Assembly: GCF_023702125.1 (NCBI RefSeq)
Contig: NZ_CP098415.1
Location: forward strand, 2,852,001-2,916,000
Reading direction: 5' to 3'
DNA: 64,000 nt
From: Halorubrum hochsteinianum
GTDB taxonomy: Archaea; Halobacteriota; Halobacteria; Halobacteriales; Haloferacaceae
In this document: in pieces, positions 1-64,000 of the stretch
Layout: the number at the start of each line of letters is the position of its first letter
How positions within the stretch are numbered: position 1 is the stretch's first letter
Translations under genes and position numbers: made by a program
The notes under the pieces: generated by a model
The model's input: only the letters and a program-made list of their open reading frames with translations
Databases searched by the model: none
What the model was told of the DNA's origin: nothing

Positions 1-93
1 ACTCGGGGTAGGACTCCCGGGCGTCGGCTGTTGCGGGCGGCGTCCGCGCGCGAATAGCCACGCTCTTGTGAGCGCCGGACGGACGGGTACGGT

Positions 94-846
94 ATGGAGG
101 ACATCGAGATCGACGAGGTCGCGACGCCGGAACTGGACGACCCGGTGTTGATCGAGGGGCTGCCGGGCGTCGGCCACGTGGGGAAACTCGCTGCCGAACA
201 CCTGTTAGAGGAGTTCGACGGGGAGCTGGTCCGCCGGGTGTACGCCACGGAGTTCCCGCCGCAGGTGAGCGTCGACGACGAGGGGGTCGCGGAGCTGACC
301 TGCGCCGAGTTCCACGCCGTCGAGACCGACGGGGCCGACCTGCTCGTGTTGACCGGCGACCATCAGGCCGGGTCGAACGCTGGCCACTACCGGCTCACCT
401 CGACGTTCCTCGACGTCGCGGAGGAGTTCGGCTCCGAGCGCGCGTTCGCGCTCGGGGGCGTTCCCACCGGCGAACTCGTCGAGGAGTACACGGTCCTCGG
501 TTCCGTCTCGGACGCGGCCCTCGTCGACGAGTTAGCGGACGCGGGCGTCGAGTTCCGCGCGGACGAGCCGGCCGGCGGCATCGTCGGCGTCTCGGGGCTC
601 GTCTTGGGGCTCGGCGGTCGCCGCGGGTTCGACGCCGCCTGCCTGATGGGCGAGACGAGCGGCTACCTGGTCGACCCGAAGAGCGCGCGCGCAGTGCTGG
701 AGACGCTGGAGGCGGTCCTCGACTTCTCCGTCGACTACGAGAGCTTGGAGGACCGCGCCGAGGAGATGGAGGAGGTCGTCGGCAAGATCCAGGAGATGCA
801 GGAGGGGCCCGCCGTCCCCGACGACGACCTGCGCTACATCGGCTGA
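94..846 (+). CDS. PAC2 family protein (proteasome-assembly chaperone-like)
   Basis: This 250-residue protein belongs to the PAC2 family, archaeal relatives of the eukaryotic proteasome assembly chaperone 2. The family is thought to assist assembly of protein complexes, but the archaeal partner is not established. The sequence shows the family's N-terminal glycine-rich segment LIEGLPGVGHVGKLAAEHL (about residues 19-37), alternating strands and helices such as LLVLTGDHQ and FALGGVPTGE, and a charged, probably helical C-terminus (about 210-240). Length fits the family. It reads alone; the next gene starts 110 bases downstream in the same direction. The family call is firm and the cellular role is inference. 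Confidence 0.85.
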   Translation: MEDIEIDEVATPELDDPVLIEGLPGVGHVGKLAAEHLLEEFDGELVRRVYATEFPPQVSVDDEGVAELTCAEFHAVETDGADLLVLTGDHQAGSNAGHYRLTSTFLDVAEEFGSERAFALGGVPTGELVEEYTVLGSVSDAALVDELADAGVEFRADEPAGGIVGVSGLVLGLGGRRGFDAACLMGETSGYLVDPKSARAVLETLEAVLDFSVDYESLEDRAEEMEEVVGKIQEMQEGPAVPDDDLRYIG

Positions 847-957
847 TCGGACGCGTTCGCCGACTTCGCTCGTTTTCTCCGCCGCCCCGTCGCCGCCCGG
901 CGAGCGGAACCCCCGGTTTCGGCAGAGCTAAACCGGATCGTCGATCATCGTTCGTGT

Positions 958-2124
958 ATGACCGACGTACGCGTCGCCGGGGTCGGGCTGACCCGGTTCG
1001 GCGACCACCCGGAGCGCACTGGCCGCGACCTGTTCGGCGAGGCCGCGCTGCGGGCGTTCGAGGACGCAGGCGTCGACAGCGCCGACGTCGAGGAGCTGAA
1101 CTACGGGAACTTCATGGGCGCGCTCGCGGAGCATCAGGGCCATCAGGCACCCCTGATGGCCGAGGCGGCGGGCGTCCGGTGTCCGGCGACGCGCTACGAG
1201 TCGGCGTGCGCGTCCGCGGGCGTCGCGGTCCGCGAGGCGGTGCGGACGGTGGCGGCGGGCGACGCCGACGTCGTCCTCGCCGGCGGGATGGAGCGCATGA
1301 CGAACCTCCCGACCGACGAGGTGACGGAGGGGCTCGCCATCGCGGCCGACGACCTCTTCGAGGTGCGGGCGGGCGTGACGTTCCCCGGCGCGTACGCGCT
1401 GATGGCGAACGCCTACTTCGACGCCTACGGCGGGAGCCGCGAGGACCTCGCGCACGTCGCCTCGAAGAACCACGCGAACGCCGTGCCGAACGAGTACGCC
1501 CAGTACCGGACGGAGGTGTCCGTCGAGGAGGCGATGGACGCGCCGCCGGTCGCGGAGCCGCTCCACCTCTACGACGCCTGCCCGATCACCGACGGCGCGA
1601 GCGCGCTCGTGCTCGTCTCCGAGGAGTACGCGGCGGACCACGACCTCGACGCGTCAGTCGCGGTGACGGGCACCGGACAGGGGACCGACCGGATGGCGCT
1701 CGGCGACCGCGAACACCTCGCGCGGACGCCCGCCGCCGACGACGCGGCCGACGCGGCCTACGCCGACGCCGGTATCGACGCCGACGCGGTCGACGTCGCG
1801 GAGGTCCACGACTGCTTCACGATCGCCGAGGTGCTGGCGCTGGAGTCGCTCGGGCTCTTCGAGACGGGCGAGGGGATCGCGGCCGCCCGCGAGGGGACCA
1901 CGACCGCCGACGGCGACCTCCCGGTGAACCTCTCGGGGGGGCTGAAGGCGAAGGGGCACCCGGTCGGCGCGACCGGCGGCTCGCAGATCGCTGAGCTGAC
2001 CCGGCTTCTCCGGGGGGATCACCCCAACAGCGAGCACGTCTCAGACGCCGAGGTCGGCGTCGCGCACAACGCCGGCGGCACGGTGGCCAGCGCGGTCGTC
2101 CACGTGCTGGAGGTGGCGGAATGA
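958..2124 (+). CDS. Thiolase family protein (acetyl-CoA C-acyltransferase-like)
   Basis: A 388-residue thiolase-fold enzyme of the SCP2-thiolase type, expected to make or cleave a carbon-carbon bond between acyl-CoA units in the cytoplasm. Cys84 in ESACASAG is the likely acylated nucleophile. EVHDCFT and GGLKAKGHPVGATGG supply the conserved histidines of the active site. The stop codon overlaps the ATG of the following DUF35 gene by 4 bases (ATGA), so the two are translationally coupled. In archaea such thiolases commonly work in complex with a DUF35 protein that channels CoA intermediates. Whether this pair serves acetoacetyl-CoA synthesis or acyl-CoA degradation cannot be read from the sequence. 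Confidence 0.88.
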   Translation: MTDVRVAGVGLTRFGDHPERTGRDLFGEAALRAFEDAGVDSADVEELNYGNFMGALAEHQGHQAPLMAEAAGVRCPATRYESACASAGVAVREAVRTVAAGDADVVLAGGMERMTNLPTDEVTEGLAIAADDLFEVRAGVTFPGAYALMANAYFDAYGGSREDLAHVASKNHANAVPNEYAQYRTEVSVEEAMDAPPVAEPLHLYDACPITDGASALVLVSEEYAADHDLDASVAVTGTGQGTDRMALGDREHLARTPAADDAADAAYADAGIDADAVDVAEVHDCFTIAEVLALESLGLFETGEGIAAAREGTTTADGDLPVNLSGGLKAKGHPVGATGGSQIAELTRLLRGDHPNSEHVSDAEVGVAHNAGGTVASAVVHVLEVAE

Positions 2125-2564
2125 GCGACGCGGACGCGTCGGAAGACGCCGCCCCGACCGACCGCGAGTACGCCGAGTGGCTCGACGCGCTCGCCGACGG
2201 CGGCGGGTTCGCCTTGGTCTGTCCGGACGGGCACGGCTCGCTCCCGCCGCGGCGGGTGTGCCCCGAGTGCGGCTCCGCCGACCTCTCTCGGGGGGCCCTC
2301 GACGAGACGGGGGTCGTCGAGACGTACAGCGTCGTCCACGTCCCGTCGCCGCGCTTCGCGGACGACGCGCCGTACGCGACCGCCGTGGTCGATTTCGGCC
2401 CGACGCGGCTGACGGGCGTGTACCGCGAGGGCGGCGACGCGGCCCCGGACCCGGCCGTCGGCGACCGGGTGACGGTCGACGTGGGCGAGCGCGCCACCGA
2501 CGGCGAGCGGCTCGTCGTGTTCCGCCCCGCGGACGGGGAGACGGGGAGCGGAATCGAGAGGTAA
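2121..2564 (+). CDS. DUF35 Zn-ribbon/OB-fold protein, partner of the upstream thiolase
   Basis: A 147-residue protein with an N-terminal zinc ribbon followed by an OB-fold, the DUF35 architecture. Likely metal ligands are Cys34, His38, Cys47 and Cys50 (CPDGH and CPECGS). The first half-ribbon has a CxxxH spacing rather than the usual CxxC. The region from about residue 60 to 140 (VVETYSVVHVP, TAVVDFGPTRLTGVY) is the OB barrel. In the archaeal thiolase/HMG-CoA synthase complex DUF35 proteins bind CoA and bridge the enzymes. The 4-base overlap with the thiolase supports the same role here. The start overlaps the thiolase stop, so no independent promoter is expected. Confidence 0.85.
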   Translation: MSDADASEDAAPTDREYAEWLDALADGGGFALVCPDGHGSLPPRRVCPECGSADLSRGALDETGVVETYSVVHVPSPRFADDAPYATAVVDFGPTRLTGVYREGGDAAPDPAVGDRVTVDVGERATDGERLVVFRPADGETGSGIER

Positions 2565-2620
2565 AGCGCCGGCGGTCGGCGCACGGACGGGATCACCGGA
2601 GCGACGGGGTCGGCGTCGGC

Positions 2621-2633
2621 AAAAGTATTATAG
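2621..2633 (+). promoter_or_regulatory. TATA-like promoter element of the response-regulator/histidine kinase gene
   Basis: An A+T-rich stretch (AAAAGTATTATAG) stands out in a G+C-rich spacer and lies 25-37 nt before the ATG at 2658. That is the distance expected for an archaeal TATA box of a leaderless or short-leader transcript. Confidence 0.55.
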
Positions 2634-2657
2634 TCAGTTCGTCGATATTCGGGACGT

Positions 2658-5354
2658 ATGCCCGACCGCATCCCGGTCCTCCTCGTCGACGACGACCCGG
2701 ACCTGCGCGAGGTCACCGCCTCGTTCCTGGAGCGAGAGGCGGACCGGATCGCGGTCGAGACGGCACCCGACGCGGCCGCCGGACTCGACGCGCTGGCCGA
2801 CTGCGAGATCGAGTGCGTCGTCTCCGACTTCGACATGCCGGGCCGAAACGGGCTGGAGTTCCTTGACGCCGTGCGCGAGCGCCACTCCGATCTCCCCTTC
2901 ATCCTGTTCACCGGGAAGGGGAGCGAGGAGGCCGCGAGCGAGGCCATCTCCGCCGGCGTCACCGACTACATTCAGAAGCGCGGCGGCACGGAGCGGTACG
3001 AGCGCTTGGCGAACCGGATCGTCGAGGCGGTCGAGAAGTGTCGGGCCGAACGGGAGGCCGAACAGGCGATCGAGCAGTTCCGCGCGGTCGCCAACGGCGC
3101 GTCGGACGCGATCCTCACGATCGACACCGACGGGGTGATCCGGTTCGCGAACCCGGCGGTCGAGTCCGTCTTCGGCCACGAGCCGGCGGCGATCGAGGGC
3201 GAGCCCCTGACGACGCTGCTACCGGAGCGACATCGCGAGACGGTCGACCGGCATCTTGACGGCGGCGACGGCGGCGTCGATCGCTCGGAGATCCGGTTCG
3301 ACGCGCGCCGCCGCGACGGCCGCGAGATACCCGTCTCCATGTCGTACGGGGAGTTCGCTGCCGACGGCGAGCGGCGGTTCGTCGGCGTGGTCCGCGACGA
3401 CGCCGGCCGCGACCAGCACCGGGCGTTCATCGAACACGCCGGCGACGTGGTCGCGGTGCTGTCGAGCGACTGGCGGTTCCGCTACCTGAGTCCGTCCTGC
3501 GAGCGCGTGACCGGGCACGCGCCGTCCGACCTGATCGGCGAGCGGTCGCTCGACTACGTCCACCCGGAGGACCGAGAGGCGGTCGAGGACGCGTTCGGCG
3601 AACTCGATCCGGACGGGACGCCCCCCACCGCCGAGTACCGGTTCCGGACGGCGGACGGCGACTACCGGTGGCTCGAGTCCGTCGGCAGCGACCGGATCGA
3701 CACCGACGACATCGAGGGGTACGTCGTCACCACGCGCGACGTCTCCGAGCGCAAGGAGCGCGAGCGGACGCTGTCGAAGCTCCGGGAGTGGACGCGGAAG
3801 CTCAACTACACCCGGACGACCGAGGAGGCGGCCGACCTCGCGATCGAGGCGGTCGACGACCTGATCGACGCCGGCCTGAGCGGAATCCACCTCCGAACCG
3901 AGGACGGGAAGCGCCTCGAACCGGCCGCGCTCGGGCAGTCCGTCGCGACGGAGTTCGAGACGCAGCCCTCGTACGACCGCGACGCGCCGCCCGGGTCGCG
4001 GGCGGCGTTGGTGCGGGACGCGTTCCGCGGCGAGGAGTCGGTCGTCATCGACGAGCTCTCCGCCTACGAGCCGCTCGACGAGCCCTCGCCCGCCGGGAGC
4101 CTCGTGTTGCGGCCGGTCGGCGACCACGGGGTGTTCGTCGTCTCCGCGCCGGAGCCGAACGTCTTCAGCGACACGGACGTCCTCGTGGCCGAGATCCTCT
4201 CGGGCCACCTGGAGGCGACCCTCGACCGCATCGAGCGCGAGGGGCGGGTGAAGCGGCTTCACAACGCCACCCGATCGCTCGTCAGCGCGGACTCGCCGGA
4301 GGGCGTCGCCGAGCGGGCGCTCGAGGCCGCGACCGACGTGTTGGGCTTCTCGCTCGTCGCCGTCCGGATCTACGACGAGGAGGCCGGCGGGCTGGTCCCC
4401 ATGGCGGTCTCGCCGGAGGCGGCCGACCTCCTCCCGGAACGGAAGACGTTCACCCCGGACGGGGGGACGATCACGTGGAAGGCGTTCGAGGCGGGCGAGA
4501 TCCGGATCTGCGACGACGTGGCGGAGAGCGGCGGGGTCGACGCCGACACTCCGCTCCGAAGCCTCCTCGTGGCTCCGATCGGCGAGTACGGGACCGTCTC
4601 GGTCGGCGAGACCGAGCCGGGGGTGTTCGGCGGCGGCGACGAGTACCTCGCCGGGATCTTGGCCACCGCCGCGGAGACGGCGCTTCAGGCCGAGGCGCGC
4701 ACCCGTCGGCTCGCCGAGCGGACCGCCGAGTTGGAGCGGCAGAACGACCGGTTAGAGGAGTTCGCGGGCGTGGTGTCGCACGACCTCCGGAACCCGCTGG
4801 AAGTCGCCCGGGGGCGGACCGAACTCGCCCGCGAGGAGTGCGACAGCGAGCACTTGGCGGCGGTCGGGCGCGCGCACGACCGGATGACCGCGCTGATCGA
4901 CGACCTGCTGACGCTCGCCCGGGAGGGCGACCCCGTGACCGACGCCGGACCGGTCGACCTCGGCCAGATCGTCGGCTCCTGCTGGCGGACGGTCGACACG
5001 AAGGAGGCGACGCTGCGCGTCGAGGCCGAGCGGATGATCGTCGCGGACGAAAGCCGGCTCAGACAGCTGTTGGAGAACCTGATGCGGAACGCGGTCGAAC
5101 ACGGCGGCGAGGGGGTGACGGTCACCGTGGGCTCGCTGCCGGACGGCTTCTACGTGGCCGACGACGGGCCGGGGATCGAACCGGAGCGGCGCGAGGAGGT
5201 GTTCGACGCCGGCCACTCGACCTCGGAGTCGGGGACCGGGTTCGGACTGCGGATCGTCGAGCAGGTGGCCGACGCCCACGGGTGGTCGGTCCGCGCCGTC
5301 GAGAGCGAAACCGGCGGCGCGCGGTTCGAGATCACCGGCGTCGAGGTGCGGTGA
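2658..5354 (+). CDS. Hybrid response regulator/PAS/GAF sensor histidine kinase
   Basis: An 898-residue soluble signalling protein. Domains in order: receiver domain (about 1-125, phospho-acceptor Asp57 in VVSDFDMPG, conserved Lys in DYIQKRG); two PAS domains (about 138-250 and 252-370, the second ending TTRDVSERKERE); two GAF-like domains (about 385-515 and 540-680); HisKA with His708 in VVSHDLRNP; and HATPase_c (NLMRNAVEHGG, DDGPGIEPE, GTGFGLRIV). No membrane segment is visible, so it probably senses an intracellular signal. A receiver domain at the N-terminus of a kinase is common in haloarchaea. No cognate output regulator lies next to it, so the input and target are unknown. Confidence 0.9.
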   Translation: MPDRIPVLLVDDDPDLREVTASFLEREADRIAVETAPDAAAGLDALADCEIECVVSDFDMPGRNGLEFLDAVRERHSDLPFILFTGKGSEEAASEAISAGVTDYIQKRGGTERYERLANRIVEAVEKCRAEREAEQAIEQFRAVANGASDAILTIDTDGVIRFANPAVESVFGHEPAAIEGEPLTTLLPERHRETVDRHLDGGDGGVDRSEIRFDARRRDGREIPVSMSYGEFAADGERRFVGVVRDDAGRDQHRAFIEHAGDVVAVLSSDWRFRYLSPSCERVTGHAPSDLIGERSLDYVHPEDREAVEDAFGELDPDGTPPTAEYRFRTADGDYRWLESVGSDRIDTDDIEGYVVTTRDVSERKERERTLSKLREWTRKLNYTRTTEEAADLAIEAVDDLIDAGLSGIHLRTEDGKRLEPAALGQSVATEFETQPSYDRDAPPGSRAALVRDAFRGEESVVIDELSAYEPLDEPSPAGSLVLRPVGDHGVFVVSAPEPNVFSDTDVLVAEILSGHLEATLDRIEREGRVKRLHNATRSLVSADSPEGVAERALEAATDVLGFSLVAVRIYDEEAGGLVPMAVSPEAADLLPERKTFTPDGGTITWKAFEAGEIRICDDVAESGGVDADTPLRSLLVAPIGEYGTVSVGETEPGVFGGGDEYLAGILATAAETALQAEARTRRLAERTAELERQNDRLEEFAGVVSHDLRNPLEVARGRTELAREECDSEHLAAVGRAHDRMTALIDDLLTLAREGDPVTDAGPVDLGQIVGSCWRTVDTKEATLRVEAERMIVADESRLRQLLENLMRNAVEHGGEGVTVTVGSLPDGFYVADDGPGIEPERREEVFDAGHSTSESGTGFGLRIVEQVADAHGWSVRAVESETGGARFEITGVEVR

Positions 5355-5381
5355 CCCCGTCGCGACGGGAGGGGCCGCAGA

Positions 5382-6152
5382 TCAGTCGCGAGTGACCAGT
5401 TCGACCTCGTGGCCGTCCTGGTCCTTCGTGAACGCGTAGTTGTGGTCGCAGGAGGCGGGGTCGCGGTAGTCGGGCGCTTCGCGGGTCAAAAGCGTCTCCC
5501 AGGCGTCGTCGAGGTCGTCGACGCGCACCGCGACGTGCCCCCAGCCGTCGCCCATCGTGTACTCGCGACCGTCGTAGTTGTACGTGAGTTCGAGCTTCAT
5601 CGCCTCCTCGGGGGCGTCGTCGGGCGCGACGAAGTAGTTCGAGAAGGTGTCAGCCTCCCAGCGGCCGGAGGGCTGCTCCGTGTACTCGAACTTACGGGTC
5701 CAGTAGCCGAGCGCCGCGTCGGCGTCCTCGACGCGGATCATCGTGTGGTCGATGCTCCACTTCGCGCCGTGGTCGCGCTTGACGATCTCGATCTCGTGGC
5801 CGTCGGGGTCCTTCACGAACGCGTAGCGGTTCCCGCAGGACTCGGGGTCGCGGTAGTCGTCGACGCCCTCTTCCATCAGTTGGTCGTACGACTCCTGGAG
5901 CGCGTCCTCGGGGACGCGGACCGCGATGTGGCCCCACGCGTCGCCGATCTCGTAGCTGCGGCCGTCGTGGTTGTACGTGAGCTCCAAGAGCGCGCCGTCC
6001 TCGTGGACGTCCTCGGGGCCGAGGAAGACGTTGGTGAACGTGTCGGCCTCCCAGCGGCCCTTCTCCTCGTAGTTCAGGTGAGTCTGATACCAGTCGAGGC
6101 TCTCCTCTAAGTCCTCGACGCGGATCATCACGTGGTCGAAGGTTCCGTCCAT
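5382..6152 (-). CDS. Tandem-domain VOC protein, glyoxalase I type
   Basis: A 256-residue protein made of two successive glyoxalase I-like (VOC) domains, about 1-125 and 132-256. Each copy keeps the four metal ligands of E. coli GloA at matching spacing: His7, Glu57, His75, Glu122 in the first and His136, Glu188, His206, Glu251 in the second. Both halves share EADTF, LELTYN.DGR and GHxAVRV. The expected role is isomerisation of the methylglyoxal-thiol adduct in detoxification. Haloarchaea use gamma-glutamylcysteine rather than glutathione, so that thiol is the likely cofactor (inference). The ATG at 6152 is preferred over an upstream extension because a TATA-like box sits 26-34 bases before it. 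Confidence 0.85.
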   Translation of the reverse strand: MDGTFDHVMIRVEDLEESLDWYQTHLNYEEKGRWEADTFTNVFLGPEDVHEDGALLELTYNHDGRSYEIGDAWGHIAVRVPEDALQESYDQLMEEGVDDYRDPESCGNRYAFVKDPDGHEIEIVKRDHGAKWSIDHTMIRVEDADAALGYWTRKFEYTEQPSGRWEADTFSNYFVAPDDAPEEAMKLELTYNYDGREYTMGDGWGHVAVRVDDLDDAWETLLTREAPDYRDPASCDHNYAFTKDQDGHEVELVTRD

Positions 6153-6177
6153 ACGCGACGGATCGGCCGCTCGGGTC

Positions 6178-6186
6178 AAAAGCGTA
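6178..6186 (-). promoter_or_regulatory. TATA-like box of the tandem glyoxalase gene
   Basis: Read on the minus strand this is TACGCTTTT, 26-34 nt before the start at 6152. The identical nonamer is found at the same distance before the universal stress protein gene (11951-11959), which supports it as a genuine promoter word. Confidence 0.5.
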
Positions 6187-6334
6187 CTGAAGCCCGAACC
6201 CGGCGCGGACCGAGCGACGGCTCGGTCGAGCAAATCGCGAGTTCAGTCTGGTTTTATTAACACCGCACGGCGTGGATAGATGTCGCGCGGCCCCTCATTC
6301 CCCGTGTTCGTCGCCGCCGGCGACGGACGCGTTC

Positions 6335-7294
6335 ATGGCAAACGAACCGACCAGACCGTCGACGCCAGACGGCACGGCAGAGCAGCAACGTTCGATATTG
6401 ACCACCCGCCGCGCGCTCCGCGGGGTCGCCGCCTTCGCGGCGGGCGCGCCGTTCACGGCGGTCGTCGCCGCGGTCGAGGTCGCCGTCGCGACGGCGGCGC
6501 TCGGGGTCCCGCGGTCGACCGCGCCGGTCGCGGTGGGGCTCGTCGCGTTCGCGGTGTACGCCGCGGACCACGTCGCCGACGCCGAGGGCGACGCCGCTTC
6601 GACGCCCTCGCGGGCGCGGATCGCGCTCCGCTACGGCGACCAGTTGATGACGGCCGCCGCGGTGAGCTACGGGGTCGCGGTCGCGCTCGCGGTCCGCGCC
6701 GGGCCCGCGGCGCTCGCGCTCGTCTGCGTTCCGGGCGCGGTGTGGATCGGCTACGCCTCCGACTGGCTGCCGACCCTCGGCGACGTGCTCGCGCCCCCCG
6801 GGGAGGTGTCAGTCCCGCGGCTGAAGGACGTGTTCCTCCTCAACTCCGCGGCGGTCGCGCTCGCGTGGGCGGTCGCCGTCGTCGCCGCGCCGCTCGCGTT
6901 CGGCGGCGTGGCGGTCGACGCCGTCGGGGCTCCGACGGTCGCGCTGCTTTTCGCGTACGTCGCGGTCCGCTCGTTCGTCGACGTCGAGGTCCCGAACGTC
7001 AGGGACGTCGCCGCCGACGCCGCGCGCGACGTGGCGACGCTCCCCGTCGTCTACGGGGTCGGGCGGACCCGGCGCGTCCTGCTCGGCGTCGACGCGCTCG
7101 CCGCGGGACTGCTGGCGGCCCTCGCCGGGACCGGCACCGCGTCGCGGCCCGCCCTCGTCGCGCTCGCCGCGGGGCTCGCGGTCTCGGTGGCCGTCACCGC
7201 GCTGGCCGACCGGCTGGACGGGGCGACGCTCGGCGTCGCGCCGGACTGTAGCTACCTCGTCGCGGGCACCGTTCTCCTCGCGCTCGGCTGGTGA
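6335..7294 (+). CDS. UbiA-superfamily integral membrane protein
   Basis: A 319-residue, strongly hydrophobic protein with about eight predicted membrane segments, resembling the haloarchaeal UbiA prenyltransferase superfamily. Two aspartate-rich segments in loops, AADHVADAEGD (about 78-88) and VRDVAADAARDVATLP, correspond to the two substrate/Mg-binding motifs of UbiA enzymes, although the first departs from the canonical NDxxDxxxD. The family attaches prenyl chains to aromatic or other acceptors; the substrate here is unknown. ATG at 6335 is chosen because the sequence before it is low-complexity. A GTG at 6272 would extend it by 21 residues. TTTATTAA at about 6252-6259 may be the promoter, implying a leader of roughly 50 bases. 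Confidence 0.75.
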   Translation: MANEPTRPSTPDGTAEQQRSILTTRRALRGVAAFAAGAPFTAVVAAVEVAVATAALGVPRSTAPVAVGLVAFAVYAADHVADAEGDAASTPSRARIALRYGDQLMTAAAVSYGVAVALAVRAGPAALALVCVPGAVWIGYASDWLPTLGDVLAPPGEVSVPRLKDVFLLNSAAVALAWAVAVVAAPLAFGGVAVDAVGAPTVALLFAYVAVRSFVDVEVPNVRDVAADAARDVATLPVVYGVGRTRRVLLGVDALAAGLLAALAGTGTASRPALVALAAGLAVSVAVTALADRLDGATLGVAPDCSYLVAGTVLLALGW

Positions 7295-7360
7295 GCGCCA
7301 CGCTCCCGGCTTCGCGGACGTGACACCCGATTTTTGGACGAAATAATACGACCCGATGAG

Positions 7361-7369
7361 TTATAAATC
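7361..7369 (+). promoter_or_regulatory. TATA-like box of the 7TM histidine kinase gene
   Basis: TTATAAATC lies 21-29 nt before the ATG at 7390. A second A+T-rich patch (AAATAATACG, 7341-7350) sits 20 bases further upstream. Confidence 0.5.
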
Positions 7370-7389
7370 CAATACGCCTTGAACACGGT

Positions 7390-9102
7390 ATGGCAGCGCT
7401 GGCTCCGCTTTCGGTCGCGCTCCTCGTCGCCGTGACGATCGGGCTGGCGGCGGCGATCCTCGCGTGGCGGGAGCGGCCGGAGCCGGGCGCGACGTGGCTC
7501 GCCGTCCTCCTCGCGGGACAGGTCTGGTGGGCGACGTTCCTCGTCTTCGAGCTGGAGGCGGCGACCCTGCCCGCGAAGGCGCTGTGGTACGACGTCCAGT
7601 GGGTCGGCGTCGTCGCGATTCCGGTCGGGTGGCTCTTCTTCGCGCTGTCGTACACCGGATACCACCGCTACGTGACCCGCTTCTCCGTCGCGCTCGTGTC
7701 CGTCATCCCCGTCGCCACCGTCGCGGTCGCCGCCGCCGGCGACCCCGGGGACCTCCTCGCAGTCGACCGAGTCGTGCGCGAGACCGCCGTCGGGACGTTC
7801 CTCGACATCGCTCCCGGACCGCTGTACTACGTCATCGCGGGCTACACCTACCTCCTCGGCGCGGTCGGCTCGGTCCCGCTGCTACAGCTGATCCGCGACG
7901 ACGCGCGCCCGTTTCGGGGACAGAGCGCGGCGCTGCTGATCGGCACCGCCGCGCCGTGGGCCGGGAGCGTCGCGTACCTCACCGGCGCGATTCCGGTCCC
8001 GGGGCTCGACCCCACCCCGATCGTGTTCGCGGTCTCGGGGGTGACGTACCTCTTCGCGCTCTCGCGGTTCCGGCTGCTGACGCTCGCGCCGGCCCCGCGC
8101 CGCCGCGCGCGACAGCTCGTCTTCGAGCAGCTCCACGACCCCGTGTTCGTCGTCGGGGCCGAGGACCTGCTGGTCGATCTGAACGAGAGCGCCTCCGAGA
8201 CGTTCGGCATCGACCGCCGGGCGGCGATCGGCGAGCGGGCCGGGGCGATCGTCCCCCGGTACGACGCGGTGCGCGAACTCGACGGCGAGCGGGGGTCGCC
8301 GCGGCCGATGTCGATCGTCGGGCGCGACGGGCAGCGGCCGTACGAGGTGACGATCAGGGACGTGGTCGACGACCACGACCGCACCACCGCGAAGGTGATC
8401 GCCTTCCACGACGTCGGGGCGTACCTCGGCCAGCAGCAGCGGCTCAACGTGCTCAACCGGGTGTTCCGCCACGACGTGCGGACGGAGACCAACCTCATCC
8501 TGGGGTACGCCGAGCGGCTGCGGGCGGACGCGACCGACGAGCGCGCCCTCGCGATCATCGAGGAGAGCGCGGGACGGATGCTCGAACTCAGCGAGCGCAC
8601 CCGGACCGCCGGGGAGCTGTTCGACCCGACCGAGGAGGCGAAGTCGGGGGCGCTCCCGGACGTCGTCGACGAGGTCGTCGCGGACGCTCGGGACCTCGAC
8701 CCCGACGCCCGGATCGAGACCGGGCGGGTCCCGGACGTCACGGTCTCGTCGGTGTTGCGGGTCGTCTTGGAAAACCTCTGTTCGAACGCGGTCCGGCACA
8801 ACGACACCGAGACGTCGTGGGTGCGGATCGACGCCGCGGTCGCCGACGGGTGGGTGGAGGTCACCGTCGCCGACGACGGGCCCGGCATCGACCCCGCCGA
8901 GTACGACGTGTTGGACCGCGGCACGGAGACGCCGCTCCGCCACGGGAGCGGGATCGGGCTGTGGATCGTCAAGTGGGGCGTCGACCACCTCGGCGGCCGG
9001 ATCTCGTTCGCCGAGCGCGAGCCGCGAGGAACCACGGTGACGGTGTCGGTTCCGATCGACGAGTCGGTGACGGGGAAACCCTCGTCGGACGAGGGTCGAT
9101 AG
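7390..9102 (+). CDS. Membrane sensor histidine kinase with N-terminal 7TM region and PAS domain
   Basis: A 570-residue kinase. Residues about 1-230 form a seven-helix membrane region of the histidine-kinase 7TM sensor type (WATFLVFELEA and YDVQWVGVVAIPVGWL are typical). A PAS domain follows (about 240-345), then HisKA with His361 in VFRHDVRTE, then HATPase_c (ENLCSNAVRHND, DDGPGIDP, GSGIGLWIVKW). Haloarchaea carry many such kinases, usually with no adjacent regulator, and none is seen here. The ligand is unknown. The start is supported by a TATA-like box at the expected spacing. The spacer before the EamA-like gene is 30 bases, so co-transcription is possible. Confidence 0.9.
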   Translation: MAALAPLSVALLVAVTIGLAAAILAWRERPEPGATWLAVLLAGQVWWATFLVFELEAATLPAKALWYDVQWVGVVAIPVGWLFFALSYTGYHRYVTRFSVALVSVIPVATVAVAAAGDPGDLLAVDRVVRETAVGTFLDIAPGPLYYVIAGYTYLLGAVGSVPLLQLIRDDARPFRGQSAALLIGTAAPWAGSVAYLTGAIPVPGLDPTPIVFAVSGVTYLFALSRFRLLTLAPAPRRRARQLVFEQLHDPVFVVGAEDLLVDLNESASETFGIDRRAAIGERAGAIVPRYDAVRELDGERGSPRPMSIVGRDGQRPYEVTIRDVVDDHDRTTAKVIAFHDVGAYLGQQQRLNVLNRVFRHDVRTETNLILGYAERLRADATDERALAIIEESAGRMLELSERTRTAGELFDPTEEAKSGALPDVVDEVVADARDLDPDARIETGRVPDVTVSSVLRVVLENLCSNAVRHNDTETSWVRIDAAVADGWVEVTVADDGPGIDPAEYDVLDRGTETPLRHGSGIGLWIVKWGVDHLGGRISFAEREPRGTTVTVSVPIDESVTGKPSSDEGR

Positions 9103-9132
9103 TCACTTGCGGCCGGAGGGCGACCTCGCCGT

Positions 9133-9573
9133 ATGGACGCTACGGCCACAACGTATCTCCCGTACGCGCTGCTCGCGATGGGCGCGTACGCGCTGGTCGC
9201 CCCGCTGATGCGCGTCGCCACGTCGGGACCGAACGCGATCCCGAGCGACGTCGCTGTCGTCGTGTCGAACACGCTCCTCATCGTCATGGCTATCGGCGTG
9301 ATCGCCTACACCGGGCAGGGGTTCGCGACGCACCTCGCCTCGCCGAAGCTGCCGCACGTGCTCGCCGCGGGCTTCTTCCTCGGCGTCGGGATCCTCGCTT
9401 TGTACCGGTCGCTGTCGCTCGGCCCGGTGAGCGTCGTGACGCCCGTCTTCGCGATGTTCCTCGTCTTCTCGTCGGTGATCGGCTTCCTGTTCCTCGGCGA
9501 GTCGTTCACCCTCCGGAAGGGGCTCGGGATCGTCTTCGCCGCCGCCTCCGTCTACCTGGTCTCCGGCGGGTAG
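9133..9573 (+). CDS. EamA/DMT-family transporter, single-repeat
   Basis: A 146-residue membrane protein corresponding to one five-helix repeat of the drug/metabolite transporter superfamily (EamA). The typical end of the repeat is present: LYRSLSLGPVSVVTPVFAMF, then FLGESFTLRKGLGIVFAAASVYLV. Full-length DMT proteins carry two repeats (about 300 residues). Half-length members such as this act as homo- or heterodimers in other families. Substrate cannot be assigned. It follows the histidine kinase by 30 bases. Confidence 0.85.
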   Translation: MDATATTYLPYALLAMGAYALVAPLMRVATSGPNAIPSDVAVVVSNTLLIVMAIGVIAYTGQGFATHLASPKLPHVLAAGFFLGVGILALYRSLSLGPVSVVTPVFAMFLVFSSVIGFLFLGESFTLRKGLGIVFAAASVYLVSGG

Positions 9574-9702
9574 CGACGGCGCGACCGGCCGCCGGCCCCC
9601 GGACCTCGCCGCCCCGACCGCCCCGTCGCCGTCGCCGATCCGGAACCGCCTGCCGCGTGACGAAACCCCTTTACTCGCCAGCGGAAAAGGAGCGCACCCG
9701 CC

Positions 9703-11316
9703 GTGTCTCGCCTTCCGAAATCCCTGCGCGCGCTGCTCTCATACGTCGATCGCCTCCCGAACCCGTTCCGTCTGCTCATCCTCTACATCGGGTTCGCCCT
9801 CGCGCGGGTCGGCCTGATCGACCGCCACCGCGTGGTCCGGACGACTGACCTCGCGTGGCCGCGGATCGTCACGGGGATCGCCCGGATGTCGAAGAACGCG
9901 GTCGACGTGGCGATGGTCGGCGTCGCGGTCGGCACGAGCGCCGTCGCCGGCGTCGGGTTCGCGGGCCCCTACTGGGGGCTGGCGTTCGCGTTCGGCGGCG
10001 GCGTCGCCGGGGGGACCATCGCCTTAGTCTCCCAGCGGTTCAGCGCCGAGGCGTTCGGCGAACTCGGCGACGCCGTCCGGTCGAGCGTCCTCCTCGCGGT
10101 GGCTATCACGGTCCCGGTCAGCGCGGCGTTCTGGGCGTACGCCCCGGCGTTCATCGACGCGCTGAGCAGCAACGAGCGCGCGATCGCCTACGGCGCGGAC
10201 TACCTCCGGGTGGTCGGGCTCGGCGTCCCGTTCGCCGCGCTCAACCTCGTCGGGAGCCGCGTGCTGGTCGGCTGCGACGACGCCTACACCGCGATGCAGG
10301 TGCGGGCGGGCGGCGCGGTCGCGAACATCGTCCTCAGCGCGCTGTTCATCTTCGGCTTCGGCTGGGGCGTCGAGGGGGCCGCGATCGGGACCGTCCTCTC
10401 GAACGTCCTCGCGGTCGGCGGCTTCACCGTCGGGCTCGTCCGCGGCAGCGCCCCGCTGATCGGGGAGTTCCCGGTCTCGATCGACCCGACCGGCTCGTAC
10501 GTGAACCCCGGAATGCTGCGCGACCTCGTCGAGATCGGCGTCCCGGTCGGCGCGCGCAACCTCGTGTGGACGGCCGCCGAGTTCCCCATGCTCGCCATCC
10601 TCGACGTGTTCGGCGAGAACACCGTGGCGGCGTTCGTCATCGCCCGCCGCATCTGGGGGATCATGAACACCCCCGGCTGGGGGTTCGGGCTCGCCTCCTC
10701 CAGCTTGGTCGGGCAGGAACTGGGCGTCGAGCGCCCCGACGAGGCGGAGGCGTACGCCCGGGACATCATCCGCTTCTCGGTGGCGACGTACGCCGTCTCC
10801 GCGGTGTTGATCGCCGTCTTCGCGACGCAGATCGTCTCGCTGTTCGCCAACTCGCCGAACAGCCCGGAGATACCGATCGCCGTGAACCTCGTGTACGCGG
10901 CCTGCGCGGCGGTGATCTTCCAGGGCGTCTCCGGCGGCGCGGCCGGCCCGCTCGACGCCGCCGGCGACACGAAGATTCCGTTCGCGAGCCAGTTCCTCGG
11001 GATGTTCTGCGTGTCGATCCCGCTCGCGTACGTCGGCGCGCACGACGCGACGCCGGCGATAACGGTTCCCGACGTCCTCGCGATCCCCGCGGTGGAGGTC
11101 CCGCTCGTCGGGGTGACCGTCGGGGCCGCTGAGATCCCGTTCGTCGGGTTCACGGTCCCGGAGGTCGCGCTCCCCGCGATCGGCCTGTGGGGACTCTACA
11201 TGGCGTTCATGGCCGAGACCACGATACCGGCGCTGATCAACTACCTGCGGTTCCGCTCGGGCAAGTGGAAGAAGATCAGCGAGGCGTATCGCCCCGAGGC
11301 GACCGCGGACGACTGA
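9703..11316 (+). CDS. MATE family efflux transporter
   Basis: A 537-residue protein with about twelve membrane segments of the multidrug and toxic compound extrusion family, expected to export organic compounds using a cation gradient. Recognisable are MSKNAVDVAMVGVAVGTSAVAG in the first half, the repeated paired-helix pattern (PVGARNLVWTAAEFPMLAIL in the second) and FQGVSGGAAGPLDAAGDTK. The N-terminal extension of about 50 residues before the first transporter helix and the long insert near residues 440-490 make it longer than bacterial MATE proteins (about 450). The start is GTG at 9703. It is transcribed alone, as far as spacing shows. Confidence 0.9.
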   Translation: MSRLPKSLRALLSYVDRLPNPFRLLILYIGFALARVGLIDRHRVVRTTDLAWPRIVTGIARMSKNAVDVAMVGVAVGTSAVAGVGFAGPYWGLAFAFGGGVAGGTIALVSQRFSAEAFGELGDAVRSSVLLAVAITVPVSAAFWAYAPAFIDALSSNERAIAYGADYLRVVGLGVPFAALNLVGSRVLVGCDDAYTAMQVRAGGAVANIVLSALFIFGFGWGVEGAAIGTVLSNVLAVGGFTVGLVRGSAPLIGEFPVSIDPTGSYVNPGMLRDLVEIGVPVGARNLVWTAAEFPMLAILDVFGENTVAAFVIARRIWGIMNTPGWGFGLASSSLVGQELGVERPDEAEAYARDIIRFSVATYAVSAVLIAVFATQIVSLFANSPNSPEIPIAVNLVYAACAAVIFQGVSGGAAGPLDAAGDTKIPFASQFLGMFCVSIPLAYVGAHDATPAITVPDVLAIPAVEVPLVGVTVGAAEIPFVGFTVPEVALPAIGLWGLYMAFMAETTIPALINYLRFRSGKWKKISEAYRPEATADD

Positions 11317-11413
11317 GGCGTCGGACGGCGGACGACCGAATCAGGAGGCCGAACCGACCGATCCCTTCGACGCTCCGATCGAGCGCTCGGCGGATCGAAC
11401 GCAGCTACATCAC

Positions 11414-11431
11414 ACATACAGTAGTGTATGT
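11414..11431. promoter_or_regulatory. Palindrome ACATACA-N4-TGTATGT, possible operator
   Basis: Perfect 7-base inverted arms (11414-11420 and 11425-11431) around a 4-base spacer in the gap before the gene at 11519. The A+T content contrasts with the surroundings. The size and symmetry fit a dimeric regulator site, but no partner is known. Confidence 0.4.
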
Positions 11432-11492
11432 ATTGTGGAATTCAGAGTGCCAAATGTTCTCTGAAGTAGTCCTTTCTGGCCCCATGAACGAG

Positions 11493-11517
11493 AGTATTGA
11501 TAATTAGGGGCAATACT
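11493..11517. promoter_or_regulatory. Inverted repeat AGTATTG/CAATACT directly before a start codon
   Basis: Perfect 7-base arms at 11493-11499 and 11511-11517 flank the A+T-rich ATAATTA. The right arm ends one base before the ATG at 11519. It could be an operator covering the promoter or a small hairpin at the start of the message. Confidence 0.4.
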
Positions 11518-11518
11518 T

Positions 11519-11839
11519 ATGCGACAGGGACGCGTACGAATCGACGTGAAAAACTGCGAGAAGGGCCGTCGGTTCGGGTCAGCCGTAGTGCTCTTACAGG
11601 GAGTCGTGACGGCGCTGTTCCCACGAGCGAGCGTCCGGCTCACGAAGAAGATGATAGGGAAGAACTTCGACAACGCCGACGAGCTCGAGGCGACGCCGGC
11701 TTACGTCCGGCAGCTTCGTGCGATCGGCGTGGGAATGATCGCGGCTGGCGGGACCGGGCTGCTGCTCGAGGACGCGACGGAGTCGGAGGCCGAAGTCGTC
11801 GAAGCGGCCGACGAAGCGACTACCGGCGGCGAGGACTGA
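11519..11839 (+). CDS. Conserved haloarchaeal hypothetical protein, small, one membrane helix
   Basis: A 106-residue protein of unknown function. Segments such as LFPRASVRLTKKMIGKNFDN and LEATPAYVRQLRAIGVGMI resemble short proteins common in haloarchaea (family impression, not searched). Residues about 22-38 and 68-83 are hydrophobic and could be membrane-associated. The C-terminus is an acidic tail (EATESEAEVVEAADEATTGGED-like). Two palindromes precede the ATG, suggesting tight regulation. Codon use is typical of the neighbourhood. Confidence 0.65.
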   Translation: MRQGRVRIDVKNCEKGRRFGSAVVLLQGVVTALFPRASVRLTKKMIGKNFDNADELEATPAYVRQLRAIGVGMIAAGGTGLLLEDATESEAEVVEAADEATTGGED

Positions 11840-11950
11840 GCCGGCCTCGGAATCGAGATCCGGCGAGCCGCCGCCCGTCGGCCTCCCGTCGGGTATCGCG
11901 GGCGTCGTCCCGCTGCGTCCCGCGTGCGCAGGGGTGGCGAGACGGCCCAG

Positions 11951-11959
11951 TACGCTTTT
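11951..11959 (+). promoter_or_regulatory. TATA-like box of the universal stress protein gene
   Basis: TACGCTTTT, 26-34 nt before the GTG at 11985. This spacing is the main reason for preferring that start over the GTG at 11934. Confidence 0.5.
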
Positions 11960-11984
11960 GTTCGGTCCGAGAGTGGGTTCACTC

Positions 11985-12410
11985 GTGAACGACGAGCTAT
12001 TCGAACGGATCCTGATACCGATCGCGGGCCCCGACGACGCCGAGGCCACCGCGCGGGCGGTCCGGCCCCACCTCGACCCGGACACGACGCTCATCGTGAC
12101 ACACGTGACGGCTGGCGAGAGCGCCGAGACGACGATCAAGACGGGTCGGGACCAGTTCGCGGGGGCGACCTACGAGACGTTCTACGACATCCTCTACCGA
12201 GACGACCTCGAGTTCGAGTGGGTGACGCTCGAAGCGCCGGAGGTCGCGGCCGGGCTGGTCGACGCGATCGACATGACCGAGGCGACGCTCGTCGCTTTCA
12301 CCCCCCGAGACATCGACGCGTGGAAGCGAGCGATCACGGGCGACCCGGGAGGTCGCCTCATCCGAGCGGCCGACGTCCCGGTTATGGTCTTCCCGGACCG
12401 GCGGGCCTGA
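11985..12410 (+). CDS. Universal stress protein (UspA family)
   Basis: A 141-residue single-domain UspA-like protein, probably cytoplasmic. It opens with the family's first strand and acidic residue (FERILIPIAGPDDAEATARAV) and ends in RAADVPVMVFPDRR, the usual last strand. The canonical ATP-binding GxxGS/T is replaced by GDPGGRLIRAADVPV, so nucleotide binding is uncertain. The start is taken as GTG (VNDELFERIL) because the box at 11951 would place the transcript start close to it. Function is inferred only at family level. Confidence 0.8.
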   Translation: MNDELFERILIPIAGPDDAEATARAVRPHLDPDTTLIVTHVTAGESAETTIKTGRDQFAGATYETFYDILYRDDLEFEWVTLEAPEVAAGLVDAIDMTEATLVAFTPRDIDAWKRAITGDPGGRLIRAADVPVMVFPDRRA

Positions 12411-12488
12411 CGGAGGGCCGGCGGACGAGGCCTCCCGCGGGCGTTTACTACTGGAACCCGCTACTGATATCCGACCGGCGTCCTCCGC

Positions 12489-14279
12489 TCACCGCTCGTC
12501 GACGTGGCGGACCTGAACGGCGACGCCGCGCGTCGATCCCGCCATCTCCGGGCCGGACATCTCGGCGCGGCCGACCGCGAACGCCTTCGGGCCCTCGATC
12601 ACGACCTCGTCGCCGACGCGGATCCCGTCGTCGGCGTCGACGACGCCCGGCGCGAGGACGGAGCCGTGCGGGACGAACGCGTCGATCTCAACGCGTTTCG
12701 TCGGCGCGTCGCTCTCGACCCAGCGGCGCGCGCCGGCGAGGGTGAAAGAGAGGGTGCCGTACTGGGGGACCATCGTCGCCAGCTGTTCGCCCGGCTCGCC
12801 CTCGCGGCCGGCGTCGGGGTCGTCGCCCCAGACCTGAAGCTTGGGATAGCGCCCCGTCGTTCGGATCTCGCCGCCGAACAGGTCGTCGCCCGCGCCGTCG
12901 CCGAGCAGGTAGTCGGCGAGCGCACGGACCGTGTTGTGTTCGCGCTCCCGCTTGCTGTAGGCCGGCTCGCCCTGTAGGGCGGCGTTCAGCTCCCCGAGCG
13001 ACTCGTCGGTCGTCGGGTGGTCGACGCAGGTGTACTCGAAGGGGACATCGATCTCGGGAGCGGCCTCGACGCGCTCGCAGATCTCGCGGTAGCCGTCCTC
13101 GGGGACGTGCGCGACGACGCGGGAGTAGTCGTTGCGTTCCAGATAACGGCGCAGCACCTCCGCGACGAACGATATCTCGTCCTCGCTCCAGTCGCCGGTG
13201 ACCACCGAGTCGTAGTGTTGGGCGGGGTAGGTCGTCTCCAGCTCCTGCGGGACCACGCCGATCGGCGAGGTCATCGAGACGGTGTGGCCGCGCCACTTGA
13301 TCGCGTCGTGGAACTGGCGGTGGCTCTGGGAGTCGCTGTACGGCTTCGTCGCCGAGCAGGGGACCAACACGAGCGGCTGGTCGGTGAATCGGTTTCGGTA
13401 GCGGCTCGTGACGCGGTCGGCGAACCGCCGGATCTCGACGCGATCGAGCGTTTCCGCCGACGCCGCCGTCACCTCGGCGTCGCGCATGAGCGGCGTGCGC
13501 GCTTCGAGGTACCCCCACTGGTCGTCGAACTCGCGGAGGGCGGCCGTGAGCCACCCCTCGTGGCGGGCCTGCCCCTCGACGTAGTCGCGCAGTCGACCGC
13601 TCCGGATCCGCTCGCGGACCCGGCGGAGCTCGGCGCGGAGCGCGTTCACGTTGTGCTCGGCGCAGTCGGCGCGGGTGAACTCGCTCCGGGGGTTCGCGCA
13701 GGCCGGGCAGGCGCAGGGGAGTTCGTCGAGGTCTTCGAGGAAGTGCTCCGCGTCGGCGGTGAGGTACATCCCCTGCGTCCCCTTGGTCCGGGCGAGCGTC
13801 GCGTCGACGAGGTCGACGCCGGCGTACGCGAGGACGGCGACGTTCCGCGGCGTCACGACGCCGGAGAGGCCGAGCGCGGCGTCCGGCGGCAGGGATCCCT
13901 TCGCCCGGAGGATCGCGTCGCGGAACGCCTCGCCGTGCCCGACGAACCCCTGCGCGTCCGAGAGGAGGTACGCGTCCGCGCCGAGGTCGCGCGCCCCCTC
14001 GCTGTCGACGACCGCCGCGGTCGGGAACGCCGCGTCCGGGTGGTCGACCGCGAACGACTCGCGCACCTCGTCGCGCGTGCCGGCCGGGAACGACCGGTGC
14101 GGGAGCACCGTCAACGCGTTCTCGTCGCCGTCGGGCACCTCGCGGTCGCCGGCCCAGAGGCTCCCGGCGTCGTCGAGGAACGGGTCCGCGAGCGCCGGCG
14201 TGGTCACCGGGTCGGCGAGGCGGACCTCGCCGAGGCGGGCCGCGCCGTCGCGCTCGTGGACCTCGAAGTGATCGGTCAT
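12489..14279 (-). CDS. arcS: Archaeosine synthase (tRNA preQ0 amidinotransferase), ArcS
   Basis: A 596-residue TGT-related enzyme that converts preQ0 at position 15 of tRNA to archaeosine, a modification typical of Euryarchaeota. The diagnostic ArcS motif PCSATKPYSDSQSH is present (about residue 306). A probable zinc site CACPACAN...CAEH lies around 188-208. The C-terminal about 80 residues (VEIDAFVPHGSVLAPGVVDADD, then AFAVGRAEMSG) form a PUA RNA-binding domain. Unlike TGT it lacks the catalytic aspartates for base exchange, as expected for ArcS. Full-length haloarchaeal ArcS proteins are about this size. It is divergent from the gene at 14404. Confidence 0.92.
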   Translation of the reverse strand: MTDHFEVHERDGAARLGEVRLADPVTTPALADPFLDDAGSLWAGDREVPDGDENALTVLPHRSFPAGTRDEVRESFAVDHPDAAFPTAAVVDSEGARDLGADAYLLSDAQGFVGHGEAFRDAILRAKGSLPPDAALGLSGVVTPRNVAVLAYAGVDLVDATLARTKGTQGMYLTADAEHFLEDLDELPCACPACANPRSEFTRADCAEHNVNALRAELRRVRERIRSGRLRDYVEGQARHEGWLTAALREFDDQWGYLEARTPLMRDAEVTAASAETLDRVEIRRFADRVTSRYRNRFTDQPLVLVPCSATKPYSDSQSHRQFHDAIKWRGHTVSMTSPIGVVPQELETTYPAQHYDSVVTGDWSEDEISFVAEVLRRYLERNDYSRVVAHVPEDGYREICERVEAAPEIDVPFEYTCVDHPTTDESLGELNAALQGEPAYSKREREHNTVRALADYLLGDGAGDDLFGGEIRTTGRYPKLQVWGDDPDAGREGEPGEQLATMVPQYGTLSFTLAGARRWVESDAPTKRVEIDAFVPHGSVLAPGVVDADDGIRVGDEVVIEGPKAFAVGRAEMSGPEMAGSTRGVAVQVRHVDER

Positions 14280-14403
14280 ACCACCACTCGCGCGGGGACG
14301 GTCAATTCTCTTGTGTTCCGCGGTCGGTCAGGGTCCGTCGCGCGGGGCGTCGCGCCGACCGCTCCGCCGCAACTGTTAGGCGGTCCGCGACCGACGGATC
14401 CGT

Positions 14404-14901
14404 ATGGATCCGACCGGCCCGTGGGACCGCGAGCGCGTCGACGAGTTCCTCGCCGACGCCCGCGTCCCGATCCGCCTCGGCTGTCGCACGCCGAGCGACC
14501 GCCCGTGGATCGTCTCGCTGTGGTTCGCGTGGGACCCGGACGGAGGGGGCCGCGCCGACGGCGGGGGCGACTCCGCCGGCCCGACCGGCGCGATCCGCTG
14601 TGCGACGAGCGCGAGCGCCGACCTCGTCGAGTTCGTCGAACACGACGACGAGGTCTCCTTCGACGTGTCGACGAGCGACCCGCCGTACAAGGGCGTCCGC
14701 GGCCGCGGTCGCGCGACGGTCGTCCCCGACGAGGACAAGCGGCTCCTGCGGTCGCTCCTGACGCGGTACCTCGGCGGGACCGACAACGAGACGGCCGACC
14801 GGCTGCTGCGCCCGGAGCGCGAGGAGGTCGAGATCCGGGTCGAACCCGAGCGGCTCCACACGTGGGACTACTCCGAGCGCATGGGATCGCCAGAGGAGTG
14901 A
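14404..14901 (+). CDS. Pyridoxamine 5'-phosphate oxidase-like flavin-binding family protein
   Basis: A 165-residue split-barrel protein of the pyridoxamine phosphate oxidase/FMN-binding superfamily. Segments RIRLGCRTPSDRPWIVSLWF-like (about 22-42) and VSFDVSTSDPPYKGVRGRGRA match the two core strands that form the flavin or F420 pocket. A Gly/Asp-rich insert lies at residues 44-60. The family includes oxidases, reductases and flavin carriers, so the reaction is not assignable. It is divergent from arcS. Confidence 0.8.
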   Translation: MDPTGPWDRERVDEFLADARVPIRLGCRTPSDRPWIVSLWFAWDPDGGGRADGGGDSAGPTGAIRCATSASADLVEFVEHDDEVSFDVSTSDPPYKGVRGRGRATVVPDEDKRLLRSLLTRYLGGTDNETADRLLRPEREEVEIRVEPERLHTWDYSERMGSPEE

Positions 14902-14934
14902 GCCGGCCGCGGTCGGCCGCTCCGGTTCGGCGGT

Positions 14935-14984
14935 CCCCCCTCGGCCGCGGGTCGCCGCTCCCCCCTCGGCCGCGGGTCGCCGCT
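14935..14984. repeat. Perfect 25-bp tandem duplication
   Basis: Two identical, directly adjacent 25-base copies (14935-14959 and 14960-14984), each beginning with six C followed by TCGGCCGCGG. They fill the spacer between the oxidase-like gene and the amidohydrolase. Confidence 0.9.
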
Positions 14985-15009
14985 CCCCGTCGTTCTCCGA
15001 CAGGCGATC

Positions 15010-15016
15010 GTTTAAG
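15010..15016 (+). promoter_or_regulatory. TATA-like element of the M20 amidohydrolase gene
   Basis: GTTTAAG, 24-30 nt before the ATG at 15040. The same heptamer precedes the acylphosphatase gene at 26613-26619 at nearly the same distance. Confidence 0.45.
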
Positions 15017-15039
15017 CGGTCGCCGGGCCACCCACGGGT

Positions 15040-16320
15040 ATGAGCGTTCTCGACAACGACGAGTACCGCGAGTTCCGACGCGACCTCCACCGCCACCCCG
15101 AGCCGGCGTGGCGCGAGTTCTACACCACCGCCCGCATCGTCGAGGCCCTGCGCGAGCGCGACCTGACGGCGCTTCACGTCGGTCCCGAGGCGCTGGCGAC
15201 CGAGGAGCGGCTGAACGTCCCGGACGACGACGAACTGGCCGAGTGGGAGGACCAGGCCCGCGAGGCGGGCGCGGACCCCGAGATTCTGGACCAGATCTCC
15301 GGCGGCTACACCGGCTGCGTCGCCGTCGTGGAGCGCGGCGAGGGCCCCGTTGTCGGCCTGCGCGTCGACATCGACGGACTCCCGATCACGGAGTCGGAGG
15401 AGGGAGACCACGTCCCGGCCGGAGAGGGGTTCCGCTCCGAGCACGAGGGGTTCATGCACGCCTGCGGCCACGACGCCCACGCGACGATGGGGCTCGGCGC
15501 GCTCGACGCCGTCCTCGACTCCGACTTCGCCGGCACGCTGAAGGTGTTCTTCCAGCCGGGCGAGGAGCAGGTCGCGGGCGGCAAGCCGATGGCCGAATCC
15601 GGACACCTCGACGACGTCGACTACCTCTACGCGGTCCACGTCGGCCTCGATCACCCCTCCGGCGAGGTCGTCTGCGGCGTCGAGGGGTTCCTCGCGGTGC
15701 GCCACCTGCTCGCGGAGTTCGAGGGCGAACCGGCCCACGCCGGCGCGCGCCCCGAGCAGGGCCGGAACGCGGTCCAGGCGATGGCGGCGGCGGTCCAGAA
15801 CCTCTACGGCATCCCACGCCACGCCGACGGGCCGACCCGAGTGAACGCCGGCCTCGTCGGGGGCGGCACCGCGACGAACATCATCCCCGAGGAGTCGCAC
15901 ATCGAGGGCGAACTGCGGGGACAGACGACCGAACTGGCCGAGTACATGTCCGACCATGCCGACCGCATCCTGAACTCGGCCGCGGAGATGCACGACTGCG
16001 AGGTGGAGATATCGACGCTCGGCGAGGCCCCCAGCGCGACGAGCGACGACGCGCTCGCCGGCCTCGTCCGGGAGTCCGCGGGCGACGTCGCGGGCGTCAC
16101 GAGCATCGTCGACAGCGACGACCTCGGCGGCTCCGAGGACGCGACGTACCTGATGAACTACGTCCAAGACCGGGGCGGACTCGCCTGCTACCTCGGCGTC
16201 GGAACCGATCACCCCGGCGGCCACCACACCAGCGACTTCGACGTCGTCGAAGACGACATCTCGATCGGCATCGACGTGATCGCCGGCGCGATCCGACGCG
16301 TGGCCGAGACGCGGCCGTAG
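15040..16320 (+). CDS. M20 family metallo-amidohydrolase/carboxypeptidase
   Basis: A 426-residue zinc hydrolase of the M20 amidohydrolase group (hippurate hydrolase, N-acyl-amino-acid or aminobenzoyl-glutamate hydrolase relatives). Metal and catalytic motifs are visible: LRVDIDGLP, then HACGHDAHATMGLG, then FQPGEEQVAGGKPM, with a late histidine in GTDHPGGHHTSDFD. The dimerisation domain lies around 200-310 (LLAEFEGEPAHAGARPEQGRN). The region between about 55 and 90 contains an insertion compared with bacterial homologues. It probably releases amino acids or aromatic acids from N-acyl conjugates in the cytoplasm. The substrate cannot be read from the sequence. Confidence 0.87.
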   Translation: MSVLDNDEYREFRRDLHRHPEPAWREFYTTARIVEALRERDLTALHVGPEALATEERLNVPDDDELAEWEDQAREAGADPEILDQISGGYTGCVAVVERGEGPVVGLRVDIDGLPITESEEGDHVPAGEGFRSEHEGFMHACGHDAHATMGLGALDAVLDSDFAGTLKVFFQPGEEQVAGGKPMAESGHLDDVDYLYAVHVGLDHPSGEVVCGVEGFLAVRHLLAEFEGEPAHAGARPEQGRNAVQAMAAAVQNLYGIPRHADGPTRVNAGLVGGGTATNIIPEESHIEGELRGQTTELAEYMSDHADRILNSAAEMHDCEVEISTLGEAPSATSDDALAGLVRESAGDVAGVTSIVDSDDLGGSEDATYLMNYVQDRGGLACYLGVGTDHPGGHHTSDFDVVEDDISIGIDVIAGAIRRVAETRP

Positions 16321-16329
16321 CGGGACTGG

Positions 16330-16690
16330 GCCTCAAAAACACCAATTTTGGGACATAATGTGGGACGGTGGCGCGTGCCTGCGAGCGGCCGACAGGCCGC
16401 GAGCCAGCACGCGCGAGGGAGTCGCTCGCCGCAGGCGAGCGACGAGGCTGGGGAGGCGTGAGGTGCTGTTGCTGTGTGGGGCGGGAATCGAAGGGGCAGC
16501 CGGGAGGCGGGCGCAGGCGACGGTAGGACCGCAGCGAGTGAGCAACGCGAACGAGCGAGGACCGCCCCGAGCGTGCGCCCGCCTCCCGGCTGGGGCTTCG
16601 GTGGTGTTCGTGTTGATCTGTGATTTACGAGCGGCTACTGCGGCGTACACCCTCGCTGACGGTCGACGCCGTAGCCGCACGGACTGTACT
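16330..16690. repeat. Structured G+C-rich non-coding element with several inverted repeats (haloarchaeal dispersed repeat)
   Basis: This gap of about 370 bases holds no convincing gene but is highly structured. A perfect 19-bp inverted repeat (CAGCCGGGAGGCGGGCGCA, 16497-16515; partner 16574-16592) encloses 58 bases. A perfect 10-bp hairpin with a 3-base loop lies at 16421-16443 (GTCGCTCGCC-GCA-GGCGAGCGAC). An imperfect long hairpin lies at about 16371-16413, and a further hairpin at about 16631-16679 (GCGGCTAC/GTAGCCGC). From memory, elements of this kind recur many times in Halorubrum genomes and are often mis-annotated as short proteins. That was not checked by search. Open frames across it are composition artefacts. 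Confidence 0.7.
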
Positions 16691-16694
16691 CAAT

Positions 16695-17141
16695 TCAGAA
16701 CGTCAGGTGCGAACTCGACGACGGCCCCTCGTCGTCGCCGTCGTCGTCGGGTAACTCCTCGTAGAGGTAGGTGAGGTCGTCGTCGGTGAGGAACACCGCG
16801 CCGTCGCGGACGGCCACGTCGACCTCCCGCAGCGTCGTCCCCGCGGCCTCGCCGTTGTCACAGGAGCCGTCGCAGGCGTCGAACGCCGAGCCGTGCTTCG
16901 GGCAGACGACCGACCCGCCGCGGGTGACCGCGCCGATATCCTCACGATAGAGTCGCTGGTCCTCGTGGGTACAGCGGTTGATCCACGCGCGGACGGGACC
17001 CTCGCCGTCCTGTGTCTCTCCCGGCTCGTCGACGCAGGGCACGAGGAACACCTCGCGGTCGGCGTCGCCCTCGCGGGCCGTGAACGCCCACGAGCCCGCC
17101 TCGCGCACGGTCTCGACGGTCGTGAGTCGGTAGTCGGTCAT
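16695..17141 (-). CDS. Rieske [2Fe-2S] domain protein
   Basis: A 148-residue small soluble Rieske-type protein, likely an electron carrier or a ferredoxin component for an oxygenase. Cluster ligands are the pairs CTH (in NRCTHEDQ, about residue 57) and CPKH (in VVCPKHGSAFD, about residue 80), followed by DACDGSCDNGEA. The C-terminus is an acidic, serine-rich tail. It is immediately downstream of the geranylgeranyl-reductase gene (27 bases, same strand), so the two may be one transcript. Rieske proteins could then supply electrons to the reductase (inference). Confidence 0.88.
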   Translation of the reverse strand: MTDYRLTTVETVREAGSWAFTAREGDADREVFLVPCVDEPGETQDGEGPVRAWINRCTHEDQRLYREDIGAVTRGGSVVCPKHGSAFDACDGSCDNGEAAGTTLREVDVAVRDGAVFLTDDDLTYLYEELPDDDGDDEGPSSSSHLTF

Positions 17142-17168
17142 CGGGTGCGTCGGCGTCCGGTCACCGTG

Positions 17169-18539
17169 TCAGTACTTCGCGTCCGCGCCGGTCGTCTCGT
17201 ACACGCGGTCCATGATGGCGTCGCGCTCGCGGGTCCAGTTCGCCATCGCGGCGGGGCTGGTCGGATACTCGTCGTAGTGGCCGATCAGCTCGTCCGCCAG
17301 CGACTTCGTCTGGTAGAAGTTCCGGATCGTCCCCCAGTAGCCGAAGCTCTTGATCGCGGCCTTCACCTTCAGCCCGAAGGACATCGAGGTCGAGCCCTCG
17401 TAGAGCGCCTCCGCGAGCTTCTCGCCCGGCAGCGACGCGAGCAGGCCCATCAGGTCGTCCACGTCGACCGCGGTCGAGAGGACGTTGTACACGTCGAGGC
17501 CGGCGTACCGCCCGCCGAAGTGGTCCATCACGCGGGTGTTGTACCGCCAGAGGTTCTCCTCGCTCACGTCGCCGTCGGAGACCGCCTTCACGGCCTGCTC
17601 GCCGGCGTACTTGCCCGCGTACGCCGCGCCAGCGATGCCGCCGCCGGTCGTCGGGTTCACGTGGCCCGCGGCGTCGCCGACCGCCATGTACCCCGGCGCG
17701 ACCGCCGAGTCGTAGGGGCGTCGCGTCGGCAGCGCGCCTCCGAGCTTGTCCCTGACCTCCGCGCCCTCGAACTCGGGGCGGTCCCGGAGGTCCTGTTTCA
17801 GCGACTCGATCAGCTGCATCGGCTCCTCGGTCATCTGGAAGCCGAGTCCGGCGTTGATCTCCGTCGCCGTCCGGGGGAAGTACCAGAGGTAGCCCGCGGC
17901 GCGGTCCGTCGCCTTGAACACCAATGCGTCGTCCCACTCGACCGGCTCCGGCACGTCGACGATCTCGCGGTACGCGGAACAGAACTGCGAGTAGCGGACG
18001 TTCGTGTCGAAGGTGGTCCCCTCGAAGTCGGCCTTGTCCTGAAGCAGCGAGAGGGACCCCGCGCCGTCGATGACGAGGTCGGCCGCGTACGTCCGGGGGT
18101 CGCCCTTCCGCACCGCGCGCAGCCCCGTGACGCGGCCCGTCTCGTCTTGTACCACGTCGTTGATGACGGTGTCGTAGTGGAAGTCGACGCCCGCGTCCTC
18201 CGCGCCGGCGATGATCTGGCGGCCGTACTCCCAGCGGTCGATGACGGCGAGCTCGCCGGGGACGGGGATATCCAGAATCGTGTCCTCCTGCGGGATCTCG
18301 AAGCGACCGTGATCGACGCCGGTGTTCGTGAACGCCGGCTCCAGCCGGTCTTTCGGGATCGCCTCGGGGAACGCGTCCGCGCCCTTCAACGCGTCGCCGC
18401 AGGCGATGTGGCCGGCCTCCTCCTCGTCCTTTCGCTCGACGATGACGACGTCGAGCCCCTCGTTCGCGATCGTCGCGGCCGCGTAACAGCCGGCCGTCCC
18501 GGCCCCGGCCACGACGACGTCGTACTCGTCGATATCCAT
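17169..18539 (-). CDS. Geranylgeranyl reductase family FAD-dependent protein
   Basis: A 456-residue flavoprotein. It opens with a dinucleotide-binding motif (VVVAGAGTAGCYAA), then VIVERKDEEEAGHIACGDAL, and later GYMAVGDAAGHVNPTTGGGI, the classical second FAD motif of geranylgeranyl reductases. The family saturates prenyl chains of archaeal membrane lipids or quinones. Haloarchaea have several paralogues, so which substrate this one uses is unclear. ATG at 18539 (MDIDEYDVV) is preferred over an upstream start that adds nine residues. It is divergent from the ferredoxin gene and followed on the same strand by the Rieske gene, giving a redox-themed cluster. Confidence 0.88.
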   Translation of the reverse strand: MDIDEYDVVVAGAGTAGCYAAATIANEGLDVVIVERKDEEEAGHIACGDALKGADAFPEAIPKDRLEPAFTNTGVDHGRFEIPQEDTILDIPVPGELAVIDRWEYGRQIIAGAEDAGVDFHYDTVINDVVQDETGRVTGLRAVRKGDPRTYAADLVIDGAGSLSLLQDKADFEGTTFDTNVRYSQFCSAYREIVDVPEPVEWDDALVFKATDRAAGYLWYFPRTATEINAGLGFQMTEEPMQLIESLKQDLRDRPEFEGAEVRDKLGGALPTRRPYDSAVAPGYMAVGDAAGHVNPTTGGGIAGAAYAGKYAGEQAVKAVSDGDVSEENLWRYNTRVMDHFGGRYAGLDVYNVLSTAVDVDDLMGLLASLPGEKLAEALYEGSTSMSFGLKVKAAIKSFGYWGTIRNFYQTKSLADELIGHYDEYPTSPAAMANWTRERDAIMDRVYETTGADAKY

Positions 18540-18697
18540 TACCGGAGCGTGTCGTGCGCCGGGCAAAACTCTTTGCTCCCGTTTCGGTCGGGTCCGAGAG
18601 GTCGGATTCCGCGGCGCGCCGCGGCCCGACGGATCCGACGGCGGAGCCTGACTGTTCAGGCTCGGCGTTTAACGGCGTGGAGCCGCGTTTCACGGAC

Positions 18698-19498
18698 ATG
18701 GGACGACTGGACGAGGTCGACGCGGACCGGATCCGGGCGTGGCTGCCGGAGGTCCGGTCGGCGGAGGCGACCGCGGCGCTCATGATCGCCGTCGCGTACG
18801 ACCGGGGAATCGGCACGGCGGAGCTCGCATCGTGGTACGACCGACCGGAGGAGTGGGTCGAGGAGACGGTCGACGCCCTCGACTCGCCGCGGTTCGTCTC
18901 GACGGTCGCTCGGCTCGAAGGGGTCGACGTCGAGGCGGTCGCCGCGGAGTCGAACCTCGCGCCCGACACGGTCCGGGACTGGTTCGACGACCTCGCCGAC
19001 CGACCGGTCGCCGACGCGGCCGACGTGGTGCGACGCTACGCCGAGGGGGCCGTCGAGCCGGTGCGGACGGGGACCGCCTCGACCGTCTACCACCTCGACC
19101 GCGACGCCGCGGAGGAGCGCGGCTGGTCGGTGACGGACGACGACCTCTTCGCGAAGGCGGCCGAGGCGGACCTCGGACTGCCGGAGTACGGCCGCTTCCT
19201 CGTCGAGCCGGGCGAGTCGATCTTGGAGGCCGCCGAGCGGGGCGGCCGGTCGTGGCCGTACGCCTGCCGCGGCGGTGCCTGCTCGAACTGCGCCGTGGTC
19301 GTCGTCGAGGGCGACGTGGCGATGCCCGGCCAGTCGATCCTCTCGGACGAACAGATCCGCGAGTCGAACGCCCGCCTCTCCTGCGTCGGCGTCCCGATCA
19401 CCGACGAGGTCAAGATCGTCACCGGGATCGGCGACACCGAGGCGTTCGCCGACCTCCGCCTCCCGTCGCCGAGCGACACCGCCGAGACGTCGGACTGA
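18698..19498 (+). CDS. 2Fe-2S ferredoxin with N-terminal helical extension
   Basis: A 266-residue protein. The C-terminal about 100 residues are a plant-type [2Fe-2S] ferredoxin: Cys190, Cys195 and Cys198 in YACRGGACSNC, and Cys229 in LSCVG. The first about 160 residues are predominantly helical and acidic, with wording such as AELASWYDRPEEWVEETVDAL and DTVRDWFDDLA that looks like two helix-turn-helix-like repeats. Such an extension is not found in the standard 128-residue haloarchaeal ferredoxin. ATG at 18698 is chosen over upstream codons because the preceding sequence overlaps the promoter of the divergent reductase. The partner enzyme is unknown. Confidence 0.85.
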   Translation: MGRLDEVDADRIRAWLPEVRSAEATAALMIAVAYDRGIGTAELASWYDRPEEWVEETVDALDSPRFVSTVARLEGVDVEAVAAESNLAPDTVRDWFDDLADRPVADAADVVRRYAEGAVEPVRTGTASTVYHLDRDAAEERGWSVTDDDLFAKAAEADLGLPEYGRFLVEPGESILEAAERGGRSWPYACRGGACSNCAVVVVEGDVAMPGQSILSDEQIRESNARLSCVGVPITDEVKIVTGIGDTEAFADLRLPSPSDTAETSD

Positions 19499-19534
19499 CA
19501 CCCCCCGTCGGACGGGGCTTCGTCCGACCGCGAC

Positions 19535-20581
19535 CTACTCTTCCGTCTCGTAGTGTTCGCCCGCCGCCTCGGGGATCTGGGTCCGGCCGACCAGCGTGAG
19601 CACGACGATCACCATCACGTACGGGATGGTCTGGACCAGCGTGTCCGGGACCGCGTAGCCGAGCTGCTGGAGCCGGATCTGTATCGCGTCGAGGCCGGCG
19701 AACAGCGCGCCAGCGCCGAGCGTGCCGAGCGGGTTGTAGTTGCCGAACAGGTACGCGACGATGGCGATGAACCCCTTCCCCTGGACCATCGTCTCCCCGG
19801 AGCCGACGAACTGGCCGATGGACAGCGCGAGCGCGGAGCCGCCGATCCCGGAGAGGAATCCCGAGAGCAGCACGCCCGCGTAGCGCACCTTCGAGACCGA
19901 GACGCCGACCGTGTCGAGCGCCTTCGGGTTCTCGCCGGCCGCCCGGAGGTGCTTCCCGAAGGCGGTCCGGTTCAGCAGCCACCACGACCCGGCCGTCGCG
20001 AGGATCACCAGTATCGCGGAGTACAGCCAGCCGACGTTCGCGCCGAGGTTCGGCGTGTTGACGCCGCCGAAGAACACCGTCGACATGAACGGCGCGAGCC
20101 CCAAGGCGATGAGCCAGACGGCCAGTCCGGCGATGATCTGGTCCGCCTTGAACTCGATACAGACGACGGCGAACACCGCCGACAGGAGCGTCGACGCGGC
20201 GATGCCGGCGAGGAACCCGACCGCGAGCGCCGGGACGCCGAGGACCGCGTTGCCGATCCCGACGACCGACGCGGCGTACACCGAGACGAACGCCGAGATG
20301 ATCAGCAGTCCCTCCAGCCCGATGTTGATGACGCCCGACTTCTCGGCGAAGATGCCGCCGAGCCCGGCGAGCACGATGGGGGCCGCGAGCCGCGCCGTCG
20401 ACGTGGCGGTGCTCGTCGAGAAGACGATCCCCGCGAGGTCGCCGGCGACCGAGTCGGGGAACAGGAGCCCGAGCAGCCCGAGCAGCGCGAACACGCCGAC
20501 GGTGCCGACGACGAGCGACCGCACGTAGTCGGACTCGAACAGCCCCTCCATGAACCGCGTCGACGACAGCGGGTTACGCAT
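19535..20581 (-). CDS. BMP-type nucleoside ABC transporter, permease 2
   Basis: A 348-residue inner-membrane permease of the branched-chain/ribose type (BPD_transp_2) used by BMP-family nucleoside importers. About nine hydrophobic segments are visible, and IVLAGLGGIFAEKSGVINIG with LEGLLIISAF is the family signature. Its ATG at 20581 lies inside the end of the preceding permease gene (8-base overlap), so it is translationally coupled as the last gene of the four-gene operon. It pairs with permease 1 to form the translocation pore. Confidence 0.9.
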   Translation of the reverse strand: MRNPLSSTRFMEGLFESDYVRSLVVGTVGVFALLGLLGLLFPDSVAGDLAGIVFSTSTATSTARLAAPIVLAGLGGIFAEKSGVINIGLEGLLIISAFVSVYAASVVGIGNAVLGVPALAVGFLAGIAASTLLSAVFAVVCIEFKADQIIAGLAVWLIALGLAPFMSTVFFGGVNTPNLGANVGWLYSAILVILATAGSWWLLNRTAFGKHLRAAGENPKALDTVGVSVSKVRYAGVLLSGFLSGIGGSALALSIGQFVGSGETMVQGKGFIAIVAYLFGNYNPLGTLGAGALFAGLDAIQIRLQQLGYAVPDTLVQTIPYVMVIVVLTLVGRTQIPEAAGEHYETEE

Positions 20582-21872
20582 CGGTCTCACCTCCCTCGCC
20601 GCCGGCGGTCCCGTCCGGCTCGGCCGCCGGTCCGACGCCGCCCCCGCCGAGGCCGGCGTACCGGCCGATCATCCGGAAGAACTCCGGCATCGCGACGAAG
20701 AGGATGATGAGCCCGCGCAACACGGCGACGAGCTCCGTGGGGACGTCGGTGCGGAAGCCGATCTCCAGAGCGCCGCCCTTCAGGATCCCGAAGAGGAACG
20801 CCGCCGGCAGCACGCCGATCGGGTTGTTGCCGGCGAGGATCGAGACGGTGATGCCGTCGAAGCCGAGGTCCGGGATCGAGGCCAGCCACCGGCCCTCGGA
20901 CATCAGCACCCACACCGCGCCGCCGACGCCGCCGAGCGCGCCGGACAGCGTCATCGCCCGGACGGTCGTGAGCTTCGCGTTCACGCCGCCGTACTCGGCC
21001 GCGGCGGCCTGAACGCCGCTCGTCCGGAGGTCGTAGCCGAGCGAGGTGTGTTCGACGAAGTAGTACAGCGCGCCGATGAAGCCGACCCCGATGAGCAGCG
21101 CGACCAGCGCGAAGTCGCTGGAGGTGGGGAACAGCCACGGGCGCAGCTGCGCGTACTCGGGGACGTACTCGGTGGCGACCACGGACGAGCCCTCGGCGCG
21201 GAACACCTCCAACACGAGCACGTACGCGACGTTCGCGGCGACGAAGTTGAGCATGATCGTCGTGATCACCTCGTTGGCGTCGGCGTACGCCTTGAGCGCG
21301 CCGGGTATCGCGCCCCACAGCCCGCCGCCGACCGCGCCGGCCGCGGTGCCGATCACGATCAGCACGACCCCGCCGACGGGGCCCGCCGGGAGCAGCGGCG
21401 CGAGCGCGAGGATCGAGAGCGCGGTCGCCAGCCCGCCGACGACGAGCTGGCCCTGCGTCCCGATGTTGAACAGCCCGGCGCGGAAGGCGACGGCGACGGA
21501 CAGCCCCGTGAAGATAAGCAGCGTCGTCTCGGAGAGCGTCAGCCCGAAGGAGAGGTTGAGCGGGGTCCAGCCGGCGTTGAAAAGCCCCGGCTCGCCGACG
21601 GCGAACGGGTAGCCGAGCGCCCCGTTGAACAGCACGACGTACACCTCGACGGGGTCGTAACAGAACCCGACCCCGGTGAACGGCAGCGTCCAGGCCGCGG
21701 TCGAGCACTCGGCGATCCGACCGGAGACGAGCACGATTCCGAACCCGAGGGCGATCGAGAGGAGAATCGCGGCGACGCTGATGACGAGCCGCTCCGCGAC
21801 GGTCCGGTCGACGAACGGCCCGACCAGCCGGGCGAGGACGGACGCCGATCGGTCCGCGTCCGGATCGCTCAC
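20574..21872 (-). CDS. BMP-type nucleoside ABC transporter, permease 1
   Basis: A 432-residue permease, longer than its partner because of an N-terminal hydrophobic domain and a loop carrying three cysteines (AECSTAAW, GVGFCYDP). The core shows FRAGLFNIGTQGQLVVGG and GGVNAKLTTVRAM, typical of the nucleoside-type permease. The C-terminus is a Gly-rich tail. Its start overlaps the ATPase stop by 4 bases, and its end overlaps the next permease. Together with the lipoprotein and ATPase it should import nucleosides or related purines. The substrate is inferred from family. Confidence 0.9.
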   Translation of the reverse strand: MSDPDADRSASVLARLVGPFVDRTVAERLVISVAAILLSIALGFGIVLVSGRIAECSTAAWTLPFTGVGFCYDPVEVYVVLFNGALGYPFAVGEPGLFNAGWTPLNLSFGLTLSETTLLIFTGLSVAVAFRAGLFNIGTQGQLVVGGLATALSILALAPLLPAGPVGGVVLIVIGTAAGAVGGGLWGAIPGALKAYADANEVITTIMLNFVAANVAYVLVLEVFRAEGSSVVATEYVPEYAQLRPWLFPTSSDFALVALLIGVGFIGALYYFVEHTSLGYDLRTSGVQAAAAEYGGVNAKLTTVRAMTLSGALGGVGGAVWVLMSEGRWLASIPDLGFDGITVSILAGNNPIGVLPAAFLFGILKGGALEIGFRTDVPTELVAVLRGLIILFVAMPEFFRMIGRYAGLGGGGVGPAAEPDGTAGGEGGETDA

Positions 21873-23485
21873 GCGTCCACCCCCTCCTCACCGGCGGTCG
21901 CTTCGTCGGGGTCGTCGCCCGGCCCGCCGGTCGCGGCGTCGTGGAGCGCGGCCCCCTCGATCGAGTCGTCGTCGGGCGACTCGCCGGCCATCAGCAGGCC
22001 GATCTCCTCTTCGGTCACGGTCGCGGGGTCGACGATTCCGGTGAACTCGCCCTCGTGCATCACCGCGAGTCGGTCCGAGAGGCCCTGTACCTCGTCGAGC
22101 TTCGAGGAGACCAGCAGGACCGCCTTCCCCTGTGACCGGAGTTCGAGCAGCCGGTCGTGGAGGAACTCCGTGGAGCCGATGTCGACGCCCCGGGTCGGGT
22201 GGGTCGCGACGACGAGCTCCGGGTCGCGCTCAAACTCGCGGCCGACGATGAACTTCTGCTGGTTGCCGCCCGACAGCGACTCGGCCTCGGCGTCCGCGTC
22301 CGGCGGGCGGACGTCGTACTGCTCGATGACGGACTCGGCGTGGTCGCGCGCTGCCCCCCAATCGAGCCGGCCGCCTCGCGCGAACGGCGCGTCGTGTTGG
22401 CTCCCGAGGATGCCGTTCTCGGTGAGGTCGTACGACATCACCAGCCCCCGCTCCTGTCGGTCCTCCGGGATGAACGCCATCCCGCGGTCGATCCGGTCGC
22501 GACGGCTCTTCCCGACCATCGACTCGCCGCGGTAGCGGATCTCGCCGTCAGTCGCCTCGCGCAGCCCCGTGACCGCGTCGACGAGCTGGGACTGCCCGTT
22601 GCCGTCGACGCCCGCGACGCCCAGCACCTCGCCGGCGCGGAGCTCGAACGAGAGGTCCGAGACCGCCTCGACGCCCCGGTCGTCGTCGACGCTGAGACCG
22701 GTCACTTCGAGCACGCGGTCGCCCGGCTCCTGCGGGGTCGTCGCGGGCTCCATCAGCACCTCCCGGCCGACCATCATCTCCGCGAGCTCCTCGCGAGTCA
22801 CGTCCGCGGACGCGACCGTGCCGACGTTGACGCCGTCGCGGAGGACGGTGATGTCGTCGGCCGCAGACAGCGCCTCGCCGAGCTTGTGCGAGATGAAGAT
22901 GATCGTCTTCCCCTGCTCGGTGAGCTCGTCGAAGACGCCGTACAGTTCCTCGACCTCCTGCGGGGTCAACACCGCGGTCGGCTCGTCCATGATGAGCACG
23001 TCGGCCCCCCGGTACAGCGCCTTCAGGATCTCGACGCGCTGCTGTTCGCCCACCGAGATGTCGGCGACCGTCGCGTCGGGGTCGACGTCGAAGCCGTACC
23101 GCTCGCTCAGTTCGACGACGGCCTCGCGGGCCGCCTCTCGGTCGACGCGGAGGCCGCCCCACGTGGTCGGCTCGTTGCCTAAGACGACGTTCTCCCACAC
23201 CGTCATCGGGTCGACGAGCATGAAGTGCTGGTGGATCATGCCGACGCCCGCGTCGATCGCGTCCCGCGGCGAGTCGAACGACTGCGCCTCGCCGTCGAGG
23301 CGGACGGTCCCCTCGGTCGGCCGGTAGAGACCGTACAACACGTTCATCAGCGTGGTCTTGCCGGCCCCGTTCTCGCCGAGCAGGGCGTGGACGCTCCCGC
23401 GTTCCACCGCGAGATCAACGTCGTCGTTCGCGACGACCCCGGGGAATCGCTTCGTGATACCGTCCAAGTGGACCGCCGGGTTCAT
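21869..23485 (-). CDS. BMP-type nucleoside ABC transporter, double ATPase subunit
   Basis: A 538-residue cytoplasmic protein with two fused ATP-binding cassettes. The first has Walker A GENGAGKTTL, a signature-like SVGEQQRVEIL and Walker B VLIMDEPTAVL. The second has a degenerate Walker A (VAGVDGNGQSQL) and SLSGGNQQKFIVGRE, with THPTRGVDIGS replacing Walker B. This asymmetry is normal for the sugar/nucleoside group (RbsA, YufO), where only one site hydrolyses efficiently. The last 35 residues are an acidic extension. It is the second gene of the operon, about 230 bases after the lipoprotein. Confidence 0.92.
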   Translation of the reverse strand: MNPAVHLDGITKRFPGVVANDDVDLAVERGSVHALLGENGAGKTTLMNVLYGLYRPTEGTVRLDGEAQSFDSPRDAIDAGVGMIHQHFMLVDPMTVWENVVLGNEPTTWGGLRVDREAAREAVVELSERYGFDVDPDATVADISVGEQQRVEILKALYRGADVLIMDEPTAVLTPQEVEELYGVFDELTEQGKTIIFISHKLGEALSAADDITVLRDGVNVGTVASADVTREELAEMMVGREVLMEPATTPQEPGDRVLEVTGLSVDDDRGVEAVSDLSFELRAGEVLGVAGVDGNGQSQLVDAVTGLREATDGEIRYRGESMVGKSRRDRIDRGMAFIPEDRQERGLVMSYDLTENGILGSQHDAPFARGGRLDWGAARDHAESVIEQYDVRPPDADAEAESLSGGNQQKFIVGREFERDPELVVATHPTRGVDIGSTEFLHDRLLELRSQGKAVLLVSSKLDEVQGLSDRLAVMHEGEFTGIVDPATVTEEEIGLLMAGESPDDDSIEGAALHDAATGGPGDDPDEATAGEEGVDA

Positions 23486-23603
23486 TCACCCGTAACTCCG
23501 CACCGGAGCCTAAAAACGCGCGGATTTCCGACCGGGGTGGCGGTTCTGTCGGCCGTCTGACCGACACGTCGGAGGGTCGAAGCCCGGCGCTACCGGCGAC
23601 GCC

Positions 23604-23691
23604 TCTGAAAAGCCGCGGTCGAAGAACGGACGCCGAGTCGGCGAGAAGCCGGATTCGGTGAAAAGCCGAGGTCGGCGAGAAGCCGAGGTCG
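23604..23691. repeat. Imperfect about 17-bp tandem repeats in the lipoprotein-ATPase spacer
   Basis: Four related units with the core GAAAAGCCG or GAGAAGCCG followed by a GGTCGG-like tail occur at about 23606, 23643, 23660 and 23676. The spacer between the lipoprotein and ATPase genes is otherwise featureless. The repeat could act at the RNA level to set subunit stoichiometry, but this is speculation. Confidence 0.5.
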
Positions 23692-23712
23692 GCGGTCGAC
23701 GCCGACGCGTCC

Positions 23713-24855
23713 TCAGTTGCTCGTGGTGTCCGGCACGTCGATGTTGCCGGCGATGATCTCGTCGCGGGCGTCCGAGACCGCGGTCACGATCTCGTCGGGC
23801 ACCTGGTCGCCGATCTCCTGTCCGTAGACGCACTCCACGCCGTTGGACTCCAGCCCGAGCGCCGTCGTCGAGCCGCCCTGATGGTCGCCGTCGACGACGT
23901 TCGAAATCGACTCGTACACCGCGGTGTCCACGCGTTTCACCATCGAGGCCAGGATCACGTCGGCGAACGAGTCTTCGGTGACCGACTGGTCCTGGTCGAC
24001 GCCGAAGGCGAACCGACCCTCGGACTGCGCGGCCTGGAAGACGCCGACGCCCGTCGCGCCCGCGGCGTGATAGACGATGTCGGCCCCGCTCTGATACATC
24101 GACAGCGCCTGCTCCTGGCCGCCCGAGGGGTCGGCGTAGCTGCCGACGTAGCTCGTGGAGACGTCGACGTCGTCGGAGGCGTAGTCGACGCCGGCCTCGA
24201 AGCCCGCCTGGAACCGGCGGATGACCGGGCTGTCGACCCCGCCGATGAACCCGACGTTCGTCGAGTCGGGGGCGGTCGAGCCCGCGCCCGCGGAGAAGTC
24301 GGTCTCGGTCAGCCGCGCGGCGAGGACGCCCATCAGGAACGAGCCCTCCTCCTCGCGGAACAGGTAGTTCGCCACGTTCGACGCGTCCACCGTGGTGTCG
24401 ACGATCATGAAGTCCTGATCGGGGAACTGCGACGCGGTCTCGGTGAGCGCGTCGCCCTGGTTGAACCCGATACAGGAGACGAGGTCGTAGTCCGGGTCGG
24501 TCGAGCTCGCGTACCGCTGCTGGTACTGGCCGAACTCGCCGGTGCCGTCCGGCTCCGACTCGGCGTACTCGATGCCGAACTCCTCCTCGGCGTCGACGAT
24601 GCCCTGCTTGGCGGCGTCGTTGAACGAGTTGTCGCCCAGTCCGCCGTCGGAGTAGACGATGCCGACCCTCGCCGGGGGAGAGTCGGAGCCGTCCTCCCCG
24701 TCGGAGCCGTCACCGCCGTCCGAACCGTCACCGCCGTCCTCCCCGTCGGAGCCGTCACCGCCGTCGCTCGGGCCGCCGCTACAGCCGGCGAGGCCGATCA
24801 GGCCCGCTGCGCTTGCCGCCTTGACGAACCGCCGCCGATCGAAGTCGGATGCCAT
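23713..24855 (-). CDS. BMP family (basic membrane protein) substrate-binding lipoprotein, Tat-exported
   Basis: A 380-residue extracellular binding lipoprotein of the BMP/PnrA-Med family, which binds nucleosides in other organisms. The signal peptide is a twin-arginine type (DRRRFVKAASAAG) with lipobox LAGC at Cys25, followed by a low-complexity Gly/Asp/Ser linker to about residue 65. The mature domain begins RVGIVYSDGGLGDNSFND, the typical first strand and loop of the family. It is the first gene of the import operon. ATG at 24855 is chosen over an upstream start because the Tat motif then sits at the N-terminus and a TATA box is correctly spaced. Confidence 0.93.
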   Translation of the reverse strand: MASDFDRRRFVKAASAAGLIGLAGCSGGPSDGGDGSDGEDGGDGSDGGDGSDGEDGSDSPPARVGIVYSDGGLGDNSFNDAAKQGIVDAEEEFGIEYAESEPDGTGEFGQYQQRYASSTDPDYDLVSCIGFNQGDALTETASQFPDQDFMIVDTTVDASNVANYLFREEEGSFLMGVLAARLTETDFSAGAGSTAPDSTNVGFIGGVDSPVIRRFQAGFEAGVDYASDDVDVSTSYVGSYADPSGGQEQALSMYQSGADIVYHAAGATGVGVFQAAQSEGRFAFGVDQDQSVTEDSFADVILASMVKRVDTAVYESISNVVDGDHQGGSTTALGLESNGVECVYGQEIGDQVPDEIVTAVSDARDEIIAGNIDVPDTTSN

Positions 24856-24880
24856 CTCGTTCGTACACCCGTCGGAACAG

Positions 24881-24890
24881 GGGATAAATT
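24881..24890 (-). promoter_or_regulatory. TATA-like box of the BMP importer operon
   Basis: Read on the minus strand AATTTATCCC, 26-35 nt before the lipoprotein start at 24855. Confidence 0.55.
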
Positions 24891-25035
24891 CACCGTTCCC
24901 CGCCCACCGAGGTGACACGTTCGTGAAAAGAAGCGGCGGTATTACGCCGATATCGCGGGTATTTCGAGCCGTTCGATCCACGAACCCGGATTCCTCACGG
25001 TCGTAAACGGCCGGTCGGGCGCTCGGACCGCGGGC

Positions 25036-26541
25036 TTACGCCGCCGCGACCGCGTCCTCGACGACCCCCTCGACCTCGGCGACGAGGGCGTCGACGTCGT
25101 CGCTCTCGGCGTACACCCGGACGTACGGCTCCGTCCCGGACGGACGCACTAGCGTCCACGAGGCGTCGTCGAACTCCAGTCGGACGCCGTGGTCGGTGTC
25201 GACCGCTGCGTCGGGGAACGCCGCCGGCAGCGCCGTCTCCAGCCGGTCCATCACCGACTCCTTCGCGTCGTCGGGACAGGAGACGCTCACCTTGCGGTAC
25301 GGGCGCTCGGTGACCGACTCGCGGAGCGCGGCGAGCCCCTCGTCGGCGACGAGGCGGGCGATCACCGCCGCGGAGGCCACGCCGTCGATCCACCCGCCGA
25401 AGCCGACGTGGATGTGCTTCCACGGCTCGGCCGCGAAGACGACGCGGGTGTCGTCGCCGCCCGCGCCGTCGGGGTCCGCCGCCGCCTCCCGCACCGCCGC
25501 GATCCCCTCGTGGAGCGCGCCGAGACGGACGCGCTCGACGCGGCCGCCGGCGTCGCGGACGCGCTCGTCGATCCGACCGGAGGCGTTCGGCGTCGTCACG
25601 ACGACCGGGTCGTCGGCGTCGCTCTCGCGGGTGTACCGCTCCGCGAGCACCGCCAGCACCGTGTCCTCGTGGACGACCTCGCCGTCGGCGTCGACGATCA
25701 CGATCCGGTCGGCGTCGCCGTCGTGACCGATCCCGAACGCGAATCCCTCCGCGTCGCCGGCGCTGTCGCCCCCGGCGTCCTCGCCGTCGCTCCCGCCTCC
25801 CGCCTCGGTCGGGCGGCCCGGCTCCGCGACGCCCTCGTTGGCGTCGGCGACGAACGCGCGCAGGTCCGCCAGCGTCTCCGGCGTCGGCTTGCTCCCGCGA
25901 CCTGGGAAGTGGCCGTCGACGTTGCCGTTGAGCGTGACCACGTCCGCGCCGAGCTCGCGGAGGACGGTCGGGGTCGCGGGCGCGCTCATCCCGTTGCCGC
26001 AGTCGACCGCGACCCGGAGGCCGTCGAGGGGCGCGCCGAACCCCGCGGCGTACTCGCGGACGTCGGCGAGGTAGCCGTCGAGCGGGTCGGTCCGGGTCGC
26101 CTCGGTCCACTCGTCCCACGGCGCGACCGACTCCTCGTCGGCGACGCGCGACTCGACGGCCCGCTCCAGCTCCCGGTCGAACTCGGTGCCGTCGCGGAAC
26201 AGCTTGATCCCGTTGTCGGTCGGCGGGTTGTGCGAGGCGGTGAGCATCACGCCGTACCGCCCCCGCGAGGCGTGCGCGAGCGCCGGCGTCGGGAGCCGAC
26301 CGGCGCGGCGGACGGCCACCCCGCCCGCGGCCAAGCCGGCCTCCGTCGCGGCCGCTAGCGCCGACCCCGTCACCCGCCCGTCGCGGGCGAGGACGACCGT
26401 CGGGTCGGGGCCCTCCTCGCCGTCGGCTCCCTCTCGCGATCGGATCTCGGCACCCACCGCCCGCCCGACGGCGAGCGCGAGCGCCGGCGTGACGCGGTCC
26501 TCGACGCCGCCGCGTATCCCGGCGGTTCCGAACAGGTCCAT
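25036..26541 (-). CDS. Phosphoglucomutase/phosphomannomutase family protein
   Basis: A 501-residue alpha-D-phosphohexomutase, which interconverts hexose 1- and 6-phosphates (Glc, Man or GlcN). It begins MDLFGTAGIRGG and carries the phosphoserine loop MLTASHNPPTDNGIKL (catalytic Ser), the metal loop GIGHDGDADRIVIVD and the C-terminal phosphate-binding loop VRPSGTEPYVRVY. Two Gly/Asp/Glu-rich insertions lie between domains 1 and 2 and are typical of halophilic homologues. ATG at 26541 is preferred to GTG at 26550 because GAGGTGG then serves as ribosome site. Hexose-phosphate mutases feed the nucleotide-sugar route used by the glycosylation locus, though the two are far apart. Confidence 0.9.
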   Translation of the reverse strand: MDLFGTAGIRGGVEDRVTPALALAVGRAVGAEIRSREGADGEEGPDPTVVLARDGRVTGSALAAATEAGLAAGGVAVRRAGRLPTPALAHASRGRYGVMLTASHNPPTDNGIKLFRDGTEFDRELERAVESRVADEESVAPWDEWTEATRTDPLDGYLADVREYAAGFGAPLDGLRVAVDCGNGMSAPATPTVLRELGADVVTLNGNVDGHFPGRGSKPTPETLADLRAFVADANEGVAEPGRPTEAGGGSDGEDAGGDSAGDAEGFAFGIGHDGDADRIVIVDADGEVVHEDTVLAVLAERYTRESDADDPVVVTTPNASGRIDERVRDAGGRVERVRLGALHEGIAAVREAAADPDGAGGDDTRVVFAAEPWKHIHVGFGGWIDGVASAAVIARLVADEGLAALRESVTERPYRKVSVSCPDDAKESVMDRLETALPAAFPDAAVDTDHGVRLEFDDASWTLVRPSGTEPYVRVYAESDDVDALVAEVEGVVEDAVAAA

Positions 26542-26612
26542 GTCGACCACCTCGGTGCCCGACAGTTAGTAGGCGTCGGTTGCGGACGGGGCGGGTGGGT
26601 CGCGGACGGGGC

Positions 26613-26619
26613 GTTTAAG
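26613..26619 (+). promoter_or_regulatory. TATA-like element of the acylphosphatase gene
   Basis: GTTTAAG, 26-32 nt before the ATG at 26645, inside an otherwise G+C-rich divergent spacer. Confidence 0.45.
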
Positions 26620-26644
26620 CGGCGGGCGGTCCCACGGTCGGGCG

Positions 26645-26923
26645 ATGACCGACCGCGTTCGCGCACACGTGTTCGTCTCGGGTCGCGTTCAGGGCGTCTA
26701 CTACCGGGCCTCGACCCGCGACGCGGCCCGCGAGAGGGGCGTCGACGGCTGGGTTCGCAACCTCGACGACGGGCGCGTCGAGGCCGTCTTCGAGGGGCCA
26801 GAGGGCGACGTCCGCGACATGGTCGCGTGGTGCGAGACCGGCAGCGAGGCCGCCGAAGTCGACGACGTCGACGCCGAGTACGGCGAGCCGGAAGGAGAGG
26901 ACGGCTTCGAGGTCAGGTGGTGA
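26645..26923 (+). CDS. acyP: Acylphosphatase
   Basis: A 92-residue protein of standard acylphosphatase length, hydrolysing carboxyl-phosphate bonds. The phosphate-binding loop and catalytic arginine are in VSGRVQGVYYRASTR, and the catalytic asparagine is in GWVRNLDDGRVEAVFEG. The C-terminal strand ends FEVRW. The protein is acidic, as halophilic proteins are. It is divergent from the mutase gene. Confidence 0.94.
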   Translation: MTDRVRAHVFVSGRVQGVYYRASTRDAARERGVDGWVRNLDDGRVEAVFEGPEGDVRDMVAWCETGSEAAEVDDVDAEYGEPEGEDGFEVRW

Positions 26924-26966
26924 CCGCGGGGGACGACGAGCGGCGACCCGGGCCGCCGCGGGCGGA

Positions 26967-27452
26967 TCAGTCGTCGTCCGCGGCGGACAGACTCGCGGCG
27001 TTCATGCCGCCGGGCCGCTCCCGCACGCCGAACTCCTCCAGCGCGCGCAAGACGACGACCGCCTCGACCACGTCGCGCTCCTCGGTGTAGGGGTCGTCGA
27101 CCGCGTCGAGGGTCGCCTCGGCCTCGCGTTCGAGCCGCGATTCCAGCTCCGTCTGGTCCGTCTCCGCCTTCGTCGCCGACAGCAACGCCTCGTGGTCCTC
27201 GCGGAGGTCGAGGGAGACGTGGGCGGCGTTACACCGCGAGAGCGGGTGGGTGTCCATCTCGATCGCGAGGTCGCTCACGAGGTCCCAGTCGTCGGCGCAG
27301 AAGCGCAGGGTGACGGTCCCGACCACGTCGCGCCACGAGATCGGCCCCCCGTTCTCCATGAGGGTGAGCGCCCGCGGCGGCACCGCGATCCGGGTGTGGG
27401 TGTCTTCGCGCCCGCAGAGGCAACACGGGGTGTTCTTCAGTCCGGCGTACAC
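26967..27452 (-). CDS. Hypothetical protein with cysteine-rich N-terminus
   Basis: A 161-residue protein that I do not recognise. The N-terminus holds KNTPCCLCGREDTH, a possible zinc knuckle, with further cysteines in LRFCADDW and SRCNAAH that could complete the site. The middle is helical and rich in Glu/Asp, and a region around 100-140 (EERDVVEAVVVLRALEEFG) is regular helix. The GTG at 27452 (VYAGLKNTPCC) is taken as start because upstream codons give an Arg-rich, non-halophilic extension. It is convergent with the acylphosphatase gene. Confidence 0.6.
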   Translation of the reverse strand: MYAGLKNTPCCLCGREDTHTRIAVPPRALTLMENGGPISWRDVVGTVTLRFCADDWDLVSDLAIEMDTHPLSRCNAAHVSLDLREDHEALLSATKAETDQTELESRLEREAEATLDAVDDPYTEERDVVEAVVVLRALEEFGVRERPGGMNAASLSAADDD

Positions 27453-27579
27453 GGCCGATGTACGGGCCGGAAACGGGAGTGCGTTTCGGCGGCGACGGGC
27501 AGTCTGACCCCGTCGAAGACGACGGCGACCGGTCGCCCCCACAGAAAGCACTTACGCGGTCGGAGAGTCGCGTCACGCG

Positions 27580-28479
27580 ATGGACCGCCCGTCACCGGCA
27601 CTCGTTGCGGCCCTCTGTCTGCTCGTCGTCGGAGCGGGACTCGTCGCCGTCGCCGCCGGCGACCTGACGGACTACTCGGGCCCGCTGACGTACTCCGTGG
27701 AGGAGACGGACGGCGAAGTCAGCCGCTACGCGGCCCTCTCCGGGCCGGGGCAGGACCTCGTCGACGCCGGTACCGATCGCGACGGGGTCGCCGTCACCGG
27801 CGTCGACCGCGACGAGGCCGTCGCCGTCGACGAACTCCCCCCGGCGTTCGAATCGGGGGCGTGGAACTTCGTGAGGAGGGACGGAGAACTCGTGTGCCTG
27901 CTGCCGAGCGAGGACGCCGACACCGGGGATTTCAGGGTCGCGTTCGCGGACGGCGAGGGGTTCGCCTTCGAGTACGAGGCGCTCCCCGAGCGCGGACGGA
28001 TACTCTTCACGGCGGCGACGGAGCGCCCTGACGGGCGTGTCTCGTACGCCGGACCGATTCCCGAGGGGTTCGAGGTCTCCTCGTTCTACGGCCCCGAATT
28101 AGCCGAGGCCCCCGCGGAAGGCGGGCTCTACTACGTGTTCGCGAACGGTCGGGCGTACGAGTTCGAAGTCCACGGACAGGGTCCGTGGGGCGGGTTCCCC
28201 AGCGTCGTCGGTGACTGCTACCTGATCGCCCTCGGTCTCGCCCTCGTCGGCGGCGGGGCGTACGGCTACGCGACCGCGTCGGTTCGCGCCCCGGCCGCCG
28301 CCGCGGTCGGCGCGAGCGTGTACCTCCTCCCGCCGCTCGTGGAGGCGGCGGGGCTGATCCGGTGGTCGATACGGCTCGACGGACATCACTACGCGGTGCC
28401 GTCCGTGATCGCTCTCGCCGTGGGCGGGGCGACGTACGCGCTCTTGAGCCGACTCGCGTCGCCGCAGACTAACGCCTGA
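27580..28479 (+). CDS. Hypothetical membrane protein with extracytoplasmic domain
   Basis: A 299-residue protein of unknown function. A signal anchor occupies residues about 8-27 (ALVAALCLLVVGAGLVAVAAG). Then follow about 180 residues of soluble beta-rich sequence, predicted outside the cell, and three hydrophobic segments near the C-terminus (about 207-228, 233-262, 268-290). The soluble region (YSVEETDGEVSRYAALSGPGQ, GRVSYAGPIPEGFEVSSFYG) recalls haloarchaeal membrane-anchored proteins of unclear role. No catalytic motif was found. Confidence 0.65.
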   Translation: MDRPSPALVAALCLLVVGAGLVAVAAGDLTDYSGPLTYSVEETDGEVSRYAALSGPGQDLVDAGTDRDGVAVTGVDRDEAVAVDELPPAFESGAWNFVRRDGELVCLLPSEDADTGDFRVAFADGEGFAFEYEALPERGRILFTAATERPDGRVSYAGPIPEGFEVSSFYGPELAEAPAEGGLYYVFANGRAYEFEVHGQGPWGGFPSVVGDCYLIALGLALVGGGAYGYATASVRAPAAAAVGASVYLLPPLVEAAGLIRWSIRLDGHHYAVPSVIALAVGGATYALLSRLASPQTNA

Positions 28480-28599
28480 GGGCGACGCGGCGGCCGCGCG
28501 ACGCGCCGTCGGCCTCGGCCGGACCGGTTTCGTCGATCGGCGGGGGCACAAAACGTATGCTCCGGGCGGCTCAATTCGAGACGTACGACCCCTCCAGAC

Positions 28600-28812
28600 A
28601 TGGTTCCGATCCCCTCCGCCGTCTCTCCGCGATTCCGATCCGTCGAGGCGCTGGTGGCCGTCTACCTCGTCGCCGCGTTCGGTCTCACGGGCGTGCTCGC
28701 GAGCGTCTGGCTGCCGATCGAGTGGGCGGTCCCGGCGCTCGCGGTCGTCTCCGGGGCGCTTCTCGTTCCGTTCTGGCCGGCGTTCAGACGAGCGCTTCCG
28801 GACGGGGAGTGA
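28600..28812 (+). CDS. Small hypothetical membrane protein
   Basis: A 70-residue protein with two hydrophobic segments (about 16-35 and 41-60) separated by WLPIEW, and short polar ends. Haloarchaea encode many such two-helix proteins of unknown function. It lies convergent with the HxlR regulator gene, ending 3 bases before that gene's stop. Coding character rests on composition and the two-helix pattern only. Confidence 0.5.
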   Translation: MVPIPSAVSPRFRSVEALVAVYLVAAFGLTGVLASVWLPIEWAVPALAVVSGALLVPFWPAFRRALPDGE

Positions 28813-28814
28813 GC

Positions 28815-29273
28815 CTACGCGTTACACTCGGCGAGCCACTCGTGGGCCCAGTCGTCGATCTCCTCGAAGACCGGCGCGAGCGACTCCCCCTTGTCGGTCA
28901 GGCTGTAGTACGTCGCCACGGGCGAGTCCTCCTCCAGCCGGCGGTCGACGAAGCCGGTCTCCTGGAGGTCGTCGAGCACGCGCGAGAGGGTCCGGGCGTT
29001 CGCGTCGGTCTCGCGTTTCAGCTCGTTGAACCGCGCCTCGCCGCTCAGCAGCTCGTGGAGGACGACGAGCCGCCACTTCGAGCCGATCTGCTCGATCGAG
29101 TCGACGACCGGACAGGGGGTCTCCGGCGCGCTCGCGGCGTCCGTCTCGGTTGCCGCGGCCGCCTCCGCCGCCGCCGAGTCGCTCGCGTCCGACTCCGCTC
29201 CACTCGCGGCCGCTTCCGCCTCTCCTGCCGCCGTTTCCGCCGACTCCGTGCCGGCGAGTTCCTGCGATGACAT
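28815..29273 (-). CDS. HxlR/DUF24-family transcriptional regulator
   Basis: A 152-residue winged-helix regulator. The HxlR domain occupies residues about 52-148 (CPVVDSIEQIGSKWRLVVLHEL, then RFNELKRETDANARTLSRVL as recognition region, then YSLTDKGESLAPV). The cysteine at the very start of the domain (ETPCPV) is the residue many HxlR regulators use to sense electrophiles or oxidants. An unusual 50-residue Ala/Glu/Ser-rich, disordered N-terminus precedes it. No other methionine is available as start. It is divergent from the DoxX gene across a 69-base spacer with three copies of AGGTWAC, so it probably controls both. Confidence 0.88.
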   Translation of the reverse strand: MSSQELAGTESAETAAGEAEAAASGAESDASDSAAAEAAAATETDAASAPETPCPVVDSIEQIGSKWRLVVLHELLSGEARFNELKRETDANARTLSRVLDDLQETGFVDRRLEEDSPVATYYSLTDKGESLAPVFEEIDDWAHEWLAECNA

Positions 29274-29277
29274 CGGT

Positions 29278-29339
29278 GTTACCTACTTACCCTATTGTCC
29301 GGGAAGCGATATATAGGTTACGTCCGTATAGCAGGTTAC
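29278..29339. promoter_or_regulatory. HxlR/DoxX divergent promoter with three AGGTWAC motifs
   Basis: The shared spacer contains AGGTTAC at 29315-29321 and 29333-29339 (18 bases apart, about two helical turns) and the inverted AGGTAAC at 29278-29284 next to the regulator start. The A+T-rich GATATATAGG (29309-29318) is 25-34 nt before the DoxX ATG and could serve both directions. The motif copies overlap or flank the box, as expected for repression by the HxlR protein. Confidence 0.55.
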
Positions 29340-29342
29340 ACG

Positions 29343-29792
29343 ATGTTAGCTGAATTCGCGACGCTACCGCTCCAGTTCGACACCCCCCTCGCGGGCGAAC
29401 TCTTCCTACTCGGCCGGATCCTGTTCGGCGTCACGCTCGCGTTCATGGGGTTCAACCACTTCACGGACCTCGAAACGATGGCCGGCTACGCCGAGTTCAA
29501 GGGGCTTCCCGCGCCGCAGTTCTCGGTGATCGCCTCCGGTGCCGTCCTCGTCCTCGGCGGACTGGGCGTCGCGGCGGGCGCGTTCCCCGTCGCCGCGGCC
29601 GGCGGCCTCGCCTTCTTCCTCATCGTCTCCGCCGTGACGATGCACGACTTCTGGTCGATGGACGACCCCGAGGAGAAGCAGAACGAGATGACGAGCTTCC
29701 TGAAGAACGTCTACGGCGCGGGCGCGGCGCTTGCGCTGCTCGCCGTCGGCGGCACCGCGTGGCCGTACGCGGTCGGCGTCGGTCTCTTCTGA
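29343..29792 (+). CDS. DoxX family membrane protein
   Basis: A 149-residue integral membrane protein with about four helices, of the DoxX/terpenoid quinone-linked oxidoreductase group. Family wording includes ELFLLGRILFGVTLAFMGFNHFTDLETM and AMTMHDFW-like VTMHDFWSMDDP. DoxX relatives take part in thiosulfate oxidation in Acidianus and in redox stress responses elsewhere; here only membrane redox association can be inferred. ATG at 29343 is chosen over an upstream in-frame start because it sits correctly behind the TATA box and outside the regulator sites. The divergent HxlR gene is its likely controller. Confidence 0.85.
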   Translation: MLAEFATLPLQFDTPLAGELFLLGRILFGVTLAFMGFNHFTDLETMAGYAEFKGLPAPQFSVIASGAVLVLGGLGVAAGAFPVAAAGGLAFFLIVSAVTMHDFWSMDDPEEKQNEMTSFLKNVYGAGAALALLAVGGTAWPYAVGVGLF

Positions 29793-29858
29793 GACGGGCC
29801 CCTCGGAGTCGCTCCGACCGCCGGAACGGCTAACCGTCTCGGCGGCGAGACCGGGGAC

Positions 29859-30341
29859 ATGAGCGACGCGCCCCCGACGACCGGGCTCCACCACGTCACG
29901 AACATCTGTACGGACATCGAGGAGACGCGGTCGTTCTACGAGGACGTCCTCGGCTGGCACACGGTCAAGCGCACGCAGAACTACGACGACCCCGGCACGC
30001 CGCACTACTACTTCTCGTCGACGCCCGAGGGCGAACCCGGGACCAACGTCACCTACTTCGAGTACCCCGACTCGCAGGGGACGCCCGGCCCGGGCGCGAG
30101 CCACCACTTCGCGTTCGGCGTCGAAGACGAGGAGGCCCTCCGCGAGTGGCGCGACCACCTGCGCGAACACGACGTGCGCGTCTCCGAGGTGAAAGACCGG
30201 ACCTACTTCAAGAGCGTGTACTTCACCGATCCCGACGGACTCGTCTTCGAACTGGCGACGCGGGGGCCGGGGTTCGGCCTGGACGAGGAGGACCCGGGGA
30301 GCGAGGCGATCGACCCGTTCGAGCGCGGCTACGAGAACTGA
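29859..30341 (+). CDS. VOC family protein, single domain (ring-cleaving dioxygenase-like)
   Basis: A 160-residue VOC protein resembling the N-terminal half of MhqO-type dioxygenases (GLHHVTNICTDIEETRSFYE, then SEVKDRTYFKSVYFTDPDG, then VFELATRGPGF). Candidate metal ligands are His11 or His12, His82 or His83, and Glu131. The two-domain relative at 42655 has the same wording. It follows the DoxX gene by 66 bases in the same direction, so it may belong to the HxlR regulon, which in other organisms includes quinone- or catechol-detoxifying VOC proteins. Confidence 0.8.
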   Translation: MSDAPPTTGLHHVTNICTDIEETRSFYEDVLGWHTVKRTQNYDDPGTPHYYFSSTPEGEPGTNVTYFEYPDSQGTPGPGASHHFAFGVEDEEALREWRDHLREHDVRVSEVKDRTYFKSVYFTDPDGLVFELATRGPGFGLDEEDPGSEAIDPFERGYEN

Positions 30342-30384
30342 GCCGCAGCGCCCCGCGACCGAAGCCGGCGGACCCTCCGGCGGC

Positions 30385-30846
30385 TCAGTCCGCGCCCTCG
30401 ACGAGCGCCGCGAACCGGTCGAGCGCGCGCCGGCAGACGGGTACGTACGCGGCCGCGACGAGCGGGACCTCGACGACGGCCCGACACCGGTCCGAGCGCC
30501 CCGGATAGCGGTCGACGCGGTGCCCGGTCGCGGGGACGCCGGCGACGCGCCAGTCCCAGCGGAGCCGCGTCGCGGCCGTCACCCGAAACGGGGTCCAGAC
30601 GCCCGCGACCCGGACCCGTCCGGTCGTTCCGGTCTCGACGAACCGGTCCGCGCTCTCGACGGCGTCGACCGACGGACTCCACTCGGGCCACCGCCGCGTG
30701 TCCCGGAGCGTCTTCGCGGTCGACGCCGGCGGCGCGGCGACGTCGCGGCCGACCGCGAGCGTCGCGCCCTCCCTGACCACCGCGGCTCGCCCGTCCGACT
30801 CGCGAGTACCGAACACGGCTCGCGTTCCGGAGTCGCGGCGCTTCAT
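30385..30846 (-). CDS. SRPBCC (START-like) family protein
   Basis: A 153-residue protein of the SRPBCC hydrophobic-ligand-binding fold. ASTAKTLRDTRRWPEWSPSV is the typical first helix after strand one, TGRVRVAGVWTPFRV and LRWDWRVAGVPATGHRV are the barrel strands, and the final helix is CRRALDRFAALVEGA. Such proteins bind or transform lipids and polyketides; no ligand can be named. ATG at 30846 is preferred because the in-frame extension from 30909 is low quality. Confidence 0.75.
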   Translation of the reverse strand: MKRRDSGTRAVFGTRESDGRAAVVREGATLAVGRDVAAPPASTAKTLRDTRRWPEWSPSVDAVESADRFVETGTTGRVRVAGVWTPFRVTAATRLRWDWRVAGVPATGHRVDRYPGRSDRCRAVVEVPLVAAAYVPVCRRALDRFAALVEGAD

Positions 30847-31035
30847 CGTCGCGGTCCCCAGATCATTTCCGTACGTTCGTCCGGTTTCGGGACGCCCGTC
30901 CGACGGCAATATTCGTTTCGTTCACCGATCGGTTCGCACCCACGAGAACAGATATTAATTCCTTATATGGTATCAGGTCTCATTATCTCTTTCCACGAAG
31001 GGTTAATACGGAGTTCCGGGGTATCGGGAGTCAAT

Positions 31036-31155
31036 ATGGCAAGCGATCGCGACACCATGAAAGACGTCTCGCACACCGCACCGAACGACACCTCCGCGGA
31101 CGCCGTCTGGGAACGAGGGCGGGGACCGGTCGAGGAAGCGGAAGAAGGGGAGTAA
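31036..31155 (+). CDS. Small acidic haloarchaeal protein
   Basis: A 39-residue open frame starting ATG at 31036 (MASDRDTMKDVSHTAPND), with VWERGRGPVE near the C-terminus and an acidic end. It resembles short haloarchaeal proteins carrying a DVxHxxP...VWERG pattern (recalled, not searched). It follows an A+T-rich stretch that could be its promoter. Codon use matches coding DNA. It is too short for firm assignment. Confidence 0.5.
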   Translation: MASDRDTMKDVSHTAPNDTSADAVWERGRGPVEEAEEGE

Positions 31156-31259
31156 CGCGTCGCCTTCTGCGGCACCCTCCCGTCGACGAGCAGCGCTGCG
31201 GCCCGTCTCGCCTGCCGACGCTCCGCCACCCTCTTTGACCTCGTCTGTCGACACGTCGC

Positions 31260-31775
31260 ATGGTCGGAGTCGCACTCGGGCTGGCCGGAATCGTGGCGGT
31301 GACCGTGTTGCTGGCGTTCAGCGCGTTCCTCTCGAGCTCCGAGACCGCGATCTTCTCGCTGCCGGCGGAGTGGTTCGAGCGGCAGGCCGCCGGGGACGAC
31401 CCGCGCGCCCACGTCCTGAAGGAGCTCTACGACGACCCCCACCGGCTGCTGGTGACGCTGCTCGTCGGGAACAACGTCGTGAACATCGCGATATCGAGCA
31501 TCGTGACTGTGCTGGTCGCGAGCTACCTCCCCACCGGCGCGGCGGTCGTGGTGACGACCCTCGGAACGAGCTTCCTCGTCCTCGTGTTCGGCGAGATCGT
31601 CCCCAAGGCGTTCGGGCTCGGAAACGCCGAGACGTGGTCGCTGCGGATCGCGTCGCCGATCCGGCTCGTCGAGCGCGCCCTCTCGCCGCTCATCACGCTG
31701 TTCGACGGAATCACGCGTCGGATGAACGCGTACATCAGCGGCGACGCAAACGTCGAGAAGCCGTACACGGACTGA
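31260..31775 (+). CDS. CNNM/DUF21 transmembrane domain protein
   Basis: A 171-residue membrane protein consisting only of the DUF21 (CNNM) transmembrane domain, with three to four helices. Family motifs are visible: SAFLSSSETAIFSLP, LLVTLLVGNNVVNIAISS and FGEIVPKAFGLGNAE, the latter two lining the ion pathway in CorB/CNNM magnesium exporters. The usual CBS-pair and CorC domains are absent: the reading frame ends at residue 171 rather than about 430, so this is a stand-alone domain. A role in divalent cation export is inferred. Confidence 0.85.
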   Translation: MVGVALGLAGIVAVTVLLAFSAFLSSSETAIFSLPAEWFERQAAGDDPRAHVLKELYDDPHRLLVTLLVGNNVVNIAISSIVTVLVASYLPTGAAVVVTTLGTSFLVLVFGEIVPKAFGLGNAETWSLRIASPIRLVERALSPLITLFDGITRRMNAYISGDANVEKPYTD

Positions 31776-31873
31776 CCCGGCGCGGGTCGAAGGCGGCGCT
31801 CGCGTGCCGGTGGGAGAACGGACGCGCGCGTCTCGACCGACCCGATCCGGTCGTCGGCCGGCGTCCGTCGGGG

Positions 31874-32779
31874 TTATCGACCCGCGTCTTCGACATCGCC
31901 GTTCGCTCCCTCGTCGACGCCCGTCTCCATCGGCGCGATGCCCAGTTCTTCCGCCTCCGTGGGCGCTCGCCCGAGCATCGCCCGCAGCGAGGCCCACGCC
32001 TGTCGCCTGTCGCCGCCCTTCGAGAGGGGGATCCCCGCGAACGACGCCGCGGGGTGGGTGGTTTCGGGACCGAGGTGGTCCATGTGGGCGGATATCCACG
32101 TGAACGCGGCCGAGAAGACCGTGAGAACGACGAACGAGGTCCACGATTCGACCGCCGTGAGCCCCGCCGCGCCGACGACGACGCCGGCGATCACGTAGAC
32201 GAAGGCGACGAAGATCAGTAGCACCGTGATCGTCGCCAGCAGGTCGTTGACCGCGGTGACGCGGGCGTTGTAGTCGATCCACTCGGCGTAGCTCCGGAGC
32301 AGCCGCTCGTCGAACTCGGCGTCGCTCCGCGGCGATTCCCCGCCCGCGGCCAGCGCGTCTCCGTCGCGTTCGGCGGCGATCACGGCGTCGACGGCGTTGA
32401 GGTCCAGCCCACCCCGGAGGTCCGAGGCGGTGTAGGTGACCGCGGCCAGTCCGGTCGACGCGAGCAGGAGGAGCCCGCCCACGACGGTGAGAGGGTTGAG
32501 GAAGGCGGCCAAGTCCACCGTCGTCTGGACGACGATCGAACCGCCGGTGACGACGATCCCGATGAGCAGCAGGTTCGCCTTCAGGATCTCGATGGCCTTG
32601 TTGTCGATCTCGCGGAGCCGCTCGACCTGGTAGTCGAACGTCGTGCGGAGTTCCTCGCGGGTCGTCGCCGCGACCGCGGGATCGATCGCGGCGTCCGAGA
32701 CGGCCGGGGTCTCCTGCCCGCGTCCGGGCTCCGTCTCGTCGGCGGTCGCGTCGCCGGTCCGCTCCCCGCGTTCGGTCAT
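31874..32779 (-). CDS. Hypothetical four-helix membrane protein
   Basis: A 301-residue protein with two pairs of membrane helices (about 67-86 and 92-116; about 180-204 and 207-231) separated by a charged cytoplasmic loop and flanked by disordered acidic ends. The region before the first helix (REELRTTFDYQVERLREIDNKAIEILKANLLLIG) is an amphipathic coiled coil leading straight into the membrane. This arrangement recalls SLATT or Pycsar-type membrane effectors, but no nucleotide-sensor or cyclase gene sits next to it. I cannot assign a function. Confidence 0.65.
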   Translation of the reverse strand: MTERGERTGDATADETEPGRGQETPAVSDAAIDPAVAATTREELRTTFDYQVERLREIDNKAIEILKANLLLIGIVVTGGSIVVQTTVDLAAFLNPLTVVGGLLLLASTGLAAVTYTASDLRGGLDLNAVDAVIAAERDGDALAAGGESPRSDAEFDERLLRSYAEWIDYNARVTAVNDLLATITVLLIFVAFVYVIAGVVVGAAGLTAVESWTSFVVLTVFSAAFTWISAHMDHLGPETTHPAASFAGIPLSKGGDRRQAWASLRAMLGRAPTEAEELGIAPMETGVDEGANGDVEDAGR

Positions 32780-32892
32780 GCGAGGGGTGTATTTGAGGCT
32801 CCGGTGTAAGGCTACCGGCGGCGACCGGCACCGTTCTCGCGGCTGATACCCGCGGGCGTGGGTTTAACCCGGCCCCCGGCGGAGCCGCACGC

Positions 32893-33939
32893 ATGATCGA
32901 GGTGTCGGGGCTGCGGAAGACCTACGGCGACTTCGCGGCCGTGGTCGACAGCGACTTCGCCGTCGAGGACGGGGAGGTGTTCGGGATCGTGGGCCCGAAC
33001 GGCGCGGGGAAGACGACGACGCTGAAGGTGCTCGCCGGCCTCGTCGAGCCGACCGACGGCGAGGTGACCGTCGCCGGGTTCGACGCGTCGGACCCCGAGA
33101 TGCGCCGGCACCTCGGGTTCCTGCCGGAGGAGTCGCCGCTGTACGAGGAGATGACGGCGCGGTCGTACCTCCGCTTCTTCGCGGACCTCTACGACGTGCC
33201 CCGAGAGGTCGCCGACGAGCGGATCGAGGCGGCGCTCGACCGGCTCGAACTCGACCACCGCGAGCGCCGCCTCGGCGACGTCTCGAAGGGGATGAAACGG
33301 AAGGTCGCCATCGCGCGCTCGCTCGTCAACGACCCCGACGTGCTGGTGTACGACGAGCCGGCCTCGGGGCTGGACCCGGTGACGACGAACTCCGTGCTGG
33401 CGTTCACCCGCGAACTGCGCGAGACGGGCAAGACGGTCGTCTTCTCGGCGCACAACCTCTACCACGTCGAGTCCGTCTGCGACCGCGTCGTCGTGATGAA
33501 CGAGGGCCGGATCGTCGCCCGCGGGAGCGTCGACGGGATCCGCGAGCGGCACGGCGAGACGACCTACCGCGTGTTCACCGACGTCGCCCCCGCGCGCACC
33601 GACCGGCTCACCGAGTTGGACGCGACGACCGAGGAGGTCGGAGACCGCTTCCGGACCGCGGTCCCGAGCATGGACGCGGTCGCGGCCGTCCGCGAGGCGG
33701 TCGCCGACGCCGGCGGCGAGGTCGTCGACATCCGCAGCCGCGAGCCGAGCCTCGAGGACGTGTTCCTCGACATCGTCGGGCGACCGATGCCCGGGCGGTA
33801 CACCGGCGACCTCGGCGGCGAGTCCGACGGAGCCGACGAACCCGGCGAGTCCGATGAGTCGGGGACCCCCGAGGGCGACGAGGAGGCGGGCGAGAACGGA
33901 GAGACGAAGGCCGCGACGGCGACGGAGGCGACCGAGTGA
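32893..33939 (+). CDS. ABC-2 type transporter ATPase (NatA-like)
   Basis: A 348-residue ATPase of the NatA/CcmA group that energises ABC-2 exporters. Walker A GPNGAGKTTT, signature-like DVSKGMKRKVAIARSL, Walker B VLVYDEPASGLD and the switch histidine SAHNLYHVE are all intact. The last about 50 residues are a disordered acidic extension. Its stop overlaps the GTG of the next gene by 4 bases. Three genes in a row (ATPase, permease-PrsW fusion, permease) form one operon. Confidence 0.93.
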   Translation: MIEVSGLRKTYGDFAAVVDSDFAVEDGEVFGIVGPNGAGKTTTLKVLAGLVEPTDGEVTVAGFDASDPEMRRHLGFLPEESPLYEEMTARSYLRFFADLYDVPREVADERIEAALDRLELDHRERRLGDVSKGMKRKVAIARSLVNDPDVLVYDEPASGLDPVTTNSVLAFTRELRETGKTVVFSAHNLYHVESVCDRVVVMNEGRIVARGSVDGIRERHGETTYRVFTDVAPARTDRLTELDATTEEVGDRFRTAVPSMDAVAAVREAVADAGGEVVDIRSREPSLEDVFLDIVGRPMPGRYTGDLGGESDGADEPGESDESGTPEGDEEAGENGETKAATATEATE

Positions 33940-35981
33940 CCGACCGACTGCGCCGCGTCGGCCGGCGGCTCGCGGTCGCCGTCCGCCGCGTCCTCCGGGT
34001 CGCGAAATGGGAGTCCGCCCGCGCCTCCGGCGGCGTCGACCGCCGGACGCTCGCCGCGGGGGTCGCCCTGCTCCTCGTCGCCGGGGGCGTCGTCGGCGTC
34101 GCGGTGGCGACCGGGGTCGCGGGCCTCGACGTCGATCAGGACGTCTATCGGGTCGGCGTCGACGCCGAGTCGCCGTACGCGGACGCGATCGAGGCGGAGT
34201 CCTCGCTCAAGCCGGTTTCGGCCGGCACGGCGTCGCTCGGCGACTCCACCGACGCGGTCGTGACGACGGTGGTGCGGCCCGGAACGGTCGACGACGGCTC
34301 GATCGGCTCCGGGGACGTCGAGGCGGTCGTCGTCCGCGCGAGCGACACGCAGAAGGGGCGGGCGGCGGCCGCCACGGTCCGCGAGGCGGTCGAGGCGCAC
34401 AACGAGCGCGTGATGCGGGCCGAGCCGAACCAGACGGCGGCGTTCCCGGTCACCGTCACGCTGCGGTACGTCAGTCGGACGACCGGATTCGACGACGGCG
34501 CGACGCTCGGCGGGAGCGACGGCGACGACGGGACCGGGTCGGGAGACGGCGCTGAGGGCGGTGGAGGAGACGGCGGCGACGGCGGGGGGAGCGACGACGG
34601 CGACAGCGGTGACGCGACGACCGACGGCGACGCGACGACCGACGGCGACGCCAGCTCCGTCGACGGCGGCGCGGGATCGGACGACGACGGCGGGCTCGCG
34701 GTGCCGTCGATCGGCGGCGGTGCCTTCGGCGCGGACACGATCGGATCGCCGGGATCGATCACGCCGCCGTTCCCGTTCACCTCGCTGCTACTGGCGTTCG
34801 CCTTCCTCGTGCCGATGAACTTCCTGATCCAGGCGTACGGCTCGTCGATCCTCGACGAGCGGACGAACCGGCGCGGGGAGCCGCTCTTGGTCACCCCGCT
34901 GTCGCCGGCCGAGATCGTCGCCGGCAAGACGCTGCCGTACGCCGCGGCCGCCGCGGTCGTCACGACGCTCATCGCGCTCGCGGTCGGCGGCGGGCCGCTC
35001 TCCGTGTTCGCCGTGGCCCCGGTCGCGGCGGCCTTCCTCGGGGCGACGTTCGTCGGCGCGATGTTCGCGCGCTCGTTCAAGGAGCTGACCTTCGTCACGG
35101 TGGGCGTGAGCGTCCTGCTGACGACGTACGCGTTCGTGCCGGCCATCTTCACGAACGTGACGCCCGTCGCGCTCGTCTCGCCGCTGACGCTCGTCGTCTT
35201 CGACCTCCAGGGCGAGGCCGTCTCCGCCGGAGAGGCGCTCTTCTCGACGGTCCCGATGGGCGCGGGCGCGGCGCTGCTGTTCGGGCTCGGCCTCGGCGTC
35301 TACCGCGAGGAGGACATGTTCTCACAGAAGCCCGTGGCGCGGAAGTTCCTCGACGCGCTCGCGGTGCGGCTCTCCCCCGTCCCCGCCGGCGGCGGGATCC
35401 TGCGGCGCGACCGGCTCCGGGCGCTCGGGTCCGTCGCGTTCCTCACCGCCTGTACGATCCCCTTCGTGTTCGTCGCGGAACTGCTGGCCGTCGCGGTGCT
35501 GTTCGCGCTGCCGGTCACGGTGTCGATCCCGGTGTTGCTCGTGACGATCGCGTTTATCGAGGAAATCGCCAAGAGCGTCGGCCTCTACGCCGGGTTCGAG
35601 CGCGGCGTCTTCGAGCGCGGAGTCTCGGACCGCCCGGACGGCGACGGCGTCGGTCGCGGCGCGCTCGGCGTCGCGTTGGCGGTCGGCGTCGCCTCGGGGA
35701 CCGGCTTCTTCCTCGCGGAGAAGGCCACGGCGGTCGTTCAGGCGGTCGGGCTCACCGACCTGTTCCTCGGTCGCGCAGCCTTCGCCGACGTGGCCGGCCT
35801 CTCCGGGCTCCCGCCGCTCGCGCTCGCGGCGCTGTTCTTCGCGCCGCTGGTCCTCCACGTCGTCACGACGAGCGCCGCCGCCGTCGGCGCGAGCCGCGGG
35901 CGGACCGCCTACGCGGTCGCGCTCGCGCTGGCGACCCTCGGGCACGCCGCGTACAACGTGGGGGTGGTGAGCCTTGGATAG
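33936..35981 (+). CDS. ABC-2 permease fused to a PrsW-type intramembrane protease domain
   Basis: A 681-residue membrane protein. The N-terminal part is an ABC-2 exporter permease: helix about 40-60, extracytoplasmic domain with a Gly/Asp/Ser-rich linker (about 188-250), then six helices including NFLIQAYGSSILDERTNRRGEPLL (about 290-312, the family core). The C-terminal part (about 485-681) is a PrsW-like protease domain with the glutamate pair and lysine EEIAK (Glu542, Glu543, Lys546), FFLAEK, a histidine in LVLHVVTTSAA and a final HAAYN. All PrsW catalytic positions appear present. Start is GTG at 33936, overlapping the ATPase stop. Transported substrate and protease target are unknown. Confidence 0.85.
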   Translation: MTDRLRRVGRRLAVAVRRVLRVAKWESARASGGVDRRTLAAGVALLLVAGGVVGVAVATGVAGLDVDQDVYRVGVDAESPYADAIEAESSLKPVSAGTASLGDSTDAVVTTVVRPGTVDDGSIGSGDVEAVVVRASDTQKGRAAAATVREAVEAHNERVMRAEPNQTAAFPVTVTLRYVSRTTGFDDGATLGGSDGDDGTGSGDGAEGGGGDGGDGGGSDDGDSGDATTDGDATTDGDASSVDGGAGSDDDGGLAVPSIGGGAFGADTIGSPGSITPPFPFTSLLLAFAFLVPMNFLIQAYGSSILDERTNRRGEPLLVTPLSPAEIVAGKTLPYAAAAAVVTTLIALAVGGGPLSVFAVAPVAAAFLGATFVGAMFARSFKELTFVTVGVSVLLTTYAFVPAIFTNVTPVALVSPLTLVVFDLQGEAVSAGEALFSTVPMGAGAALLFGLGLGVYREEDMFSQKPVARKFLDALAVRLSPVPAGGGILRRDRLRALGSVAFLTACTIPFVFVAELLAVAVLFALPVTVSIPVLLVTIAFIEEIAKSVGLYAGFERGVFERGVSDRPDGDGVGRGALGVALAVGVASGTGFFLAEKATAVVQAVGLTDLFLGRAAFADVAGLSGLPPLALAALFFAPLVLHVVTTSAAAVGASRGRTAYAVALALATLGHAAYNVGVVSLG

Positions 35982-37020
35982 CCGCCTGACGATCGCCGGG
36001 CGGGAGCTTGCCGGGCTGCGCGCGGAGAAGACGATCTTGCTGGCGATCGGGATCCAGCTGTTCATCGCGATGTTCTCGTCGTTCCTCGTCGTCGGGCTCG
36101 TCTCGATGTACGACCCCGGCGCGCTCGACGGGGCGGAAATCGAAGTCGCGGCCGCGGGCGACGCGGTCGACGACCTAGAGCGCGCCGCCGCGGAGGTCCC
36201 CGGGGCCTCCGTCACGCCGTACGACGACGGGGACGCGGCGCGGAGCGCGTTCGAGCGGAACGCGGCCGACGCGGTGGTGGTCGCGACCCGCACGGAGTCC
36301 GGCCGGGTGTCGACCGTCGTCACCGCGCCGGACGCCACGGTCGAGACGACGGTGATCGTGGTACAGCTGCGCGAGCTGTTGCGCACCTACGAGCTGGACG
36401 AGCGCGACCGCCGGACTGCGTCCCTCGACGAGTCGCCGCTCCCGCTCCCCGACCGGGGCGAGACCAGCCCGTACTTCTCGTTCACCTACACCGTGTTGAT
36501 CCCGGTGTTGGTGTTCCTCCCGGTCTTCATCTCGGGGTCGCTCGTCGTCGACTCGATCACCGAGGAGTTAGATCAGGGGACGATGGAGCTACTCCGGGTC
36601 GCGCCCGTCACGCTCGCCGAGATCGTCGACGGGAAGGCGGCGGCGGCGGTCGGAATCGCGCCGGGACAGGCGCTGCTGTGGCTGCTGCTCCTAGAGGCGA
36701 ACGGCACGTCGGTCGCGAACGTCGGCCCGATACTGGCGCTGATGACCGCGCTCACGACGCTCGTCGTCGCCGTCGCGGTCGGGATCGCGGCGGTCGCGCC
36801 CGACCGCCGGGCGGCGCAGCTGCTCTACTCGGTCGCGGTGCTCGTGCTGTTCGGCGGCGCGACCGCGATGGCCGGCGGCCCCGCGAACGCGGTCGCGCGG
36901 CTGGCCATCGACAGCGCGGACGCGACGACCGGCGTCCTCGTGATCGCGTACGCGGGCATCGCCGCGGCCGCGTACCTCGGCGTCCGGCGGGTCGTCACCG
37001 CTGAGGGGTTCGGTCGGTGA
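35974..37020 (+). CDS. ABC-2 type transporter permease
   Basis: A 348-residue permease with an N-terminal helix (about 22-43), an extracytoplasmic region to about 165, and five C-terminal helices. VLIPVLVFLPVFISGSLVVDSITEELDQGTMELLRVAP is the characteristic ABC-2 segment (about 170-207). It starts at a TTG (35974) within the last codons of the fusion permease (8-base overlap), which supports coupled translation and a heterodimeric channel. Haloarchaeal TTG starts are uncommon, but the next candidates would delete the first helix. Confidence 0.85.
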   Translation: MDSRLTIAGRELAGLRAEKTILLAIGIQLFIAMFSSFLVVGLVSMYDPGALDGAEIEVAAAGDAVDDLERAAAEVPGASVTPYDDGDAARSAFERNAADAVVVATRTESGRVSTVVTAPDATVETTVIVVQLRELLRTYELDERDRRTASLDESPLPLPDRGETSPYFSFTYTVLIPVLVFLPVFISGSLVVDSITEELDQGTMELLRVAPVTLAEIVDGKAAAAVGIAPGQALLWLLLLEANGTSVANVGPILALMTALTTLVVAVAVGIAAVAPDRRAAQLLYSVAVLVLFGGATAMAGGPANAVARLAIDSADATTGVLVIAYAGIAAAAYLGVRRVVTAEGFGR

Positions 37021-37053
37021 GCCGCCGGTCGGCCGTGCGGCCCGTTCCGGCGG

Positions 37054-37719
37054 CTACGACTTCCCGCCGAGGCGCTCGGTGAGCTGCGTCGCCGTCGGGA
37101 GCCGCCAGCCGTACGCCACGGCGAGGAGCCGGACGCCGACGGTCACCGCCGCGCACGCCGCGGCCGCGACGCCCGAGGGCGCGCCGAGCGTCCCGACCAG
37201 CCAGTAGGCGACGCCGCCCAACACGGCGCAGCTCGCGTAGAAGTCCTCGAAGAGGATGAACGGGGGCCGGTCGAGGAGCACGTCGGCGAGCGCGCCGCCG
37301 CCGACGGCGTTGATCGTCGCAACCGCGACCACGCCGAACGCGGACACCCCGGCGTCGGTCGCGACGATCGCGCCGGTGGTGGCGAAGGCGGCGAGCCCGA
37401 CGGCGTCCGCCGCGACCGTCAGGGGGTGTTCGTCCGGGGAGGCGAGCCGCGCGCTCAGTCCCACCGCGAGCGCGACGCCGACCAGCCCGAGGAGGATCTC
37501 GACCGGCGAGCGGAGCGCGAGCGGGACACGGGCGACGAGGAGGTCGCGGGTGACGCCGCCGGCGAACGCCATCGCCAGCCCGACGACCGCGACGCCGAAG
37601 AGGTCGAACTCCTCGCGGACCGCCTTGCTCGCGCCGACCAGCGCGAACGCGACCAGCCCGACCGTGTTCATCGCCGCGAACGGGTCGCCGAAGAGGACCG
37701 CGAGCACTCCCCCCGTCAC
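37054..37719 (-). CDS. TRIC (trimeric intracellular cation channel) family protein
   Basis: A 221-residue protein with seven membrane helices formed by two three-helix repeats. Signature glycine-rich helices are present twice: AFALVGASKAVREEFDLFGVAVVGL and AAFATTGAIVATDAGVSAFGVVAVA, each followed by a GG-containing kink (AFAGGVTRDLL; NAVGGGALADVLL). Prokaryotic TRIC proteins (UPF0126/YadS) are potassium-permeable channels. The start is the GTG at 37719, overlapping the stop of the DUF2797 gene by 4 bases (GTGA), so the pair is co-translated. Confidence 0.85.
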   Translation of the reverse strand: MTGGVLAVLFGDPFAAMNTVGLVAFALVGASKAVREEFDLFGVAVVGLAMAFAGGVTRDLLVARVPLALRSPVEILLGLVGVALAVGLSARLASPDEHPLTVAADAVGLAAFATTGAIVATDAGVSAFGVVAVATINAVGGGALADVLLDRPPFILFEDFYASCAVLGGVAYWLVGTLGAPSGVAAAACAAVTVGVRLLAVAYGWRLPTATQLTERLGGKS

Positions 37720-38543
37720 TCTCCGAACGCGCCGAGGCTCGACTGTAGCTCCCGCTCTGGCACCGCGTCGGTCAGCTCGTGGCCGACGAGGTCGCGCGCG
37801 TCGACCGCGTACGTCGACCCGCCGCGGTCGAGCGCGAGCACCCGGCCCTTCCACCCGCGGACGGTCCCCGCCGCCATCGTCTCGGCGACGGGACGCTCGG
37901 CGAGGTCGAGCCCGTAGTCGAACTCGAACCGCTCTATCGGGTCGAACCGGTCGAGCAGCGCCTCCCACGCCGCCTCGTCGACTGCGCGCCCGAACCCGTC
38001 GAGTTTCGTCGGGACGCGGACGCGGTCGACGAGGTCGTCGCCGGCCGCCAGTTCTGACTCCACCTCGCGGGCGATCCGGCCGTCCGGGAACGTCCGAATA
38101 TGCGCCGCGCGGTCGGCTCCCTGCTCGCGGAGCCGCGTTCGCAAGCGCCACTCGCGGGTCACGCCCACCTTCAGCACGTCGGGCGCGAACGCGGCGAGGT
38201 ACATCGCGTGCGACTCGTGGCAGTCCATCTCGTCTTTCAGACACGTTCCGGTGCACCGCGCGCACACCCAGACGTGACTGTGGTCGTCGCAGTAGGGCGC
38301 GTCGGGCGCGTCGCAGGCGACGTGGTCGCCGTCGTGGACGGTTCCCGCGCAGCGCCGATCGCCGAGTCCGAACGCGAGTTCGGTCCCCGGATCCGCCTTG
38401 ACGTAGTCGACGCTCCCGCCGCTCGCGACGTAGAGTCCGCCGCCGACGGGGCCGTCCGGGTCGCCGGTCTCGCCCTCCGCCGGACCGTCGTCCGACCCCG
38501 GCGAACCGCCCGCGACGCCCGTCTCGTAGCCGACGACCTGCAC
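37716..38543 (-). CDS. DUF2797 domain protein
   Basis: A 275-residue protein of the DUF2797 family found in haloarchaea and some bacteria, function unknown. A cysteine/histidine-rich module lies at about 66-108 (RRCAGTVHDGDHVACDAP, YCDDHSHVWVCARCTGTC, DCHESH), probably binding two zinc ions. It is followed by a segment resembling a GIY-YIG-like fold (MYLAAFAPDVLKVGVTREWRLRTRLREQGA), suggesting a nuclease-derived domain without an obvious catalytic set. The first 35 residues are low complexity. It is coupled to the TRIC gene. Confidence 0.82.
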   Translation of the reverse strand: MQVVGYETGVAGGSPGSDDGPAEGETGDPDGPVGGGLYVASGGSVDYVKADPGTELAFGLGDRRCAGTVHDGDHVACDAPDAPYCDDHSHVWVCARCTGTCLKDEMDCHESHAMYLAAFAPDVLKVGVTREWRLRTRLREQGADRAAHIRTFPDGRIAREVESELAAGDDLVDRVRVPTKLDGFGRAVDEAAWEALLDRFDPIERFEFDYGLDLAERPVAETMAAGTVRGWKGRVLALDRGGSTYAVDARDLVGHELTDAVPERELQSSLGAFGE

Positions 38544-38590
38544 GCCGAGCGGTACGGGGAGCCGAGGCTTATAGCCGTCGTCGATCGGCG

Positions 38591-38600
38591 AGGTATTTTG
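38591..38600 (+). promoter_or_regulatory. TATA-like box of the BsuPI-domain gene
   Basis: AGGTATTTTG, 25-34 nt before the ATG at 38625, in the divergent spacer with the DUF2797 gene. Confidence 0.5.
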
Positions 38601-38624
38601 TCCGGGCGCGACGCAGACGCGACC

Positions 38625-39047
38625 ATGCTCGACGCGGCGCTCGCGGCGACGGAGACCGACGGCGGGGTGGCACTCGCGCTGCGGATCGAAAACGACGGGT
38701 CGGAGCCGGTGACGCTCGACTTCCGGACCGGGCAGCGCGCGGAGTTCACCGCGTACCCGGCGGCCGAGGAAGCGGACGACGAGACCGGGGACGCGGACGG
38801 GCCGGACGACGGTGGCCCGCCCGACGGCGACGCGGCCGACGGCGACGTGACCGACTCGGTCTGGCGGTACGGGGCGAGCCGGATGTTCACGCAGGCGCTC
38901 GGCAGCGAGACGCTCGCGCCGGGCGAGTCGGTCACCTACGAGGGGACGTGGCGGGACCCGCCCGCCGGAACGTACCGGATCGTCGGCGACGCGGCCGCGA
39001 CGGACCGGGACGCCCGCACCGACGCGGTCGTCACGATGGAGAGATGA
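38625..39047 (+). CDS. BsuPI-related (proteinase-inhibitor-like) domain protein
   Basis: A 140-residue beta-rich protein with the BsuPI/intracellular proteinase inhibitor fold (ALRIENDGSEPVTLDFRTGQ, then VWRYGASRMFTQALGSETLAPG, then YEGTWRDPPAGTYRIVGDA). A long Asp/Glu/Gly-rich loop is inserted at about 45-80. No signal peptide, so intracellular. ATG at 38625 is supported by a TATA-like box at the expected spacing. A similar frame upstream is not coding. Inhibitory activity is known only for the Bacillus member. Confidence 0.8.
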   Translation: MLDAALAATETDGGVALALRIENDGSEPVTLDFRTGQRAEFTAYPAAEEADDETGDADGPDDGGPPDGDAADGDVTDSVWRYGASRMFTQALGSETLAPGESVTYEGTWRDPPAGTYRIVGDAAATDRDARTDAVVTMER

Positions 39048-39106
39048 ACGCGGTCGTCACGGCGGAGGCATAAACGAATAAGTGCCGCGCGGCGCGGCCT
39101 GCCGGT

Positions 39107-39559
39107 ATGCGCACGGCAGCCCTCCCCCCGGTCGTCGCAGCGGTCGTCGCGCTCGCGGTGAGCGGAATCAGACGGCTCGCGCCGATCCTCCTCGAATCGT
39201 CCGTCTCGATCCGGCCGGCCGAGCGGCTCACGACGTACGTCATGGGCGGCCGGTTCGCGGCCTTCGTCCTGATCTACGGCCTGCTGTTCGGCGTCGCGCT
39301 CGCGGTCGGCACGCGGGACCCGGGCGTCTCGGCGGCGTCGACCGCGCTGGCGACGGGCGCGAGCGCGACCGTCGCGTTCCTCGTCGGCTCGGCCGCCGTC
39401 CTCTCGTACATCACCCCGGACCAGAGCGTGATCGTCACCGCCGTCTTCGCGCTCGGCGCGGCGCTCGGTATCGGCGTCCAGTTCGCGGTCGTCGCGTACG
39501 CGGGGGTCTCGCTCGGCGAAGGCCGCCGCCGCGACGAGTCGAAGCCGGCCGCCGCCTGA
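39107..39559 (+). CDS. Hypothetical membrane protein
   Basis: A 150-residue protein with about four hydrophobic helices (roughly 6-24, 45-66, 74-100 and 106-133) and a short charged tail. No family motif was recognised. It follows the BsuPI-domain gene by 59 bases on the same strand and converges with menD. Confidence 0.6.
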   Translation: MRTAALPPVVAAVVALAVSGIRRLAPILLESSVSIRPAERLTTYVMGGRFAAFVLIYGLLFGVALAVGTRDPGVSAASTALATGASATVAFLVGSAAVLSYITPDQSVIVTAVFALGAALGIGVQFAVVAYAGVSLGEGRRRDESKPAAA

Positions 39560-39587
39560 CTCCCGCTCGGCCGACTCCGGCCCGACC

Positions 39588-41495
39588 CTACTCCTCCGGT
39601 CCGTCGCCGTGGACCGCGTGCTCGACCGCGGCCGCCAGTCGCTCGCGCGTCCGGTGGCTGGACTCGGCGTCGGCCTCGACCTCGATGAGGTGCGACCCCG
39701 CCGCCTGGTGAGCGCGGGAGACGGCGGCCGCGAGGTCGTCGGCGACCGCCGCCGCGCGCTCCGCCGGGTTCTCGCCGCGGTCCGCGACCGCCTCGGGACG
39801 CGCGTCGATCCGGGCGTATTCGAGCCCGTGGAGCTCCGAGAGCGGCTCGAACGCCAGCCCGTGCGGCGTCTTGAACGACTCGGTGAACGGGGGTTCGAAC
39901 GACTCGATCGGCAGTTTGTGGAAGATGCCGCCGCCGTCGTTGTTGATCGCCACGATCGTCGCGTCGACGTCGCACCGGTCGATCGCCAGCAGCCCGTTCG
40001 CGTCGTGGTACAGGGCGAGGTCGCCGAGGACGAGCGTGAGGTCGTCGGTCGTCCCGGCCCCCGCGCCGAGCGCGCTGGAGACGATGCCGTCGATGCCGGA
40101 GACCCCGCGGTTCCCGAGCGCGGTGACGTTCGCGGTCGTCGGCCCGACGAACCGGTCGAGGTCGCGGACGGGCATCGAGTTGGAGACGAACAGGGTCGCG
40201 GGGTCGGGGAGCGCCTCTGCGACCGCGCGGAGCGCGTCGCCCTCGTGGAAGCCGGGAGCGGGCTCGTCGGTCTCGCCCGACTCCTCGTCGATCGCGTCGG
40301 TCTCGCGGGCGTGAACCGCCTCGGCGGTCCGGTCCGCCGCCTCCCACTGCGCGCGCCAGTCCGGGTCCCCGCTCCCGCCCGCGACGAGCCGCGAGAGGCG
40401 GGCGCAGAGCCGGCTCGGCTCGGCGACGACGAGGTCGGTGGCGGCGAACTCCGCCTCGCGCCAGCGGCCGGCGGGGTCGACCTGGTACTGGTCGGCCCCC
40501 GTCTCGGCGAGGTACTTCCGGAGCCGCTTCGAGGTCGGCGACGCGCCGAGCCGGAGGACCGCGTCGGGGTCGGCCCAGCCGTCCCCGTCGATCCCCGTTT
40601 CGGAGCCGACGTCGCCGTCGCCGGCGAGGCTGGCGGAGAGGTACGCGTCGTAGCCCCCGATCACGGGCGCGACGCGCGTGTGCCCCCCGTACCGGAGCCC
40701 CGAGAGCGGGTCGGCCAGCACGGGGAACCCGGTGGCGTGCGCGAGCGCCGTGACCGACTCCGGATCGATCCCCGGCGGGTCCGCGGGTCCGGCGACGATC
40801 AGGCCGCGGTCGGCGTCAGCGAGGCCGGTCGCGAGCGCGCGCAACTCGTCGTCGCCCGGCTCTGGCGCGCCGGGCGTCACGTCGACGTAGGGGCCGTCGC
40901 GCCCGCGCTCGGCAGCTTCCGGGAGGTCGTCGGGCACGTCGCCGGGGACCGGCGTCGGCTCCAGCGGCTTCGCGAACGGGACGTTGAGGTGGACCGGTCC
41001 CTGGTCGGCCCCCTCCGCGGCCGCGACGGCGCGGGCGACGGTGGTGCGGAGCGACCGGAGCGCCCGGTCCTCGGCGGCCGGCTCCGGGAGGTCCTTGTAG
41101 TACCGGACGGCGTCGCCGTACAGCTTCTCCTGGTCTGCGGTCTGGTTCGCGCCGGAGTCGCGGAGCTCCGGCGGGCGGTCGGCGGTGAGCGCGAGCAGGG
41201 GGACGCGGGCCTCGCTCGCCTCCATCACGGCGGGGTGGTAGTTGGCGGCGGCGGTGCCGGAGGTACAGATCAGCGGCGTCACTCGGCCGGTCCGTCGGGC
41301 GCGTCCGAGCGCGAAGTAGGCAGCGGAGCGCTCGTCGAGCTGCGAGAACACGCGGAGCTCCTCGTGGCCCGCGGCGGCGACGGTCAGCGGCGTCGAGCGA
41401 CTGCCCGGCGAGGCGACGACGGCGTCGACGCCCGCGGCGACGAGCTCGTCGACGAGCGCGGTCGCCCACAGGACGTTCCGGTTCGGCGCGGTCAT
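39588..41495 (-). CDS. menD: MenD, SEPHCHC synthase (menaquinone biosynthesis)
   Basis: A 635-residue thiamine-diphosphate enzyme that condenses isochorismate with 2-oxoglutarate in menaquinone synthesis, the quinone of haloarchaeal respiration. The N-terminal ThDP segment is AGVDAVVASPGSRSTPLTVAA, with RVTPLICTSGTAAANYHPAV next. The C-terminal cofactor loop is VLGDLALYHDANGLLAIDRC followed by INNDGGGIFHKLP. Insertions rich in Asp/Gly make it longer than bacterial MenD (about 560). No other men gene lies in the window. A TATA-like box and three 17-base tandem repeats precede it. Confidence 0.93.
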   Translation of the reverse strand: MTAPNRNVLWATALVDELVAAGVDAVVASPGSRSTPLTVAAAGHEELRVFSQLDERSAAYFALGRARRTGRVTPLICTSGTAAANYHPAVMEASEARVPLLALTADRPPELRDSGANQTADQEKLYGDAVRYYKDLPEPAAEDRALRSLRTTVARAVAAAEGADQGPVHLNVPFAKPLEPTPVPGDVPDDLPEAAERGRDGPYVDVTPGAPEPGDDELRALATGLADADRGLIVAGPADPPGIDPESVTALAHATGFPVLADPLSGLRYGGHTRVAPVIGGYDAYLSASLAGDGDVGSETGIDGDGWADPDAVLRLGASPTSKRLRKYLAETGADQYQVDPAGRWREAEFAATDLVVAEPSRLCARLSRLVAGGSGDPDWRAQWEAADRTAEAVHARETDAIDEESGETDEPAPGFHEGDALRAVAEALPDPATLFVSNSMPVRDLDRFVGPTTANVTALGNRGVSGIDGIVSSALGAGAGTTDDLTLVLGDLALYHDANGLLAIDRCDVDATIVAINNDGGGIFHKLPIESFEPPFTESFKTPHGLAFEPLSELHGLEYARIDARPEAVADRGENPAERAAAVADDLAAAVSRAHQAAGSHLIEVEADAESSHRTRERLAAAVEHAVHGDGPEE

Positions 41496-41516
41496 TACCG
41501 CCGCTTCGGCCTCCGG

Positions 41517-41526
41517 CGTAAATACT
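41517..41526 (-). promoter_or_regulatory. TATA-like box of menD
   Basis: Minus strand AGTATTTACG, 22-31 nt before the menD start at 41495. Directly upstream come three 17-base repeats. Confidence 0.5.
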
Positions 41527-41530
41527 CCGG

Positions 41531-41581
41531 CGGGTTCGGTCGCGGGGGGGGTTCGGTCGCGGGGCGGGTCCGGCTGCGGGG
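41531..41581. repeat. Three tandem 17-bp repeats upstream of menD
   Basis: Units at 41531-41547, 41548-41564 and 41565-41581. The first two differ at one base (CGGGTTCGGTCGCGGGG against GGGGTTCGGTCGCGGGG). The third has two further changes. They lie just beyond the menD promoter, between menD and the DUF5830 gene. Confidence 0.8.
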
Positions 41582-41615
41582 CGATCCCGATCGCAGCGCG
41601 GGTCGTCCCCCCGCC

Positions 41616-42002
41616 TCACTCCGACTCGGTCTCCCGTCCGGTCACCTTCCGAACGCAGGAGGAGCCGAACGGGCCGAGTTCGCCGGCGTCCAGCTCGACG
41701 AAGTGGCCGGTCGAGATCGACGCGCCGCACCGCCGGCACTCGAAGTCGCCCTCGCGCGCGACGACCTGACTCTCGTACTCGACGTACGTGCCGCCCCGCC
41801 GAATCCGGAGCCGAGCGCCGTCGCGGTCGATGACCCCGCGCTTCTCGGCCGCGTCGAGGATGTCGCGGGTGAGTCCGGGGCTGGTCGTGATCGTCTCGAT
41901 CCGGTCGACGGCCGCGGCGAGGTCGAGCTCCTCGCGTTCGAGGTGCGCCAGCAGCTCGACGCCGAGCTCCAGCTTCTCGTCGCGGGTCGACGGCTCCGTC
42001 AC
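41616..42002 (-). CDS. DUF5830-like protein with zinc ribbon
   Basis: A 128-residue protein of unknown function. A helical N-terminal half (RDEKLELGVELLAHLEREELDL, then TTSPGLTRDILDAAEKRGVID, winged-helix-like) is followed by a C-terminal treble-clef-type zinc site FECRRCGAS and a later CVRKV. This is typical of haloarchaeal DUF5830 proteins as I recall them. The GTG at 42002 (VTEPSTRDEKL) is the start; sequence before it is Arg-rich and non-coding in character. Confidence 0.72.
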   Translation of the reverse strand: MTEPSTRDEKLELGVELLAHLEREELDLAAAVDRIETITTSPGLTRDILDAAEKRGVIDRDGARLRIRRGGTYVEYESQVVAREGDFECRRCGASISTGHFVELDAGELGPFGSSCVRKVTGRETESE

Positions 42003-42143
42003 GCCCGGCGAAACGGCGCGGTCGCTCTTAAGTCGGCTGGATGCCGGTCCGGTCGGGGTCCGACCTGCCCGGCGAATTGCGCGTCCGCCGACCCGACCGC
42101 CGCCGACCGGCAGTTTCACGTCGATCGCCAGACACGTCGGGTC

Positions 42144-42509
42144 GTGAGCCGATCCCGCGACCGGTCCCGGCGTCGCCCCGCCTACCGCAGCCGCCCCAAC
42201 GAGTTCTACTGGCTGTGGATCGCGGCGACCGCGACGTACGGCGTCGGGGACGTGGTCTCCACGATCGCGTTCCTGCGGTACGTCCCGACGATCGAGGAGG
42301 CGAACCCGGTCGTGGCGTTCTCGCTGGAGTCGTTCGGGCTCTCGGGGCTCGTCGCGCTGAAGATCGCCGTCTACCTCGTCATGCTCTGGATCAGCGTCGA
42401 GGGCGCGCGCGACGGGGACGGGCTGCTGTACTACTTCCCGCCGGTGTTACTCACCGCGACCGGGACGTACCTCACCGCGAGCAACCTCCGGCTGCTGTGG
42501 ATCGCGTGA
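42144..42509 (+). CDS. DUF5658-like small membrane protein
   Basis: A 121-residue protein with three hydrophobic helices (about 26-46, 64-83, 95-115) after a basic start rich in Arg. YGVGDVVSTIAFLRYVPTIEEANPVV, with a conserved polar patch, resembles the DUF5658 type common in haloarchaea. GTG at 42144 is the first plausible start. A long open frame upstream is antisense to menD and is not coding. Function unknown. Confidence 0.62.
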   Translation: MSRSRDRSRRRPAYRSRPNEFYWLWIAATATYGVGDVVSTIAFLRYVPTIEEANPVVAFSLESFGLSGLVALKIAVYLVMLWISVEGARDGDGLLYYFPPVLLTATGTYLTASNLRLLWIA

Positions 42510-42577
42510 GCGACGGCCTCGATTCCGTCCGCTGACCCGCGGATCGGGTCTCCCGACGCTCCGGTCGCTTCTGCGGG

Positions 42578-42621
42578 CCCCGCCGATCGCTTCCGGCGAC
42601 CCCGCCGATCGCTCCCACCGA
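42578..42621. repeat. 22-bp tandem duplication before the ring-cleaving dioxygenase gene
   Basis: Two adjacent copies (42578-42599, 42600-42621) starting CCCCGCCGATCGCT and differing at a few bases near the end. Confidence 0.75.
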
Positions 42622-42654
42622 CACCGACTTTCCCGCGCGGCCCCGATCGGTCCC

Positions 42655-43659
42655 ATGCTCTCTGACACCCCCGGACTCCACCACGTCACGGGGATCGTCG
42701 GCGACCCCGAGACCCACGCCGCCTTCTACGGCGAGACGCTGGGGCTCCGGCTGCTCCGCCGCACGGTGAACTACGAGGACATGCTCCAGTATCACCTCTA
42801 CTTCGGCGACGCGACCGGCTCGCCCGGCTCCGTGTTCACCGTCTTTCCGGACCCGACCGCCGACCCCGGCCGGGTGGGGAAGCCCGGCTACGAGGCCGTC
42901 GCCTTCGCGGTACCGCCGGACTCGCTCGGCTACTGGCGCGACCGCCTCGCCGACCGCGGCGTCGAGTCGGGACCTCTCGACGCCGACGCGCGCTTCGGCG
43001 ACCGGGGGCTGACGCTCGCTGACCCGTCCGGCACGCGGATCGAGTTGGTCGCAACGGAAAGCGACGGCTCCGACCCGTGGACCGACGGCCCCGTCCCAGC
43101 CCGGCACGCGATCCGCGGGCTCTACGGCGTGACCGCGCTCCCCGCGGACCCGTACGGGACCGCGAGCGTGCTGGAGACGCTCGGCTTCGAGTACGAGGCG
43201 GAGGTGGGCGACCGGGTGCGCTACCGTGCGCCGGGCGACCGCGCGACGGCCGTCGACCTGCTCGACCGCGACGTCGCGTACCTCCGCGAGGGGCCGGGCA
43301 CGCTCCACCACGCCGCGGTGCGCGTCGCGGACCGCGAGACGCTGCTGGAGTGGCACGACCTGTTCCGCGAGCGCGGGTACGACGTCTCGCGCGTGAAGGA
43401 CCGCCACTTCTTCCACTCGCTGTACGTCCGCGGTCCCGGCGGGCTCCTCGTCGAACTGGCGACCGAGGCCCCGACCGACGACGGACCGCCGGGTCCGGGG
43501 CTAGCGGACCCGGACGCGGCCGGACACGCGACGGACCTGTACCTCCCGCCGCGCTTCGAGGCCGACCGCGACCTGATCGAGTCGCAGCTTCCGCGGTTCG
43601 ACGGTCCCGGTTCGGACGGCTCGGCGGCGCGCGACGCTTCCGATGACTCGGCGCGATGA
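42655..43659 (+). CDS. Ring-cleaving dioxygenase, two-domain VOC (MhqO-like)
   Basis: A 334-residue VOC enzyme resembling MhqO/LinE-type dioxygenases, which open hydroquinone or catechol rings. Domain one begins GLHHVTGIVGDPETHAAFYG. Domain two contains AIRGLYGVTALPADP, LHHAAVRVADRETL and FFHSLYVRGPGGLLVELATE, with the metal histidines and glutamate in the usual places. The stop overlaps the start of the hydrolase gene by 4 bases, matching the mhqO-mhqD pairing of bacteria that detoxify quinones. The physiological aromatic is unknown. Confidence 0.87.
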   Translation: MLSDTPGLHHVTGIVGDPETHAAFYGETLGLRLLRRTVNYEDMLQYHLYFGDATGSPGSVFTVFPDPTADPGRVGKPGYEAVAFAVPPDSLGYWRDRLADRGVESGPLDADARFGDRGLTLADPSGTRIELVATESDGSDPWTDGPVPARHAIRGLYGVTALPADPYGTASVLETLGFEYEAEVGDRVRYRAPGDRATAVDLLDRDVAYLREGPGTLHHAAVRVADRETLLEWHDLFRERGYDVSRVKDRHFFHSLYVRGPGGLLVELATEAPTDDGPPGPGLADPDAAGHATDLYLPPRFEADRDLIESQLPRFDGPGSDGSAARDASDDSAR

Positions 43660-44351
43660 GCCGCCGGATCCGCGGCGTCTCCGGACCGCACGCGGAGGCG
43701 ACGCTCGTGACCGGCGGCGCGCCGGCCGCGGCCGCCGAGGCCGCGGTCGTGCTGGTCCACGGCCGCGGCGGCACGCCGGAGGGGCTGATCCGGCTCGCCG
43801 ACGAGTTCTACCGGTCGGGCGTCGCCTTCCTCGCGCCCGGCGCGGTCCGGTCGACGTGGTACCCGGCCCCGCACGAGGCGTCGCTGTCGGCCAACGAGCC
43901 GGCGCTGACCGCCGCGGTCGACTGCGTCGCGGCCGCGGTCGACGCCGCGCGCGACGCCGGCGTCCCGCCCGAGCGCGTCGTCATCGTCGGCGTCTCGCAG
44001 GGCGGAGCGGTCGTCGCCGAGTTCCTCCGTCGTCGGCCCGGCCGGTTCGGCGGCGCGTTCGTCGTCTCGGCCGCGCTGCCGGGCGACGACCTCGGTGCGG
44101 CCGACGTTGAGGGGACGGAGCGAGAGGCGGACGGAGGCGGCCCCCTCGCCGGGACGCCCGTCGCGCTCGACAGCAGCGAGGCCGACCCGTACGTGCCCGC
44201 CGACCGCGTTCGGGCGACCGCGCGGGTCTTCGAGCGCGCCGGAGCCGCGGTCGATCTCAGGATCGACCCGGGGGACGGCCACGGACTCTCGGACGCGACG
44301 ATGGCCCGGATCGGCGAGCGACTCGATGAACTGCTCGGCGACGGCGACTGA
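43656..44351 (+). CDS. Alpha/beta hydrolase, carboxylesterase/phospholipase type (MhqD-like)
   Basis: A 231-residue serine hydrolase. Catalytic triad candidates are Ser114 (GVSQGGAV), Asp177 (SSEADPYVP) and His209 (GDGHGLSD). The oxyanion-hole segment is VVLVHGRGGTPEG. This is the short carboxylesterase/phospholipase-like group that includes MhqD. The 4-base overlap with the dioxygenase gene argues that it acts on the ring-opened product. Confidence 0.88.
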   Translation: MSRRIRGVSGPHAEATLVTGGAPAAAAEAAVVLVHGRGGTPEGLIRLADEFYRSGVAFLAPGAVRSTWYPAPHEASLSANEPALTAAVDCVAAAVDAARDAGVPPERVVIVGVSQGGAVVAEFLRRRPGRFGGAFVVSAALPGDDLGAADVEGTEREADGGGPLAGTPVALDSSEADPYVPADRVRATARVFERAGAAVDLRIDPGDGHGLSDATMARIGERLDELLGDGD

Positions 44352-44362
44352 TCCCGCTCGGC

Positions 44363-44374
44363 CGAACGTGTTCG
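44363..44374. promoter_or_regulatory. CGAACGTGTTCG palindrome before the DUF2249-cupin gene
   Basis: The 12-mer CGAACGTGTTCG has 5-base inverted arms, and its right edge is 42 bases from the ATG at 44416. A near copy precedes the halocyanin gene (45010-45021). The word is close to a CGAAC-type semi-palindrome that I recall from haloarchaeal anaerobic-respiration promoters (NarO regulon). That link is inference. Confidence 0.5.
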
Positions 44375-44415
44375 CGCCGCTCGACATGTGACTGTGGCGT
44401 CGACGGTGAACTGCG

Positions 44416-44958
44416 ATGACCGAACTCGACGTCAGGGAGATCCCGCCGAACGAGCGACACGACCGGATCCACGACGCGTTCGACGACTTGGAGCCGGGCG
44501 AGTCGCTCACGATAGTGAACGATCACGACCCGAAGCCGCTCTACTACGAGCTGTCGGCGGAGGTCCCCGCGTTCGACGACGAGGCGTACGCAGTCGAGCG
44601 CGAGGGACCCGAGCGGTTCGTCGCCGAACTGCCGAAGTCGGCGTCGGGATCCGAGCCGGAGAAGGTCCGGCTCGACGACATCGACGGCGAGCCGGCCGCG
44701 CAGGCGTTCCCGGGTACCGAGCCGAAGACGGTCCGGCTCTCGCTGCCGGCGGGAGAGGGCGTCGCGGAACACGACCACCCCCACAGGGACGTGCTGTTCC
44801 ACGCGCTGGAGGGGAGCTTCGACGTCGCGCTCGGCGGCGAGAGCCACCGCGTCGAGGCCGGCGAACTGCTCCGGTTCGACGGCGAGCGACGCGTGGAGCC
44901 GACCGCGCGCGAGGACGCCACCGCGCTGATCGTGTTGGCTCCGCGGGGCGAGGCGTAG
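44416..44958 (+). CDS. DUF2249-cupin fusion protein
   Basis: A 180-residue protein. Residues about 1-75 form a DUF2249 domain (VREIPPNERHDRIHDAFDDLEPGESL, IVNDHDPKPLYYELSA), a fold often found with denitrification and hemerythrin proteins. Residues about 98-178 form a cupin (GVAEHDHPHRDVLFHALEGS, HRVEAGELLRFDG) whose histidines could hold a metal. Metal or redox sensing is a reasonable guess. A palindrome of CGAAC type lies 42 bases upstream, and a similar one precedes the halocyanin gene just downstream. Confidence 0.85.
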   Translation: MTELDVREIPPNERHDRIHDAFDDLEPGESLTIVNDHDPKPLYYELSAEVPAFDDEAYAVEREGPERFVAELPKSASGSEPEKVRLDDIDGEPAAQAFPGTEPKTVRLSLPAGEGVAEHDHPHRDVLFHALEGSFDVALGGESHRVEAGELLRFDGERRVEPTAREDATALIVLAPRGEA

Positions 44959-45009
44959 TCGGAGCCGGCCCCTCGGCGGGGTCCCGGGAACTCGGCGAGG
45001 CATCTGTGC

Positions 45010-45021
45010 CGAACATATTCG
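45010..45021. promoter_or_regulatory. CGAACATATTCG palindrome before the halocyanin gene
   Basis: Semi-palindromic 12-mer sharing the frame CCGAACRTRTTCG with the site at 44363. It lies about 70 bases before the halocyanin ATG and upstream of an A+T-rich TTACAAAT (45057-45064) that may be the TATA box. Confidence 0.5.
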
Positions 45022-45091
45022 TCGCGTTCTCGATCGGCGACGCGGCGCGCAGGGCGTTACAAATGTACGCATCCAACTGACGACCGAACGC

Positions 45092-45640
45092 ATGACCGAC
45101 GACACCACACTCGATCGACGACGGTTCGTACAGGCGACGACCGCCGCGGGCGCGACGCTCCTGCTCGCCGGCTGTTCCGGCGGGGGCGGTGACGGCGGCG
45201 ACGGAAGTGACGGCTCGGACGGAGGTGACAGCAGCGACGGCTCTGACGGCTCTGACGGCGGAAGCGGTGGCGACGGAGGGGACACGCAGTACCTCGCCGA
45301 GGAGCCGGACTACGGCGGCTGGTTCGACGGCGCGAACAACTACGAACAGACCGTCGACGCCACCGGGCAGGATGAAGTCACGGTCGATGTCGGCGCGGGA
45401 GACGGTCTCGCGTTCGGCCCGGCCGCGGTGGCGGTGAGTCCGGGGACTACTGTCGTCTGGGAGTGGACCGGGCAGGGCGGCGGCCACAACGTCGCCGCGG
45501 AGTCGGGCGACTTCGAGAGCGAAACGGTCCAAGAGGAGGGACACACCTTCGAGTACACCTTCGAGGAGCCGGGGACGTACGAGTACGTCTGTACGCCCCA
45601 CAGTTCGGTCGGTATGAAAGGCGCTGTCGTCGTTCAGTAG
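45092..45640 (+). CDS. Halocyanin (type 1 copper protein), Tat lipoprotein
   Basis: A 182-residue membrane-anchored blue copper protein. A twin-arginine signal (LDRRRFVQATTAAG) leads to lipobox LAGC with Cys28. A Gly/Asp/Ser linker runs to about residue 64, and the plastocyanin-like domain from about 70. Copper ligands are His132 (GGGHNV), Cys167 (YVCTPH), His170 and Met175. Halocyanins carry electrons between quinol-oxidising complexes and terminal oxidases or nitrite reductase. The palindrome at 45010 suggests oxygen or nitrate control (inference). Confidence 0.93.
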   Translation: MTDDTTLDRRRFVQATTAAGATLLLAGCSGGGGDGGDGSDGSDGGDSSDGSDGSDGGSGGDGGDTQYLAEEPDYGGWFDGANNYEQTVDATGQDEVTVDVGAGDGLAFGPAAVAVSPGTTVVWEWTGQGGGHNVAAESGDFESETVQEEGHTFEYTFEEPGTYEYVCTPHSSVGMKGAVVVQ

Positions 45641-45847
45641 GCCTCTCGACGACCGATCGCACTTCACTTCTCGGCTCGACGCCGGTTCGGTCGGTGGTTT
45701 TCGAACTCGGTCGAGACGATGACGTCACACGAGCGCGAACGGGGCCGGGAATCGAACGAGGGTTCCGTCTTGTTCTACTGTTGGTCCGGTATTCCGTCGA
45801 GACCGATTCCGGCGTTCCGGCGGTGGTTCCCGGCTCGGCCGATCAAG

Positions 45848-48565
45848 TCACCACGTCAGCCCCTCGTAGGTGATCCCGTCTCGGCGTTCGACGATCCGCC
45901 GGCCGTCGACGACGATCGGGTTCGTCATGGCGTCGAACTCCTCGTCGAGCGCGGCGAACTCGTCCCAGTCGGTGACGACGACCGCGCCGTCGGCGTCGGC
46001 GAGCGCCGCCGCGGCCGAGTCGGCGTACTCGACGTCGTCGAGGTACGCCTTCGCGTTCTCCGTCGCGACCGGGTCGTAGGCGGTCACGGCCGCACCGTGC
46101 TCCTGGAGCTGTTCGACGACGGGGATCGCCCGAGAGTTACGCACGTCGTCGGTCCCGGGTTTGAACGCGAGCCCGAGGACGGCGACGCGAGCGCCGACGA
46201 GGTCGAGGTGGTTCGCAAGGAGGTCAACCAACCGGCCCGGCTGGCCGTCGTTGACCTCGACGGCCGCGTTGAGGACCGGCGGTTCGTATCCCTGTTCTTC
46301 CGCGGCTGCGATGATCGCGGCGACGTCTTTCGGGAAGCAGTTGTGGACAACTAAGCCGTCAGTCGTCACGAACGTGTGATTGTCAGCGACTTCTAGTGAG
46401 TACACGTCTGCGGTGGTTTCTTCAACACTGACGTCACGGACGGGAACGGAGGTGAAGCCACCATCTGCGGTGTGACCTGTCGGTGCGATATCCCGATCGT
46501 ACTCAGCGAGCCGATTTTCGATCCGATGCCGCTCTTCAGACAAGAACATCTCTTTGAGTGCCGCAATCTGTCGTTTTGAACTCACACGCAAGAAATGGGC
46601 TGGCTGCGTCGATTTCGCTGACTGGGATTTCTTATAACTCGGGACAATTTCAAGACTGTGTAAAAGCAGCGTCATGCCGTCAATAAGGTCCTCGCTTACC
46701 GACCCGTAATCGTAAACGACAGCGTTTGAGTGGTTGGTGTACTCAACGTGGCCATCACCTCGGAACAGCCCCGACAGGAGTGCCTTTCGCTCGTCTTCCG
46801 TCGCTTGGAACGCTTCGTCGGGGAGCGCCGCGGAGTAAGAGCCGGTTCCACAGCCGAGCCACTCCAAGAACTCGGCGAAGACACGGCTGGAAACAGAGAC
46901 GGCCGTCGCGGTCTCCTGTTGTCTCGTCTGATACCGGACCCCGAGCGTCTCGTAGTATGATTCGACATCGCTGACGTACTCCGGCTCGTCGGTCGGATGA
47001 AAGCTCAGCTGGACTCGCCGTCGCGTCGTTGAGCCGTGGCCGGAGGTGTCGTCGTTGATGTGTCCCTCACTGAGGTAGTAGCCGATGAATCGCCAGAACT
47101 GCTCGTCGACAGGAATGATCGCCGGGATATACGTCTGTCCCCTGCCTCGCGTCGTGTACAGCGAGAGATCCGCCCTGTCGACGGGCAGCTCATCCTCGTA
47201 TTTGAGGAACACATCAAGGGGGAGATAATTATCCCGAACGAGGTCGTGGACCTTGTGATAACTGAACTGTCGGTTGTACTCCCGGAGCGTCTCATAAAGC
47301 TCCTCTTTGACCGTCTCAAACGATGTCGACGGTTTCAGATAGACGCGATCGTTCTCGAAGGCGGACGACGCATCGACGATGTCGATGAGATCAAACGTTG
47401 AGACGGGGTCGCTCGGGATATCAGCCACTACGGGCAGTGAATCACCTGCTTCGAGCGCATCGGCTGGCTTGACGGTGGTTTCGTCGCCGTCAAGCGTAAG
47501 CATGGGGTGATCGTGGGTGACGGTGACGCGCTTGTTCATTTTTGTCTGAATCGTGTGGAGCGGGCCCTCGTACTCCCGACGTGTCGCCGCATCGACCGGG
47601 TTGAACGCGAACGTTCCATCCGCGGACCGACTGAGAACGGAGACATCCTCAAGCGTTCCTTCGGAGACGTATCGCTCGAAGAACTCGGCGAGCGTGAGAT
47701 GCTTCGTCCCTGTGTCATCTTTTGCGACAACGTGTTGGTCGCCCGTGAGACAACTCCCGCCCCACCCCACGCCGCTCCGGAGGAACTGTTCGCCGATGCG
47801 GTCGTCGAGACCGATCGCGTCCGCGACCTCGTAGGAGTCGATGCCGAACTCCTTACAGATGTTTCCGATGTCGTTTATGAGGCTGATCTTCGCCGCGAGG
47901 AACCCGTTGTTGGCGTACTTGATCATCTCGGCGGTCCGGGTGTCGGTCTCGACGACCGGGGCGTCGGCTCGGTCGACGAGCGGGTCGAACACCTCGCGCA
48001 CGTCGGCGAGCGCCCGCTCGTCGTCGGCACCGAGAACGACCTTGTCGGGGTTCCGGAAGTCGTCGACGGCGGTTCCCTCGCGGAGGAACTCCGGGTTCAT
48101 CCCGACCCCGAACGCCTCGCCCGCGGTCTTGCCGCTCGCGTCTTCGAGGATCGGCGTGATTACGTCTTCCGTGGAGCCGGGGACGACCGTGCTCTTGACG
48201 ACGACGGTGTGCCAGTCCGGCTTTTCGGCGAGCGCCTCGCCGAGTTGGGTCGCGCCCGCCTCCATGACCGAGAGGTCGATGCTGCCGTCGTCGTTCTGCG
48301 GCGTCGGCAGACAGAGGAAGGTCACGTCGGTGTCGCGGACGGCCGCGTAGTCGGTGGTCGCGCGGAGGCGACCGGTTCCGTCTGGACCGGCGTGGGAAGC
48401 GATGAGGTCGTCGAGGCCCGCCTCATGGATGGGCGCGTCGCCGGCGTTGATAGTCTCGACAATTTCCTCGTCGATGTCGACGTTGACGACGTCATGGCCG
48501 AGATCTGCGAAGCACGCCGCGACGGTCGTGCCGACGTAGCCGCTCCCGATAATTGAGAGACGCAT
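45848..48565 (-). CDS. aglM: UDP-glucose/GDP-mannose 6-dehydrogenase (AglM-like), interrupted by an intein
   Basis: A 905-residue precursor: a 434-residue nucleotide-sugar dehydrogenase plus a 471-residue intein. The enzyme oxidises UDP-glucose (or GDP-mannose) to the uronic acid used in surface glycans. The NAD site is IIGSGYVGTTVAAC; KYANNGFLAAKIS and FGVGMNPEFLREG are family signatures. The catalytic cysteine motif GGSCFPKDV is cut exactly before the cysteine: residue 271 (Ser) is followed by the intein, and splicing restores Ser-Cys-Phe-Pro. The C-terminal domain (VAVLGLAFKPGTDDVRNSRA, VTAYDP) is intact. Start at 48565 (MRLSIIGSGY). It is the left end of the glycan locus, next to the nucleotidyltransferase on the same strand. 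Confidence 0.93.
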   Translation of the reverse strand: MRLSIIGSGYVGTTVAACFADLGHDVVNVDIDEEIVETINAGDAPIHEAGLDDLIASHAGPDGTGRLRATTDYAAVRDTDVTFLCLPTPQNDDGSIDLSVMEAGATQLGEALAEKPDWHTVVVKSTVVPGSTEDVITPILEDASGKTAGEAFGVGMNPEFLREGTAVDDFRNPDKVVLGADDERALADVREVFDPLVDRADAPVVETDTRTAEMIKYANNGFLAAKISLINDIGNICKEFGIDSYEVADAIGLDDRIGEQFLRSGVGWGGSCLTGDQHVVAKDDTGTKHLTLAEFFERYVSEGTLEDVSVLSRSADGTFAFNPVDAATRREYEGPLHTIQTKMNKRVTVTHDHPMLTLDGDETTVKPADALEAGDSLPVVADIPSDPVSTFDLIDIVDASSAFENDRVYLKPSTSFETVKEELYETLREYNRQFSYHKVHDLVRDNYLPLDVFLKYEDELPVDRADLSLYTTRGRGQTYIPAIIPVDEQFWRFIGYYLSEGHINDDTSGHGSTTRRRVQLSFHPTDEPEYVSDVESYYETLGVRYQTRQQETATAVSVSSRVFAEFLEWLGCGTGSYSAALPDEAFQATEDERKALLSGLFRGDGHVEYTNHSNAVVYDYGSVSEDLIDGMTLLLHSLEIVPSYKKSQSAKSTQPAHFLRVSSKRQIAALKEMFLSEERHRIENRLAEYDRDIAPTGHTADGGFTSVPVRDVSVEETTADVYSLEVADNHTFVTTDGLVVHNCFPKDVAAIIAAAEEQGYEPPVLNAAVEVNDGQPGRLVDLLANHLDLVGARVAVLGLAFKPGTDDVRNSRAIPVVEQLQEHGAAVTAYDPVATENAKAYLDDVEYADSAAAALADADGAVVVTDWDEFAALDEEFDAMTNPIVVDGRRIVERRDGITYEGLTW
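46340..47752 (-). mobile_element. Intein with LAGLIDADG-type homing endonuclease in the dehydrogenase
   Basis: A 471-residue in-frame protein intron (precursor residues 272-742). Splicing residues are all present: Cys1 (CLTGDQHVVA), block B T77xxH80 (VTVTHDHPML), penultimate His470, terminal Asn471, and the following extein Cys. Two dodecapeptide endonuclease motifs lie at about 222-232 (FIGYYLSEGHI, with Glu as the acidic residue) and 325-338 (LLSGLFRGDGHVEY, Asp333). The base composition is visibly less G+C-rich than the host gene. Insertion at the catalytic cysteine is the usual strategy of inteins in conserved sites. The endonuclease looks intact. Confidence 0.93.
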
Positions 48566-48664
48566 TCTGGATGGCCGTTCGCGGGACCGGCACAAGAAAC
48601 GTCTGGTCGGGGTGCTCTGTTCGGAGAAGAGAAGAATCGGGTCCGTCGTCTTCCGGGATCTCGC

Positions 48665-49435
48665 CTATGAGTCGGCGACCGCCTGATCTGCGTCGTCTTC
48701 CTCCCCTTCGGTCTCGGTTCCTTCCGTCTCATTGAGCCGTTCCTCTGCGCGGTCGCGGTCCTCGGGGTAGCCCACGTCGATCCGCCAGCCGTCGAGGCGG
48801 ATCGCGTCGATAGTACGGCCGGATTGGATGAGCAGATCGATCGCGTCCGGGAGTTCGTATTCGCCGCGGTCGGAGGGCTGTACGAGGTGGCAGGCGTGGA
48901 AGATAGCGGGGGTAAACGTGTAGAAGCCGGTCATCACGAGGTTGCTCGGCGGGTCGTCTGGCTTCTCGACGACCTCGACGACCTCGCCGTACTCGTTGGT
49001 GTCCAAGACGCCGTAGCGGGAGGCCTCCTCGTAGGGGACTTCTTCGACGAGGAACGCGGCGTCGGCGCGCTCCTCCTGCTGGCGGCTCGCGACATCGCCG
49101 AGGTTCCCGCGGAACACGTTGTCGCCGAGCATCAGCATGAACGGGCCGTCGATGTGCGGCTCCGCTTGGAGGATGGCATGGGCGAGGCCGAGCTGTTCGC
49201 GCTGGTGCGTGTACGTGATCGGGACGCCCTCGTACTCGTCGCCGTAGCGGTCGATGATCTGTTCGGCCTTGTAGCCGACGACGACGACGAGTTCAGTCGC
49301 GCCCGCCTCGATCAGGTTGTCGAAGACATCCTCGATGAGCGGCGTCCCGTTCACCTCGACGAGCACTTTGGGCTTGTCGTCGGTGAGCGGGCGGAGTCGC
49401 GTTCCCTTCCCGGCGGCGAGTACGACTGCTTGCAT
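48665..49435 (-). CDS. aglF: Sugar nucleotidyltransferase (AglF-like UTP/dTTP-glucose-1-phosphate transferase)
   Basis: A 256-residue nucleotidyltransferase that activates a sugar 1-phosphate with a nucleoside triphosphate. The N-terminal nucleotide loop is VVLAAGKGTRLRPLTDDKPKVL, and the metal-binding aspartate is in FMLMLGDNVF. The C-terminal region (WRIDVGYPEDRDRAEERLNETE) matches haloarchaeal AglF, which makes UDP-sugars for N-glycans. It lies 99 bases downstream of the dehydrogenase start, on the same strand, an order typical of agl loci. The acidic last 20 residues are variable. Confidence 0.85.
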   Translation of the reverse strand: MQAVVLAAGKGTRLRPLTDDKPKVLVEVNGTPLIEDVFDNLIEAGATELVVVVGYKAEQIIDRYGDEYEGVPITYTHQREQLGLAHAILQAEPHIDGPFMLMLGDNVFRGNLGDVASRQQEERADAAFLVEEVPYEEASRYGVLDTNEYGEVVEVVEKPDDPPSNLVMTGFYTFTPAIFHACHLVQPSDRGEYELPDAIDLLIQSGRTIDAIRLDGWRIDVGYPEDRDRAEERLNETEGTETEGEEDDADQAVADS

Positions 49436-49521
49436 ACCTTCTGTATTTCCTGATGGTGGGAAATACTTTGTGAGCGCCGTATCACGTCACGTAAGCGAAC
49501 TCGCTTATTCGATCGGTATTG

Positions 49522-50973
49522 TTACCGTGAGACGAATGGAAGCCCCAAGGGAAGGTTCCGGAAGACTGTCTCGCGAAATGTTCGAGAGAGACCGAGTAGG
49601 ACCGCAAAGTAGGTCATAGCACCAATTCCGACGAGCAAGATGACAACCGCGAAGTTGTGACCGACCAGCCGATACGTGCTCTCGGCTCTGAGGCCAGTGT
49701 ACACGGCCGCCGTCATCACGCCCGCGGCAGCGAACTGACGCACGATCTCGCCAATAGGTAGCCTGAAGTCGATGATCGCATCGACGTGCCAGTACGCAAG
49801 GACAAGACTCACAGCGACTGACGTTGCCGTCGCCACAGCGGCTCCGATCCACCCGTAAAGAGACACGAGGATAACGTTCAGCGAGACGTTAACCACGACG
49901 AAGACGAAATTCACCCGGAACGCAAGGTCGGGTCGATCAATCGCGTTTAGCGTGTTTAATAACTGGTTCTGATAGCCCATGAATAGGTTTGCCAGGATGA
50001 GAATATTCAGAATGACAGCACCCTCGGGGAACTCTGGGCCGTAGATCTGGAGAATCCGCTCACCGAGGAGGATTCCGCCAAACAGTCCGGGAATGAGAAA
50101 TAGTCCGCCGAACGTCAGAGACTGTTCGACGATTTTGGAGACCGCCTGTGGGTCTTCATTCGCCGCAATCGAACTCATCTCGGGGAACAACGTCGACTGG
50201 AGCGTCCCGCTGAATAAAATGAGAAACTGGCCAACGTTCCACGCCGCCGTGTAGATGCCGATGAGTCCCGACGACACGAAGTACCCGAGTACCAGCACGT
50301 CAGTGTAGCTGAACATTCGCGACTGCAGGCTTCCGAGCCACGAGAACTTCGCAAAGTCGAAGAGTCGTTCGAAGTGCCGCCGCTCCGGCGCGCCAAGCGA
50401 CGGCAGGTTCCTGAGCACGTAGTAGCCCCCGGTCGCGATAACGGCGATGAATCCCAAAATATGGCCGATGAACAAGGCCGCAGTACTAGCTCCAGCAACG
50501 ATGAGGAGAATCTGTGAAACGGCCCGTCCGCCGGTCTTGATTGGCGAGAGAAGTCCGCTCACGTGAACGAGTTTGAGTCCGACAAGTAGCGCGTTCACGA
50601 GTCCACTCAGTAAGACGACAAGGAGAATTACGACGATGTAGCCGGCCGCCGGATACTCGACGTATCCGGCGACCTGCTCGCGAAAGACGACCACGCCGAC
50701 GGCAACGAGGACGAACAGTCCGAGTATGATCACGGCACCAGCAACGGTGTACTCGCCCGGTTCATTCCCTTCGGAGACGCGTTTCGTTATGGCTCGTGAG
50801 GTTCCGACCTTTCCGAGAATCGCTAGCCACGAGACGAGACCGATGGCCACCTGATAGATGCCGAGCGGCTCTGGCCCGAGTATTCTCGCGATATAGACTG
50901 TCGCGACAAACCCCAGAACTGAGGAGACGAAACTGGAGGTAAAGTGAACGATAGAAGTCTGTCCGAGTTTCAT
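49522..50973 (-). CDS. Polysaccharide flippase (AglR/Wzx-like, MATE superfamily)
   Basis: A 483-residue protein with 12-14 membrane helices of the oligosaccharide flippase (RfbX/Wzx) family. It begins IVHFTSSFVSSVLGFVATVYIARILGPEPLG, the signature first two helices, and has a further signature at FAKFSWLGSLQSRMFSYTDV. The family moves lipid-linked sugars across the membrane. In Haloferax the equivalent AglR acts in the N-glycan pathway, so that job is likely here. G+C falls noticeably from this gene on to the right. It is divergent from the first phosphatase-superfamily gene. Confidence 0.88.
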   Translation of the reverse strand: MKLGQTSIVHFTSSFVSSVLGFVATVYIARILGPEPLGIYQVAIGLVSWLAILGKVGTSRAITKRVSEGNEPGEYTVAGAVIILGLFVLVAVGVVVFREQVAGYVEYPAAGYIVVILLVVLLSGLVNALLVGLKLVHVSGLLSPIKTGGRAVSQILLIVAGASTAALFIGHILGFIAVIATGGYYVLRNLPSLGAPERRHFERLFDFAKFSWLGSLQSRMFSYTDVLVLGYFVSSGLIGIYTAAWNVGQFLILFSGTLQSTLFPEMSSIAANEDPQAVSKIVEQSLTFGGLFLIPGLFGGILLGERILQIYGPEFPEGAVILNILILANLFMGYQNQLLNTLNAIDRPDLAFRVNFVFVVVNVSLNVILVSLYGWIGAAVATATSVAVSLVLAYWHVDAIIDFRLPIGEIVRQFAAAGVMTAAVYTGLRAESTYRLVGHNFAVVILLVGIGAMTYFAVLLGLSRTFRETVFRNLPLGLPFVSR

Positions 50974-51086
50974 CGAAATACCCCGAGGGATTGAGTAGTT
51001 GGCTGTCTTCAGAGAAATTCCTTTACTCCATCGGTTCGCGGACGGAATCCACGAGATTCTTACCCTACCCCCGGTTCGATCCTACT

Positions 51087-52007
51087 ATGAGACATCACTT
51101 CGACCGGGCCAAGCGTGTTTATGAAGACCGTGGTCTTCTCGATCTCGCGAAGGCGGCGGTTGGATACGCTCCCATCGAAGTGAATAACGCGATCTTCCGG
51201 ATGCGACACGGTACCGGTACGCATGTGATGGACGAGGACTGGGACACGCTGATCCTGCTCGACGCGTGTCGGTACGACATGTTCGAACAACGGGTGCCGT
51301 TCGACGGACGACTCGAATCCCGTATCTCACTCGGCTCGACTAGCGAGGAATTTCTCCGCCGGAATTTCGAGGATAGCCAATTTCACGACACGGTTTACGT
51401 GAACGCGAACGCGTTTCTCCCGCGAGTTGGTCTCGACCAAGATGGTACCTTCCACGCGGTTGTCGATCTCTTGGATGAGTGGGACGATGAACTCGATGTT
51501 TCACATCCCGAAACGGTTACTCAGGCTGCTATAAAGGCCCACGAGCAGTATCCAGATAAACGGGTCATCGTTCACTATATGCAGCCACATCTTCCCTTCA
51601 TCGGCGAAGAGGGACTCAAATTTCGGGAGCAACTCTCACGACGTAACGTTTGGGCACCCTTCCGAGAAAGTAACGCCCCGTTCTCGGTCGATGACCTCTG
51701 GACGGGATATTACGAGAATCTGGAGATCGTGTTCGAATATACTGAAAGGCTACTTGATAATATCGACGGCAAAGTTGTTATATCCGCAGACCACGGAAAT
51801 ATGGTTAATGAACGCCAAGGTCCGTTGCCGACAAAACGAATGTTCGGTCATCCATGGGGCGTATACACTGAACAATTAGTAAAAGTGCCGTGGTTTGTGA
51901 TAGAGACAGAGACGCGTCGAACGATAGTTGAGGATACGCCGGTTTCCAACCAACAACAGACTGAGGAGTTCATCGATGAGCGGCTTGAGGCGCTCGGCTA
52001 CAGGTAG
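51087..52007 (+). CDS. Alkaline-phosphatase-superfamily protein A (sulfatase-like, unassigned)
   Basis: A 306-residue protein, first of four paralogues in this locus. It shares with them LLDACRYD (metal Asp59), a conserved serine Ser86 in GSTSEEF, HYMQPHLPF with His168, and SADHG (Asp235, His236) with a late His255: the metal-ligand layout of the alkaline phosphatase/sulfatase superfamily. The CxPxR motif of true sulfatases is absent, so Ser86 may be the nucleophile. No signal peptide or membrane helix is seen. The N-terminus (MRHHFDRAKRVYEDRG) is amphipathic. ATG at 51087 is chosen because alignment with the paralogues starts there. The substrate is unknown. Confidence 0.78.
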   Translation: MRHHFDRAKRVYEDRGLLDLAKAAVGYAPIEVNNAIFRMRHGTGTHVMDEDWDTLILLDACRYDMFEQRVPFDGRLESRISLGSTSEEFLRRNFEDSQFHDTVYVNANAFLPRVGLDQDGTFHAVVDLLDEWDDELDVSHPETVTQAAIKAHEQYPDKRVIVHYMQPHLPFIGEEGLKFREQLSRRNVWAPFRESNAPFSVDDLWTGYYENLEIVFEYTERLLDNIDGKVVISADHGNMVNERQGPLPTKRMFGHPWGVYTEQLVKVPWFVIETETRRTIVEDTPVSNQQQTEEFIDERLEALGYR

Positions 52008-52020
52008 GAATTAATCCAAC

Positions 52021-52971
52021 TTAGTCCGTATATCCAAGCGCCTCTAATCGATCCGTAATCTCGGTATCGTTCAGATCAGTCTCAGACTCAACCGGCTCCT
52101 CGCTCAACACCTCTCGGCGTTCCTCTGCATCCACGACTAGCCACGGAACTTCCCGCAGTTTCGGTGTATCGAATCCCTCCATGTGGCCCCAGACTCGCGT
52201 CGTGAAGGGAAACACGCGCTCGCCGAGCATCTCCCTGTGATCCGAACTCACAACGGACTTTCCGGGGAGCTCCGTTAGGAGTTCGTCGATGTGTTGAAGC
52301 GCTATTTCAGTACTCTCGCTGTATGCCTGACGGATTTCCTCAATCGAAACGTCTCCCTGCTTGACGGCCCCCCAAATTTGGATACCTTCGTCGTGGTCGC
52401 CGTATCCCTGTAAATCGAGCCGCCCCCGAAGTTTCTCCGCTGTCTCACCGATATACGGTCGGTGTGGCTGCATGAAATGGACAATGAGTCGCTTGTCCGG
52501 GTAGCGTTCGTGTGCCTCTATAGCGGCTGTCACAACTTCATCTGGTTGTACGGTCCCGATCCGGTCGTCCCACCGGGTCGCGTGGGGGTGTTCGACATCG
52601 AAGAAGGTCCTCTCTGGGATATCCGTTGAAAACGGGTTCGCAGTTACGTAGACGGTGTCGTGGAGTTCTCGGCCGACGAAGTTCTCCTCGATGAACTCCC
52701 AACTCTTCTTGCCTCGCGAAGCCTTCGTTCGAAGTTCTCCATCGGCATCACTCAACTCCTCGAAATAGTCGTACCGACACGCGTCAAGCAAAATCAGATT
52801 ATCCCAGTCCTCGTCCATTACGTCGATGCTTTTGTCGTCGTATCGCAAATTAGTGTACTTCCCGTACGCTTGGTGAATCGGCCAGCTCGCTAGGCGAAAC
52901 GCTTCTCGAGCAATGAGCACTGGGTTGTTAACAGCCCGCTTAAAATTATCGAGCGTGTAGTGGTTCTTCAT
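52021..52971 (-). CDS. Alkaline-phosphatase-superfamily protein B
   Basis: A 316-residue paralogue of the convergent gene 51087-52007. Conserved positions: Asp63 (LILLDACRYDYF), Ser90 (GKKSWEF), FMQPHRPY and SSDHREMLGER, where the Gly of SDHG is replaced by Arg. Its closest relative in the window is protein A (the segment DEDWDxLILLDACRYD is shared almost in full). A fragment resembling its first codons persists at 55371-55403. The reaction is unknown, with phosphate or sulfate ester chemistry on a glycan or lipid as a guess. Confidence 0.78.
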   Translation of the reverse strand: MKNHYTLDNFKRAVNNPVLIAREAFRLASWPIHQAYGKYTNLRYDDKSIDVMDEDWDNLILLDACRYDYFEELSDADGELRTKASRGKKSWEFIEENFVGRELHDTVYVTANPFSTDIPERTFFDVEHPHATRWDDRIGTVQPDEVVTAAIEAHERYPDKRLIVHFMQPHRPYIGETAEKLRGRLDLQGYGDHDEGIQIWGAVKQGDVSIEEIRQAYSESTEIALQHIDELLTELPGKSVVSSDHREMLGERVFPFTTRVWGHMEGFDTPKLREVPWLVVDAEERREVLSEEPVESETDLNDTEITDRLEALGYTD

Positions 52972-53029
52972 TTACTACTCACCTTGAGTGGTGAAAGAGA
53001 AAAAATCTACTTGTTCTTGTAGTTGATAA

Positions 53030-53908
53030 CTATGTTCGATAACCAAGGTTTTTGAGCTTTTGTTCAGTAGATCGACTTACTTGGCCCGATTCTTCATTAA
53101 TATCGACGCGGTATTCCGGTGAATATTCCTCGGTGTCTTTTCCCGTTGTGACACTCCAAGGTACCCTACGCAGACAATCTAATCTAGACGCACCTGGGTG
53201 TCCCCATTTTCCTCGTTCCCCAAGTGCTTGGCCATGGTCAGATGAAATGATGACACGTTCTGCCTCAAGATTTGATAGCAGCGTTTTGAGATTGTCCAGA
53301 ACGTACCTAAGGTTACTCAGGTGTAGTTCCCAAAGTTCTTTTTGACTGTATCCCTCGCTGGCTAGGTCCTCTACAGATTTATCTATCCCGACATCATCAG
53401 GAATGAATGGCGGGTGAGGCTGCATATAGTGTAAAATGGTACGTTCAGGGTCGAGTTCACGATGAAGTGCTATTGCTCGGTCGGTGATCTCGGATGGTAA
53501 AACAGTAGCGTGTTCATTGCTCCATCCGTCCCGCCAGACTTCATTTAGATGTAAAAAGTCATCTTCATCAACCCATTGTTCTGTGTTTGGGTTTCCCGTT
53601 ATATGTAAAGTAGAATTCATTTCTTCAGCATACTCCGGCTTAAATGTCTGCCGCATCCAGGCTGCCGAACTAGTTCCCGGAGTCATATGTTCTCCAACTC
53701 TACTTAAGTATTCGTATTCGGATAAGACAGAACGAAGCATGTCTCTACGGGTACAGTCCAGTAAAATTAGTACATCCCATTTTTTTTCGTAGATATTTTG
53801 CGCATTACGCCGAGCGATGGGACCGTAGTACTTCTCGTAGAGATATTGTCCAACTCCGCGGATTCCGAACTCTTTGAAATTTTGAACTATGGAGTTAGTT
53901 GTTCTCAT
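53030..53908 (-). CDS. Alkaline-phosphatase-superfamily protein C
   Basis: A 292-residue paralogue with the same framework: VLILLDCTRRDML (Asp then Cys-Thr-Arg in place of Ala-Cys-Arg), PGTSSAAW holding the conserved serine, HYMQPHPPF, IISSDHGQALGERG and the shared VPW before the C-terminal domain. ATG at 53908 is used because upstream extension runs into a decayed transposase fragment. Codon use is A+T-rich, unlike the G+C-rich core genome, so it was probably gained with the island. It is in tandem with protein B on the same strand. Confidence 0.76.
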   Translation of the reverse strand: MRTTNSIVQNFKEFGIRGVGQYLYEKYYGPIARRNAQNIYEKKWDVLILLDCTRRDMLRSVLSEYEYLSRVGEHMTPGTSSAAWMRQTFKPEYAEEMNSTLHITGNPNTEQWVDEDDFLHLNEVWRDGWSNEHATVLPSEITDRAIALHRELDPERTILHYMQPHPPFIPDDVGIDKSVEDLASEGYSQKELWELHLSNLRYVLDNLKTLLSNLEAERVIISSDHGQALGERGKWGHPGASRLDCLRRVPWSVTTGKDTEEYSPEYRVDINEESGQVSRSTEQKLKNLGYRT

Positions 53909-53968
53909 AGAGCTATAGATCAGAGTGACAGAGCCAAGTACAAAGCGATTTCTACCCACGAAATGGTA

Positions 53969-54115
53969 GTATTCGAATAAACAGGTTCCATCCAAAGGCG
54001 GAGGAATTGAAGCCAACTTTTGATGGTGTCTGCTTTGTCATGATTAAAATTTGTGAACTGATTAGTTTGCCTTTTACTTCATGAAGCCACGTTCAACGCT
54101 ATTCCGATTCTCATG
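53969..54115 (-). pseudogene. Decayed 3' end of an IS6-type transposase with terminal repeat
   Basis: Reading on the minus strand, the stretch aligns base by base with the last about 140 bases of the transposase at 54471: HxNRNSVERxF is recognisable, and the end matches TGGCTTCAA...ATGGAACCTG against the intact gene. A relic of the right terminal repeat (GTATTCGAATAAA, 53969-53981) corresponds to GTGTTCAGATAAG (9 of 13). Frameshifts and stops are present. No left end was found. Confidence 0.65.
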
Positions 54116-54421
54116 TGTGAAGAGTTAAAATAGGGGACGTGACGATGGCAGATTGCCTGTAACCACGGCTCATCACCAATGAGAAGGATCGCATTGTCGA
54201 TCTGATGTTTATATCATAGTTCTGATATAAACATTAAGAAATCGTATTTGTCCCGTTGGATACAGCCAAACGTGGAGCAGGCGGTTCGTGTTGAGATCGG
54301 AAACAGTGTACAGCCGATATCACTCAGTACCGAGCTGAACCTCTATCTTATTGACTGTAACGTGACTCCGATCGGCACCGTTTGTTAGCTGTAGATCGGA
54401 CTTCTGTACCTAACGATGACG
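54116..54421. other. Gene-free A+T-rich spacer with a perfect palindrome and repeats
   Basis: No convincing gene is seen. It holds a perfect 12-base inverted repeat (ATGTTTATATCA, 54205-54216, and TGATATAAACAT, 54223-54234), the repeat word CCGTTGGATACAGC (54253-54266), and, just before the insertion sequence, TACCTAACGATGACG (54407-54421), which has a near copy after its right end. Short frames such as the one around 54180 are probably debris. Confidence 0.55.
54205..54234. repeat. Perfect 12-bp inverted repeat, possible operator
   Basis: ATGTTTATATCA and its exact complement separated by TAGTTC. The A+T-rich character and spacing resemble a regulator site or the control region of a lost mobile gene. 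Confidence 0.5.
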
Positions 54422-55110
54422 GTGTTCAGATAAGGTTTGAAAGTGAGGCGGTGCGTTTTCAAAGTGTTCTATGCCAGAAAACGACCGCCTCAGCGGCTGT
54501 TTAGACGAGATCAACTTAGAGTTTGTGGAGCGAGAAGCAACACCGAAGCTGTTGATGAAGCTCAGTATTCAGCTCCATTTGTCTGGACTATCGCTTTCGA
54601 ATACTGTTTCGTTTCTTGAGGTATTCGGTGTTGATCGAGTTCGATCGACCGTTCATAACTGGGTTCATAAAGCCGACCTACAGCCGGAATCGGATCGGAA
54701 CCCGAATCACGTCGCGGTTGATGAGACCGTGATTCAACTCGATACTGAGCAATATTGGCTGTACGCTGCTGTCGATCCCGAATCAAATGATCTGCTACAC
54801 ACACGGCTTGAACCGACGAGAAATAACGCGATCGCAGATCGGTTTTTCGCGGAACTCCGCGAAAAACACGACGTAGATGACGCGATCTTTCTCGTTGATG
54901 GTGCGGCTCCACTTCAGCGAGCCTGTCGTAAACACGGCCTCGATTTCAGATACGAACGACATGGAAATCGGAACAGCGTCGAACGTGTCTTTCGTGAGGT
55001 AAAACGCAGAACTACCAGTTTCTCAAACTGTTTCAGCAACGCCGAAGCAGAAACAGCAAACGAGTGGCTCAGATCCTTTGCCTTCGCATGGAATCAGCTT
55101 ATCTGAACAC
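54422..55110 (+). mobile_element. IS6-family insertion sequence (copy 1)
   Basis: A 689-base element bounded by perfect 13-bp terminal inverted repeats GTGTTCAGATAAG (54422-54434; right end 55098-55110). It holds one transposase gene whose stop lies in the right repeat. No clean 8-base target duplication is visible. Instead TACCTAACGATG on the left and TACCCTAACGATG on the right form an imperfect direct repeat of about 17 bases. The element looks complete. Confidence 0.88.
54471..55106 (+). CDS. IS6-family transposase
   Basis: A 211-residue DDE transposase of the haloarchaeal IS6 type. Catalytic residues are recognisable: first Asp in HVAVDETVIQLD, second in AIFLVDGAAPL, and Glu in HGNRNSVERVFREVKRR. 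An N-terminal helix-turn-helix-like region precedes (LSLSNTVSFLEVFGVDRVRSTVHNWV). Full length for the family, with no frameshift, so probably active. About 60 percent similar by eye to the second copy at 57815. Confidence 0.9.
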   Translation: MPENDRLSGCLDEINLEFVEREATPKLLMKLSIQLHLSGLSLSNTVSFLEVFGVDRVRSTVHNWVHKADLQPESDRNPNHVAVDETVIQLDTEQYWLYAAVDPESNDLLHTRLEPTRNNAIADRFFAELREKHDVDDAIFLVDGAAPLQRACRKHGLDFRYERHGNRNSVERVFREVKRRTTSFSNCFSNAEAETANEWLRSFAFAWNQLI

Positions 55111-55538
55111 TACCCTAACGATGGACGGTAGTCTAATTGCGGTCAACACCTCATTTCTCAAGAATTAGAACGTGTCCGAAAGATGTAATCTAACCAGCTG
55201 GACTCGGGTACCAAGCTTCATTCCCGGCTTATGTGTCTCTTTTCGCTCCAAGAAATTTAACTTGATACGACCGCTATCACCGCTGAGACGCTCGAACAAT
55301 AGCATAGACAACTCAATCTTTTCACCGCCTCGTCCCTCGATCTTTGCGCAACACCGACTGTATAGCTCGCCTTAACGCTTTTGAGTGTGTAGTGGTTTCT
55401 CATCCCGATGATGAGGCAGGTTAGGCCATTTCAAAAGAAAAATTCCCCTAATTAACGTAGTGGTGATGTATTTCTGGGAGAATAGTACTGCGAGATAGAG
55501 GAACACTCTTTTGTTAGAGTTAGCTTCATACGAGTGGT
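55111..55538. other. Gene-free A+T-rich spacer after the first insertion sequence
   Basis: This stretch holds the right-flank repeat (TACCCTAACGATGGACG, 55111-55127), a relic resembling the start of phosphatase-superfamily protein B (55371-55403, minus strand), and a promoter region for the GT61 gene. No intact gene is supported. Composition is A+T-rich and irregular. Confidence 0.5.
55371..55403 (-). pseudogene. Relic of the N-terminus of a phosphatase-superfamily gene
   Basis: On the minus strand the relic reads MRNHYTLKSVK, against MKNHYTLDNFK at the start of protein B (52971). 25 of 33 bases match. After about eleven codons similarity ends, so only the beginning of a former fifth paralogue or a recombination scar remains. 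Confidence 0.45.
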
Positions 55539-56678
55539 ATGGCTCCGACACATTTTTCATTTAGAAAACTCAGACGAAAACTACATCAAGACGGCATTAA
55601 AAAAACAGTTTGGGACTCCGCTGAGGCTTTCTACCGTCGTTCTCTATATCCGCATATATTTCAGATTCTATCCAAAACGAACAGACTTCAGGTTCTAGAT
55701 GGAGAGTGTATCCGGAAAGTAGCAAATAATACTGTTGATATAGGTTTGGAAAGTCATGGACCAATGCATGAACTTGATGAGGGGTATATATTTTCGGCTA
55801 CTGGATTGATCATGACTAAAGATAATAAAGTAGTTTCTCAGAGTGTAGGGTCTCCCGAGTTATCTGAGAAATTTACGATTGAATCTTTGGCTCACCAAGA
55901 TTTCAGTAAAACTCCGGTTACCCCTAAACTACTCCGTTCTAATAGAGGACAAATATCTTATTCATATATCGATAAAAACGTATGTCCACTTATTCCTCGA
56001 TACGATAACTACTATCACTGGATGATCGGGACCGTCCCAAAGATTCGATATATAGAAAGATACGAAGAAGCAGCAGATGAACCTGTGACCTATCTTTTAC
56101 CTAATAACTCCCCTTCCTGGGTTCAAGAAACACTCTCACTTCTGGGTTATCCTATGGATAAGTTTCGGTTGGCACAATCACCCATCTACAAACCAAGACG
56201 GTTGATAGTTCCACCACATCCATTTCCTGGCCAAAAAGAGGATTACAGATGGATAAAACAGAATATATTCAATAACATAGATGGTACTAATGAGAGATCA
56301 ACTGAGAGAGTATTTATATCACGAAACAAAGCTATTGGACGGCGGGTTTCGAATGAGAGTGAACTTATGGATGTACTATCGGATTATGGGTTTGAGAAAT
56401 ACTACTTAGAGGATCAAAATATTTCAGAGAATATCCGGCTGTTCTCCAATGCGGATGTGGTGGTTTCCCCACACGGAGCAGGGTTAACAGACATCATATT
56501 TTGTCAAGACACAACAATAATAGAGCTATTCGGGTCACAAAAAACCAATTCCTATGAAACGGTGGCAAATACTTTAGAAATTCCTTACCGTAAAGTCGAT
56601 TGTGAGCCAGATTCAACCGATATTCTAGTCGATCTTAATGTAATTAAAGATACTCTTGAAGATGTTTTAGGTTCGTAG
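55539..56678 (+). CDS. Glycosyltransferase family 61 (DUF563) protein
   Basis: A 379-residue enzyme of the GT61/EOGT group that transfers sugars in surface polysaccharide synthesis. Family wording: YDNYYHWMIGTVPKIRYIE, then PTFL-type RRLIVPPHPFPGQ, then ERVFISRNKAIGRRVSNE, and ADVVVSPHGAGLTDIIFCQ. The gene is about 40 percent G+C, in strong contrast to the core genome. It lies between the two insertion sequences and overlaps the convergent pyruvyl transferase gene by 12 bases at their stops. Donor and acceptor are unknown. Confidence 0.85.
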   Translation: MAPTHFSFRKLRRKLHQDGIKKTVWDSAEAFYRRSLYPHIFQILSKTNRLQVLDGECIRKVANNTVDIGLESHGPMHELDEGYIFSATGLIMTKDNKVVSQSVGSPELSEKFTIESLAHQDFSKTPVTPKLLRSNRGQISYSYIDKNVCPLIPRYDNYYHWMIGTVPKIRYIERYEEAADEPVTYLLPNNSPSWVQETLSLLGYPMDKFRLAQSPIYKPRRLIVPPHPFPGQKEDYRWIKQNIFNNIDGTNERSTERVFISRNKAIGRRVSNESELMDVLSDYGFEKYYLEDQNISENIRLFSNADVVVSPHGAGLTDIIFCQDTTIIELFGSQKTNSYETVANTLEIPYRKVDCEPDSTDILVDLNVIKDTLEDVLGS

Positions 56679-57722
56679 TTCGGAATGGGATAGCTGATCA
56701 TTCATTAATCTAAAATTCTGCTCCGAATCAGATAATATCGTGTCTCGATTAGATGGCTGCTTGAATTTTAACTTAATTTCCTCATAAGGTTTGAAGCAAG
56801 GTATGTCTGCTCTATTCGCTAGCTTTGCCACCTTGGGGGAATATGCGATAGCAAGAGAGGGTTTATTATTTAGAATTGAAAACACAAGCGAATGATACCG
56901 CATACATATCATTCTGCTAGCATTTGATACTTGACGCAATGTGTCGTTAACGTCATATGCGTATGGGAAGGATTCAACATCATAATCTTCTACGAAATCC
57001 GAGTCAAAATGGTGGAAGGGAATATGTTTAACATTCCTGATTTTGGTTAATATATTTTTTATATTCTCTTGGTACTTTTCTTTAACCTCGTTTATTGACA
57101 ATGAATTATTGTATTTGAGTTGGTGTCGAAATATCCTGTTCTTCTCCTCTTCAGACGAGATTCCTTTAACGGGTAGTGGTCTTAATGAAATCCCTGTATA
57201 ATCTTGTGTTGTCGTGTTTGGTGTATCCAATTGAAAAGCTGGGCAGGCAAGCGAATGTACCTCTTTATCTGTTATATCCTCCAGAAGTTGCTTTGAACGC
57301 TGATCTCGAACGGTGACAAGTGAAACTTCTTTTATTTTGTTTCTGATTAGCTCTCTTAACTCTGGATCAAATACTGGGGAAACCCCAACGCCAACTATCA
57401 TCGAGTTTTCATTCAAAAGATCGAAGTCTCGTTCAATTTTTTTTCTACGATACTGGTGGATAACCCCACCACCACCCAAAATCCGAACTGGAGAATTTAT
57501 ACCTCTGACATACCGAGAGAAATATGTCGCATCAAACCCGGAATTAGTTAACTTATCAACAATACTCTTGCCTATCGCTTTGTCACCCACGTTCCCACTT
57601 GCGTAAGATCCAATTACGGATATACCACTTTTTTTAAATAAGCAGCGAAATTGCATTTGAGATAGAATAGCCCCTTTCTGGAATTTTTTAAATGCCATAT
57701 GGGCTTGATCTGGGACATCCAT
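56667..57722 (-). CDS. Polysaccharide pyruvyl transferase family protein
   Basis: A 351-residue protein of the polysaccharide pyruvyl transferase family, which puts a pyruvate ketal on a glycan sugar. Recognisable are IGSYASGNVGDKAIGKSI near the N-terminus, VRILGGGGVIHQYRRKK, GVGVSPVFDPELRE, and RMICMRYHSLVFSILNNKPSLAIAYSPK toward the end. Strongly A+T-rich, foreign to the chromosome, and flanked by insertion sequences. If active, the glycan would carry an acidic pyruvyl group. Confidence 0.85.
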   Translation of the reverse strand: MDVPDQAHMAFKKFQKGAILSQMQFRCLFKKSGISVIGSYASGNVGDKAIGKSIVDKLTNSGFDATYFSRYVRGINSPVRILGGGGVIHQYRRKKIERDFDLLNENSMIVGVGVSPVFDPELRELIRNKIKEVSLVTVRDQRSKQLLEDITDKEVHSLACPAFQLDTPNTTTQDYTGISLRPLPVKGISSEEEKNRIFRHQLKYNNSLSINEVKEKYQENIKNILTKIRNVKHIPFHHFDSDFVEDYDVESFPYAYDVNDTLRQVSNASRMICMRYHSLVFSILNNKPSLAIAYSPKVAKLANRADIPCFKPYEEIKLKFKQPSNRDTILSDSEQNFRLMNDQLSHSELRT

Positions 57723-57759
57723 ACGACCTGTGGAAGGTTTGGGAATAAATATTCTAGGG

Positions 57760-57771
57760 GTTGGATACGGC
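57760..57771. repeat. Direct repeat GTTGGATACGGC left of the second insertion sequence
   Basis: Ends one base before the left terminal repeat of copy 2. The partner (GTTGGATACAGC) begins five bases after its right end at 58461. A third copy of the same word is at 54255. Confidence 0.5.
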
Positions 57772-57772
57772 G

Positions 57773-58456
57773 GTGTTAAGTTAAGAACGAGGCGGCCGGT
57801 GTTTCGAATGCTCTATGTCCGAATCCAACCGCCTCGACGGCTGTACAGGATGGATCGACTTGGAGTTTGTGGAGCGTGAGCGGACACCCCACGAGATCAT
57901 TGAAACCGGTATTCGACTCCATCTTGCCGGACTATCACTCTCGAATACCAAACAGTATCTTGAAAGGTTGGGTGTCGAGCGGAGTCGAACAGCAATTCAC
58001 AACTGGATTCAAAAGGCCGACCTACAGCCAGTTGACGGTGCGAGCCCGAATCGCGTTGCGGTTGATGAGACTGCGATTCAGATCGATTCGGACAGATACT
58101 GGCTGTATGCTGCTGTAGATCCTCGCACAAACGAATTCCTCCATGTTGACGTATTTCCCGTCCAAAGCAAACAATTCACGCTGGTATTTCTCCGCGATCT
58201 TAGAGAGAAACACCACGTTGAGGATGCGCTATTTCTCGTTGATGCTGGCGGACACCTCACAGCAGCACTCTCACGAACCTCACTTCGATTTCAAATCACT
58301 CGTCATGGAAATCGGAATGCCATCGAACGTGTCTTTCGAGAAGTAAAACGACGGACCTCTTCGTTTTCAAATACGTTTAGAAATGCGGAGCCGACGGCAG
58401 CAGAATCGTGGCTCCGAGCCTTCGCCGTCTGCTGGAACCGATGCTTAAGTTAACAC
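57773..58456 (+). mobile_element. IS6-family insertion sequence (copy 2)
   Basis: A 684-base element with 13-bp terminal repeats GTGTTAAGTTAAG (57773-57785) and CTTAAGTTAACAC (58444-58456), 12 of 13 complementary. One transposase gene, with the stop inside the right repeat. It is different from copy 1 (repeats differ by several bases), so the two did not arise from a recent duplication. Same orientation as copy 1. Confidence 0.88.
57815..58453 (+). CDS. IS6-family transposase
   Basis: A 212-residue DDE transposase related to the copy at 54471. First Asp in RVAVDETAIQID, second in ALFLVDAGGHL, Glu in HGNRNAIERVFREVKRR. N-terminal zone LSLSNTKQYLERLGVERSRTAIHNWI. Intact and full length, so probably active. 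Confidence 0.9.
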   Translation: MSESNRLDGCTGWIDLEFVERERTPHEIIETGIRLHLAGLSLSNTKQYLERLGVERSRTAIHNWIQKADLQPVDGASPNRVAVDETAIQIDSDRYWLYAAVDPRTNEFLHVDVFPVQSKQFTLVFLRDLREKHHVEDALFLVDAGGHLTAALSRTSLRFQITRHGNRNAIERVFREVKRRTSSFSNTFRNAEPTAAESWLRAFAVCWNRCLS

Positions 58457-58458
58457 GA

Positions 58459-58472
58459 CCGTTGGATACAGC
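58459..58472. repeat. Direct repeat CCGTTGGATACAGC, identical to 54253-54266
   Basis: A 14-base exact copy occurs at 54253-54266, 4.2 kb to the left. The pair encloses both insertion sequences and the GT61/pyruvyl transferase genes, so it may mark an older junction. Confidence 0.45.
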
Positions 58473-58539
58473 TATTGTGTAAAAGAAGGGGTATCTGTGA
58501 CGGTCAGTTATTTATAACCGTGCCTCACACTGCCTCATA

Positions 58540-59556
58540 ATGGATATTTATCAATGGAACGTCGCACAGATTGGTAGTGAGCCAACAGGAACGGCCAAAT
58601 ATGAACACGCTCTATCGCAGAATCACTCGGATATCGACGGGATTGAGGTTCATCAAATAAGGCGGCACGCTGAGGGATTTATGAGTACGATGCCCATTTC
58701 GTGGCTACTCCAATACAGATGTCACAACGCTGACCTCGTACACGCTACGTTCCAGACGGTTGCGCCTGCGGCTTTCGTTCATCGCCCAGAAAACTTTGTC
58801 GTGACTATTCACGATCTCGCGCCACTAGTGTACCCGAGTGAGGTTCGTGATATATCTCTTCGCCTCCAGTGGCAGTTGACGCCGCGGGCACTCAAATTGT
58901 CCGACAAGATAATCGCGATTTCAAACTACACCAAACAAGAGATTCAGCGCTTAACGGACATCTCTGGGTCAAAAATAGAAGTCATTCATCAGGGCATCGA
59001 CCACAGTCATTACAGACCGTTAGAGCAACAAAAGGCCCGAGATAGGTTGGGACTCAGCCATCAAGACACCTTCGTGTTAGTCGTATCTTCCAGTTTGGAA
59101 CACAAACGAATGGAGGAGGCAAAGCCAATTCTGGAAGCAGTAAGAGAGAAGCATCCTGACGTGAAGCTGCTGAAAGCCGGATACGGAGAGGAGCTGACGG
59201 GGGAACACGTGGTCAACACAGGGTGGATCGATGAAGATGATATGCCAGCCTTGTACAGCGCCGCAGACGTATATCTTCACCCGTCAGAGTATGAGGGGTT
59301 CGGGCTGCCCGTGCTTGAGGCAATGGCATGTGGTACGCCGGTCGTCGCCAGAGACGTGGCCAGCATCCCGGAGATCGTCGGTGATTGTTTCGACCTCGTT
59401 TCGCCGGATGCGCACCCTGAGGAGTTTGCCGATGCGATTTTCTCTAACTTGGATGTGGACTTACCGTATAGAGATGCCGTTGAGCGAAGCAGACACTTCT
59501 CGTGGGACAAGACGGCACGAGAAACTGCTGATGTGTATCGTAGTCTTCTGGACTAA
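58540..59556 (+). CDS. Glycosyltransferase family 4 protein
   Basis: A 338-residue GT4 (GT-B fold) enzyme. The N-terminal half has TGTAKYEHAL and ADLVHATFQTVAP. The C-terminal donor site holds the EX7E motif in EGFGLPVLEAMACGTPVVA, with HPSEYEGFG before it. It should add a hexose-type sugar to the growing lipid-linked glycan. Composition is intermediate. It converges with phosphatase-superfamily protein D. Confidence 0.9.
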   Translation: MDIYQWNVAQIGSEPTGTAKYEHALSQNHSDIDGIEVHQIRRHAEGFMSTMPISWLLQYRCHNADLVHATFQTVAPAAFVHRPENFVVTIHDLAPLVYPSEVRDISLRLQWQLTPRALKLSDKIIAISNYTKQEIQRLTDISGSKIEVIHQGIDHSHYRPLEQQKARDRLGLSHQDTFVLVVSSSLEHKRMEEAKPILEAVREKHPDVKLLKAGYGEELTGEHVVNTGWIDEDDMPALYSAADVYLHPSEYEGFGLPVLEAMACGTPVVARDVASIPEIVGDCFDLVSPDAHPEEFADAIFSNLDVDLPYRDAVERSRHFSWDKTARETADVYRSLLD

Positions 59557-59583
59557 GCATCTGCCCGTAGAAGTGAATGCCTG

Positions 59584-60546
59584 TTATCGATATCCCAAGC
59601 GCTTCAACCTCTTCTCAACCTCTTCCGGGTCGTAATCTCTCTGCTGATACTCGTTAGGAGTGATTGTAGCGTTATCTGTCGCTGTCGTTTCAACCCAGGG
59701 GACGCGACGCATTGAGGGGTGATGAACACCTCGACTGTGATCCCAGAGAAAACGTTCGCCCAGTGAGTTACCGTGGTCGCTGGTAATGGCCACCTTCGGA
59801 GCGTCGACATTGTTCAGAAGATTCTCAACCTCTTCTAGAACGTATCTCAGGTTTTCGACAAATCCGTCTTCTATATCTTCTTTTGTTAGTTCTCCAGCGA
59901 AGTGTTTCCGGTACATTTCATAGCCAAGTGACCACTCCTCTGCCAGTTCTACTTCTGTTCTATCGCCGGTGTGCTTAAGAAACGGCTTATGTGGTTGCAT
60001 ATAATGAACGATACACTTCTTCCAGTTATTGTCTCGAGTAGCCTGTATCGCTCTGTCGGTCACCACATGCGCTGGGGGTGCCGGAAGTTCGTCAGAATAT
60101 CCCTTATAGTCGTTCACATTGTCAAAATACTTAAAATTCTGTTTGTCCATCCACTTGGCGTGATGGTTTCCAGTAATATAGACTGTATCTGAAAGTATGT
60201 CGCCATACGATTTGTCGAAGGTGTTGTCGATCCATTCGTCAGAGTGCCCACCCACCGAATAGATACTACCAACCGATTCGATAAACTCGAAATCGTCGGC
60301 AACACGCTCTACCCATTCTGCCCGACATGCGTCGAGGACGATAAGTAGATCCCAGTCTCGCTCCCAGACAACAGTCGGAGACTCACCGGAGACAATATGA
60401 CGATAAATCAGCTCAGACGCTAATAGTGGAACTCCGTGCCACCCATAATTTTGTATAGGTCGAATCGGACGAGCAGCCTCCTCTAGTATTAGACTTGGAT
60501 CCCTAACAGCTTTTTTTAGATTATTCCAATTATATCTGTCCCTCAT
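59584..60546 (-). CDS. Alkaline-phosphatase-superfamily protein D
   Basis: A 320-residue fourth paralogue: LLIVLDACRAEWV, GGHSDEWI with the aligned serine, VHYMQPHKPF, ITSDHGNSLGERF, then HPSMRRVPW. Motifs for metal binding match proteins A-C, and true sulfatase Cys/Ser-x-Pro-x-Arg is again missing. It is separated from A-C by the mobile elements, so the family has expanded or spread across the island. ATG at 60546 (MRDRYNWNNL) aligns with the paralogue starts; an upstream ATG adds four residues. Confidence 0.78.
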   Translation of the reverse strand: MRDRYNWNNLKKAVRDPSLILEEAARPIRPIQNYGWHGVPLLASELIYRHIVSGESPTVVWERDWDLLIVLDACRAEWVERVADDFEFIESVGSIYSVGGHSDEWIDNTFDKSYGDILSDTVYITGNHHAKWMDKQNFKYFDNVNDYKGYSDELPAPPAHVVTDRAIQATRDNNWKKCIVHYMQPHKPFLKHTGDRTEVELAEEWSLGYEMYRKHFAGELTKEDIEDGFVENLRYVLEEVENLLNNVDAPKVAITSDHGNSLGERFLWDHSRGVHHPSMRRVPWVETTATDNATITPNEYQQRDYDPEEVEKRLKRLGYR

Positions 60547-60680
60547 CTGACTCCACACGAGCGCATGTCACACATTCGTACTTCAAAATCCCTGCGACGG
60601 CGTAAAACCGTTACGGGAATCTAATTGATGTCACGTTCTACTGTTTGAGTGGCGATTACGCTGTCGCCCTTACCGGAAGT

Positions 60681-60690
60681 TGTATATTTA
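60681..60690 (+). promoter_or_regulatory. TATA-like box of the FkbM methyltransferase gene
   Basis: TGTATATTTA, 22-31 nt before the ATG at 60712. Confidence 0.5.
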
Positions 60691-60711
60691 CTGGTTTAAT
60701 TTGTAAGCATA

Positions 60712-61467
60712 ATGGGGTTGCTGAAGCGGACCATATCTGCTGTTCGTGATCAGGGACTTATATACGTAGTACGCGAAGCGCTACCTCACATCCACAATCA
60801 TTACATACGGGAACGCCTGTGGAGGAAAGAAAAAGTTTTGAACGGAATCAAAACCCGCTCCCACCGCATTGGGGACAACATTGTGCCTTGGCAAGCAGGA
60901 CACCCTGACCCAGATCTCTACGAAGCAGCAATTATTGATAGTTTACGAGACCATGTACGGAATGGAGATAGCGTACTGATTGTCGGCGGCGGATGGGGCG
61001 TTTCAACGGTAGTAGCAGCCAAAGAAACAGGTGAAGCAGGAAACGTCCATACATACGAAGCTTCACCAAAATACTCTGGATATGTTCGCGAAACTGCGGC
61101 ATTGAATGATGTCCAAGATACAGTGACAGTTACGAACAAGGCAGTATCTCACACAGTGTCTACCTTCGGAGATGACAATTCGGCTAACCCGCTACATCCG
61201 TCAGAGCTAACAGAATGTGACGTACTCGAACTAGATTGTGAGGGTGCTGAATTATCGATTATTTCGAAGATGGATATCCGGCCACGGACTATTATCGTCG
61301 AAACACATGGTGTCTACGATTCCTCAACTGAGGAAATAACGGAAATTCTCAATGAGATAGGTTACATAGTACAGTCGGTGGAGTTGGCGGAACGCGGTAA
61401 TCTGGAGTCAATGTGCCGCAATCAGGACGTCCGAGTGGTCGTTGCTATTAGGGGAGAAATATGTTAA
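60712..61467 (+). CDS. FkbM family methyltransferase
   Basis: A 251-residue SAM-dependent methyltransferase. The SAM-binding start is SVLIVGGGWGVSTVVAAKETG. NVHTYEASPKYSGYVRETAALN and CDVLELDCEGAELSIISKM are typical FkbM signatures. Some haloarchaeal homologues methylate uronic acids of N-glycans. That is the most likely role given the neighbouring dehydrogenase. A+T-rich. It overlaps the following GT4 gene by 7 bases, so the two are one unit. Confidence 0.85.
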   Translation: MGLLKRTISAVRDQGLIYVVREALPHIHNHYIRERLWRKEKVLNGIKTRSHRIGDNIVPWQAGHPDPDLYEAAIIDSLRDHVRNGDSVLIVGGGWGVSTVVAAKETGEAGNVHTYEASPKYSGYVRETAALNDVQDTVTVTNKAVSHTVSTFGDDNSANPLHPSELTECDVLELDCEGAELSIISKMDIRPRTIIVETHGVYDSSTEEITEILNEIGYIVQSVELAERGNLESMCRNQDVRVVVAIRGEIC

Positions 61468-62645
61468 AATTTCTGAAAAACACACGAAGTAATTCTAACA
61501 CCCAAGTTATTGATAAACGAATCGCCGTCGCGCACTGGGGCGAACACGCCAACGGCGGCGGCGACCGACTCGCATGGGAATTGTCTCGGGTGTTCTCCGA
61601 CGCGCCGTTTTACGTGGGATACCGCGATGCCAATATTGAACCCGATGACATCGAATCGACGCAGCTCATTACGGGTCGGTTTCTGGAGCGGGCGCTGGAA
61701 CGCGGCGGGATAGCTCGACAGTTCGCACACCTCTTAGGGTGGCAGTTGGCCGAGCCACTTCGCGAGTACGACGTGCTGGTCACGTCGGGAAACGAACCGT
61801 TGTTCTACGTCCCGCCGGACGACCAGGTCTGGGTGGCGTATATCCACCACACGAATCGGCGACAGTCCGATCAGATCGCGGAAGTGGCATCGTCACGCGT
61901 CCGCCCGCTGAAGCTCCTGTTGTACTACGCGATGCGGGTCGCGTACGATCACAACACACACAAACCGGACCGATTCGTCGTGAACTCGGAGATCGTAAAG
62001 CGCCGTGTGGTCAGATACTGGGGAGTCCCCGAAGAGAAGGTGGCTGTCGTGTATCCGCCGGTAGCGACAGACGAGTATTCACCGACCGAGGAGCCGACCG
62101 GCGACTACTACCTAACGCTCTCACGCCTCGACTGGCACAAGGACATTGACGGGATAGTCCGAGCATTCAACGAGTCGGGCCACCGACTGGTCGTGGCCGG
62201 TGACGGGCCTGAACGCGACCGACTCGAATCGATCGCCGACGAAAACGTCGAATTTGCCGGATTCGTGTCGGAAGCACAAAAACGAGAGTTACTCGCGGGA
62301 GCGAAAGCGTTCGTGTTCAACGGTCGCGACGAAGACTTCGGGATCGCGCCGGTGGAAGCACTCGCTTCGGGAACGCCGCTACTCGGTGTTAAGGAAGGAA
62401 TGACGCAGTATCATGTTGTCCCCGGAAAGAACGGCTATCATCACTCACGATCGGGAGTTCCTCAGTCGATCGTCGATTCCGTGGAGAGGTTCGAATCGCA
62501 GGGAGTGTCGTGGGCTCCAGATCGGATCGCGGAGTTCGCCGATCGATTCTCCGTGTCGGCGTTCCACGATCGAGTTCACGAGGTCGTCGAACAGACCATC
62601 GACGAAACGGATGTTGAACCAGACTGGTACGCGGACCTCGCGTGA
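61461..62645 (+). CDS. Glycosyltransferase family 4 protein with A+T-rich N-terminal segment
   Basis: A 394-residue GT-B enzyme. A core beginning RIAVAHWGEHANGGGDRLAWEL (about residue 21) matches the usual N-terminus of this group. The donor half contains YYLTLSRLDWHKDIDGIVRAF and EDFGIAPVEALASGTPLLGV (EX7E-type). The first about 20 codons are A+T-rich and the rest G+C-rich, so the front appears replaced. Sugar donor is unknown. Overlap with the methyltransferase implies co-expression. Confidence 0.87.
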   Translation: MLKFLKNTRSNSNTQVIDKRIAVAHWGEHANGGGDRLAWELSRVFSDAPFYVGYRDANIEPDDIESTQLITGRFLERALERGGIARQFAHLLGWQLAEPLREYDVLVTSGNEPLFYVPPDDQVWVAYIHHTNRRQSDQIAEVASSRVRPLKLLLYYAMRVAYDHNTHKPDRFVVNSEIVKRRVVRYWGVPEEKVAVVYPPVATDEYSPTEEPTGDYYLTLSRLDWHKDIDGIVRAFNESGHRLVVAGDGPERDRLESIADENVEFAGFVSEAQKRELLAGAKAFVFNGRDEDFGIAPVEALASGTPLLGVKEGMTQYHVVPGKNGYHHSRSGVPQSIVDSVERFESQGVSWAPDRIAEFADRFSVSAFHDRVHEVVEQTIDETDVEPDWYADLA

Positions 62646-62652
62646 GGATGAA

Positions 62653-63591
62653 TCAGGCGTTCGCCTTCTCCACTAATTCAGGAGTCACCATCGCGTACAG
62701 ATACCCCAGCCCGACAGCCATAGTGAACGCTCCGATCGCCCCGAGTTGTGTCACCGCCGCCGTCGACGGCGACCGAACTAATCCCTCTATCCGCCGCGGC
62801 ACTCGGTCTGTCAGCAACCACTTCAGGTAGTCTCCCTTCGCGTCGGGCGCGTCCGGATACAGGAGGTCCATCACACGTTTGGAATACCCTTGCCAGAACG
62901 ACCGGTACAGGAGCCACCGGAACTCCCCACGGTACTCGAATAGCGTGTGATGAACGACCGCATCCTCGGTGTACACCATTCCCTGTCCAAGCTCTTCCAA
63001 TAGGCGGATTCCCACCGGAGCCTCGTGCGCCTGAAGGTGTTTGTCGCCCTTTCGACCCGTTTTCGGGTCGTATCCGCCGACTTTCAGAAATGCCTCTCGC
63101 CGATACGAGATGTTCGACCCGTACGTGTTCCGGACTTCCTCGCCGTCCTCAGCGAACCCCGGTTCAACGCAGCCGACGAGCCAGTAGAACTCTTCAGGGA
63201 AGAAATCGGGGCGTTCGCCCTGCCAGTTCGGCCGTACATCACCACCAGCAGCAATCGCATCAGTTTCCTCGTACACCGCAACGAGGTTCGCAATCCAGTC
63301 CTCCTCGGCCACACCGTCGTCGTCGATGAACGCGACGATTTCGCCCGAAGCCAACTCCGCGCCCTCCGTCCGACTGTACGAGATTCCGCGGTTCTCGTCG
63401 TTGTCGTGAATCACGACGTTTTCACGATTCCCAAAGTCGTCGACTGCGTGCTCGTACACCTCGGGATTTCCGTCGATCACCAACACGACCTCGATCGGGT
63501 CGTACGTCTGCGCGAGGGCGCTCTCGACGGCTTCGGTGAACACGTCGTAGCGCTCCATCGTGTACGTACAGACGACGACGGAGACCTTCAT
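62653..63591 (-). CDS. Glycosyltransferase family 2 protein (AglG/AglE-like)
   Basis: A 312-residue GT-A enzyme with a C-terminal membrane region. It starts VSVVVCTYTMERYDVFTEAV, the AglG/AglE type, with the metal motif FIDDDGVAEEDW. WQGYSKRVMDLLYP and a final hydrophobic helix (about 280-306) are typical. The closest known Haloferax relatives (AglG, AglE) add glucuronic acid-type sugars to dolichyl phosphate-linked glycans. ATG at 63591 is chosen; an upstream extension has no similarity. Divergent from aglB. Confidence 0.85.
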   Translation of the reverse strand: MKVSVVVCTYTMERYDVFTEAVESALAQTYDPIEVVLVIDGNPEVYEHAVDDFGNRENVVIHDNDENRGISYSRTEGAELASGEIVAFIDDDGVAEEDWIANLVAVYEETDAIAAGGDVRPNWQGERPDFFPEEFYWLVGCVEPGFAEDGEEVRNTYGSNISYRREAFLKVGGYDPKTGRKGDKHLQAHEAPVGIRLLEELGQGMVYTEDAVVHHTLFEYRGEFRWLLYRSFWQGYSKRVMDLLYPDAPDAKGDYLKWLLTDRVPRRIEGLVRSPSTAAVTQLGAIGAFTMAVGLGYLYAMVTPELVEKANA

Positions 63592-63688
63592 TGGACTCAA
63601 ATTTCCGCCCGGATCAATAAGGATTCTGAACGCGTCGTCGGGCGGTATATAACAAGCCTTATGGAGGTTTTGGTGTTCACCACGTACA

Positions 63689-64000
63689 ATGAGCGCGCAA
63701 ACAGACACCGACGAGGACGGAGAGCGGTCTGCTCTCGACGTCCTCCAACGGTGGTACCACGTCCCGCTCCTCCTCGGGGCCGTGGCCTTCATGCTGTGGA
63801 CTCGCCTCCGGTCGTACGGCAACTTCACTCAAAACGGCGAAGTGTACTTCCGCGGCAACGACCCGTGGTACCACCTCCGCGAGACGACGTATCTCATGGA
63901 GAACTATCCGAACACGCTCCCGTTCGACCCGTGGACCGGGTTCCCAGTCGGCCGAAGTGCCGGCCAGTTCGGGACGCTCTGGGACCACATCATGGCGGTG
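63689..64000 (+). CDS. aglB: Oligosaccharyltransferase AglB (STT3), 5' part only
   Basis: The first 104 codons of the archaeal N-glycosylation oligosaccharyltransferase, cut by the right edge. A helix (about 24-39) is followed by the extracytoplasmic DxW-type motif GNDPWYHLRETTYLMENYP, with Asp58 as a likely metal ligand of the catalytic site, and FDPWTGFPVGRSAGQFG, which is highly conserved in haloarchaeal AglB. The remaining about 900 residues, including WWDYG, are outside the window. It is divergent from the AglG-like gene and closes the glycan locus. Confidence 0.92.
   Translation, partial: MSAQTDTDEDGERSALDVLQRWYHVPLLLGAVAFMLWTRLRSYGNFTQNGEVYFRGNDPWYHLRETTYLMENYPNTLPFDPWTGFPVGRSAGQFGTLWDHIMAV

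Follow-up and report, generated by a model that had tools for sequence, protein, structure and literature searches.

A dispersed intergenic element of Halorubrum hochsteinianum with a maintained fold belongs to an old family of the Halobacteria

In the 64,000-nt stretch of the Halorubrum hochsteinianum genome analysed here (hereafter, the window), a Peptidase_M20 and a Rieske gene converge on an interval that the initial annotation described as a structured non-coding element of about 360 bases (16330-16690). Its statement that no gene is present held, in that Pfam had no family for either of the two open reading frames across the element (115 and 138 aa). The described structure is likewise real: the perfect 19-bp inverted repeat around a 58-base loop and the perfect 10-bp hairpin with a loop of 3 bases were both found as claimed, the former nested in a longer imperfect pair, and two additional hairpins are present (Table 1). 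However, one of these additional hairpins is not part of the sequence that recurs elsewhere, and the repeated unit itself covers only 16366 to about 16622. The left end of this unit is sharp, at CGGTGGCGCGTGCC, while its right side grades into a tail of 40- to 63-bp units that are frequently repeated and terminate in CGTACAGCCGAGCGRCTGGGGCTTCGG. The TATA-like motif present in the tails of other copies has decayed here (GATTTACGAG). At C1:452485-452700, adjoining another copy, the tail motif GGGGCTTCGG occurs as four direct repeats at 63-bp spacing.

The fold predicted for 16366-16622 beat dinucleotide shuffles on either strand (z -3.78 for + and -5.37 for -), with none of 200 shuffles equalling it. 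Rfam gave no match reaching the gathering score among six loci of the family, and in the window there were two matches below the cut-off, the best at 15.6 bits against 50, in 16200-16348 and outside the unit.

Table 1. Features at the M20-Rieske junction (window coordinates)
Feature	Position	Strand	Basis
Peptidase_M20 gene	15040-16320	+	Pfam
Whole repeated unit, P3-P2-linker-P1-start of tail	16366..16622 (right end approximate)	+	homology limits, copy ends
Match of covariance model R1	16366-16609		covariance model
P3 hairpin	16371..16414	+	pairing kept, stem letters variable between copies (covariation)
P3 arms, 20 nt, complementarity 80%	16371-16390 / 16395-16414		
P2 hairpin, 10 bp perfect, 3-base loop	16421..16443	+	stem exchanged wholesale across copies and orthologues
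P2 arms	16421-16430 / 16434-16443		
Conserved linker GAGGCTGGGGAGGCGTGAGG	16444..16463	+	invariant alignment columns
G tracts GGGGCGGGAATCGAAGGGGC, conserved, 5' of P1; form in other genera GGGYGGGAYTGAAAGGGGC	16478..16497	+	alignment, G4Hunter
P1 module, the cross-genus core	16489..16600	+	alignment, covariation
30-nt pair, 87% complementary	16489-16518 / 16571-16600		
P1 outer stem CGAAG/CTTCG, then G/G internal loop	within 16489..16600	+	
P1 long stem (19-bp repeat)	16497-16515 / 16574-16592	+	
P1 inner part, purine-rich (58-base loop)	16516-16573	+	
Tail, related to the 40-63 bp units common after P1	16601..16652	+	copy ends
Extra hairpin (83%), beyond the unit	16628-16645 / 16664-16681		
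Rieske gene	16695-17141	-	Pfam

The search for further copies proposed with the initial annotation found many. A DNA search of the H. hochsteinianum genome (3.06 Mb, two contigs) returned at least 40, the others sharing 75-89% identity with the query, together with some short fragments. Covariance model R1, made from an alignment of 25 of 30 fetched copies (A1; five omitted), gave at least 143 matches with an E value of 1e-3 or better, from the best 150 of 6,510 candidates, of which at least 89 are full-length, with scores of 138 bits or higher. The 143 matches listed are all on the main chromosome (C1), and none is on the 101-kb C2. Among the sampled genomes of the genus, all 52 carry the element, H. 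hochsteinianum included. Gene context was read for 79 copies, ten of the 89 being left out for want of 1.3-kb flanks; ends, identities and motifs were counted in 71, leaving out 18 without flanks or recognisable ends.

None of the 79 copies lies inside a called gene. They divide into 21 at convergent, 47 at tandem (29 along and 18 opposite the model strand) and 11 at divergent junctions, compared with 11, 24 and 10 gene pairs, respectively, in the window. In other genera, none of the 80 copies listed is in a gene, and 13 are convergent, 40 tandem (26/14), 23 divergent and 4 have unclear neighbours, against a background of 91 convergent, 254 tandem and 76 divergent gene pairs. We see no strong preference for orientation or gene context, and the convergent M20/Rieske setting, while correctly described, is incidental to the family.

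Spacing along the chromosome was no different from random (CV 0.90 vs 0.985; p 0.20), and regular spacing was therefore rejected. In three relatives (G016, G035 and G037), the 150 matches listed of 182 are all on the largest replicon, other replicons making up 26, 10 and 10% of these genomes; a model restricted to P1 (R2, see below) also matched the 526-kb replicon of G016 once. Plasmid records held one partial match in 72,556, on a Halorubrum salinarum plasmid, and among the matches listed one P1 core is on a Halorientalis plasmid. With no phage match and the one partial plasmid match, a phage or plasmid origin was rejected. The non-main replicons of H. lacusprofundi are reported to be lower in G+C (PMC6011602), so a different origin of such replicons may account for the missing copies.

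Candidate promoters occur in a minority of copies. In 10 of 71 copies TTATAA precedes the left end of the unit by 14-18 bp, from where a transcript would begin inside P3, and in 13 of 71 it lies to the right of P1, at a distance of 23 bp. A promoter of the element's own on the - strand was rejected because the latter motif is in only those 13 copies and wobble pairs favour the opposite strand (see below), although the TATA-to-helix distance does suit such a promoter in copies with a 63-bp tail. The 103 other-genus cores listed showed no AT-run peak. Immediately left of the unit, the 71 own copies have an A/T-rich patch from -21 to -5 (~0.55 vs 0.33), which may be an insertion preference or a promoter remnant.

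Beyond the genus, R1 matched 133 of 170 family genomes and 281 of 392 order genomes (genus included in both), counts that we discount since R1 is dominated by GC-rich stems. We read 28 R1 loci outside the genus and then built the separate P1-only model R2. At 1e-6, R2 matched 62 of 392 phylum genomes, all in the same genus, family or order; it found no match outside the order, and several genomes of the order were also without one. What recurs in many genera of the order is a P1 core of ~120 nt. A pattern scan of named genomes recovered at least 120 such stretches, in Haloarcula, Halobacterium, Natrinema, Halosimplex, Halonotius, Haloparvum, Halolamina, Halobaculum and others. Depending on the test, other-genus subsets of 116, 80, 103, 113, 100 and 80 of these matches were used, the remainder being left out because they ran into the end of a locus, came from a short locus, were duplicates or had no end motif. 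G3NG3 precedes the core in 97 of 116 matches listed and GGGGCTTTC follows it in 106, neither being fixed by the pattern. In the 113 cores listed, a second, inverted P1 motif lies upstream in 35, at a distance of 34-46 bp in 30 of them; a P2/P3-like domain accompanies 13, and 65 have neither feature. A haloarchaeal-type P1 core also turned up in a metagenome-assembled genome labelled Bacteroidetes bacterium QS_9_68_14 (L260), whose scaffold is probably mis-binned. The sequence GTGGGAYTGAA may resemble haloarchaeal CRISPR repeats.

Is the fold itself maintained? RNAalifold placed 51 pairs on the 25 H. hochsteinianum copies of A1, 31 of which show at least one compensatory double change. For the wider family we used A3, an alignment of 38 of 105 P1 cores from other haloarchaeal genera among the matches listed, in which the invariance of TGAAAGGGGC and ACGCAAGCACCGCAG, fixed by the scan pattern, and of GGGGCTTTC, fixed by selection for A3, is not evidence. 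Of its paired cells 96.6% do pair, compared with 80.2% after shuffling and no more than 48.9% after sliding the partners. Both sides have changed in 14 of 27 pairs; there are 147 double-changed cells where 42.9 are expected, and the covariation score is 0.395 against 0.101, with none of 500 shuffles as high. An additional test took the stem arms directly, without a structure-fitted alignment. In 80 distinct other-genus cores listed, 585 of 640 cells (91.4%) were Watson-Crick pairs, against 44.6% when arms were re-dealt; in 57 H. hochsteinianum stem pairs (from 71 copies, three dropped and identical arms merged), the figures were 774 of 855 (90.5%) and 72.7%. The P1 core, and in Halorubrum P2 and P3 too, thus retains pairing while the letters of its stems change. 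With copies numerous and covariation strong in all three data sets, the description as a dispersed structured non-coding element is supported, and we conclude that the unit in the window belongs, as a single copy, to an old intergenic family that is present in many copies in Halobacteria.

The stems also carry a strand signal. On the + strand, which reads P3-P2-P1, G.U pairs outnumber A.C by 72 to 41 in 97 matches from this genome and its relatives, by 18 to 3 in A3 (other genera, among the matches listed) and by 13 to 4 in the 80 other-genus stems listed (p 0.049), the cells being non-independent in all three counts. The signal is clearer outside the genus than within Halorubrum, where counting per pair in the 97 copies gave a weak 22 pairs against 11 (p 0.08) and the 57 own outer stems gave 18 against 12, which is not significant (p 0.36). 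Mismatches on the + strand of these 57 stems are 42 G.A/A.G to 1 C.T/T.C, although 36 of the 42 stem from two neighbouring positions in 18 copies. Together, wobble pairs and G.A mismatches suggest that the + strand acts as a folded single strand, either RNA or single-stranded DNA. A double-stranded cruciform or palindrome would show no such asymmetry and is therefore a poor fit. Since copies divide 45/44 between the chromosome strands, an effect of the replication strand is ill-suited as well, and RNA becomes the more natural reading. The median G4Hunter maximum is 1.60 in the 71 copies, compared with 0.92 in their flanks, and the G tracts ahead of P1 are predicted to be capable of forming a G-quadruplex.

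The same asymmetry weighs on a DNA-level explanation, in which the copies are REP/BIME-like chromosome elements that are extruded as hairpins or serve as binding sites for a nucleoid, topology or condensation factor. We regard this as somewhat unlikely. It would accommodate the extragenic position of all 79 own and 80 listed other-genus copies in both orientations, the inverted pairs (35 of 113 listed cores), and the restriction of full-length copies to main chromosomes among the matches listed, with the single partial hit in plasmid records. Against it stand the strand-asymmetric wobble and G.A pairs, the irregular spacing and the P1 sequences on the G016 replicon and the Halorientalis plasmid; in addition, the lower replicon G+C (PMC6011602) offers a different origin as a possible explanation for absent copies. 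Bacterial REP/BIME and the element are both extragenic, palindromic and high in copy number and occur singly or as inverted pairs with a linker, such pairs of our element being seen in other genera. The element is, however, ~120-250 nt long and internally structured with conserved loops, compared with 20-40 bp for REP units (PMC3733652). Moreover, REP/BIME go with RAYT, and the H. hochsteinianum genome lacks a Y1/RAYT-type transposase: PF01797 had no match (control positive), and mobilisation by IS200/IS605 or RAYT was rejected.

If not by such enzymes, do the copies move at all? Of the 15 relatives read at the M20-Rieske site, many carry the element, G038 and G032 have it in shortened form, and G011, G008 and G019 lack it. 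A second site, S1 (L330 4692-4947), is occupied in 6 of 10 relatives, with a shorter copy in G038; a remnant is left in G032 and nothing in G028, and in G021 and G047 a rearrangement breakpoint falls at the site. Nearest-neighbour identity among the 71 own copies has a median of 0.87 and a maximum of 0.912, and orthologues, compared between this genome and G046, are no closer than paralogues (S1: 89%); the S1 copies of G042 and G050 are identical. With the closest own pair at 91.2% and orthologues no closer than paralogues, there is no sign of a recent burst of multiplication in Halorubrum. In this genus, full-length copies are spread across the main chromosome, and species have them at sites in common. 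The P2 and P3 stems differ blockwise between orthologues, which suggests conversion between copies or repeated renewal of stems. Some copies contain inserted small double hairpins with arbitrary stems (the P1 arm of L050, L330 at ~4650-4700, L023 and L052), examples being CCGGCGGC..GCCGCCGG, CTGCC and AGAGGCGC..GCGCCTC, and the P1 loop of L050 has the opposite orientation to its flanks; a strict scan for such inserts within the 64-kb window found none.

Two inverted copies, S2 and S3 (L330 10269-10535 and 17008-17299; C1:2114269 and 2121008), bound a 6.7-kb segment that is collinear in 2 of 10 relatives (G046 and G045), whereas the remaining eight have it inverted, which places the copies at inversion endpoints; G032 had no copy at S2/S3 at the threshold used. 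Repeated copies would offer homology for chromosomal inversions, and may have caused these.

The initial annotation had offered a mobile non-coding element as one reading. In Halorubrum mobility is not seen, given the lack of near-identical copies, the lack of inverted-repeat ends and the sites common to species; signs of an IS6-type mobile form are confined to some other genera. The IS6-type transposons of H. hochsteinianum end in GGTAGTGTTCAGATAAG, with 8-bp duplications in the two copies read (L371 and L360), and those of other genomes end in close variants of this sequence. DDE_Tnp_IS240 has 20 matches in this genome, 7 with one shared core; two transposase matches of this type are in the window, at 54711-55025 and 58052-58387. 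Among the 100 other-genus cores listed, a right motif resembling CTGAACASTACC was found in 23 (chance 1.3%), a left motif in 30 (chance 8.8%) and both in 12, at mostly fixed distances. These motifs resemble the ends of the IS6-type elements, so that in some lineages P1 probably travelled between such ends. IS6-type ends occur in 0 of 71 Halorubrum copies on the left and 0 of 71 on the right, and no matching flanks indicative of an 8-bp target duplication were seen by eye in the 12 two-ended units of other genera.

These ends leave room for a purely transposon-based reading, that of a decaying non-autonomous IS6-type MITE family without a function for the cell, whose palindromes persist by gene conversion and template switching. 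Despite the IS6-like inverted repeats and the blockwise swapping of P2/P3 stems between orthologues, which it would explain, we consider this improbable: Halorubrum copies are without such ends, none are nearly identical although seven IS6 copies share a core, and it is the unpaired loops of P1 and the G tracts, not the ends, that are conserved across families. Compared with IS6-family MITEs, the P1 unit of some genera (197-218 bp) is likewise non-coding with imperfect IS6-like inverted repeats, yet target duplications are not visible, the Halorubrum copies have no such ends and conservation is higher in the interior than at the ends. The PATEs of Haloquadratum walsbyi, tied to IS605-type elements, and the SMRs (PMC3119063) are also haloarchaeal, non-coding and multi-copy, with near-terminal palindromes and, as in Halorubrum copies, no terminal inverted repeats. 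By description, our element differs from the PATEs in that its genome has no PF01797 match.

A bidirectional transcription terminator or 3'-end stabiliser is very improbable: where the P3 end is turned towards the end of a gene, it follows the stop codon in many cases by only 7-60 bp, and 21 of 79 copies are at convergent junctions, but tandem copies, own or listed from other genera, show no clear bias and divergent junctions hold 11 of 79 and 23 of 80, respectively; the lack of a clear orientation bias to genes likewise led us to reject a riboswitch, leader or terminator.

We tentatively favour, at somewhat short of an even chance, an old dispersed family that is kept for what its folded + strand does, probably as a + strand transcript, that is, a putative RNA. 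A transposon alone would leave the kept P1 loops and G tracts and the lost ends unexplained, the neutral orientation is at odds with a terminator or leader, and the asymmetry with a double-stranded palindrome. That selection acts on the folded + strand, as RNA before DNA, we hold with moderate confidence. Copies would have dispersed in the distant past, flanked by IS6-type ends in some lineages, and would now be retained for the action of this strand. Its transcription would yield a structured RNA based on a purine-rich hairpin closed by G tracts. In a cytoplasm rich in potassium these tracts could stack into a G-quadruplex, and the hairpin so closed could present a protein-binding surface. 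Counted against the RNA reading are the ~90 copies, unusual for an RNA gene, and the fact that most copies have no promoter at a fixed, suitable place; in addition, with orthologues no closer than paralogues, gene conversion could also hold the fold. HEARO-type RNAs, which are structured, have many stand-alone copies per genome and are associated with a nuclease gene, share with the element its structured, multi-copy and stand-alone nature, and the element has no Rfam match.

The element was not met in the literature searched, which did not extend to supplements. It is possible, if doubtful, that it represents an undescribed, order-wide family of structured RNAs, with tens of copies in many genomes, a hairpin closed by G tracts around a purine-rich core, a modular build (alone, in inverted pairs or with P2/P3), IS6-type ends in some lineages and a main-chromosome location in Halorubrum. 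In any case, a well-folded, covarying element extends across an entire archaeal order, often in dozens of copies, without an Rfam match. Alignment A3 and models R1 and R2 make the question of its nature testable on RNA sequencing data that already exist for haloarchaea. Transcription would make it a major RNA family of these archaea, and action as DNA an architectural unit specific to the chromosome. In both cases it may influence gene order, as inversion endpoints coincide with copies.
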